From the NCBI RefSeq assembly GCF_000374565.1, contig NZ_KB894713.1:1-39871 (forward strand): a stretch of 39,871 nucleotides of DNA, written 5' to 3'. This document shows positions 1 to 39,871 of this stretch, piece by piece. The stretch is from Siminovitchia fordii DSM 16014 = CIP 108821. Its GTDB lineage: Bacteria; Bacillota; Bacilli; Bacillales; Bacillaceae_C. The first letter of the stretch is position 1. Every line of letters begins with the position of its first letter. A program made the translations under genes and the position numbers. The notes beneath the pieces were generated by a model that was given only the letters and a program-made list of their open reading frames with translations, was not told the DNA's origin and searched no databases.

Positions 1-824
1 GTGCTGGCTGACGGCTTGCTTGATGACAAATATTGTGAGCTTACGTAGCCTGTTTTGCCATTGGCTTTCACCCTTGCCCAGCCGTTCGATTCGGACTGTA
101 CAGTGACCTTTGTCCCGCGTTGCAATCGGGCGACTATACTGCCACTCGTCGAAGCACTGCTTCTCATATTCAATGATGAACCAGGATTAACATTTATGTA
201 TTTGGAAACCGCTTTTTGAGATGCTGTCTGAGATGTTGGTTTCACATTGACAGCCGGTTTGCCTGCCGGGGCACTGGCTGACAAAAATTGACCACTTACA
301 TATCCTGTCTTCCCATTGGCAGTGACTTTTGCCCAACCGTTCGATTCAGACTGTACTGATACCTTCGTTCCCCGCGACAATCTAGCAATCACACTACCAT
401 TCTGTGAAGCGCTGCTTCTAAGGATAAGAGCTGAACCCTCATTAACACTCACATATTTCGTCACCGCTTTTGATGGCTTGGTCACTGATACCTTATCTTT
501 TGCGATCGGTTGTCTTGCGGGGGAGCTTGATGTCAAAAATTGTGAACTGACATATCCCGATTTCCCATTGACTGTCACTTTTGACCAGCCATTGGATTCC
601 GATTGAACAGATACTTTTGTTCCTCGCGGCAATTTGGCAACCACACTGCTGCTGGCTGATGCACTGCTCCGCATATTAAGCGCTGAACCTTGATTAACTG
701 AAACGTACTTTGTTTCCACTTGAGCTTTTATAGCAGGAGGCTCAGCGGCTTGAACAGCTTCTTCAAAAGCCACAGTCGACAATGCTGCAAAACATAAACC
801 GGGGATGACGATCTTCTTTTTCAA
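1..824 (-). CDS. Secreted SH3b-repeat protein, probable cell-wall hydrolase (3' part outside window)
   Basis: The reading frame is open from a TTG at 822-824 to the window edge, so the C-terminus is missing. AGGAAG stands about 7 bases upstream of the TTG. The first 27 or so residues look like a signal peptide: MKKK, a hydrophobic stretch, then VQA before AEPP. Three copies of a bacterial SH3 (SH3b) domain follow, each with the pattern VN.GS.LN.RSSAS, then V.A.L.RGTKV.VQSESNGW.KV, then NGK.GYVSSQ, joined by Ser/Ala/Pro-rich linkers. SH3b repeats of this kind bind peptidoglycan and usually precede an amidase or NlpC/P60 domain, which would lie beyond base 1. The catalytic class cannot be told from what is present. 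The repeats are very alike, which suggests recent internal duplication. Confidence 0.85.
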   Translation of the reverse strand, partial: MKKKIVIPGLCFAALSTVAFEEAVQAAEPPAIKAQVETKYVSVNQGSALNMRSSASASSSVVAKLPRGTKVSVQSESNGWSKVTVNGKSGYVSSQFLTSSSPARQPIAKDKVSVTKPSKAVTKYVSVNEGSALILRSSASQNGSVIARLSRGTKVSVQSESNGWAKVTANGKTGYVSGQFLSASAPAGKPAVNVKPTSQTASQKAVSKYINVNPGSSLNMRSSASTSGSIVARLQRGTKVTVQSESNGWARVKANGKTGYVSSQYLSSSKPSAS

Positions 825-962
825 ATTATCACTTCCTTTATATCGAATTGAAGATACTATTATCCTATCACACTTCAACAAAACTGGAAAAAAAATGAAT
901 TTATTAATCGGTTTTTGTGTAACTACATCTATTTATCGGTAACTTCGTCAAAATTTGAAGCT

Positions 963-1760
963 TTAAAATAAATTCACGTCCCTATTTTTTAAAAAAGCCA
1001 GCACAGGCTCTATCGAATTTCTATCAATTTGATAAACTTCGTTTACAAGGTTCATCCATTTTTCCAATTCTAGGACCTTCAATTCGCTTATATTTCGATA
1101 TGTCATCACTTTCATCGTCTGGTTTCTTAAAAAGAAACATTGATGTCCATTAAAGCGGACGGCCGTAATTCTTCTCATCGTGACATTTTCATCCTGATCG
1201 GCATAAGACGCATCGATATCTCTCGATATATGTTCCTCTAATAGAGGTTCCCATTTGATCAACTTTTTTACAAAAGATTTTCCATTAGAACGCCGGTCAA
1301 TTTCATATTCTCCGGTCCTTTGCTTTGTAAAGATTATTTCTTCACCGAAACCATGTAGAACATGGAGTGGCTTTGTTTCCAACTCTACCGGTTTCATAAT
1401 GGGAGAACCATAACCGACGTCCACATATAATCGTTTTCCATTGATTTCAACCATTATCGCTAAGTGTGATGGCTGGACTCTAACCAGGGAACACTCAAAA
1501 CCGAGTTCGGTAAGTAAACGTGCAAAGTTCATATTTAGGGTAAAACAAGTGCCACCCCATCCTCTATTCGTTAAATTCTTTATAAAATCGGGCAGTGAAG
1601 GAACCAAGTCCGGTCCATCCATGAAGTAATGAAATTTACTGAAGGTTTCGTAGGGAATCAGTGAAAGGTGATGCTGGATGAGTCTCTGCAGGTAATTGAT
1701 GCTTGGGGCTTCATTTTTCAGGCGTAAATGTTGCAAATATTGTTGGACAGCTGCTGCCAT
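963..1760 (-). CDS. Arylamine N-acetyltransferase
   Basis: 265 residues, close to the usual length for the NAT family. These cytosolic enzymes move an acetyl group from acetyl-CoA to arylamines or hydrazines through a Cys-His-Asp triad. All three can be placed: Cys72 in RGWGGTCF, His99 in PSHLAIM and Asp114 in LYVDVGYG. The start ATG has a strong site (GGGGAGGT) 8 bases upstream. It is a single gene, with the gatCAB terminator behind it and the SH3b gene ahead on the same strand. Some Bacillus NAT homologues have little activity on classical substrates, so the physiological acceptor is open. Confidence 0.88.
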   Translation of the reverse strand: MAAAVQQYLQHLRLKNEAPSINYLQRLIQHHLSLIPYETFSKFHYFMDGPDLVPSLPDFIKNLTNRGWGGTCFTLNMNFARLLTELGFECSLVRVQPSHLAIMVEINGKRLYVDVGYGSPIMKPVELETKPLHVLHGFGEEIIFTKQRTGEYEIDRRSNGKSFVKKLIKWEPLLEEHISRDIDASYADQDENVTMRRITAVRFNGHQCFFLRNQTMKVMTYRNISELKVLELEKWMNLVNEVYQIDRNSIEPVLAFLKNRDVNLF

Positions 1761-1832
1761 GTAATGGTACCTCCCCGATTATTTCAAAATTGTTTTTTCA
1801 CAGCAATCTTAGGTGTTTCTACTTTTATTTCC

Positions 1833-1861
1833 ATTATACAATAGACTATTTTCCCCAAAAG
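1833..1861 (-). promoter_or_regulatory. Possible sigma-A promoter of the N-acetyltransferase gene
   Basis: On the minus strand a perfect TATAAT -10 lies at 1833-1838, with CTTTTG 17 bases upstream as a poor -35. It is about 70 bases before the start codon. The rest of 1761-2031 shows no gene I can support. Confidence 0.35.
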
Positions 1862-2031
1862 AAAAAATCTTGGACAGTGTCTGGAATTTTGACTGTCCTG
1901 CCCACTTCGAAGAAAGTTAGCATCCACTTTATCTTGAACAATACGGACGGAATTAAAAAATACCATCCATCTGGCAGTAATACCTATAGATACCGCGAAC
2001 AGCAGATTTCCTATTGTAACGTTTCAAATAT

Positions 2032-2078
2032 ATAAAAAGACAGTTTAATCAGCCGCACGGACTGTATTAAACTGTCTT
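2032..2078 (-). terminator. Rho-independent terminator of the gatCAB operon
   Basis: A 13-bp perfect stem (AAGACAGTTTAAT paired with ATTAAACTGTCTT) is followed on the minus strand by a T-rich tract. It starts 15 bases after the gatB stop codon. On the plus strand the stem has no T-run, so it works in one direction. Confidence 0.85.
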
Positions 2079-2092
2079 GCTCATATAAAGGC

Positions 2093-3523
2093 TTATCTTT
2101 TTTCTATTTCTTGTTTAAGTAGCTTGTTGACAAGCGGCGGGTTAGCCTGCCCTTTGGTGGCTTTCATAACTTGGCCGACAAGGAAGCCCAGTGCGCGTCC
2201 TTTTCCGTTTTTAAAGTCTTCAACAGACTGATCATTGGCATCAAGCACTTCCGCTATGATTTTCAGAAGTTCACCTTCGTCAGATATTTGAACAAGGCCT
2301 TTTTCCTTAACGATCGTCTCAGGATCTCCGCCATTTTCAATTAGTTCACTGAATACTTTTTTCGCGATTTTGGATGAGATCGTGCCGTTTTCAATGAGCT
2401 TAATCAAACCTGCCAATCCTTCAGGAGTCAATGCGACGTCTTGGAGTTCTTTCTGCTCCGCGTTCAAATAGGCGGATACTTCCCCCATAAGCCAATTGGA
2501 TGCCTGCTTCGCATCAGCGCCCTGAGAAATTGCAGCTTCAAAGAAATCAGACATTTCTTTTGTCAATGTAAGTACCATCGCATCATATTCCGGAAGTCCC
2601 AGTTCTCCGACGTAGCGCTGTTTTCTAGCGTCTGGCAGCTCCGGAATCTCAGCACGAACCCTGTTCTTCCACTCATCATCAATAATCAGGCTGACAAGGT
2701 CCGGCTCAGGGAAATAGCGATAATCATCTGCTGTTTCTTTTACGCGCATAAGGATTGTTTTACCTGTAGCTTCGTCATAACGGCGGGTTTCCTGCAAAAT
2801 CTCTCCGCCTGAGAGAAGCACTTCCTCCTGGCGCTTTTCTTCATATTCTAGTCCCCTTCTTACGAAGTTAAAAGAGTTCAGGTTTTTCAATTCGGTTTTT
2901 GTTCCAAACTCTTTCTGTCCGACAGGGCGCAACGAGATGTTCGCGTCACAGCGAAGGGAGCCTTCTTCCATTTTACAGTCGGACACGCCAGTGAATTGGA
3001 CAATCGCTTTTAATTTCTCCAAATAAGCGTATGCTTCCTCAGGTGAACGCATATCCGCTTCGGATACGATTTCGATAAGCGGGGTTCCAGCACGGTTCAA
3101 ATCCACAAGGGAATAGCCTTTGCCTGTATGTGTAAGCTTCCCGGCATCTTCCTCCATATGGACGCGGTTGATGCGGATTTTTTTCTTTTCACCGTTGACT
3201 TCAATTTCGATCCAACCGTTCTTTCCAATTGGATTGTCTTGCTGGGAAATTTGATACGCTTTTGGATTATCAGGATAGAAATAGTTTTTTCTATCAAAGT
3301 CTGTTTCAGTAGCGATCTCACAATTCAATGCCATGGCTGCTTTCATGGCGTACTCAACCGCACGTTTATTTAATACCGGCAATACCCCTGGATATGCAAG
3401 GTCGATGACTGTTACGTTTGCATTCGGTTCTGCTCCGAAATGGTTCGGTGCCGGAGAAAATATTTTAGAATCTGTTTTTAGCTCTACGTGTACTTCAAGT
3501 CCAATGACCGTTTCAAAGTTCAT
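2093..3523 (-). CDS. gatB: Aspartyl/glutamyl-tRNA amidotransferase subunit B
   Basis: 476 residues, collinear with B. subtilis GatB from [15 protein letters not shown] to the end. GatB binds mischarged Glu-tRNA(Gln) or Asp-tRNA(Asn), phosphorylates the acyl group and receives ammonia from GatA through a channel. The GLEVHVEL opening, the [19 protein letters not shown] signature and the C-terminal YqeY-like tail ([11 protein letters not shown]) are all present. The frame can be extended three codons to a GTG, but that GTG is part of the GGGGTG ribosome binding site, so the ATG at 3523 is chosen. gatA ends 12 bases upstream. Confidence 0.97.
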
Positions 3524-3535
3524 ATTTTTCACCCC

Positions 3536-4993
3536 TTACAGTTGTGGTTTTTGTTCATGATAGTTTGTTGCCTGTTCAAACGCATGAGCCACGCGATAAA
3601 TGGTCTGTTCATCAAAATAGTTTCCGATGATCTGAAGTCCAAGCGGCAATCCATTCGAATATCCGCATGGAATGGAAATAGCAGGAAGTCCAGCAAGGTT
3701 GACTGGAATTGTCAATAAATCGCCTGCATACATTGTCATAATATCGTCGATCACTTCACCCTTTTTATAGGCAGGTGTCGGAGTTGTCGGACCGATGACA
3801 ACATCGTATTTGGAAAGGACATTGTCAAAGTCCTGTTTGATCAAAGCACGTGCCTGCTGGGCTTTTTTGTAGTATGCATCGTAATAACCCGCGCTTAATG
3901 CAAATGTTCCAAGCATAATGCGACGTTTCACTTCTTCACCGAAGCCTTCTGAACGAGTCTTTTTATATAGATCAAGAAGGTTTTTCGGATTTTCGGTCCT
4001 GTAGCCGTAGCGGACACCGTCAAAACGTGCGAGATTGGAGGATGCTTCCGAAGAGGTTACGATATAGTAAGATGCCAATCCATAATTGGAATATGGAAGG
4101 GATACCTCTTCCCAAGTAGCACCAAGGCCTTCAAGCACTTTTAAGGCAGCCAAAACAGCTTCTTTGGATTCTTCGCTTACACCTTCTCCAATATACTCTT
4201 TTGGAACGGCAATCTTTAATCCACGGACATCACCTGTAAGGCTATTTACAAAGTTTGGAATGTCGCGTTTGATGGATGTGGAATCACGGTCATCATGACC
4301 GGAAATCGCCTCTAATACAACAGCGTTGTCTTCCACTGTACGTGTAATCGGGCCGACCTGGTCAAACGAAGAGGCAAATGCTACTACACCAAATCGAGAC
4401 ACTCTTCCATATGTAGGCTTCAATCCGACTACACCGCAAAATGCCGCCGGCTGTCTAATGGATCCCCCTGTATCAGTCCCTAGAGAAAACATGATTTCTC
4501 CAGCCGCCACTGCCGCAGCAGATCCTCCAGAAGAGCCTCCAGGAACATGTCCCAAATTCCAAGGGTTGTATGTTGGATGATAGAAGGATGTTTCTGTTGT
4601 CGAACCCATCGCAAACTCGTCCATATTTGTTTTTCCGATTGTAACCGTTCCTTTTGAATGGAGCTTTTCCATTACGGTTGCATCATAAATGGGATCGAAG
4701 TTTTCGAGCATTTTACTTGCACAGGTTGTCAACAGGTTTTTCGTTACAATATTATCCTTGATACCTGAAGGAATCCCGAAAAGGGCTTGATCGGATGCAT
4801 CTGTTCCTATCTTCTCGTCCAATTCTTTCGCGTGTGTACGTGCATTTTCTTCATCAACTGTAATAAAAGCTTTAACTTTGTCTTCCACCTCATTGATCCG
4901 TTTAATGGACTGATCGACAAGATCGGAAACCGTAACTTCTTTTTTATGTAAAAGTTCATTTACTTCGGATATCTTACGGTCTAACAATGACAT
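3536..4993 (-). CDS. gatA: Aspartyl/glutamyl-tRNA amidotransferase subunit A (glutaminase)
   Basis: 485 residues, the standard length. GatA is an amidase-signature enzyme that releases ammonia from glutamine for GatB. The Ser-cisSer-Lys triad is intact: Lys79 (GIKDN), Ser154 (first Ser of GGSSGGS) and Ser178 ([11 protein letters not shown]). TAAGGAGGAAACC precedes the ATG. The gene is second in gatCAB, with 12 bases to each neighbour. Its intact catalytic residues contrast with the damaged glutaminase residues in PurF and PurQ in the same window. Confidence 0.97.
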
Positions 4994-5005
4994 ATGGTTT
5001 CCTCC

Positions 5006-5296
5006 TTATTCCAAAATCTGCGGAACTTTGATTAGTCTGCCTTCATGTTCCGGTACATTTTTCATAGTTTCTTCAATTGGAAGTCCTTCGACTGTCACAT
5101 CATCCCGCATGACGTTCTCTTGGATGAAAACATGTGACATCGGTTTAACATTCGTAGTATCCAGTTCATCCAGCTTCTCCACCATATTGATCATGTCATC
5201 AAGCTGGCTTGTGAACAACTCGGCCTCTTCTTCATTAATTTCCAAGCGGGCTAAATCCGCGATATGATATACTTGCTCTTTGGTAATTCTTGACAT
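5006..5296 (-). CDS. gatC: Aspartyl/glutamyl-tRNA amidotransferase subunit C
   Basis: 96 residues. GatC is the small subunit that wraps around the GatA-GatB interface and stabilises the complex. Typical features are ITKEQVYHIADLARLEI at the N-terminus, NMVEKLDELDT in the middle and the MRDDV...ENVPEHEG.LIKVP-type tail. A strong GGAGGTG site precedes the ATG. It is the first gene of the operon. In Bacillaceae, which lack glutaminyl-tRNA synthetase, this operon is the route to Gln-tRNA(Gln). Confidence 0.95.
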   Translation of the reverse strand: MSRITKEQVYHIADLARLEINEEEAELFTSQLDDMINMVEKLDELDTTNVKPMSHVFIQENVMRDDVTVEGLPIEETMKNVPEHEGRLIKVPQILE

Positions 5297-5342
5297 TTAT
5301 TTACACCTCCAACTATATTTCGAACCAATCGCAATACTATTG

Positions 5343-5372
5343 ATAATATCAGAAAAAGCCAGCGCCAGGCAA
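5343..5372 (-). promoter_or_regulatory. Candidate promoter of gatCAB
   Basis: On the minus strand TTGCCT (5367-5372) and TATTAT (5343-5348) are 18 bases apart, 47 bases before the gatC start. Both hexamers match the sigma-A consensus at four or more positions. Confidence 0.45.
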
Positions 5373-5642
5373 GAGGGAGCGGTGTTGGCGCAACTCTCCC
5401 CTACACTGTTTTTTCCAAGATATGTTGCACTTTCTATTATCTGCCTGCGTATTACGCGTATTTCTTCCCGTTCACACTTTTTTCAATGGACGTATCGCCA
5501 ACGAGACCGGGTGTTTAGCGTGTACCAGAAATTCCCCAATAAGCTGAGGTCTCCCACTGTACGTGACAATAAATGACCGATTTCCATAACCAAGCTTTAC
5601 TGTTTCGTCGGCTTTGCCCGGACGTTGGGCTTTTTTATGTGC
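5373..5642. other. Intergenic stretch between the gatC promoter and repeat array 1; no gene
   Basis: I see no gene here on either strand. A small hairpin with a T-run reading on the plus strand (GCCC ... GGGC then TTTTTT, about 5617-5636) sits just before the repeat array. It may be a weak terminator, but the stem is only 4 bp. Confidence 0.4.
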
Positions 5643-6057
5643 GATTAGTTACCGTTTACCGCACTTTGACCCGTATTCGGGCATCTTTACCCACGATTAG
5701 TTACCGTTTACCGCACTTAACCCCGTATTCGGGCACATTTCCCCGCGATTAGTTACCGTTTTTCGTACTGAACCCCGAGATCGGGCACCTTTCCGCGCGA
5801 TTAGTTACCGTTTTTCACTCTTTGACCCGTATTCGGGCATCTTTCCCCGCGATTAGTTACCGTTTTTCGTACTGAACTCCGAGATCGGGCATCTTTCCCC
5901 GCGATTGGTTACCGTTTTTCACTCTTAGACCCGTATTCGGGTACCTTTATGCACGATTAGTTACCGCTTCTCCAGCCTTGACCCGTATTCGGGCACCTTT
6001 TCCCACTTTAGTTACCGTTTCTCACACTTGACCGGTTATCCGGTCACTAAATGGATT
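5643..6057. repeat. 52-bp tandem repeat array 1 (eight units, camS-gatC gap)
   Basis: The core GATTAGTTACCG recurs at 5643, 5695, 5747, 5799, 5851, 5903 (GATTGG) and 5955, exactly 52 bases apart each time. A worn eighth unit starts near 6006. Each unit also has TTCGGG (ATCGGG in two units) 33 bases after its start. Inside each unit is a small inverted repeat (CCCG...CGGG) whose arms change together in some units. Units 3 and 5 are nearly identical, and so are 4 and 6, pointing to duplication of a 104-bp pair. The array is not CRISPR: the whole unit is conserved and there are no unique spacers or cas genes. Confidence 0.95.
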
Positions 6058-6260
6058 CCAAGTTCCCTATGGCACTTGTAAAGCTGCCCCCTCGATAATT
6101 GACTTGTCCTATCTGGGATAAGCGGCGCTTTCGTTTTAAGCTTCATCGCCTCTCAGTTAACTTCGCGCAGCCTCCTACGATAAGTCAACAAAGCTTCGCT
6201 TCGCTGGCGTGTCTACTTTATTTCGTCGAAGGTCTTTGATAGACTGACGCTTTCGCCTTT
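6058..6260. repeat. camS 3' region carrying an element shared with 16317-16335
   Basis: No gene is visible. The 19 bases TACGATAAGTCAACAAAGC at 6176-6194 occur again at 16317-16335, and flanking bases are partly alike (a GGCGTG motif follows both). This looks like a dispersed intergenic repeat family. The long GC-rich surroundings also hold several short inverted repeats. Confidence 0.55.
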
Positions 6261-7415
6261 CTAGTAAATATGCACAAACGGCTTCTCTTCACCGGCATTT
6301 CTGACAATAAGCGCTTCAGCACCGTTGACTGAATTGATTTCTACTTCAACATTTAGATAGTCTGGGAAGTGATCGATGATCAATGATGTAGCCCACTGTG
6401 CAAACCCAATGATTTCGGCTTCACCGAACATCTGGACCGGAATTTCAATTTTCATGTCCGCAAGCTGTCCATCTTTATAAAAACCGCGTCCAATCACACC
6501 ATTGTAATTCGGAAAATATTCTTCGATGTCATCTTTGAATCTCATATAAAAAGTCAAATCATCCCGATGATTCTTTTCCGCTTCCTCTGATGGAAAAAGG
6601 ACGTACTTTTCATCGATTTTCTTCCAGTCACTCAACGTATTACCTTTATCGGAAACCGAATATGTAAAAAAGTTTCCGGGTACAACATCATTTTGGCCTT
6701 TTTGTTCAAACAAGGCGATGACGATTGGCACATCGCCTAATCCCTTCATCCCCCTCATCCGTTTCACCACTTCTTCGGCCATTTTTTTTCCTTCGGCTTC
6801 AAGTTTGTCGCGAGGGATTTTTTGTTCAAATGTCGCACCATACTTTTCCTTTTGATAATAGTGAACTGAGTTAAGGGCAAGTCCTACAACTACGCCACTC
6901 AGTTTTACGGATTTTTCATTTTTTATTAAATAATTATGCTCCAAAATATGAGCGAGATAAATTGGATTTTTTTCGTTCTGTTCCTCGATTGACCCTTTTC
7001 CATCATTTAGAGGGTTCAGCCCCACATTCTGTTCTGCTTTGAGATTTCTCTCTTTTAGTTGCTCTTTCGTGAATTTTCGATTCAGCCACAGGCTGACTGT
7101 TTCCTTATCCAGATGCTGCCCTTCCTGGAACACATATTTATCCGGTGAAAATTGTCCCATCGCTACCCGCATCAATCCAGTCTCAAATTCATTGATATCA
7201 TATCTTGAATTAAGATTTGATACGACCATTCCTCTCGCTTTGCTTGGCACAAAAGGAATGAGAGAACGATAGGAATCGGGAAGTTGGTAATTCGGGATGA
7301 TGGATGTTCCTTTTTGATCATCCTTCTTTTGCACAACTTCCTTTTCATCTTTAAAACCGGGTGCGCATCCTGTTATTAAAACTACTGCCAACAGCAGAGA
7401 AAAACATTTTTTCAT
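6261..7415 (-). CDS. camS: CamS family lipoprotein (YerH)
   Basis: 384 residues. The N-terminus is a lipoprotein signal peptide with the lipobox LITGC (Cys17), so the mature protein is expected on the outer face of the membrane. The family is named after the staphylococcal lipoprotein whose signal peptide yields a sex pheromone; the function of the mature domain is unknown. Gene order pcrB-pcrA-ligA-camS matches B. subtilis pcrB-pcrA-ligA-yerH. The start follows AAAGGTGG by 9 bases and ligA ends 15 bases upstream, so it is the last gene of that operon. I saw no clear terminator behind it. Confidence 0.9.
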   Translation of the reverse strand: MKKCFSLLLAVVLITGCAPGFKDEKEVVQKKDDQKGTSIIPNYQLPDSYRSLIPFVPSKARGMVVSNLNSRYDINEFETGLMRVAMGQFSPDKYVFQEGQHLDKETVSLWLNRKFTKEQLKERNLKAEQNVGLNPLNDGKGSIEEQNEKNPIYLAHILEHNYLIKNEKSVKLSGVVVGLALNSVHYYQKEKYGATFEQKIPRDKLEAEGKKMAEEVVKRMRGMKGLGDVPIVIALFEQKGQNDVVPGNFFTYSVSDKGNTLSDWKKIDEKYVLFPSEEAEKNHRDDLTFYMRFKDDIEEYFPNYNGVIGRGFYKDGQLADMKIEIPVQMFGEAEIIGFAQWATSLIIDHFPDYLNVEVEINSVNGAEALIVRNAGEEKPFVHIY

Positions 7416-7430
7416 TCCATTCTTCCACCT

Positions 7431-9452
<2,022 letters not shown>

Positions 9453-9461
9453 TCAATCATA

Positions 9462-11666
9462 TTAAACTTTTTTGATTGGAGCGAATTCCGCAAGCAGGCG
9501 CTTGATTCCGACAGGGCTTGGAAAAGCGATATCGAGTTCAACGCTACCACCGTCACTTTTAATACTGACAACTGTTCCCGTACCCCATTTATTATGCTCT
9601 GCACGGTCGCCGACTTTCCATTCGGCCTGGTCTGTCTCGGAAACAGCCGGCCGCATAACAGGCTGTGTGGGACTTGGCCGTTTTTCCCGGAATCCGAAGG
9701 ATATGGCCTTCCGCTGCTCTGCTCCCACTTCTTCCACCAGCTCATCCGGTATTTCATCAATGAAACGGGAGACCGGATTCATATTTGTACGCCCATAAAG
9801 AGTCCGCATATGCGCGTTCGTTAGATACAATTCCTCCTCTGCCCTTGTAATCCCAACATAGGCGAGACGGCGTTCCTCTTCCATTTCTTCTTCGTCCATC
9901 AAAGAACGGGTGTGAGGGAAAATTCCTTCTTCCATTCCGATTAAAAAGACGACCGGGAACTCGAGCCCCTTGGCAGAGTGCAAAGTCATGAGTGTTACGG
10001 CATCATTGGTTTCGTCTGCTTCATCCAATTGGTCGATATCTGCAACGAGCGCCAAGTCGGTTAAAAATGCGACCAGACTTTTATCTTCACTGCCCTCTTC
10101 AAAGCTTTTTGTTACGGATAAAAATTCCTCAATGTTTTCCAGCCTACTTTCAGCTTCAAGTGTCTTCTCAGCTTTTAGCATCTCTTTATATCCCGATTTC
10201 TCAATGACCTCTTCCACAATCTCTGTCACGGAAAGGTATTCCTGCATTTGTGCAAAATTATTGATCAAGTCGTGGAAAGCCGCTGAAGCATTGGCGATTC
10301 TAGGGCTGACACCGATAAAATCAATGACGTTCAATGCATCGAACATCGAGATGTCCTGCTCAGCTGCATACGCTGCAATCTTATCAACGGAAGTTGCCCC
10401 GATTCCCCGCTTTGGTACATTAATGACTCGCTGAAGGCTGATATCATCGTCAGGATTGGCGATCAGGCGCAGATAAGCAAGAAGGTCCTTGATTTCTTTT
10501 CTGTCGTAGAATTTCGTTCCGCCCACAATGTTATAATGAATATTCGATTTCATTAAGACCTCTTCCATGACACGGGATTGGGCGTTTGTCCTGTACAGGA
10601 TTGCTATGTCGGATCTGTCTCGTTTTCCTGATTCCGTCAATTCTTTTATTTTTCCAGCAACAAACTGAGCTTCGGTTTTTTCACCATCCGCGCGATAATA
10701 CATGATGTTATCGCCATCGTCATTGTCTGTCCAAAGATCCTTAGGCTTGCGGTTTAAATTGTTTTTGATAACCTCGTTCGCAGCCTCAAGAATCTTTTTC
10801 GTTGAGCGGTAATTTTGCTCAAGTAAAATGACTTTCGCGTTGGGATAATCCTTTTCAAAAGTGAGGATATTGGCGATATCCGCCCCCCGCCACCTGTAGA
10901 TAGATTGGTCGGAATCCCCAACGACACACAGATTTTTAAAACGGTCCGCAAGCAGCTTAACTAGCATATATTGTGCACGGTTTGTATCCTGGTACTCATC
11001 CACATGGATATAGTGGAATTTTCGTTGATAATATTCCAGTACTTCCGGTACTCTTTCGAACAATTGGATCGTCACCATGATCAAGTCGTCGAAATCAAGG
11101 GAGTGGTTTCTGCGTAGCCGCCGTTGATATTCAGTGTAAACGTCGCTCACAATCTGGTCGTAATATCCTGTAGCTTCCTTTGCGTATTCTTCCGGCGTGA
11201 TCAACTCGTTTTTTGCATTGCTTATCGATCCAAGGAGCGCTCTGGAATCAAATTTCTTCGAATCAATATTTTTATCTTTTAAAACACCTTTGATAACTGA
11301 AAGCTGATCAGTCGTATCCAATATGGAAAAATTACGGTTATAACCGAGACGATCAATGTCACGGCGCAGCATCCTCACGCACATTGAATGGAAAGTCGAC
11401 ATCCATACATCCTGGGCTGCTGTTCCAATGATTTTCCCGACACGTTCCTTCATTTCCCTAGCCGCTTTGTTCGTAAAAGTAATAGCTAGGATATTGTAAG
11501 GGTTGACCCCTTTTTCCAGCATCAAATAGGCGACACGATGAGTCAAAACCCTTGTTTTTCCACTTCCCGCGCCGGCCATAATTAATAACGGCCCCTCTGT
11601 TGTTTTGACTGCTTCTTTCTGTTCCTTGTTCAAACCTTCGAGAAGGCTTCCGGCTATAAATTGCAT
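9462..11666 (-). CDS. pcrA: ATP-dependent DNA helicase PcrA
   Basis: 734 residues, SF1A 3'-5' helicase, essential in B. subtilis, working in repair, rolling-circle replication and clearing of RecA and transcription complexes. Visible motifs: Walker A GAGSGKT (32-38), motif Ia [11 protein letters not shown], motif [10 protein letters not shown], motif [19 protein letters not shown], motif [10 protein letters not shown], motif [14 protein letters not shown] and motif [13 protein letters not shown]. The C-terminal [17 protein letters not shown] segment is the Tudor-like domain known to contact RNA polymerase. pcrB ends 48 bases upstream. Confidence 0.98.
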
Positions 11667-11714
11667 ATCATCACCAATCCTTTAAGAACATTTGTTCTTA
11701 TTATAACAATAGTA

Positions 11715-12404
11715 TTATCTATTTTTAACAGCCCGGACTGTTTTTAACGCTTCTCCAAGATTTTCGTACACTGCGTTACCGACAATCACGACATCTGCGA
11801 GGCCTCCCATTTCTGCTGCCTGGTCGGCAGTCGAAATACCGCCTCCGTAAAATAGAGTCGTTTCCTTGAGTTCTTCCTTAACCGAGCGGACGATCTCCGG
11901 ATCCCCATATGTACCGCTGTACTCCAGATAAAAGACCGGCATTCGGAACATCCTCTCAGCCATCATTGCATAGGCGATAACGTCATTTTCCGTCAAATCC
12001 GTGTTTGCGTCCGTCAGCTTTGCCGCCTTACAGTCACCATTTAAAATACAGTAACCTTCGACGATAATCTCATCCCAATCAATCAATATTCCATATTCCT
12101 TGACCGCTTCGTGATGCAGCCCGCTCATCCAGCGGACATCGCGGCTGTTCAAGACTGACGGGATAAAATATAAATCAAAACCCGGTGTGATGGATTCTAT
12201 ATTACTCACTTCCAATGCACATGGCACCGTATAACGCCGGACTCTTGCCATAAGATCCAGCACATTATCAAGAGTGACTCCGTCGGACCCGCCGACAATA
12301 ATGGCATCCGTTCCGGATTCACAAATTTTTTCCAAGGCTTCAGATGAAATTTCTTTATTCGGATCCAATTTAAAAGCATGGCGCCATTTTTTGACATCAT
12401 ACAT
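11715..12404 (-). CDS. pcrB: Heptaprenylglyceryl phosphate synthase
   Basis: 229 residues from the ATG chosen here. The enzyme joins heptaprenyl diphosphate to sn-glycerol-1-phosphate, giving an archaeal-type ether lipid found in Bacillaceae. The TIM-barrel phosphate-binding features are present: [17 protein letters not shown] near the N-terminus, YLEYSGTYG, and FYGGGIST...VIVGNAVYE near the C-terminus. The frame opens six codons earlier, but that ATG is only one base from its GGAG. MYDVKKW matches the family N-terminus and has GGAGG 11 bases upstream. First gene of pcrB-pcrA-ligA-camS. Confidence 0.95.
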
Positions 12405-12440
12405 AAAGCTTGAGTCCTCCATTCTCCAATTCCGTACACT

Positions 12441-12446
12441 ATTATA
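12441..12446 (-). promoter_or_regulatory. -10 element of the pcrB operon promoter
   Basis: A perfect TATAAT on the minus strand preceded by TG one base upstream (extended -10), 36 bases before the pcrB start. No convincing -35 is seen, as is usual for extended -10 promoters. Confidence 0.5.
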
Positions 12447-12550
12447 ACATTACAAGGGCCAAACTCCGAGATGAAATATGAAGAATTGGTTGTCTGATTT
12501 GATTAAACGGATAAAATTTAGAAAAAAAATTGACAGAGCGCCTACAGGTA

Positions 12551-12584
12551 TAAAAAAAGAAAAAACTGCCTACATGTAGGCAGT
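12551..12584 (-). terminator. Terminator behind the amidohydrolase gene
   Basis: A perfect 20-base palindrome at 12565-12584 (ACTGCCTACA/TGTAGGCAGT) is followed on the minus strand by a long T-rich tract. It lies 76 bases after the amidohydrolase stop and before the pcrB promoter, so it separates the two operons. Confidence 0.9.
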
Positions 12585-12660
12585 CGGAAGGAACTTATAA
12601 GGAAGCGTTCAGAAAAACTTTTAGTATCCCAGTATAAAGTCCGTAAATTGAACATTCATG

Positions 12661-14277
12661 TCAGTTCTCTCCATTAGATTTTGTAAAGACTATTTCTCCA
12701 TCTATCATTGTCCACTCCACTTTGACTTCAGGGATTTCTTCGACATTCGCCCTCAAAAGAGATCTATCAAGAAGAACCAGATCGGCCAACTTTCCTGCTT
12801 CGATGCTGCCTTTCTTGTCCTCTTCAAATGAAGCATATGCTCCATTATACGTATACATGCGAATTGCCTGTAATAGAGATACTCTGTTACGTTCTCCGAT
12901 TACTTGTCCAGAATTTGATTTTCTGACCATTGCTGAGTGGATACCACGCATCGGATTGAAATCCGTAACAGGACTGTCGGAAGCCATCGCGGCAGGAATG
13001 CCGGCATTTTGGTAATCACCCATAGGGTACATCCAGCTTGCTCTTCCTCCATAATTTTGAACATATCCATCTCCATATTCGTAAAGAAACGCTGGGTTTG
13101 GAACAGGAACAACCTTTAATTCTTTCATTCGTTCAATTAGGTCAGGAGCAGCAATACCTGCATGTTCAATGCGATGCCTGGCATCTTTCCTTGGAAATAG
13201 TCTGTTAGCCTTTTCAACAGTGTTGAGAAACATGTCAATAGCGGCATCCCCTTGTGCATGAGCAGTAATTTGCCAACCCTTTTTATGGGCAGGGATCAAC
13301 AATCGATCTACCTCTTCTTGGGAAAAATAATGAATCCCGTAATTATCAGGATCACTAGAATAAGGGGCCCTTGTCCAAACAGTGGGTCCACTGCTACTCC
13401 CATCAAGGAAAAGCTTAACCGGGCCAATTTTGAATTTTTCGTCCCCTAGCCCACTATAGATGCCTGTTTCGGTCATATGTTCAACAACACTGCGCGAATC
13501 ATTTAATGCACCGACCATGGCATACACTCTTTGTTTAATGATCCCTCTTTCACTATCAGACTGTAACAATCTGAGATTATCCATTCCGTATCCTGTTGCA
13601 TCATGGATGGAAGTAATTCCTTTTTCAGCAAAATGCCGGGAAGCAATCTCATGCGCCTGAGATAATTCTTCCTCTGAAAATGCTGCTATATCAAACATCC
13701 GCATATGAGCATTCTCAATAAGCAGTCCGGAAGGTTCTCCCATTTCCGTCCTGACAATTTTTCCACCAGCCGGGTCAGGGGTGCTCCTGTCAATGTCCGC
13801 AATCTCTAATGCAAGACTATTCACCATTGAAATATGGGAGCATGTCCGAGTAATCATAATAGGATGATCTGTTGTAATATGATCCAGTTCTTCTTTGGTA
13901 GGAAAACGTTTTTCCAAAAAGTTGTCTTCGTTGTATCCCCAAGCTCTGATCCATTGGCCTTTTGGTGTTTGTATCGCCCGGTTTTTCACCGCTTGAAGAA
14001 GATCTTGAATAGATTTCATATCTTTATCCTTACAAGATATGGATATACAGTTAGAGCCATAAATAGATATATGAAGGTGGGAATCTATGAAACCAGGAAT
14101 TAGAGTCTTTCCCTTCAAGTCGATGACTTTGCTGGATATGTCCTTGAGCTTTAATATTTCTTCATTAGTCCCCACTGCTATTATCTTGTTTCCTTGAACA
14201 CCGACCGCTTCCACGATTCGATCCTTTTCGTCAACTGTAATTACTTCAGCGTTAATAAAGAGCTTTGTCCTTTCCAC
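12661..14277 (-). CDS. YtcJ-type metal-dependent amidohydrolase
   Basis: 538 residues from a GTG with AGGAGGGG six bases upstream. The frame runs 34 codons further to a TTG with no ribosome binding site. Amidohydrolase_3 family, TIM barrel with metal ligands visible: His67 and His69 (DSHLH), the later ITAHAQGD and RIEHAGI histidines and an Asp in ASDSPVTDFNP. Relatives hydrolyse N-acyl amino acids, carbamates or similar amide bonds; the substrate cannot be read from sequence. It lies 108 bases after a symporter gene on the same strand and is followed by a terminator, so it probably acts on what the symporter imports. Confidence 0.85.
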   Translation of the reverse strand: MERTKLFINAEVITVDEKDRIVEAVGVQGNKIIAVGTNEEILKLKDISSKVIDLKGKTLIPGFIDSHLHISIYGSNCISISCKDKDMKSIQDLLQAVKNRAIQTPKGQWIRAWGYNEDNFLEKRFPTKEELDHITTDHPIMITRTCSHISMVNSLALEIADIDRSTPDPAGGKIVRTEMGEPSGLLIENAHMRMFDIAAFSEEELSQAHEIASRHFAEKGITSIHDATGYGMDNLRLLQSDSERGIIKQRVYAMVGALNDSRSVVEHMTETGIYSGLGDEKFKIGPVKLFLDGSSSGPTVWTRAPYSSDPDNYGIHYFSQEEVDRLLIPAHKKGWQITAHAQGDAAIDMFLNTVEKANRLFPRKDARHRIEHAGIAAPDLIERMKELKVVPVPNPAFLYEYGDGYVQNYGGRASWMYPMGDYQNAGIPAAMASDSPVTDFNPMRGIHSAMVRKSNSGQVIGERNRVSLLQAIRMYTYNGAYASFEEDKKGSIEAGKLADLVLLDRSLLRANVEEIPEVKVEWTMIDGEIVFTKSNGEN

Positions 14278-14385
14278 AGCTGCCCCTCCTGGAATTGAAA
14301 TATCATTTAATTCACGCTTCACCTGAAAACAACTCTTTCCCCATTTCTTAAAAAAACGCTTAAATATCAACTGCGCCAAACTGGA

Positions 14386-15978
14386 TTAAGAATAAACAGG
14401 CAAATAGTAGAAAATAAAAGTAATACTCATAATTACAATACCAGAAATAACCAAAAGTTTAGGATACATTTTCGTTTGTTTGATTTCTTTTGGATCTTTC
14501 TCTTCCTCTGGCAGAATCAATAATTTCTCCCGGTATTCGATTTCCTCTTTTGTTGGAGTTGTCAATAATGACCCAATAATCAAAGCGGCAAATGAACAGA
14601 TTCCGCCAAAAACTGCCGAATTAAGATAAACAGGAAGATTCAGGAGACCCATTAACTTTAAGATTTCGGTAGCCAAAACACCTACACAACCAGCTAAAAT
14701 ACTCCATAAAGCTCCTGTTTTTGTTACCTTTTTCCATAGGACACTTGCAAAAGCAACAGGTCCCCATGAGGCAGCAAATAAAGTAGCAGCAAAAACGGAA
14801 ATCCAGAAAATCGCAGGTGGTTGAAACAATGTAATCGTCAGGCTGATCGCAGCTACCACTACAATCATAATGCGGCTGATTTTCAATAACTTATCATCGG
14901 ACATTTTCGTGTTTCGAAGCAAGTCTTTGGAAATACTGTTACCAATCAATTGAAGGAACGTAGAGCTGGACGATAAACCAGCTGCCAAAATCCCGCTCAC
15001 CGCAATGACTCCGATCCAAGTAGGAGCAAGATTCATCGCTGACCAAATAAACACCCTTTCAGATGGGTCGATGCTCGGATTTATGGTATTAACCGTTAAC
15101 ATTGTCAAATGCAGAGTCAAGTAAATCAATGCAAGAATAATTGTTGAAATAATAGATGACCGAAGAGCTACATGCTCATTTTTGGCCATTAAATAACGGC
15201 TTGTTTGCCAAGGGCTGACCGCAATAACGAATCCCCATACAATCCCAATAATGATCGCCCACAGCAATACATCCGACGGAGACCCCATATAAGCGGCTTC
15301 ACCTGTAATTCCGTGCCATTTTAACATATCAGGCATGGACTTCAGTTGCCCTGTTTTAATCATCGCTTCCGGTAATCCGCCCGCAGCTTTTAAAATATAC
15401 GGAATAGTCAGGAATGTAGCAACTGTAAATACCAAGAACATAATGGTATCTGTCACCAGGACACCTTTAGCTCCCGCCGAAAACGTAATCAATGTATAGA
15501 TTAGAGTAATAATAACCAAGGATAACGTATAATTGATTCCCGTTATTTCAGATAACAGAAGTCCCGCACCTTGTGTTACAGCAACCAGATAGGCTGTAAT
15601 CCCAATAACAAGCGTAACCGCTGCCACAACTCTCACTGTACTAGAATTAAAACGCTGTCCAAAATACTCCGGTAATGTGAGCGCTTTACTTCTTCTTAAA
15701 AATCTGCCAAAAAACATTACTCCAATAATATATCCGGGTAATACAAATATCGACATAATCAATAATGGAAGAGCATAACCATCATATGAAAATGCAGCAT
15801 CTCCCATAAAAGCGACAGTGCTAAGATAAGAGGCAACCAACGAACCTACTATAAGTAACGTGGATGCATTTCTCCCAGATACATAATAATCTTCCACGTT
15901 CTTAACTTTTTTGGAAACAATAAGACCTACAGCACTATAAATGATAAAAGAAACAATTGCTCCGATTGTATAGATCAT
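14386..15978 (-). CDS. Sodium:solute symporter (SSS family)
   Basis: 530 residues with about 13 hydrophobic segments, the architecture of the SSS family (TC 2.A.21), which drives uptake of solutes with the sodium gradient. The N-terminal YYVSGRNAS..L.VGSLVASYLSTVAFMG and the central AGLSSSSTFLQLIGNS region are hallmark stretches. The C-terminus has a charged cytoplasmic loop (REKLLILPEEEKDPKE) before a last helix. A GGGGGGATTGG site precedes the ATG. A 30-residue membrane protein is encoded 24 bases upstream. Substrate unknown; the context with an amidohydrolase and an amine oxidoreductase hints at an amino-acid-like or amide compound. Confidence 0.92.
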   Translation of the reverse strand: MIYTIGAIVSFIIYSAVGLIVSKKVKNVEDYYVSGRNASTLLIVGSLVASYLSTVAFMGDAAFSYDGYALPLLIMSIFVLPGYIIGVMFFGRFLRRSKALTLPEYFGQRFNSSTVRVVAAVTLVIGITAYLVAVTQGAGLLLSEITGINYTLSLVIITLIYTLITFSAGAKGVLVTDTIMFLVFTVATFLTIPYILKAAGGLPEAMIKTGQLKSMPDMLKWHGITGEAAYMGSPSDVLLWAIIIGIVWGFVIAVSPWQTSRYLMAKNEHVALRSSIISTIILALIYLTLHLTMLTVNTINPSIDPSERVFIWSAMNLAPTWIGVIAVSGILAAGLSSSSTFLQLIGNSISKDLLRNTKMSDDKLLKISRIMIVVVAAISLTITLFQPPAIFWISVFAATLFAASWGPVAFASVLWKKVTKTGALWSILAGCVGVLATEILKLMGLLNLPVYLNSAVFGGICSFAALIIGSLLTTPTKEEIEYREKLLILPEEEKDPKEIKQTKMYPKLLVISGIVIMSITFIFYYLPVYS

Positions 15979-16002
15979 TCCAATCCCCCCAATAAAGAAT
16001 TA

Positions 16003-16095
16003 TTATTTATAAACTTTCCTGATAAAAACCGCTGTCATAATACCTGAAAGTAAAATGATACCGCCATAAAAAATTGTAAACAGAAGTTCGCCCAT
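16003..16095 (-). CDS. Small membrane protein next to the symporter (30 residues)
   Basis: An ATG at 16093-16095 with AAGGAAGGG about 10 bases upstream opens a 30-codon frame ending TAA. The peptide begins MGELLFTIFYGGI and ends with the basic tail FIRKVYK; one hydrophobic helix covers residues 4-23. Its position 24 bases before the symporter start fits the one-helix accessory proteins often encoded beside SSS symporters. That role is inferred from context and shape only. Confidence 0.7.
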   Translation of the reverse strand: MGELLFTIFYGGIILLSGIMTAVFIRKVYK

Positions 16096-16122
16096 ATCAT
16101 TCTCACCCTTCCTTAATTTAAT

Positions 16123-16164
16123 GGGTTCCCTTCCCAAAGGGAGGTATTCCCTTTTCGGGAACCC
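16123..16164. promoter_or_regulatory. Compound inverted repeat in the leader of the symporter operon
   Basis: Outer arms GGGTTCCC (16123-16130) and GGGAACCC (16157-16164) enclose two shorter palindromes, TCCCAAAGGGA and TTCCC-TTTTC-GGGAA. It lies 28 bases before the small membrane protein start. A weak -10 (TACAAT, 16175-16180 on the minus strand) is just upstream, which would place the repeat in the transcribed leader. No T-run follows, so an operator or an RNA structure is likelier than a terminator. Confidence 0.5.
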
Positions 16165-16621
16165 TTTGCTTTTCATTGTACCGGCTACAGGTATCGAAAA
16201 TTGAGCCTACCTACGACGTCTTTCGTCTAGCCACACCTAATTTCCTCCTGCTTTTGCCTGCTCTTGCCTCATCTCAAACCTGCAAAACTCCAACTAGAAG
16301 AAGTAGCTGCCTTATATACGATAAGTCAACAAAGCCTCTGCTCACACGCCTGACTTATTCCTGGAAGCCCTGTTCAGTTGTCGCCAAAGCTGTACAGATA
16401 GTCAAAAAGCACATTCATGCTGATTTCAGCAAAATCTTTGGCTAATTCGACTCCCGATTGGAGTCACCTTTTCTTGTCCAACGCATTGCCTCTCGGATCA
16501 TTAGCCTATTTCCTGTTCGCTTTCAGCCTGTTTGGAGTTGTTTTATTTCCCCTCACTGAACAAGGCGTTTACGTATCCAGCCTCAGTTTGCGCATCTATT
16601 TAAAGGACCTGTGTTTTTATA
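16165..16621. other. Intergenic region without a convincing gene
   Basis: Two plus-strand frames of 76-89 codons exist here but have no ribosome binding sites and no recognisable sequence. The stretch holds the second copy of the 19-base element shared with 6176-6194 (at 16317-16335) and a short hairpin GACTCC...GGAGTC at 16449-16465. I see no terminator for the oxidoreductase gene upstream on the minus strand. Confidence 0.5.
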
Positions 16622-17890
16622 TCAACCCAACTTATCAAGCATTCTAAAGTACAGATTTGCTGCACTGACAAGGAATTTCTTGTTTGTATATAAAGGAACA
16701 GTTTTCAACGGAGTATTTTCAAATGTTGTATTGAGCCGTTCCTCATTCAAAATGCATTGTGCCAATAATTTTCCGTGCAGGGTGGACTGAGCTGCTCCGT
16801 GTCCGGTATATCCGACTGAGTAATATGCTCCCTGTGCTGTCCTTCCGATAATTGGAAATTTGTCGACGGTCGCACCAATGATGCCGCCCCAGAAGTAATC
16901 GATATTGACTCCCTTCAAGCGGGGAAATACGGATGTCAGCAGCATGTACAATTCGTCCTTGAATGCCTGCTTGGCCGGATATCCGATCCCTGAACCGCCA
17001 AAGATAATTCTATTATCAGGTGTCCTGCGGAAATAATTGACCAGATTGATCGTATCATATAGATTACGGTTATTCGGAATTAGATTTTCCAAAGTTTCCT
17101 TTTCCAGAGGTTCTGTTGCAATGACAAAACTGGCAAGCGGAAAAATGCCTTTATGGAGCTCCGGGGTGATTTTTTCAGAATACCCGTCTGTTGCAAAAAT
17201 CAGTTCCTTTGCTTCGACCATTCCTTTTTCTGTCGTAACAATAAAAGTACTTCCAGTTTTTTGTACATCAATCGCTTTCGTCTGTTCGTAAATATCAGCT
17301 CCCAAGTCATGTGTTACTTCAGCAAGGCCGCGAACATAATCAAGGGGATGGAATTGGTAGCTCAATGGATCCATGAGTCCCACTTTATAATAGTCAGAGT
17401 TCATTTCTTCCTGAAGTTCCGCTCCTGTTAAGACTCTCACTTTTCGACCAAAATGCTTTTCTATCAATTCCTGAGAGCGCTCAAAGGCTTGTTGTTTCTT
17501 CTTGTTTTTTGATAATCCAACATGACCGCTCATTCTGACATCGCAGTCAATCTGGTGCTTTTTCGCAATTTCTTCGACCGCTTTATTGCAGTCCAGTGCA
17601 TATTGATCCAGTCTTTTTGCTTCTTCCACCCCCCATCTCTTGATGGTGTCAGCTGCCGAAAGCTTGTATCCCGTGTTCATCATGCCACCGTTGCGGCCAC
17701 TTGCTCCCCAGCCAACTTTATGCTGTTCAAGAACCACGGTCTGAACACCTTTATTTTGAAGGTGATAGCTTGAAGCGATTCCTGTAAAACCGCCGCCAAT
17801 AATGACAACATCCGATGTTATATGTTCTTGTAAAAGCGGATAAGTTCTTCTATATTCTGATGTCACTTCCCATAATGTAGCCGTTTCCAC
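16622..17890 (-). CDS. FAD-dependent amine/D-amino-acid type oxidoreductase
   Basis: 422 residues from a GTG eight bases after AAAGGAG; the frame can be read six codons further, but that start lies ahead of the ribosome binding site. DAO-superfamily flavoprotein: the dinucleotide-binding motif VIIGGGFTGIASSYHL is at residues 28-43, followed by VVLEQHKVGWGASGRNGG, typical of gamma-glutamylputrescine oxidase (PuuB/OrdL-like) and related enzymes that oxidise secondary or primary amines. The C-terminal GYTGHGAAQSTLHGKLLA motif contacts FAD. Substrate unknown. It is divergent from the MerR-type gene 142 bases away and lies upstream of the symporter operon on the same strand. Confidence 0.88.
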   Translation of the reverse strand: METATLWEVTSEYRRTYPLLQEHITSDVVIIGGGFTGIASSYHLQNKGVQTVVLEQHKVGWGASGRNGGMMNTGYKLSAADTIKRWGVEEAKRLDQYALDCNKAVEEIAKKHQIDCDVRMSGHVGLSKNKKKQQAFERSQELIEKHFGRKVRVLTGAELQEEMNSDYYKVGLMDPLSYQFHPLDYVRGLAEVTHDLGADIYEQTKAIDVQKTGSTFIVTTEKGMVEAKELIFATDGYSEKITPELHKGIFPLASFVIATEPLEKETLENLIPNNRNLYDTINLVNYFRRTPDNRIIFGGSGIGYPAKQAFKDELYMLLTSVFPRLKGVNIDYFWGGIIGATVDKFPIIGRTAQGAYYSVGYTGHGAAQSTLHGKLLAQCILNEERLNTTFENTPLKTVPLYTNKKFLVSAANLYFRMLDKLG

Positions 17891-17975
17891 TTCCACATCT
17901 CCTTTCACAATATAGACATATATTAATTTGTGGGGTTACCTGCATCACAATAGTAAATTGCGACAATTTTTTCAT

Positions 17976-18001
17976 AAACCATTGAGTATACTCCATGGTT
18001 T
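17976..18001. promoter_or_regulatory. 26-bp palindromic operator in the divergent MerR/oxidoreductase region
   Basis: Arms AAACCAT and ATGGTTT flank GAGTATACTC; only one of thirteen base pairs is mismatched. It overlaps the -35 of the plus-strand promoter, so it is a probable binding site for the MerR-type regulator encoded just downstream. Confidence 0.75.
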
Positions 18002-18011
18002 ACACTATAAT
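17982..18011 (+). promoter_or_regulatory. Promoter of the MerR-type regulator gene
   Basis: TTGAGT at 17982-17987 and a perfect TATAAT at 18006-18011 with an 18-base spacer, 21 bases before the start codon. The -35 lies inside the palindrome at 17976-18001, which suggests self-regulation. Confidence 0.65.
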
Positions 18012-18032
18012 TGGATGAAGGAGACGAGAAGC

Positions 18033-19277
18033 ATGCTGATAGGAAAATTCGCCCAAAAGTACAATGTTAAACCTGATACCATCCGCTATTATATGGAGCT
18101 TGGTCTCTTGATCCCAAAGAAAAGAAATCATTATTATGTCTTTGATAAAACATGTGAAGAGGATATGGAAATCATCTCTGAATTGAAAAAATACAGATTT
18201 TCTCTTCAAGAAATTCATAAATTTTTATCTTTTAAGAGGGTAACACTACTATCGAATAAAGAGGACTATACATTTTTAACACAAATGCTGGAAGAGAAAA
18301 AAGAAGAGTTGGATGATGAAGTAAGGAGTATCACTTATTCAATCAGGGATATAGATAGAAAAGTTCAGGAATTGAATTTGATGCATACAACGGCCGGTGA
18401 GGAAAAAGGAATTCCTTTTGATTTTTTGCCGATGCTTTATTGTCCGTCCTGCCAAACTTCCCTTGATTTGAGGAATACAAGTACTCGTGGGCAGCAGATT
18501 TTTATGGGAGAATTATTTTGCTCATGCGGATATAAGGCACAAATCCATGAAGGAATCGTGATAACGGAACATTTAGATAAAGAGTCTTTCAATCCTCACT
18601 ATATTTACGATAAAGAAATGCTTAAGATTATACAATCCAGTTTTATCAGCCTAAGTGAAAAGGCCAGTCTTTGGGTAAAAGAACATCTTATCTCCGAGAA
18701 TCTCACCAACAAGGTAATTGTTGAGACACATATCGATACGTATGTATTTTTAAACAAATATATTTCGGAACTTGATAAGGGTGCCTTTTATATCTTCTCA
18801 GGAAGCACGATGCCGATGCTAAAAATGCTTAAGATGAAAATCGAGCAGACAGATCCCGGCTTGAAAATTCTTTATCTATTGAACAGCGGTTTGGATCTTC
18901 CCATTAAACATAAGGCAATCGATTATGTTATTGACAGTTATTCTTTCAATGAATATGGTCTTTTTCATAAACCCCTGCCAATGACGGTTCTCTCCCCTTA
19001 TTTAAAGAATGAAAGTAAAATTATCGGGGCTAGTTTTTATTACCGTGATGGAGCAAAATCCCTGGCACGAATGAAAACTCTTCACCCTAACGCCAGTCCT
19101 TCTAATCTTCGTTCAACTTTTATAAAAGATAACCTGGAAGCCGCTAATTTTCATATATTTGAAAAAGAGAACATTGGTTTAACAAAAGACCCAGGGAGCT
19201 ATATCAAATATCACGTTCCCGGAGAAACGGGGCACTTTTTCACATATCTTGCCCAAAGAGGTTCAGTCAAATGGTAA
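18033..19277 (+). CDS. MerR-type regulator fused to a zinc ribbon and a methyltransferase-like domain
   Basis: 414 residues from the ATG that follows GAAGGAG by 9 bases; a longer frame of 35 more codons has no such site and runs through the promoter. Residues 1-70 are a MerR winged helix (IGKFAQKYNVKPDTIRYY). About 80-115 is a helical, charged dimerisation stretch. Cys137, 140, 163 and 165 (CPSC ... CSC) form a probable zinc ribbon. The remaining 230 residues resemble a class I methyltransferase fold: VIVETHIDTYVFL at the position of motif I and IDYVIDSYSFNEY like the post-motif segment, but the glycine-rich SAM loop is missing. It probably senses a ligand. It is the only long plus-strand gene, divergent from the oxidoreductase. 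Confidence 0.75.
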   Translation: MLIGKFAQKYNVKPDTIRYYMELGLLIPKKRNHYYVFDKTCEEDMEIISELKKYRFSLQEIHKFLSFKRVTLLSNKEDYTFLTQMLEEKKEELDDEVRSITYSIRDIDRKVQELNLMHTTAGEEKGIPFDFLPMLYCPSCQTSLDLRNTSTRGQQIFMGELFCSCGYKAQIHEGIVITEHLDKESFNPHYIYDKEMLKIIQSSFISLSEKASLWVKEHLISENLTNKVIVETHIDTYVFLNKYISELDKGAFYIFSGSTMPMLKMLKMKIEQTDPGLKILYLLNSGLDLPIKHKAIDYVIDSYSFNEYGLFHKPLPMTVLSPYLKNESKIIGASFYYRDGAKSLARMKTLHPNASPSNLRSTFIKDNLEAANFHIFEKENIGLTKDPGSYIKYHVPGETGHFFTYLAQRGSVKW

Positions 19278-19380
19278 AGTAAATTTTTGATTATAACTGG
19301 TTGAGCAGGTTCCTTTTTCAGCACTATCATCCTTATCGAAATATAAAGTGTTTTCGAATATCCCATCCTAAATGGTAGAA

Positions 19381-19416
19381 AAGAAAAACCGCTGCATCAT
19401 CGCTGCGGTTTTTCTT
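19381..19416. terminator. Bidirectional terminator between the MerR-type gene and yerC
   Basis: Arms AAGAAAAACCGC (19381-19392) and GCGGTTTTTCTT (19405-19416) give an A-rich/T-rich stem that works on both strands. It serves the two convergent genes. The yerC stop codon (19397-19399) lies in the loop, so the last codons of yerC form one arm. Confidence 0.85.
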
Positions 19417-19705
19417 TTTCCAATATACGGTCCAATACCATTTCATACGAATCATTGCCATAATTTAAGCAGCGTTTGACTCGGGAAATGGTCGCTGTAC
19501 TTGCACCGGTGGCTGCTTCAATTTTTTGATACGTATTTCCTTCCCGAAGCATCCTTGCGACTTCCAGACGCTGGGACAAAGATTGGATTTCATTGATTGT
19601 ACAAAGGTCATCAAAGAATTCGTAGCACTCTTCTACATCTTTTAACGATAAGATCGCTTCAAACAATTGATCGAGTGCTTTTCCTCTTAACTTCTCAATC
19701 TGCAT
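19397..19705 (-). CDS. yerC: TrpR-like DNA-binding protein YerC
   Basis: 102 residues, the YerC/YecD family with a TrpR-type helix-turn-helix: EIQSLSQRLEVARMLREG, then TYQKIEAATGASTATISRVKRCL. The recognition helix (ATISRVKRC) is clear. Regulon not known to me. It is the last gene of yerA-yerB-yerC, with a ribosome binding site AAAGGGG ahead of the ATG. The 3' end is embedded in a terminator stem. Confidence 0.92.
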   Translation of the reverse strand: MQIEKLRGKALDQLFEAILSLKDVEECYEFFDDLCTINEIQSLSQRLEVARMLREGNTYQKIEAATGASTATISRVKRCLNYGNDSYEMVLDRILEKEKPQR

Positions 19706-19734
19706 TTGAAAATCCCCTTTATAACTGCTGTCTG

Positions 19735-20748
19735 TTATTGCTCAAAAGAGACTATCGTCAATTCTGGCACGATATTGATCCATGTTTTTCCTGGAACCAA
19801 TTTCATCCGTTCCCCATTCTTATATGGCAGAATTCTTCCATCTTCATTCTTCCATTCGGCTTCCTGCACAATACCTTTTTGAAAAATATATGCTTTTCCA
19901 CCTGAATTAAGGTCGATTTCCCGTCTGCCTTTTTCATCTTTGACCTTATGAGCCGCTTCAATGACAAGCACATTGTCTAGAAGAACAGGTTGGTCATCTT
20001 CGTATTCTACTGTTTCGGCACCATCGGATGAACGGGTATATTTTCCTTTTTCGGAATCATAGTTGTACTCAGAGATAAAAGTCGGGTCTTGGCTGTACGA
20101 CACCTTCACTTTGGGAGCTGCATCGCCTTCAAGGCTTCCAGCTTCTTCATCGGTAAGGAAGTCCAATGGATTCGGCGCTTCATCCATATCATAGCCCGCA
20201 TCTAATGCACCTTTTTCTATATTTTTAAAAGTGATATAGGAATTATGCGGCGCTTTACGGTAACTTGCACGTTTGAACAAAGTTCCGTCATGCTGGATTC
20301 CATTGATGTTATCAACTTTTCCTGACTCAAGTGTCCGTTTAGATTCCGGACTATACCCATGAGCTATATACAGGGCATTATATCCTTGAGCTAGGTCAAT
20401 AAAATACTTTCTTGCACTTCGGACTGGACCGATATTCTCAGGCTTTTCACTTTGAAAAACGGCCAAAAATCTTGTTACATTTCCTTCAGCCAGTACTTCG
20501 TACACAAGATCTGCCTGGGAAAGACCGCTTTGCGGCCTCGCATCCGGGTGATTGTTGATTGTGACTGCCACTGCACGTTCAGGCGATGTTATATTGCTTT
20601 CAACACCGGTCAGCGGAGCGGTAGTTTTTACTGCTGTTTCTTCTTTTTCCGTCTGTTTTTCAGGCTCCTGAGAGTCCTTTTTATTGCACGCAGATACAAA
20701 GAGCATCAATGTTGCAAGAACAACACATGCCAATCTTGTTGGTTTCAA
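19735..20748 (-). CDS. yerB: DUF3048 family lipoprotein YerB
   Basis: 337 residues from a TTG with AGGGG 8 bases upstream. The frame also has an ATG ten codons earlier with no good site. From the TTG the protein begins MKPTRLACVV and carries a compact lipoprotein signal with lipobox FVSAC, followed by a charged linker (KKDSQEPEKQTEKEE). The DUF3048 domain has PLTGV, AVAVTINNHPDARPQSGLSQADLVYE and IGPVRSARKYFIDLA motifs. Function unknown; expected to be anchored outside the membrane. It lies between yerA and yerC in a conserved three-gene operon. Confidence 0.88.
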   Translation of the reverse strand: MKPTRLACVVLATLMLFVSACNKKDSQEPEKQTEKEETAVKTTAPLTGVESNITSPERAVAVTINNHPDARPQSGLSQADLVYEVLAEGNVTRFLAVFQSEKPENIGPVRSARKYFIDLAQGYNALYIAHGYSPESKRTLESGKVDNINGIQHDGTLFKRASYRKAPHNSYITFKNIEKGALDAGYDMDEAPNPLDFLTDEEAGSLEGDAAPKVKVSYSQDPTFISEYNYDSEKGKYTRSSDGAETVEYEDDQPVLLDNVLVIEAAHKVKDEKGRREIDLNSGGKAYIFQKGIVQEAEWKNEDGRILPYKNGERMKLVPGKTWINIVPELTIVSFEQ

Positions 20749-20792
20749 GATCCCATCCCCTAAAAAATAATTTTTCATTCTCTCAACATATT

Positions 20793-22532
20793 TTAACGCA
20801 TTAACGTTGGAAAGAGTACTGTTTTATTCATCACATCATACACGCCCCGCTGAGTCACACGGATATACGGCAAATGAGTGGAAGAAAGAAAGAATAGCGA
20901 GTAGATGGGATCAGAAAATGGATATCCCCTTTCTGCAAGCAACCCTCTCAATTCCTCTTCCTCTTCTATGAGAATAGGAAGTTCTTTTTCCGACATCATT
21001 CCGGAGAGAGGGAGACGGATTTCGTGGATAATCCTTCCATTTTCAGCAAGCACAATACCACCGCCTATTTCTTTTATTCTATCAAAGGCAAGCTTCATAT
21101 CGCTTTTGTTTTTTCCAATCAAAATGATGTCTCCTGTAGTGGAAAACGAAGAGACAAATCCGCAAACACCTCTGGCAAATCCCTTAAGCATGGTATTGAC
21201 TCTCCACTTCCCTTTCCTGTCCAACAATGCAAAAAAGGACTCATCATTATCTTTTGGGAGTTCATCCAAAGAGACGTCCATTGCTATTGAATAAGGTTTC
21301 GTAATGACGCTATTGACCATTTTCATCCCAAATGGCATGGAAAATTGCAAGTCTTCCATCGTTAATTCCCAATCAACTTTCAATGGCTCAATTCCGTAAT
21401 CTTCCCAATGAATCTCTTCATCTATGACAATTTGATTACCATCCCTTTTCACCCACTGCCCTCTTGCAAGGACAGAAACAGGCGTCGGGTTGGTCTCGCT
21501 TTCCAAGAAATTGATATTTGCGATTCTCCCAGTACCGATCAGTCCATGTAGATGCTGCAGATTATAATGCCGCGCGACATTATAAGACGCCATCTGATAA
21601 GCATCAATTACAGGAATCCCACTTTCAATAGCCATGCGGATCATAGCATCGATCATTCCTCGCCTATAAAATGCGGGTGTAGATCCGTCAGTTGTAAACA
21701 ACATCGATTCGTACTGATCCAGTCCCATCTTTTTGATATCTTCCAGAAGGACAGGCAGATCCGGCCGAATTGATGAATGCCTTAATGACACCATATAACC
21801 TTGCATAAGGCGCTTGTAAATATCTTCGCCTGTCATGGCTTCATGGTCACAATCCGCTCCGAACAGCATCAGCTTGGCAAGCGTCCTATCGGAAGCTCCC
21901 GGAAAATGCCCCTCCACTTTTTTCCCGAGGCGCTTCGTCTCCTGAATCCAATGTAGCATCAGATCATCGCCATCCAAAAGCTGGGGCCAGCCGGTAAGTT
22001 CGCCGCCTTGAACGACTTTGTCATGTTCAAGCCAAGTCTTTACATCACTGTTGGAAAAAATGGTCTCCTCCCCGTCCAGCACTGTTTGCGCGTCATATCG
22101 TGTCCACCAATACATAGTAACAGGCGACTCATCAAACTTACGAATAATTGAAAACGCTTTCCTTTTATGTAAATGTAAAAAAAGGAAGAGATTATCATTT
22201 ATAGTTGTTGTCGTCCCAGTCTGTGCGGCAAATCGTGAAAATGTTTGTGGATTGTACAAGAGGAACGGATGAACATGCGGCTCTATATAACCAGGCACCA
22301 ATATCAGACCCCGGCAATCCACTATTTCAGTCGTACTTGTGTTAGCCGGAAGCTCCTCTCCTGCATACACAATTCGATCATTATCAATCCATATATTTCC
22401 TTCCAACCAACGGCGTAGTGTCGAGTGTAAGAAGCGGGCATTTTTTAATAAAATGGCAGGCGGTCTTTTCCCATCAATGATCGCTGCCTGTTCACGTATT
22501 TCTTTGTTTCTCCATCTGTATCTCTGTTCCAA
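20793..22532 (-). CDS. yerA: Adenine deaminase-like amidohydrolase YerA
   Basis: 579 residues from a TTG six bases after GGAGGG; a TTG two codons earlier touches the binding site. The AdeC-type fold is recognisable: EPHVHP (His86, His88) for metal binding, GGELTGWPQL, VEGHFPGAS, ADCDHEAMTGED and LFTTDGSTP. Classical adenine deaminases turn adenine into hypoxanthine and ammonia; whether YerA proteins do so is not certain, as they form their own subgroup. In this window adenine deamination would be of interest because it would release ammonia close to a purine operon with damaged glutaminases, but that link is a guess. Confidence 0.85.
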   Translation of the reverse strand: MEQRYRWRNKEIREQAAIIDGKRPPAILLKNARFLHSTLRRWLEGNIWIDNDRIVYAGEELPANTSTTEIVDCRGLILVPGYIEPHVHPFLLYNPQTFSRFAAQTGTTTTINDNLFLFLHLHKRKAFSIIRKFDESPVTMYWWTRYDAQTVLDGEETIFSNSDVKTWLEHDKVVQGGELTGWPQLLDGDDLMLHWIQETKRLGKKVEGHFPGASDRTLAKLMLFGADCDHEAMTGEDIYKRLMQGYMVSLRHSSIRPDLPVLLEDIKKMGLDQYESMLFTTDGSTPAFYRRGMIDAMIRMAIESGIPVIDAYQMASYNVARHYNLQHLHGLIGTGRIANINFLESETNPTPVSVLARGQWVKRDGNQIVIDEEIHWEDYGIEPLKVDWELTMEDLQFSMPFGMKMVNSVITKPYSIAMDVSLDELPKDNDESFFALLDRKGKWRVNTMLKGFARGVCGFVSSFSTTGDIILIGKNKSDMKLAFDRIKEIGGGIVLAENGRIIHEIRLPLSGMMSEKELPILIEEEEELRGLLAERGYPFSDPIYSLFFLSSTHLPYIRVTQRGVYDVMNKTVLFPTLMR

Positions 22533-22778
22533 GTTCAACCCTCCCTAGGGAGATCACTCTGATTTTTTTAATTTTATCATACTTTTTGAGTTAACGCAGT
22601 GAAGGTTGAAAATCGAATGAAAATGTTTGTGAAAAGCGAAGTTATACCTAGGGCTTGAATTGCCATCTGGAAAAAAATGGGTCAAAAGACAGTAGAGACT
22701 TTGGAGAATTTTAATCTCCCGATTCCCCGGGGACGCTAAACGAACTAAAGGACTAAGGGTTACGGGATTGTCAGACAG

Positions 22779-24014
22779 TCATAAAACAATATTGTTGCTC
22801 CTTTTATTTATGCTTTTACGATCCTGAATGGTTTGTCCTCGCCAAAAAAAGAAGATGCTTATTAGTCCTAATAACGCAAAACTTAAAAACATCACACTGC
22901 CGCCAAAATGCAATAATAAGTATCCACCAACCAATGGTCCAAAGAAATTTCCAACCCCCGGCAAATTTTGGGCTCCATAATACATCCCGCGCAAACGATT
23001 AGGTGTGATTTGATCAATCATCATATACTCCGACGGGATAACCATCGTTTCCCCAATTGTAAAGATCACCATAAATAATATCAGTGAAAACCAGGTAGTG
23101 GAGAATGCAAAACCACCCATTCCAATTGAAAAGAGAAGACTGCCTGCAACGACTATCGTAAGCGGTTTAAAACGCTCGGCCCACCTGGAAATAGGGTATT
23201 GAAACAAGATGACACATACACTGTTTACGGTTAGAACTGAAGTATAAAGCAGCGTACCGTTCGTAAAGTGCCCATTTAAATATTGTTGCATGGTAACGGA
23301 CCACTGCCCATATACAGTCGTACTTACGAGACCTCCAAATACTAAAAAGAAAAGGACCTTATCATATTTGATTACGCAAAAAGCTCCTTGTATTGTCGCC
23401 GATTCTTTTAATTGCTCCCCTTCAATCTGTTTAATTCCATATTTATTTAATAATATGTGAAGAAGAATGCTATACCCGCCATATAAACAACCTGTGACCA
23501 AAAATGGATCAATCGTTTCTTTTAGCCACAAATACGCCCCGATTGGAGGACCAATTGCGTATCCGATATTATTTATCGTATATCGGATGGAGAAAACACG
23601 CATCCTTCGATCAACTGCTGTTAGGTCGGCAGCCAATGCTTTAGATACTGGAGCAAAAAAAGAGGTGCTTACCCCCTGCAACAGCATCATCAAAATTAAA
23701 AAATACACTTGCTTCGATAACATGAATCCGAAAAAAATGAAGGAGGAAACATATAAAGAACCCAACATTACCTTCCTTCGTCCTATAAAATCCGATACAA
23801 ACCCGGCGATAAAGCCACTGAACGTAGCCGCCAGTGATCCAACTCCTACTATTAAAGCAACTTTAACAGGATCGAAATGTTGTTCCTTTACTAAATATAG
23901 AGGGAAATACAAAATGCTGATACTATTTCCGATCGCTAAGATCATCGTACCAAAAAGCAATGTGTTCACAATTGGATGATACTGACTGAATACCTGAAGA
24001 AATTTATTCATCAT
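22779..24014 (-). CDS. MFS transporter, probable efflux pump
   Basis: 411 residues with 12 predicted membrane helices. The loop 2-3 signature of drug:proton antiporters is present (GFVSDFIGRRKVML). The C-terminal half has RLRGMYYGAQNLPGVGNFFGPLVGGYLL, typical of the DHA1 group. AAGGGAG precedes two neighbouring ATG codons; either could be the start. The ArsR-like regulator gene ends 13 bases upstream, so the two form one transcript. Substrate unknown. Confidence 0.9.
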   Translation of the reverse strand: MMNKFLQVFSQYHPIVNTLLFGTMILAIGNSISILYFPLYLVKEQHFDPVKVALIVGVGSLAATFSGFIAGFVSDFIGRRKVMLGSLYVSSFIFFGFMLSKQVYFLILMMLLQGVSTSFFAPVSKALAADLTAVDRRMRVFSIRYTINNIGYAIGPPIGAYLWLKETIDPFLVTGCLYGGYSILLHILLNKYGIKQIEGEQLKESATIQGAFCVIKYDKVLFFLVFGGLVSTTVYGQWSVTMQQYLNGHFTNGTLLYTSVLTVNSVCVILFQYPISRWAERFKPLTIVVAGSLLFSIGMGGFAFSTTWFSLILFMVIFTIGETMVIPSEYMMIDQITPNRLRGMYYGAQNLPGVGNFFGPLVGGYLLLHFGGSVMFLSFALLGLISIFFFWRGQTIQDRKSINKRSNNIVL

Positions 24015-24027
24015 GTATCTCCCTTAC

Positions 24028-24948
24028 CTATTTTTTGATGAACTCCATTATTTGCTCCCCAAACTTTTCTAGTATATTGGTTCTCAAGCTGTATTTCTGT
24101 GCGGTTGATTTGCCGAAGTGATGGGCACAGATCAATCCCGCTCTTCTTAATGAAGAAATATGGTGATTTGTTGTGCTTTTTGCCAACCCAAGAAGTTTGT
24201 GAATCTCAGCAAAATTAGCTGGATGCTGATTTAATACACGCAAAATTTTTAAACGGTTAGGATCTGCAAGTGCTTGAGTAATCGTAACAAGTGAATACAT
24301 CTCCCCACCCTCTTCCCCATTGGCCACTTTCATTGCATGCGTAGATGGATATAGGCACGTACAAATATTTTCATGGAAATCTAAAATTGCCGCAGGAAAA
24401 TAATGATATTGCGGCGTAAGAATGACGGTCTTTACTTCTTTAGTCTCTTCAAGTCTAAGTCCGTTAGTTGCTTCTTCAATTAGATCAATGGGAGAAAGAG
24501 TTGTGAGTAGCCGTTCCTTTTCCTCAGCATCTTTTTTTAAAGAATGCAATATATTTGGATCCACGTTTTGGAAGTATTGCTCATCCCACTTTGACAATAG
24601 TTCCACCATACGATCTCGGATCTCTCCGAGATTGCCTGGAATCGAACGTACCCAGGGAGAGAGGATCTCGTAAATTTTTCCTGCTGGCTGGCCTTGCAAC
24701 CATGCAAGGAATGCCTCTACAGTCTGATCACCTTTATATTGCCAGGCAAGCAGATTTATTCGGTGTAATACTTCAAAACGTTCATCAGCCAATTGTTTAG
24801 CAAATTGCGGGTCCAATTTCCGTTGCGTTTCTCGAAACCAGTCATCCTGCAAAAGTACATTTTTGACTTGTTTATGATGAATAAACTTATATAGACTGTT
24901 AATCAGCTCGTATACAGGTGAAAAATCAATAATTAGATGATATCCCAT
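24028..24948 (-). CDS. ArsR-like winged-helix regulator of the MFS gene
   Basis: 306 residues, long for the ArsR family. The first 200 or so residues are an uncharacterised helical domain (DUF5937-like in look). The winged helix is C-terminal: SLVTITQALADPNRLKILRVL, then FAEIHKLLGLAKSTTNHHISSLRRAGLI. The start taken is the second of two ATG-type codons, five bases from GGAGG. It is the first gene of a two-gene operon with an MFS pump, and two operator-like palindromes lie in its promoter. This fits a repressor released by the compound the pump exports. Confidence 0.85.
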   Translation of the reverse strand: MGYHLIIDFSPVYELINSLYKFIHHKQVKNVLLQDDWFRETQRKLDPQFAKQLADERFEVLHRINLLAWQYKGDQTVEAFLAWLQGQPAGKIYEILSPWVRSIPGNLGEIRDRMVELLSKWDEQYFQNVDPNILHSLKKDAEEKERLLTTLSPIDLIEEATNGLRLEETKEVKTVILTPQYHYFPAAILDFHENICTCLYPSTHAMKVANGEEGGEMYSLVTITQALADPNRLKILRVLNQHPANFAEIHKLLGLAKSTTNHHISSLRRAGLICAHHFGKSTAQKYSLRTNILEKFGEQIMEFIKK

Positions 24949-24970
24949 CATATCCTCCCTTTAATTTATT

Positions 24971-25015
24971 GTTCTATATTATTCGAACTTGAATTTAGTT
25001 CTATTATACACGAAC
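24971..25015 (-). promoter_or_regulatory. Twin operators in the ArsR-like/MFS promoter
   Basis: Two palindromes of the same form, GTTC-N10-GAAC, at 24971-24988 and 24998-25015, with centres 27 bases apart. The upstream one contains a perfect minus-strand TATAAT (25003-25008). TTGTCT 20 bases before it is a poor -35. The arrangement fits repression by a dimer binding at two sites. Confidence 0.75.
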
Positions 25016-25149
25016 TTATAAAAAATACAGACAACTAACTTTCGACAAATCAATTAGAAACAGTTGGTACCTGTGTATTTTCTAATCGTCTATCCCATTT
25101 TCTGAGAGTACATACGAGGATTATAAACACCTTATAGCTACTCGATATA
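25016..25149. other. Start of the 25016-25362 gene-free gap; nothing recognised
   Basis: Between the twin operators and the repeat at 25150 I see no gene. The only minus-strand frame, 71 codons at 25050-25265, runs through the repeat and has no binding site. The stretch 25276-25362 also holds nothing I recognise. Confidence 0.4.
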
Positions 25150-25275
25150 CATGTTTGTGCTTTTTCGGGTGCTTTGAAACTCTCTCGGACCCGTTTTTGG
25201 TTCTTGCGCTTTTTCAGTGCTTTAAAACAATCATGGAGACCTGGGTTTCGGTTCTTGTGCTCCATTAGACTCTTT
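25150..25275. repeat. Short tandem repeat of about 50 bp (array 3, beside purD)
   Basis: TGYGCT begins at 25156, 25205 and 25256, followed by TTTTTCRG(G)TGCTTT and, later in the unit, CCTGGGTTTCGGTTCT or CCCGTTTTTGGTTCT. Two full units and part of a third, spaced 49 and 51 bases. The TTTTCGGGTGCTTT stretch is like TTTTCGGGTACCTTT in the 52-bp arrays, so it may be a distant relative. Confidence 0.75.
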
Positions 25276-25362
25276 GAAACATTATATTAATCTTTGCCTT
25301 CACTCTTATTTAGGCCGCGTCTTCCATCGGGCGGGGAAGATCCTCGTCCTTCTCCGTCCACT

Positions 25363-25392
25363 AAAAAAACTCCTGCCCGCAGGCAGGAGTTT
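25363..25392 (-). terminator. Terminator of the purine operon
   Basis: An 11-bp perfect stem (AAACTCCTGCC with GGCAGGAGTTT, loop of 4) followed on the minus strand by a T-run, starting five bases after the purD stop codon. Confidence 0.93.
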
Positions 25393-25396
25393 ATCT

Positions 25397-26662
<1,266 letters not shown>

Positions 26663-26677
26663 TCACCATCCATTGTT

Positions 26678-28210
26678 TTAGTGTTTAAAATGCCGCACGC
26701 CAGTAAATACCATGGCAATTCCAAGTTCATCCGCTGCTTTGATGGAATCTTCATCACGGATGGATCCTCCCGGTTGGATGATGGCTGTGATTCCTGCTTT
26801 TGCCGCTTCCTCTACTGTATCACTCATCGGGAAGAACGCATCTGAAGCAAGAACGGCGCCCCTAGCTCTTTCTCCAGCCTGTTCGATGGCAATTTTCGCC
26901 GCACCTACGCGGTTCATCTGGCCTGCTCCCACTCCAAGGGTCATCGCTTCATCTGCAACAACGATAGCATTGGATTTCACATGCTTAACCACTTTCCATC
27001 CCAATTTCAAAGCTTCCAATTCTTCCTCTGTCGGCTTACGCTTTGTTGGAAAGGTGAGCTCTGCGTCATCTAGACCGATCAAATCCTGATCCTGTATAAG
27101 CAATCCGCCTTCAATGGAAGTCAAAACTTTTTCAGGTGTATTTTTTTGGTCGAATGAAACGGTCAACAATCGTATATTTTTCTTGGCCGTTAAAATGTTC
27201 AGGGCTTCCTCTGTATAAGAAGGTGCAATGATGATTTCCAAGAAAATTTCTTTCAGGATTTTTGCCGCATTTTCATCTACTTCCCGGTTGAACGCGATGA
27301 TTCCTCCGAAAATGGAAGTAGGGTCAGCTTCATACGCTTTTGAAAAAGCATCCGCAGCATTCTCACCAGTTCCGACGCCGCAAGGGTTCATATGCTTGAC
27401 GGCTACTGCTGCAGGCATGTCAAATTCTTTGACGATCTGAAGAGCTGCGTCGGCATCGCGGATGTTATTAAAGGAAAGCTCTTTTCCATGGAGCTGCTTT
27501 GCATGGGCTATGGAAAATTTTGACCCGAGCGGCTTCTCATAAAAAGTCGCTTTTTGATGTGGATTTTCCCCGTATCTCAACGATTGTTTCAACTCATAAG
27601 TGAATGTCACTCTTTCAGGTTCCTCTTCGCCCGCCAAGTTCGTCATATATTCTGCAATCAAAGCATCATATGCTGCTGTGTGACGGTACACTTTTGCTGC
27701 AAGCTTTCTTCTAGTTTCAAGTGAAACACCTTCCTTTGCGCGGAGTTCATTTAAAACTGTCTCATAGTCGGCAGCATCGACAACAACCACAACACTTTCA
27801 TGGTTTTTGGCAGAAGCACGAAGCATCGCCGGACCGCCAATATCAATGTTTTCGATAGCATCTTCAACAGTTACGCCAGGCTTTTCGATTGTTTTCTGGA
27901 ATGGATATAAATTGACACACACAACGTCAATCCCTTTGATTCCTTGTGCTTCTAGCTGCTTCATATGAGATGGGTCACTCTTTTTAGCAAGCAATCCCCC
28001 ATGAATGTATGGATGTAGTGTTTTTACACGGCCTTCTAAAATTTCCGGAAAACCTGTCACCTCATCAACAGCCGTAACAGGAAGATTGTTCTCTTCCAAC
28101 ATTTTTTTCGTTCCACCGGTTGATAGAATTTCAAATCCCAAATTGATCAATTCTGTAGCAAAATCGACGATTCCACTTTTATCTGATACACTGATGAGCG
28201 CTCGTTTCAT
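26678..28210 (-). CDS. purH: Bifunctional AICAR transformylase / IMP cyclohydrolase
   Basis: 510 residues, full length, carrying out the last two steps to IMP. The N-terminal cyclohydrolase half ([40 protein letters not shown]) and the C-terminal transformylase half ([60 protein letters not shown]) are intact. The ATG overlaps the purN stop by 4 bases (ATGA), indicating translational coupling. Confidence 0.97.
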
Positions 28211-28800
28211 TCTTCAGCACCTTCCATTTTTCTTTTTCCCTCAAAAAGCTTATCAAGCGTTTCGGGGTAAAATTCATGTTCTATTTCATGAACCTCTTGT
28301 GCAATTTCTTCAATCGTTGCTCCGTCCTGAATTTCGAGGGCCTTCTGAGCGATGATCGGGCCAGTGTCCATGCCTTCATCCACATAATGAATGGTAACGC
28401 CTGTCACTTTCGCTCCTGAAGCTACAGCCTGACCAATTGCATCCATACCTGGAAACGCAGGCAGCAGTGATGGATGGATATTAATAATTTTTTCAGGATA
28501 ATTCTCGAGAAGAACTGATCCGATCAAACGCATGTATCCAGCCAGTACAATATATTCCACGTCTTTTTTTTGGAGTTCTTCATGGAGCATTGTTTCAAAC
28601 TCCATTTTCGATTCATACTGCTTTGGGCAGAATTCCAGAACAGGAACCCCTGCTTTTCTGGCCCTTTCCACGACAAAAGCACCAGGCTTGTCACAAACAA
28701 GCATTTTTATTTCAGCCCGGAGCGTTCCTGACTCAACCGCCTCATAGATAGCTTGAAAATTACTGCCGTTTCCAGACGCAAACACTGCTATCTTTTTCAC
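28207..28800 (-). CDS. purN: Phosphoribosylglycinamide formyltransferase
   Basis: 197 residues. Transfers the formyl group of 10-formyltetrahydrofolate to GAR (step 3). Features: [15 protein letters not shown] at the N-terminus, catalytic Asn-His-Asp set in the [13 protein letters not shown] and [13 protein letters not shown] regions, and [12 protein letters not shown]. Four-base overlaps with purM ahead and purH behind. Confidence 0.97.
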
Positions 28801-29840
28801 TGTTGTGTACCTGCCCCTGTAAATTGTACGCCTTCTCCCTTAATGACAGTGCCGATCTTATAGGCTTTATCACCCTGATTTACGAAATATTGAATGGCTT
28901 CTTCTGCATCGTCAGGATCAACTGCCAAAACAAGTCCTATTCCCATATTAAAAATGTTGTACATCTCCTCTATCTGAAGCTTGCCATATTTTTTCAACGC
29001 TTCAAAAACAGGCAAAACAGGCCATGTGCCTTGTTTCACTTCTGCGCCGAGTCCATCCGGAAGCATCCTTGGAATGTTTTCAATAAAACCGCCCCCAGTA
29101 ATATGAGCCATTCCTTTGATTTCAAACTCCCGAAGTGCAGAAATGACTTGCTTCACATAAATACGTGTAGGCTTAAGCAGTTCTTCTCCGAGTGGAGCAC
29201 TCAATTCCGGCAATTTTTCATCTAGGGAGAACTGATTTTCTTCAAAGAAAATTTTCCGTACAAGTGAGTACCCATTACTGTGAATTCCATTTGATTCCAG
29301 ACCGATCAGTACATCACCGTCCTTGATATTCTCCCCATTGATCAATTGGGATTTTTCACAGGCACCAACTGTAAAACCGGCAAGATCATATTCATCTTCC
29401 TTGTACATTCCAGGCATTTCAGCAGTTTCCCCGCCGATAAGGGCACATCCGGCCATTTCGCAGCCATCTGCGATTCCCTTGACAATTTGCTCAATTTTGT
29501 CCGGAACCGCCTTCCCGCAGGCAATATAGTCGAGAAAATAAAGAGGTTCTGCTCCTTGGACTACTACATCATTCACGCACATGGCCACACAGTCGATTCC
29601 GATTGTATCGTGTTTGTCCATCATGAAAGCTAGCTTCAGCTTTGTTCCGACACCATCCGTACCAGAAATGAGAACAGGTTCCTTCAAGTTCATTTCCGAT
29701 AAATCAAACGCACCGCCAAATCCGCCCAGTTGTCCCAAGACACCGGTCCTGTTCGTCCGTTTCACATGTTTCGTTATTTTCTCAACCGCTTCATATCCGG
29801 CTTCAATATTGACTCCTGCTTTTTGGTAGGCATCAGCCAT
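28797..29840 (-). CDS. purM: Phosphoribosylformylglycinamidine cyclo-ligase (AIR synthetase)
   Basis: 347 residues. Closes FGAM to AIR using ATP (step 5). The AIRS family motifs are present: [71 protein letters not shown] and [18 protein letters not shown] ribosome binding site (AGGAGG-like) precedes the ATG. Upstream lies a 746-base gap with a repeat array instead of the short spacer to purF usual in Bacillus. Confidence 0.97.
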
Positions 29841-29875
29841 CCTTATTGCCTCCTATCACGTTTTTACACTCAAGC

Positions 29876-29902
29876 GGCGGCGAATGTCTCGCCGCCTTTT
29901 TT
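29876..29902 (+). terminator. Terminator-like hairpin reading against the pur operon
   Basis: Perfect 8-bp stem GGCGGCGA/TCGCCGCC with a 5-base loop, followed on the plus strand by six T. On the minus strand, the direction of the pur transcript, no T-run follows. It lies 36 bases before purM. It could stop antisense transcription or form a protective hairpin at the purM 5' side. Confidence 0.65.
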
Positions 29903-29951
29903 AAAATTAACATATCTATCATTCAACTGTTCGAACATCGTGTACACACTG

Positions 29952-30519
29952 GATTAGTTACCGACTTCTAATGTTTCTCGCCTTTTCGGGCACCTAGGTC
30001 TTCGATTGGTGACCGGTTTTCGGGTTTACGCAACTTTTCGGGTACCTTTTACACTGATTAGTGACCGGGTTTCGAGATAACACAACTTTTCGGGTATCTT
30101 TTACTCCGATTAGTGACCGATTTTCGGATTAACGCAACTTTTCGGGCATCTTTTACTCCGATTAGTGACCGCTTTTCGGATTAACGCAACCTTTCGGGCA
30201 CCTTTTACACTGATTAGTGACCGGTTTTTGGGTTTACGTAACATTTCGGGCATCTTTACTCCGATTAGTGACCGGGTTTCGAGATAACGCAACTTTTCGG
30301 GCATCTTTTACTCCGATTAGTGACCGCTTTTCGGATTAACGTAACTTTTCGGGTACCTTTTACACCGATTAGTGACCGCTTTTCGAACTACCATAACTTT
30401 TCGGGAACCTTTTTCACCCATTGGTACCGTTTTTGAGATTCCAAAACGTTTCGGGCATCATTCCCTCGATCAGTGGCCGTTTCATCAAGTGACCCGCTGT
30501 CCAGTTTCGAGATCTAGCA
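29952..30519. repeat. 52-bp tandem repeat array 2 (about eleven units, between purF and purM)
   Basis: Core GATTAGTGACCG (or close variants) starts at 29952, 30004, 30056, 30108, 30160, 30212, 30263, 30315, 30367, 30419 and 30468. Most steps are exactly 52 bases; one is 51 and the last, in worn units, is 49. TTCGGG stands 33 bases into each unit, the same place as in array 1. Units 30004-30160 and 30212-30367 pair up one by one (period 207-208), so four units were duplicated together. The array lies inside the pur transcript, where B. subtilis has only a short gap. Confidence 0.95.
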
Positions 30520-30587
30520 ACACTTCTTTTCCTTTATCTTGCCGGACACGTCCAGTTGAACGTCGTTAACATCGCTCTATCCTTTTC

Positions 30588-31961
30588 CTATTCCATTTCC
30601 TTCTCATAAGGCAATGGGGTATCCGGATAGATTTCTGTTGGGTATTCACCCGTAAAGCAAGCCATACACTGACCGCAGTTTTTACCAAGTCCTTCTCTTC
30701 CAATGGCCTTCAGCATACCTTCGACACTCAGGAATGTGAGTGAGTCGGCCCCAATAATCTCACGGATTTCCTCCACACTATGACTGGAGGCGATCAGCTC
30801 TTCATGGGTAGATACGTCGATTCCATAAAAGCACGGATTTGTCATTGGCGGAGAACTGATGCAGACGTGAACTTCCGTTGCACCGGCTTCTTTTAGCATC
30901 CGTACAATCCGCCGGCTTGTAGTTCCACGTACGATTGAATCGTCGACCATGATGACACGTTTTCCTTCGACCACCTTTCGAACAGGGGATAGTTTCATTT
31001 TCACTCCCTGCTCGCGAAGCTCCTGAGTCGGTTTAATAAAAGTCCTTCCGACATATCTGTTTTTAATTAAACCAAGTTCGTATGGTATCCCTGTGGTTTC
31101 TGCATAACCAATAGCTGAGGAAATGCTTGAATCCGGGACCCCTGTTACAACGTCACCTTCGACATTGGCCTCAAGAGCGAGCTGCTTTCCAAGATTTTTT
31201 CTTGCCGTATGGATGTTGATTCCGCGTATATCACTGTCCGGTCTTGAAAAATAAACATATTCCATTGTACACATGGCGTGGGAACCTGAAAGAGAAAAGC
31301 GTTCTTCATGTAATCCTTCATCGTTGATGATGATCATTTCCCCAGGTTCAACATCTCGGATATACTCCGCCCCGATTAAATCGTATGCACATGTTTCTGA
31401 TGCGACACAATACGCATCTCCGACTTTTCCAATGGAGAGTGGCCGTAATCCGTTAGGATCTTGTGCGATGATTAGCTCATCTTCTGTCAAAACGATCAAG
31501 GCGTAAGAACCTTTCACCATTGAAAGTGCATTTTTCACCTTGTCTTTCAGTGCCAGATATCCGCTGCGTTTAATCAGATGCGCAAGTACTTCCGTGTCTG
31601 TATTTGTCTGAAAAATACTCCCCTGCATTTCCAATTGGTGTTTTAAATCATTCGCATTGATCAAATTTCCTGTATGTGAAAGAGCAAGACTTCCGCTTGA
31701 TGAATGGAAGAGAAGCGGCTGAATATTTTCAATGCCGCTCTTTCCAGTATATCTTACATGCCCGATTGCGCCGGTACCTTTAAGGCTGTCAAGCTTCTTT
31801 TCATCAAATACATCGTTGACGAGCCCATCTCCTTTTATCCCCTTCATTCGTTTTCCATCTGTTACAACAATCCCGGCGCCTTCCTGCCCTCTATGCTGTA
31901 GACTGTGCAGACCATAATATGTCATTCTTGCCGCATCGGGGTGACCCCATATTCCAAACAC
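30588..31961 (-). CDS. purF: Amidophosphoribosyltransferase with atypical glutaminase part
   Basis: 457 residues from a GTG with GAGG 8 bases upstream. PurF makes phosphoribosylamine from PRPP with ammonia taken from glutamine (step 1). The PRPP-transferase half is intact (RVIMVDDSIVRGTTSRRIV), as are the four Fe-S cysteines of the B. subtilis type (AMCTMEY, NPCFYG, NCGQCMAC). The Ntn glutaminase half is not normal. The Cys nucleophile codon (TGC, 31965-31967) lies two codons before the GTG, and no ATG, GTG or TTG exists between it and an in-frame stop at 31986-31988. The oxyanion motif HNGNL is HTGNL (Thr96), and the glutamine loop RYATAG.G is RYTKSG with two residues fewer. The GTG lies 20 bases after the purL stop. 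Confidence 0.93.
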   Translation of the reverse strand: MFGIWGHPDAARMTYYGLHSLQHRGQEGAGIVVTDGKRMKGIKGDGLVNDVFDEKKLDSLKGTGAIGHVRYTGKSGIENIQPLLFHSSSGSLALSHTGNLINANDLKHQLEMQGSIFQTNTDTEVLAHLIKRSGYLALKDKVKNALSMVKGSYALIVLTEDELIIAQDPNGLRPLSIGKVGDAYCVASETCAYDLIGAEYIRDVEPGEMIIINDEGLHEERFSLSGSHAMCTMEYVYFSRPDSDIRGINIHTARKNLGKQLALEANVEGDVVTGVPDSSISSAIGYAETTGIPYELGLIKNRYVGRTFIKPTQELREQGVKMKLSPVRKVVEGKRVIMVDDSIVRGTTSRRIVRMLKEAGATEVHVCISSPPMTNPCFYGIDVSTHEELIASSHSVEEIREIIGADSLTFLSVEGMLKAIGREGLGKNCGQCMACFTGEYPTEIYPDTPLPYEKEME

Positions 31962-31981
31962 ACTGCATACCTCATTTATGC

Positions 31982-34207
31982 TTATTTATTCAGCAGAGAC
32001 GGGATGGCTCCCTTCCAAGCCTCTTCCATCTTTCTGCTGTCGGATTTGATCACTAGCTCTTTATTTTCGTTAAGGATGACTAATTCTGCGCTGTCTGTAA
32101 CTTCACCAATCAACATTGCATCTTTTACGGTTTCTTCAAAAGCTGCCTGATTGTCTTTCTTGACCGAGATGATAAAACGCGATTGTGTTTCAGAGAATAA
32201 TGCTGTTGTTTTATCTCCGGCTAGGGTTACTTCCGCTCCAAGTCCATCTGTTCCAAACAGGCATTCAGCAAGAGCTACAGCCGCTCCGCCCTCCGAAATA
32301 TCGTGAGCAGAAGATACAAGACCTTCCCGTATTGCTGTAAGAATCTGCTTCTGTCTTTTAGCCTCCACAGCAAGATCAATTGCAGGAGCTTTTCCAAAAA
32401 TGTCGTCATGAACTAATTTCTGAAGTTCACTTCCGCCAAATTCAGGCTTCGTTTCCCCAACGATGTACACCAGGTCTCCAGCCTCTTTAAATGACTGTGT
32501 AGTTGCATGTGCAAGGTCCGGAATCAAGCCGACCATGCCAATGATAGGGGTTGGATAAATCGCCTTTCCGCCTTTTTCATTATAAAGAGAAACATTTCCC
32601 CCGATGACCGGGCTGTTAAGTGCCAGACATGCTTCACTGATTCCTTCTGCGGATTTTTCAATCTGCCAAAAAGTTTCCGGCTTGTCCGGGCTTCCGAAGT
32701 TTAAGCCGTCCGTAATTGCAAGCGGCTCTGCACCGGAACAAACGACGTTTCTTGCAGCTTCCGCTACTGCGATTTTTCCGCCTGTTTCCGGGTCAAGGTA
32801 AATGTAACGAGAGTTGCAATCCGTTGTTATTGCGATTCCTTTATTTGTTCCAGGTATTCTGACAACTGCTGCGTCTGAACCGGGAGTAACGACTGTATTG
32901 GCCCCCACTTGATGGTCAAATTGGCGGTAAACCCACTCTTTGCTGGCAACTGTCGGCTGTTGTAAAAGCTTAAGTAAAGTTTCCTGGTAATCAGTAACTT
33001 CCGGAACACCAACTTCCATTTCCTGATATTCCCGGAAATAGGCCGGAATTTCGGATTTTTTATGATAGACTGGAGCATCTTCCGCTAATGCATCTGCAGG
33101 CACTTCCGCCACAACCTGGCCTTTATGAAGAAGGCGAAGCATTTTATCGTCGGTTACATGGCCAACAGCTACAGCTTCCAAATCATATTTTGCGAACAGG
33201 TCGATGATTTCCTGTTCCCTTCCTTTTTTGATAACGATGAGCATCCTCTCTTGAGATTCGGACAGCATCATTTCATAAGCAGTCATATTCATTTCACGTT
33301 GAGGAATTAGGTCAAGATTCATTTCAACACCGTAGCCTGCCTTACTTGCCATTTCGGCAGAGGAACTGGTCAATCCGGCTGCTCCCATATCTTGGATTCC
33401 GATCAAAGCATCCGATTTTACAAGTTCCAAACAAGCATCCATTAACAGCTTCTCTGTAAAAGGGTCCCCTGCCTGTACCGCTGCGCGCTCTTCGTCTTCA
33501 TCCTCAGACAGTTCCGCCGAGGAAAAAGTAGCTCCGTGAATGCCATCCCGGCCTGTCGCGGCGCCAACATACATAACAGTGTTGCCTACACCTTTTGCTT
33601 GACCTTTCTGCATGTCTTCATGGTTAAGAAGACCCACAACCATTGCATTGACTAGAGGGTTGCTTTCATATGCCGGATCAAATTGAATCTCCCCGCCTAC
33701 TGTCGGAACACCAAGTGCATTTCCATAATCGGCGATTCCTGCTACTGCCTGCTCAAGCAAATAACGAACCCTTGGAGAATCCAATTCTCCGAATCTCAAA
33801 GAATTCATGGCCGCAATAGGACGGGCGCCCATTGAAAATACGTCACGGACAATACCGCCGACACCAGTAGCAGCACCTTCGTACGGCTCGACGGCTGAAG
33901 GTGAGTTATGGCTCTCAATTTTGAAAACAACTGCCTGGTTATCGCCAATGTCAACGATTCCAGCACCTTCTCCCGGACCTTGTAAAACTTGTTTTCCTTC
34001 TGTGGGGAACTTTTTCAGCACATGCTTTGAGCTCTTGTAGCTGCAGTGCTCAGACCACATGACGGAAAAAAGTCCGGTTTCCGTATAGTTCGGTGTTCTT
34101 CCGAGCATTTTTTCCGCAAGTTCGAACTCTTCGTCTGACAAGCCCATCTCTTGATAGATCTTTTGTTCTTTAATCTCGGACGGATTCGGCTCAAGCATTT
34201 GTGACAT
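31982..34207 (-). CDS. purL: FGAM synthase, large subunit
   Basis: 741 residues, the small bacterial PurL that works with PurS and PurQ: FGAR + ATP + ammonia to FGAM (step 4). Intact motifs: [67 protein letters not shown] and [16 protein letters not shown]. The ATG follows CTGGAGGG by 8 bases and overlaps the purQ end by 17 bases; a TTG eight codons earlier is ignored. PurL itself can use free ammonia in known systems, which matters given the PurQ defect. Confidence 0.96.
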
Positions 34208-34877
34208 GTGTTTCCCTCCAGTTTTGTACAATAGATTTGAACAATTTCACTCCATCAGTGCTGCCCAAAAGTTGATCTACAGCTCTTTCTGGGTGTGGCA
34301 TCAAGCCAAGGACATTTCCTTTTTCATTCGTAATGCCGGCAATGTCGGCCATACTGTCATTCGGATTTTCAGATGTATAGGTGAAGATGATTTGGTTATT
34401 TTCTTGCAGCTTTTTCAATTCTGATTGGCTGCAGTAAAAATTACCTTTTTTATGCGCTATAGGCAGTGAAATGATTTCTCCACTTTCATAAAGCGAAGTG
34501 AATGCCGTATCATTGTTTGCCACCTGAAGCTTTACTGGTTTGCATACAAATTTCAAACTTTCGTTCGTAAGCATCGTACCCGGAAGCAGCCCTGCTTCCT
34601 GAAGAATTTGAAATCCATTTCCAATACCAAGGATTGGCTTACCAGCTTCAGCCGCTTTTTGGATTCCTTTTACGACAGGCTGCCTTTTGGCAATGGCTCC
34701 CGGCCGGACAGCATCGCCGTAGGACGCACCTCCTGGAATCAGAACAGCATCATATCCTTCAAGAGTCTCAATGTCGTGTCCGACATATTCAGCTTTCTCT
34801 CCGGTAGTTTGCTTGAGGGCTGCGTCTAAATCAGCTTCGCACGTTGTGCCTGGGAAAACGACTATTGCGATTTTCAC
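34191..34877 (-). CDS. purQ: FGAM synthase, glutaminase subunit, lacking the catalytic Cys
   Basis: 228 residues, collinear with B. subtilis PurQ. PurQ is a class I amidotransferase that splits glutamine and passes ammonia to PurL. The nucleophile elbow, normally G-V-C-N-G-F-Q, reads GIGNGFQ: residue 86 is Gly (codon GGA; Cys would need two base changes, so a single read error cannot explain it). His195 and Glu197 of MPHPERA remain. Other family motifs have drifted: FPGTTCEAD for [22 protein letters not shown] for GGFSYGDYLRCGAIA, and AHKKGNFY for AHGEGNFY. It may persist as a structural partner of PurL. Confidence 0.93.
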
Positions 34878-35128
34878 TTTGCAGCCGCCTCCTCGATTTC
34901 AAAGCGGTAATCTTCAACTTCCGTATTTACAAGAAGGTTTTTGCACATATCATGGACTGCTTCTTCCACATTTTTGTTTGTTTGGTCAATGGTTAATTCG
35001 ATATACTTTCCAACACGGACATTTTCAACTTCAGGAAAATCGGATTTCTTCAGTTCCTTTGTTGCAGCCGCACCTTCAGGATCAATAACACTTTCTTTCA
35101 ATGTTACAAATACCTTCACTTTATACAT
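34874..35128 (-). CDS. purS: FGAM synthase, PurS subunit
   Basis: 84 residues from the second ATG, which has AAAGGAG 8 bases upstream; the first ATG (two codons earlier) is too close to it. PurS dimers bridge PurQ and PurL and help pass ammonia. The [21 protein letters not shown] opening and [11 protein letters not shown] centre match the family. It overlaps purQ by 4 bases. In B. subtilis purC would lie between purB and purS; here 23 bases separate the purB stop from the first purS ATG. Confidence 0.95.
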
Positions 35129-35157
35129 CTTCATTTCTCCTTTCGCTTGCGCGAGTT

Positions 35158-36453
35158 TTAGTTCAATCCAAGACGTTCAAATATTGTATCAACATGTTTC
35201 AAATGATACCTTGGGTCAAAACATGCATCAATTTCTGCTGGGGAAAGCAGCTTTTGGACAGTTGCGTCTTCTTCAATTAGCCCCTTGAATGAAATTTGCT
35301 TTTCCCATGCTTCCATTGCCTTTGGTTGCACCGTATCATACGCTTCTTCACGGGAAAGGCCTTTATCGATCAACGTGAGCAGCACCTGCTGTGAAAAAAT
35401 TAATCCTAGCGTTCTATCCATGTTTCTTTTCATGTTTTCCGGATAAACGGTTAAGTTTTTCACGACATTGCCAAAGCGGTTCAGCATATAGTTCAAAGCG
35501 ATAGTTGCATCAGGTAATATAATTCTTTCAGCCGATGAGTGGGAAATGTCGCGCTCATGCCATAAAGGCACATTATCATAGGCTGTCACCATGTAGCCTC
35601 TTATAACGCGAGCCATACCGGCCATGTTTTCCGATGCGATAGGGTTACGTTTATGAGGCATGGCGGATGATCCTTTTTGTCCTTTTGCAAAAAACTCTTC
35701 CACTTCACGTGTCTCACTTTTTTGCAGGCCACGGATTTCAACCGCGAACTTTTCAATTGATGTTGCTATCAGCGCAAGTACTCCCATATAGTGGGCATGG
35801 CGGTCGCGTTGCAATGTTTGCGTTGAAAGAGGTGCAGGCTGCAGTCCCAGCTTTTCACAAACAAATTTTTCAACAAAAGGATCAATGTTCGCATAAGTGC
35901 CGACAGCTCCGGATATTTTTCCGAACTCGACTCCTTCAGCTGCTTGGTTAAACCTCTCAATATTTCTTTTCATTTCTTCGTACCAAAGGGCCATCTTTAA
36001 TCCGAAGGTTGTCGGTTCCGCATGAACACCATGTGTTCTGCCCATCATGACCGTATCTTTATGTTCAATAGCTTTATCGCGTAAAATAGCGATGAAATTC
36101 TCAAGATCTTTTCTGATAATGGTATTTGCTTGTTTCAATAAGTAGGAAAGTGCAGTGTCTACAACGTCAGTAGATGTCAATCCATAATGGACCCATTTGC
36201 GTTCTTCACCAAGAGTTTCTGAAACAGCTCTTGTAAAGGCTACAACATCGTGCCTCGTTTCAAGTTCGATCTCTTTGATTCGATTAACATCAAAGCTGGC
36301 TTTTTGACGGATTTTTTTTACATCTTCTTTAGGAATCTCCCCAAGTTCTGCCCACGCTTCACATGCTAAAATCTCCACTTCCAGCCATGCCTTGTACCTA
36401 TTCTCTTCTTTCCATACAGCTCCCATTTCAGGTCTTGTATAACGTTCAATCAT
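35158..36453 (-). CDS. purB: Adenylosuccinate lyase
   Basis: 431 residues. Splits SAICAR to AICAR + fumarate and adenylosuccinate to AMP + fumarate. Fumarase-superfamily signature [11 protein letters not shown], and the catalytic regions [13 protein letters not shown] and [12 protein letters not shown] are intact. Begins [14 protein letters not shown] as in B. subtilis. It follows purK by 21 bases. The SAICAR it needs comes from PurC, which is absent from this operon. Confidence 0.97.
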
Positions 36454-36474
36454 TGTCAGAATTCCTTTCTTAAG

Positions 36475-37602
36475 CTATTTCCAAATCTCATTTCCACTCA
36501 AGTCTTCAAGTGTTCTATCCACGGCATCGGTAAGGATCGTAATATGCCCCATTTTACGGTTTATTTTCGCTTCCTCTTTGCCATAAAAATGAACGTTCCA
36601 ATCCTGGTGTTTTGGTATTTGCTTAATGACACCTTCCATATGTTGGCCGAGTACATTGACCATGACAGCAGGTTCTAATAACCTTGTCTTCATTAGCGGC
36701 CATCCGCAAACCGCTCGGATATGCTGCCCGAATTGTGAAATATTGCATGCTTCAATCGTATAATGCCCCGAATTGTGAGGGCGTGGCGCCAATTCATTCA
36801 CATATATCTTTTCATCTTTTGTCAAAAACATTTCGACAGCCAATGTTCCGACTAGATTCAAGTGGACAGCTATTTTTTCAGCCAGCTCTTCCGCTTTCTT
36901 TACTACGTTTGCGGATACTCTTGCTGGAGCAATCGTTTCATGCAAAATATTGTTCACATGAATATTTTCCCCGACTGGGAAGCACTCAAGCTCTCCACTT
37001 ATACCTCTAGTCATGATCACTGATATTTCTTTTTCAAACGGTACCCAAGATTCCAGCACACATGGCCCGTTTTTTAACAGTGCTGCTGCTTTCTTGGCAT
37101 TTTCAGTCTCGTGTATGACATACTGGCCTTTACCGTCATATCCTCCGCGTGTCGTTTTTAACACGCTAGGAAAACCGATATGATCCAATTCTTTATATAG
37201 GTCCTCTTCGCTGTGAATGACCGCATAAGCGGCAACTTCCACTCCAGCATCAGTCAATGCTTTTTTTTCCAATATACGGTCCTGAGTAATCTTGATTAAT
37301 TCCGCCCCCTGTGGGACATAAGCTTTTTCCGTCAGCCATTTTAGTGCTTCATAATCCACATTTTCAAATTCATAGGTGATGACATCGCTGACGGAAGCAA
37401 GTTTTAACAGTGCGTCCCTGTCATCATATGGAGCAACAATTTCTTCATCCGCCACCTGTCCTGTTGGAGAATCAACAGATGGTTCAACAACAGCGATCTT
37501 AAATCCCGCATGTTTTGCAGCCATCGCCATCATACGTCCCAACTGCCCGCCGCCGATAATTCCGATCGTACTACCGGGTTGTATCAATTTAGACAAGCTC
37601 AT
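36475..37602 (-). CDS. purK: N5-carboxyaminoimidazole ribonucleotide synthase
   Basis: 375 residues from the ATG 8 bases after AGGA; a GTG lies directly upstream. ATP-grasp enzyme turning AIR and bicarbonate into N5-CAIR. Motifs: [61 protein letters not shown]. Overlaps the purE end by 14 bases. Confidence 0.97.
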
Positions 37603-38077
37603 CACTGCTTCCTAGTACTTTTTCTTTTAAAGAGTCTCTTCTGTTTGTGAGTCTTTTATAAAGAGCATCATCCTCTGTCGCTAGCATTTGTGCTGCGAGA
37701 AGACCTGCATTTATGGCACCTGCTTTTCCAATGGCAACTGTAGCCACTGGAACACCTCCCGGCATCTGAACGATGGATAATAACGAATCCATTCCTTTTA
37801 AAGCCCTTGATTCAACAGGAACACCAATGACAGGAACTAGAGTTTTTGCAGCTACCATTCCTGGCAAATGAGCAGCGCCCCCGGCACCTGCAATAATGAC
37901 TTTTAATCCTCTTTCTCTGGCGTTTTCTGCATATTCAAACATCAAATCGGGCGTTCTGTGCGCAGATACGACTTTCTTTTCGTAGGGAACTTCAATCTCG
38001 TCCAAAATGTCACATGCATGCTTCATTGTTTCCCAGTCAGATGTACTGCCCATAATGATTCCGACTTCGGCCTTCAT
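37589..38077 (-). CDS. purE: N5-carboxyaminoimidazole ribonucleotide mutase
   Basis: 162 residues. Moves the carboxyl group of N5-CAIR to give CAIR, the substrate of the missing PurC. Class I PurE motifs: [37 protein letters not shown] and [20 protein letters not shown] is 10 bases before the ATG. First gene of the operon; leader of about 350 bases with riboswitch and terminator. Confidence 0.97.
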
Positions 38078-38267
38078 AAAATAAAACCCTCCGTCTCTTT
38101 TTTAATGAATAACGCAAATGCCTGTTTATCGGCACTCACTTGGCTGGCTCAAGCACCACGTGCTTTCGACCGCCTGCACTAGCACTTCCTGTCGATCAAA
38201 ACCGATTTTGGGTTTTGCAGAAAGAAACACGAAGTTTACTAGTCGATAAATGCAGGAGCTAAACAAA
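38078..38267 (-). other. Structured purE leader after the riboswitch terminator
   Basis: About 190 bases of leader with no gene. It contains two clean hairpins: AAGCAC-CAC-GTGCTT (38151-38165) and CAAAACC/GGTTTTG with a 7-base loop (38197-38217). Neither has a T-run. They may be RNA structure of unknown role or remains of a dispersed repeat. Confidence 0.5.
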
Positions 38268-38318
38268 ATAAAAAACCGGATAAACTACTCTCTTTTGGAA
38301 AGAAAGCAGATTATCCGG
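38268..38318 (-). terminator. Riboswitch-controlled terminator upstream of purE
   Basis: CCGGATAA... (38302-38318 arm) pairs with ...TTATCCGG (38276-38292 arm), a stem of about 17 bp with a few mismatches, followed on the minus strand by TTTTTTATTTT. It lies 38 bases after the aptamer, the usual place for the transcription-off switch. Confidence 0.85.
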
Positions 38319-38355
38319 GAGTTCACGCTTAAAAATATTTCCCAAATCCCACTTT

Positions 38356-38423
38356 CCTCATAGTCCAATTATTTACGGTAATTGGGTAGAAACTGATGGG
38401 CCCTATCCCCATGATATATGAGG
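38356..38423 (-). promoter_or_regulatory. Purine riboswitch, guanine class
   Basis: Minus strand, 68 bases. P1 is CCTCATA... paired with ...TATGAGG. P2 is ATGGG/CCCAT. The J2/3 segment AGTTTCTACC and the L3 ACCGTAAAT are nearly identical to the B. subtilis xpt and pur aptamers. P3 is CCAATT/AATTGG. The base that selects the ligand in GACTAT is C, so guanine or hypoxanthine is bound, not adenine. Ligand binding should favour the terminator and switch the pur operon off. Confidence 0.96.
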
Positions 38424-38436
38424 CTTTAACAATTTA

Positions 38437-38465
38437 ATCTTAACAATGCATCGATTCGATGTCAA
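38437..38465 (-). promoter_or_regulatory. Promoter of the purine operon
   Basis: Consensus TTGACA (38460-38465) and TAAGAT (38437-38442) with a 17-base spacer; transcription should start near 38430, a few bases before the riboswitch. Confidence 0.9.
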
Positions 38466-38468
38466 ACA

Positions 38469-38512
38469 ATAATCGAACGATAATTAAAACTCATTTGTTA
38501 ATGTTCGGATTT
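38469..38512. promoter_or_regulatory. Pair of PurR boxes
   Basis: An exact match to AWWWCCGAACWWT on the minus strand (38500-38512) faces a second box on the plus strand (38469-38481, 11 of 13 matches, CGAAC core). There are 24 bases between the CGAAC cores. They sit directly upstream of the -35, as in B. subtilis purE. The distal box lies within the yebG coding end. Confidence 0.85.
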
Positions 38513-38709
38513 AGGTCGCTTTTTATCGCTTCAAAAATAATTTTTTGCGAGAATGGCTTATATTCAATTTTTCCCTTTTTCTTTTCTTCTCGGAACACCG
38601 GCTTTTCAATCCTGCGGATGGGTCGATATCCTTCCTCCTCCATCCTTGCCAAGCATTCATTTATAGTTTCATTTTCCTCCACGGTAAACCTTTTTTTCAT
38701 GGAACTCAA
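38491..38709 (-). CDS. yebG: NETI motif-containing protein YebG
   Basis: 72 residues. The name-giving motif is visible in [23 protein letters not shown]. Function unknown. The frame starts with TTG overlapping the yebE stop by 4 bases (TTGA); an ATG three codons later is an alternative. The 3' end covers one PurR box, and the gene lies directly before the pur promoter as in B. subtilis. Confidence 0.88.
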
Positions 38710-39248
38710 TGAGGCAGTTTTCCTTTCTTAACAGATTTCACCCAGAAGCCGCCGTAAATAGTCTTTGGCTCATAGGCAATGATAAATGCTTTTGGATCTA
38801 ACTCCTTTATGAGCTGATACAGTTTTAATTCATATTTTCTTGGGGTGAGTACCTGTAAGGCCATTCGTTCACCTTCAAGCCCTTGTGCTGCCCAGCTTGT
38901 CACGCCATACCCCTTGTCACGAAGCTGCTTTGGAAGATCTCTATCATATTCTTTTGTAATGACATTTACAGTTATGTACCCCAAGGCCATTTTTTCTTCA
39001 ATTTTTGTGCCTACAATTACTCCTGTACCATAACCTACGGCATAGGCAATGAGATTTTGAATTTGATTTAAATTGTCAAGTACCAGGCCGAGGCCCACGA
39101 CGTAAATAACAATTTCTACCATGCTGACAACTGCTGCAACATACCGGTATCCCTTTAAAGTTAAAATCATTCGGATCGTAAAAAAAGAAACATAAATAAC
39201 ATTGATGATAAAAATAATGACAACCATTACCAAGCTGTTCTCCAACAT
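38706..39248 (-). CDS. yebE: DUF2179 membrane protein YebE
   Basis: 180 residues. Three hydrophobic helices in the first 85 residues ([51 protein letters not shown]) and a C-terminal DUF2179 domain with [15 protein letters not shown] and [27 protein letters not shown]2179 is found at the end of several membrane proteins and is thought to bind a ligand, but its role is not settled. First gene of yebE-yebG. Confidence 0.9.
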
Positions 39249-39666
39249 TGGGGCCTCATCCTTTCTAGTTCAACTTACACAATTATAAAGGATTTTGATC
39301 TATTTTCATATTTAATAGTATTATCAGAATTTAATTTATATCGAGATGGAAAATGAGCAAAACACCTTTAGAATAGAGGTTGAATAGATGTTATATTAGG
39401 TGCCTGTAAAAGCGGGGTTTGAAGTTACGGAATTGGTTGAAGCACGAACTGGTAGTCATTAAGAATATAATTGAGACCATTTTTCACTTCTTATGAACGC
39501 CGAGTTTCATCAAACGTTGAAGTAATGGCACGATGGATTTTTACAGGACAATGTTTTCAGTATGTCTGCAACATCTTCTTTCACAAGATTCCGAAGCTCT
39601 AACTGTTCGAAAACATCAGTCTATAAACGGTCGTCTTTTCAAACGCCGGGATGGTGTATAAAACAC
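39249..39666. other. Gap between yebE and the rrn operon; possible gene remnant
   Basis: No intact gene. On the minus strand, short in-frame pieces read like protein (FEQLELRNLVKEDVADILKT near 39560-39625, then a frame shift to VPLLQRLMKLGVHKK before a stop near 39490). This may be a decayed gene, but I cannot name a family and it may be chance. Confidence 0.3.
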
Positions 39667-39700
39667 AAAAAAACATGAAGTCCATTGACTCCATGTTTTT
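39667..39700 (-). terminator. Terminator of the rrn operon
   Basis: Stem AACATGGAGTC/GACTTCATGTT (one G-T pair) with an AATG loop and a T-run on the minus strand, starting seven bases after the 5S gene. Confidence 0.88.
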
Positions 39701-39706
39701 CTTATT

Positions 39707-39822
<116 letters not shown>

Positions 39823-39871
39823 CTATTTATTTAGAAAGGGATTCATTCCCTCAAAACCAGATAAGAGAAGA

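Follow-up and report, generated by a model that had tools for sequence, protein, structure and literature searches.

In textbooks, the nitrogen for making nucleotides is donated by glutamine. In the pur operon of Siminovitchia fordii DSM 16014 = CIP 108821 (Bacillaceae), both glutaminases, PurF and PurQ, appear unable to cleave it. The stretch of DNA analysed here, referred to throughout as the window, spans 39,871 nt (GCF_000374565.1, contig NZ_KB894713.1, positions 1-39,871) and belongs to a genome that is 99.6% complete. We propose, with a probability of roughly 0.8, that Siminovitchia and its neighbours have, in a stepwise manner, replaced glutamine with free ammonia as the nitrogen source for purines, for carbamoyl phosphate (serving pyrimidine and arginine synthesis) and for folate.

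The comparisons cover six Siminovitchia genomes (group g1), 16 of a neighbouring genus (g5) and further genomes of the family Bacillaceae, with loci L005, L006, L008 and L007 counted once together with genomes G001, G002, G003 and G004. G008 was excluded from the PurQ counts because purQ was not found in the ~10 kb before purF and purL is broken off there; G011 was left out of the CarA counts, and G256, which has a dead PurQ, out of those for GOGAT.

PurF and PurQ in the window

Table 1. Features of the pur operon in the window (all on the reverse strand)
Feature	Positions	Strand	Basis or remark
purF, amidophosphoribosyltransferase translated from GTG; N-terminal glutaminase half apparently dead, PRPP half intact	30588..31961	-	TIGR01134
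Thr codon at PurF oxyanion-hole Asn (HTGNL)	31671..31673	-	aligned to 1gph
PurF glutamine loop RYTGKSG	31734..31754	-	2 residues shorter than RYATAGGGG
Former PurF propeptide/Cys1 region: TAA 31986-31988, ATA AGC ATA AAT GAG GTA, TGC (Cys) 31965-31967	31962..31988	-	
purL, FGAM synthetase subunit, full length, ATG 34202-34204	31982..34204	-	PRK01213 1035 bits, 1-722 of 723
purQ, class I glutaminase subunit of FGAM synthetase, without nucleophile	34191..34877	-	TIGR01737 280.8 bits, PRK03619 310.3 bits
PurQ AHKKG replacing AHGEG	34443..34457	-	
PurQ residue 86, Gly replacing the Cys nucleophile	34620..34622	-	aligned with a Cys in chain D of 3d54
purS	34874..35134	-	TIGR00302 89.5 bits

Encoded between purS and purL, PurQ is a full-length match that passes the PRK03619 cut-off of 212, and its AlphaFold2 model has a mean pLDDT of 89.5. 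Over nearly its whole length it aligns with its orthologue in 3d54 (chain D, Thermotoga maritima PurQ), the difference being that 3d54 has the Cys nucleophile where the window protein has Gly. The loss of this residue had been noticed in an initial, sequence-only reading of the locus, and the motif does read GIGNGFQ; the drift described in two further motifs is likewise present, a stretch of 12 residues standing in place of the GGFSYGDYLR of Bacillus relatives, along with the altered AHGEG. The His and Glu of the triad are retained (MPHPER, within MPHPERA).

PurF scores 535.1 bits over the full TIGR01134 model (cut-off 350) and aligns over nearly its full length with its Bacillus subtilis orthologue in 1gph; its PRPP half and C-terminal Cys residues are kept, as had been suggested, and align with 1gph. 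Unlike the window protein, 1gph starts with Cys, has HNGN and carries a longer loop. Translation of the window gene would begin at a GTG placed directly after the Cys codon, such that Cys1 is omitted, in agreement with the initial reading; ATG, GTG and TTG are all absent between the in-frame stop and the Cys codon, where two ATA codons are the only possible (and odd) starts, and a GAGG at 31970-31973, 8 nt upstream of the GTG, resembles a Shine-Dalgarno sequence. Thr does indeed replace the oxyanion Asn (Asn101 in E. coli numbering). The glutamine loop is shortened relative to 1gph, as proposed, but its spelling had been given incorrectly as RYTKSG.

Searches of the same genome for additional copies returned three GATase_6 matches, one of which is PurF, and a single PF13507 match, which is PurQ; neither gene thus has a second copy among these matches.

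Comparison of substitution rates bears out the suggestion that selection, rather than random decay, has acted on the dead halves of PurF and PurQ. Across 10 pairs, dN/dS is 0.023 for the glutaminase half of PurF versus 0.021 for its PRPP half; PurL stands at 0.07, and PurQ at 0.12 against 0.03-0.08, and is thus somewhat relaxed, evolving faster than live PurQ. The dead halves are therefore under strong purifying selection, and simple decay does not describe them.

Spread and order of the losses

The changes mark a clade, with those of PurQ, the PurF loop and the PurF start recurring in the other Siminovitchia genomes. Of 33 family genomes with a purQ that was read, 21 have lost the PurQ nucleophile (Gly in 20, Ala in G007); by group, these are all six Siminovitchia (Gly throughout), 14 of the 16 g5 genomes and the one further genome with Ala. 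Outside the family, a search of the order for the Gly pattern gave matches in 7 of 381 genomes, six of the seven not being PurQ, although such a search sees Gly only and would miss Ala or Ser forms.

In PurF, the absence of ATG, GTG and TTG between stop and Cys codon, read from the DNA, extends to all six Siminovitchia. HTGNL is found in five of them, with G005 keeping Asn (AQNGNL). The loop is changed in 6/6, and in 20/20 when g1 is counted together with the g5 genomes that have a dead PurQ, five of these 14 g5 proteins also carrying Lys for the loop Arg. Propeptide and Cys1 are present in 14/14 of this g5 set, and PurF glutaminase may therefore not be wholly dead there; the PurF of G007 likewise retains Cys.

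The sequence-only reading had framed the losses as a matter of two purine enzymes. Both do look dead by sequence, but the frame proved too narrow, as in the window genome Gly also replaces Cys in both CarA paralogues and in PabA. (The names CarA and PabA, and likewise AsnB, GlmS, GuaA, PyrG, HisH, gltD and those of the dap genes, were assigned by eye.) Of the 22 clade genomes, 21 were read for pyrimidine-type CarA and all 21 have Gly, as against Cys in 11/11 outgroup genomes; its triad His is changed as well in 19 of the 21, being retained in G007 and G021; the window protein matches chains of 5dot and 6uel, both annotated as Carbamoyl-phosphate synthase [ammonia], mitochondrial. Arginine-type CarA and PabA each have Gly in 6/6 Siminovitchia, and the CarB and PabB frames of the window genome are open throughout the locus sequence read. 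Placed on the tree, the losses form a ladder: that of CarA is the earliest, those in PurQ and in the loop of PurF follow, and PabA, the start of PurF and arginine-type CarA come last.

Of 21 genomes with a dead PurQ, 19 lack full-length GltB (GOGAT), as against 0 of 12 with a Cys PurQ, and a decayed gltB remnant lies in the window genome. The Fisher p of 2.6e-7 overstates this association because the independent events are few (one pair on the tree), and we claim no phylogenetically corrected value. Urease was considered as an ammonia source; its alpha subunit gave no match over the cut-off in 6/6 Siminovitchia, and there is no simple link with the trait.

Proposed use of free ammonia and competing explanations

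We favour the ammonia reading because the CarA and PabA losses, the loss of full-length GltB and the gltB remnant all point the same way, and from these we infer use of ammonia in the cell. Free ammonia is a substrate that both PurL and CarB accept. We suggest that PurF, PurL, CarB and PabB could draw on cytosolic NH3, perhaps by way of the vacated glutaminase pocket, where the change of Cys to Gly would clear a side chain from the tunnel mouth. The dead halves may then be retained because the folding, assembly or regulation of the complexes, or the guiding of ammonia, depends on them; they would serve as structural parts or ammonia ports. Ammonia would be abundant in such a cell and would enter glutamate by a route other than GOGAT, with glutamate dehydrogenase a likely one.

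Several observations count against a switch, among them the negative urease search, the Cys1 kept in PurF of g5 and G007, and the relaxed PurQ. Glutamine synthetase is retained in 34/34 genomes, and several users of glutamine are intact, Cys being kept in GuaA, PyrG, HisH, GlmS and AsnB of the window genome. G005 has an additional PabA/TrpG-like gene with Cys (L113), G005 and G025 have full-length GltB of another type despite a dead PurQ, and stand-alone GltB-like proteins of ~470-590 residues occur in many genomes, with three matches in the window genome.

Glutamine might still be the source if another glutaminase released ammonia in trans, for instance a stand-alone GuaA-like amidotransferase with an intact Cys (L086) that feeds the dead enzymes. 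A separate class I domain carrying GICYGMQ does start ~2.7 kb before guaA in the window genome, with a similar one near guaA in G001, but such domains are found in just two of the six Siminovitchia, and the loss of GOGAT fits a good ammonia supply; we consider this quite improbable, and since a loose glutaminase still yields free ammonia, the synthases would be ammonia-run anyway. Alternatively, the dead halves could be glutamine sensors that bind without hydrolysis and regulate the synthase, as might be suggested by how strongly the dead half of PurF is conserved and by the confidence of the predicted folds. This we judge distinctly improbable, given that positions of the glutamine site are themselves altered, in the PurF loop (20/20, with the Arg to Lys change in part of g5), in PurQ AHGEG and in the triad His of CarA (19/21).

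Random decay of a disappearing pathway, with purines taken up instead, would agree with the faster evolution of PurQ and is nonetheless very improbable: the dN/dS values of both PurF halves and of PurL stand against it, as do the full lengths of purL, of purS and of the PurF PRPP half, and the recurrence of losses in enzymes of other pathways. Hardly credible is an artefact in which PurF starts at AUA, keeping Cys1, and the PurQ Gly is an error. The Cys codon does persist as TGC in 6/6 Siminovitchia, but G005 has no AUA between stop and Cys, the window shares with four named relatives the loss of the old propeptide start and a stop inside the propeptide, and the recurrence of Gly or Ala in PurQ across 21 family genomes leads us to reject chance or assembly error for that residue.

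Returning to the ammonia reading, we lean, with rather less assurance, towards a broader form of it, in which the whole lineage would be an ammonia specialist: GS-GOGAT dismantled, glutaminases disabled serially and the Cys pocket turned into an NH3 port, with purines, pyrimidines, arginine and folate made from NH3 and a possible dependence on ammonia-rich habitats.

Relation to known systems

Tetrapod CPS I keeps its glutaminase domain without the catalytic Cys and uses free ammonia, according to PMC7657897. PurF, PurQ, the two CarA paralogues and PabA of the window genome similarly keep a domain that lacks its nucleophile. CPS I, however, is a lone enzyme serving a urea-making pathway, whereas the bacterial losses affect five enzymes drawn from four pathways; the four of class I have Gly in place of Cys, and most of the genomes concerned also lack full-length GltB. 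In Alcolapia fish, CPS III is described in the same source as having shifted towards ammonia through a changed glutamine-binding residue, with the catalytic triad kept; the g5 PurF, with its loop changed and Cys1 kept, is alike, CPS III being a single enzyme. For PurF itself, PMC3261824 reports that the E. coli enzyme with Cys1 replaced still uses ammonia, and its authors propose ammonia use for crenarchaeal PurF-prime, which is PurF-like and lacks the N-terminal Cys; those species also have a Cys PurF, whereas the Cys-less PurF of Siminovitchia is the only one found. A search by title and start of abstract, mostly outside subscription journals, found no prior report of the dead-glutaminase pattern.

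The graded series found in nature, which runs from a single dead glutaminase up to five with loss of GOGAT, makes the role of the tunnel and the glutaminase half testable in the absence of glutamine cleavage, and lets a change in the nitrogen currency of a cell be studied; it also supplies naturally occurring PurF, PurLQS and CarAB as candidates for enzymes that run on ammonia. For annotation it carries a warning, in that both PurF and PurQ clear the cut-offs of the family models by a wide margin and the models leave the dead sites unflagged.

The glutaminase halves of PurQ and PurF

The PurQ of this strain reads GIGNGFQ, with glycine at residue 86, a position held by cysteine in 3d54 chain D, the closest PurQ of known structure; the loss of the nucleophile claimed by the sequence-only reading is thus borne out, as is the drift of its neighbouring motifs, two of which are altered, with the His and Glu of the triad intact. 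A search for a second purQ returned a single PF13507 match in the whole genome (4.51 Mb, 45 contigs, 99.6% complete), that of PurQ itself.

The purF genes of B. spizizenii, Niallia and Fictibacillus begin within the end of purL, and what they encode ahead of the catalytic Cys is a short propeptide with LNEE as its last residues. In an ungapped line-up by eye against these, the start-region DNA of the window and of its four closest named relatives (Siminovitchia fortis, Bacillus norwichensis, S. terrae and Bacillus sp. HF117_J1_D; PurQ identity 84-86%) has lost the propeptide start codon (ATG to GTC) and carries a stop codon inside the propeptide. The first usual start in all five is a GTG lying after Cys-Ser or Cys-Gly, in the window with GAGG 8 nt upstream, and the earlier statement that the start codon of PurF leaves out the catalytic Cys therefore stands. 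The placing of the window in Siminovitchia rests on the names of those four relatives. In G005, a further genome of this genus, purF has a stop and lacks a usual start ahead of the Cys. The reported Thr for the oxyanion Asn recurs in five of the six genus genomes, G005 keeping Asn, and the glutamine loop is altered in all six. PurF is one of three GATase_6 matches in the genome; the others, AsnB-like and GlmS-like by look, keep the Cys after Met, so that a second purF is not among them.

Both halves are predicted still to fold, since AlphaFold2 models gave a mean pLDDT of 89.5 for PurQ and 83.5 for PurF translated from the GTG, the changed loop being among the poor segments of the latter. Across five close Siminovitchia genomes, dN/dS (NG86) was 0.023 in the dead half of PurF and 0.021 in its PRPP half, with values of 0.118 in PurQ and 0.070 in PurL, against 0.042-0.050 for the live PurF half and 0.032-0.076 for live PurQ in the outgroup groups, from small samples of 1-15 pairs per group with dS near or above 1 in some. 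The dead PurF half is constrained at least as tightly as a live one, and PurQ is slightly relaxed; the proposal of selection rather than random decay is supported.

Distribution and order of the losses

Among 34 genomes from seven genera of the family, Gly PurQ occurs in 20: all six of Siminovitchia (g1) and 14 of 16 of g5, a neighbouring genus. G007, of genus g3, has Ala for Cys, and Cys was read in 12 genomes (G006, G009, G010, G027 to G033, G015 and G024). Outside the family, one genome in 381 was found with Gly: G256 (L241, L254), from another family of the order, which retains PurF Cys1 and has AHNGS in place of AHNGN; its PurQ loss is probably an independent case. PurF retains its propeptide and Cys1 in the 14 Gly-PurQ genomes of g5, where the loop reads (R or K)YGG and five have the Lys form; the loop of G007 is also changed (RYSAAGG). 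Some activity may persist in the PurF of g5 and of G007.

That both purine glutaminases have lost their sites was correctly read, but the change is not limited to purines. A scan with PF00117 gives 11 matches in this genome. Both CarA paralogues (GIGLGHQ and GFGLGHQ) and PabA (GVGLGCH) have Gly for Cys; the triad His is Glu in pyrimidine-type CarA and Asn in PabA, and is retained in arginine-type CarA. Cys is kept in GuaA, PyrG, HisH and a stand-alone GuaA-like domain. The same three proteins have Gly in every Siminovitchia genome (6/6 each), with Cys retained in PyrG (6/6) and in GuaA (5/5 found; no match in G003). G005 has an additional PabA/TrpG-like gene (L113) with Cys. Among g5 genomes read, GuaA (6/6) and PyrG (3/3) keep Cys, as does PabA in 13 of the 14 with Gly PurQ. 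The exception, G021 (L219), reads GISLSHQ, with Ser for Cys and Gln for the triad His, and would represent a separate loss outside Siminovitchia. Pyrimidine-type CarA has Gly in all 21 clade genomes read (six Siminovitchia, 13 g5 with Gly PurQ, G015 and G007) and Cys in 11/11 outgroup genomes; for G024, arginine-type CarA alone was read (Cys).

On a tree built from the PurF PRPP half and part of PurL, G015 lies outside G007 (22 genomes, support 95/97), G007 branches off before the remainder (21 genomes, 97/95), and Siminovitchia and the 14 g5 genomes form one group (100/99). The changes mark a clade; the tree does not settle the branching within that last group, where g5 may or may not be a single clade. 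On this branching, CarA was the first to change. PurQ and the PurF loop followed, unranked between themselves since G007 has both Ala PurQ and a changed loop, and the PurF start, arginine-type CarA and PabA (G021 apart) were the last.

Glutamate synthase and the case for ammonia

A full-length frame for GltB (glutamate synthase, GOGAT; about 1500 residues) is present in 15 of 34 family genomes, a count that leaves out the shorter GltB-like frames found in many genomes (three matches in this one). Of the 21 genomes whose PurQ is dead, 19 lack it, as against none of the 12 with Cys PurQ, an association that rests on few independent events. The GltB of G005, G025, G015 and G024 groups apart from that of ten outgroup genomes (100/100), and no clade genome (of 22) was therefore found to have the outgroup type. 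In G005, G025, G015 and G024, the neighbours of gltB in its cluster are gltD, a second glnA and two dap-like genes (names by eye). At the corresponding place in our genome, between glnA and an AraC-like gene, there are decayed dapF-like pieces and roughly the first 50 residues of gltB, and nothing more. Glutamine synthetase is present in 34/34 family genomes.

Replacement of Cys by Gly takes one base change, and Gly in this position may open the pocket to ammonia. The simplest account would be a stepwise shift to free ammonia as nitrogen donor, with the same Cys to Gly change in several paralogues; it draws on the loss of GltB together with two precedents, E. coli PurF Cys1 mutants described as losing glutamine use and retaining ammonia use (PMC3261824), and tetrapod CPS I, described as lacking the Cys and taking ammonia as substrate (PMC7657897). 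One relative is recorded as isolated from chicken gut (PMC7256272), a source that would be in keeping with an ammonia-rich habitat.

The pur operon and its surroundings

Coordinates of features in the window and in related loci
Feature	Location	Strand	Remarks
PurQ	window 34191-34877	-	
PurF	window 30588-31961	-	
purB-purS interval	window 35135-35157		
Repeat array between purF and purM	window 29982-30434		about nine copies of a 52-bp unit
Repeats directly after purF, S. fortis	L104 9027-9177		about three copies of a 52-bp unit
Stand-alone GuaA-like class I amidotransferase	L086, own genome C14:93457-94005		Cys intact; before guaA; similar one in G001
Remnant of lost GOGAT cluster	L312 7859-8891, own genome C17		dapF-like pieces and gltB start

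On the minus strand of the window lie purE, K, B, S, Q, L, F, M, N, H and D (purS, purQ, purL and purF named from family models, the others by eye). Between purB and purS, purC is absent; the operon stretches of G007, G256 and the remaining Siminovitchia genomes likewise gave no purC, and it is present in the operon of G015, G024 and ten outgroup genomes, a comparison confined to operon stretches and made without g5, whose stretches are too short to tell. In G008 (L305), neither purQ nor purS is matched in the next 8 kb beyond purL, and the purL match itself begins only at residue 222; perhaps the operon there holds a large insertion.
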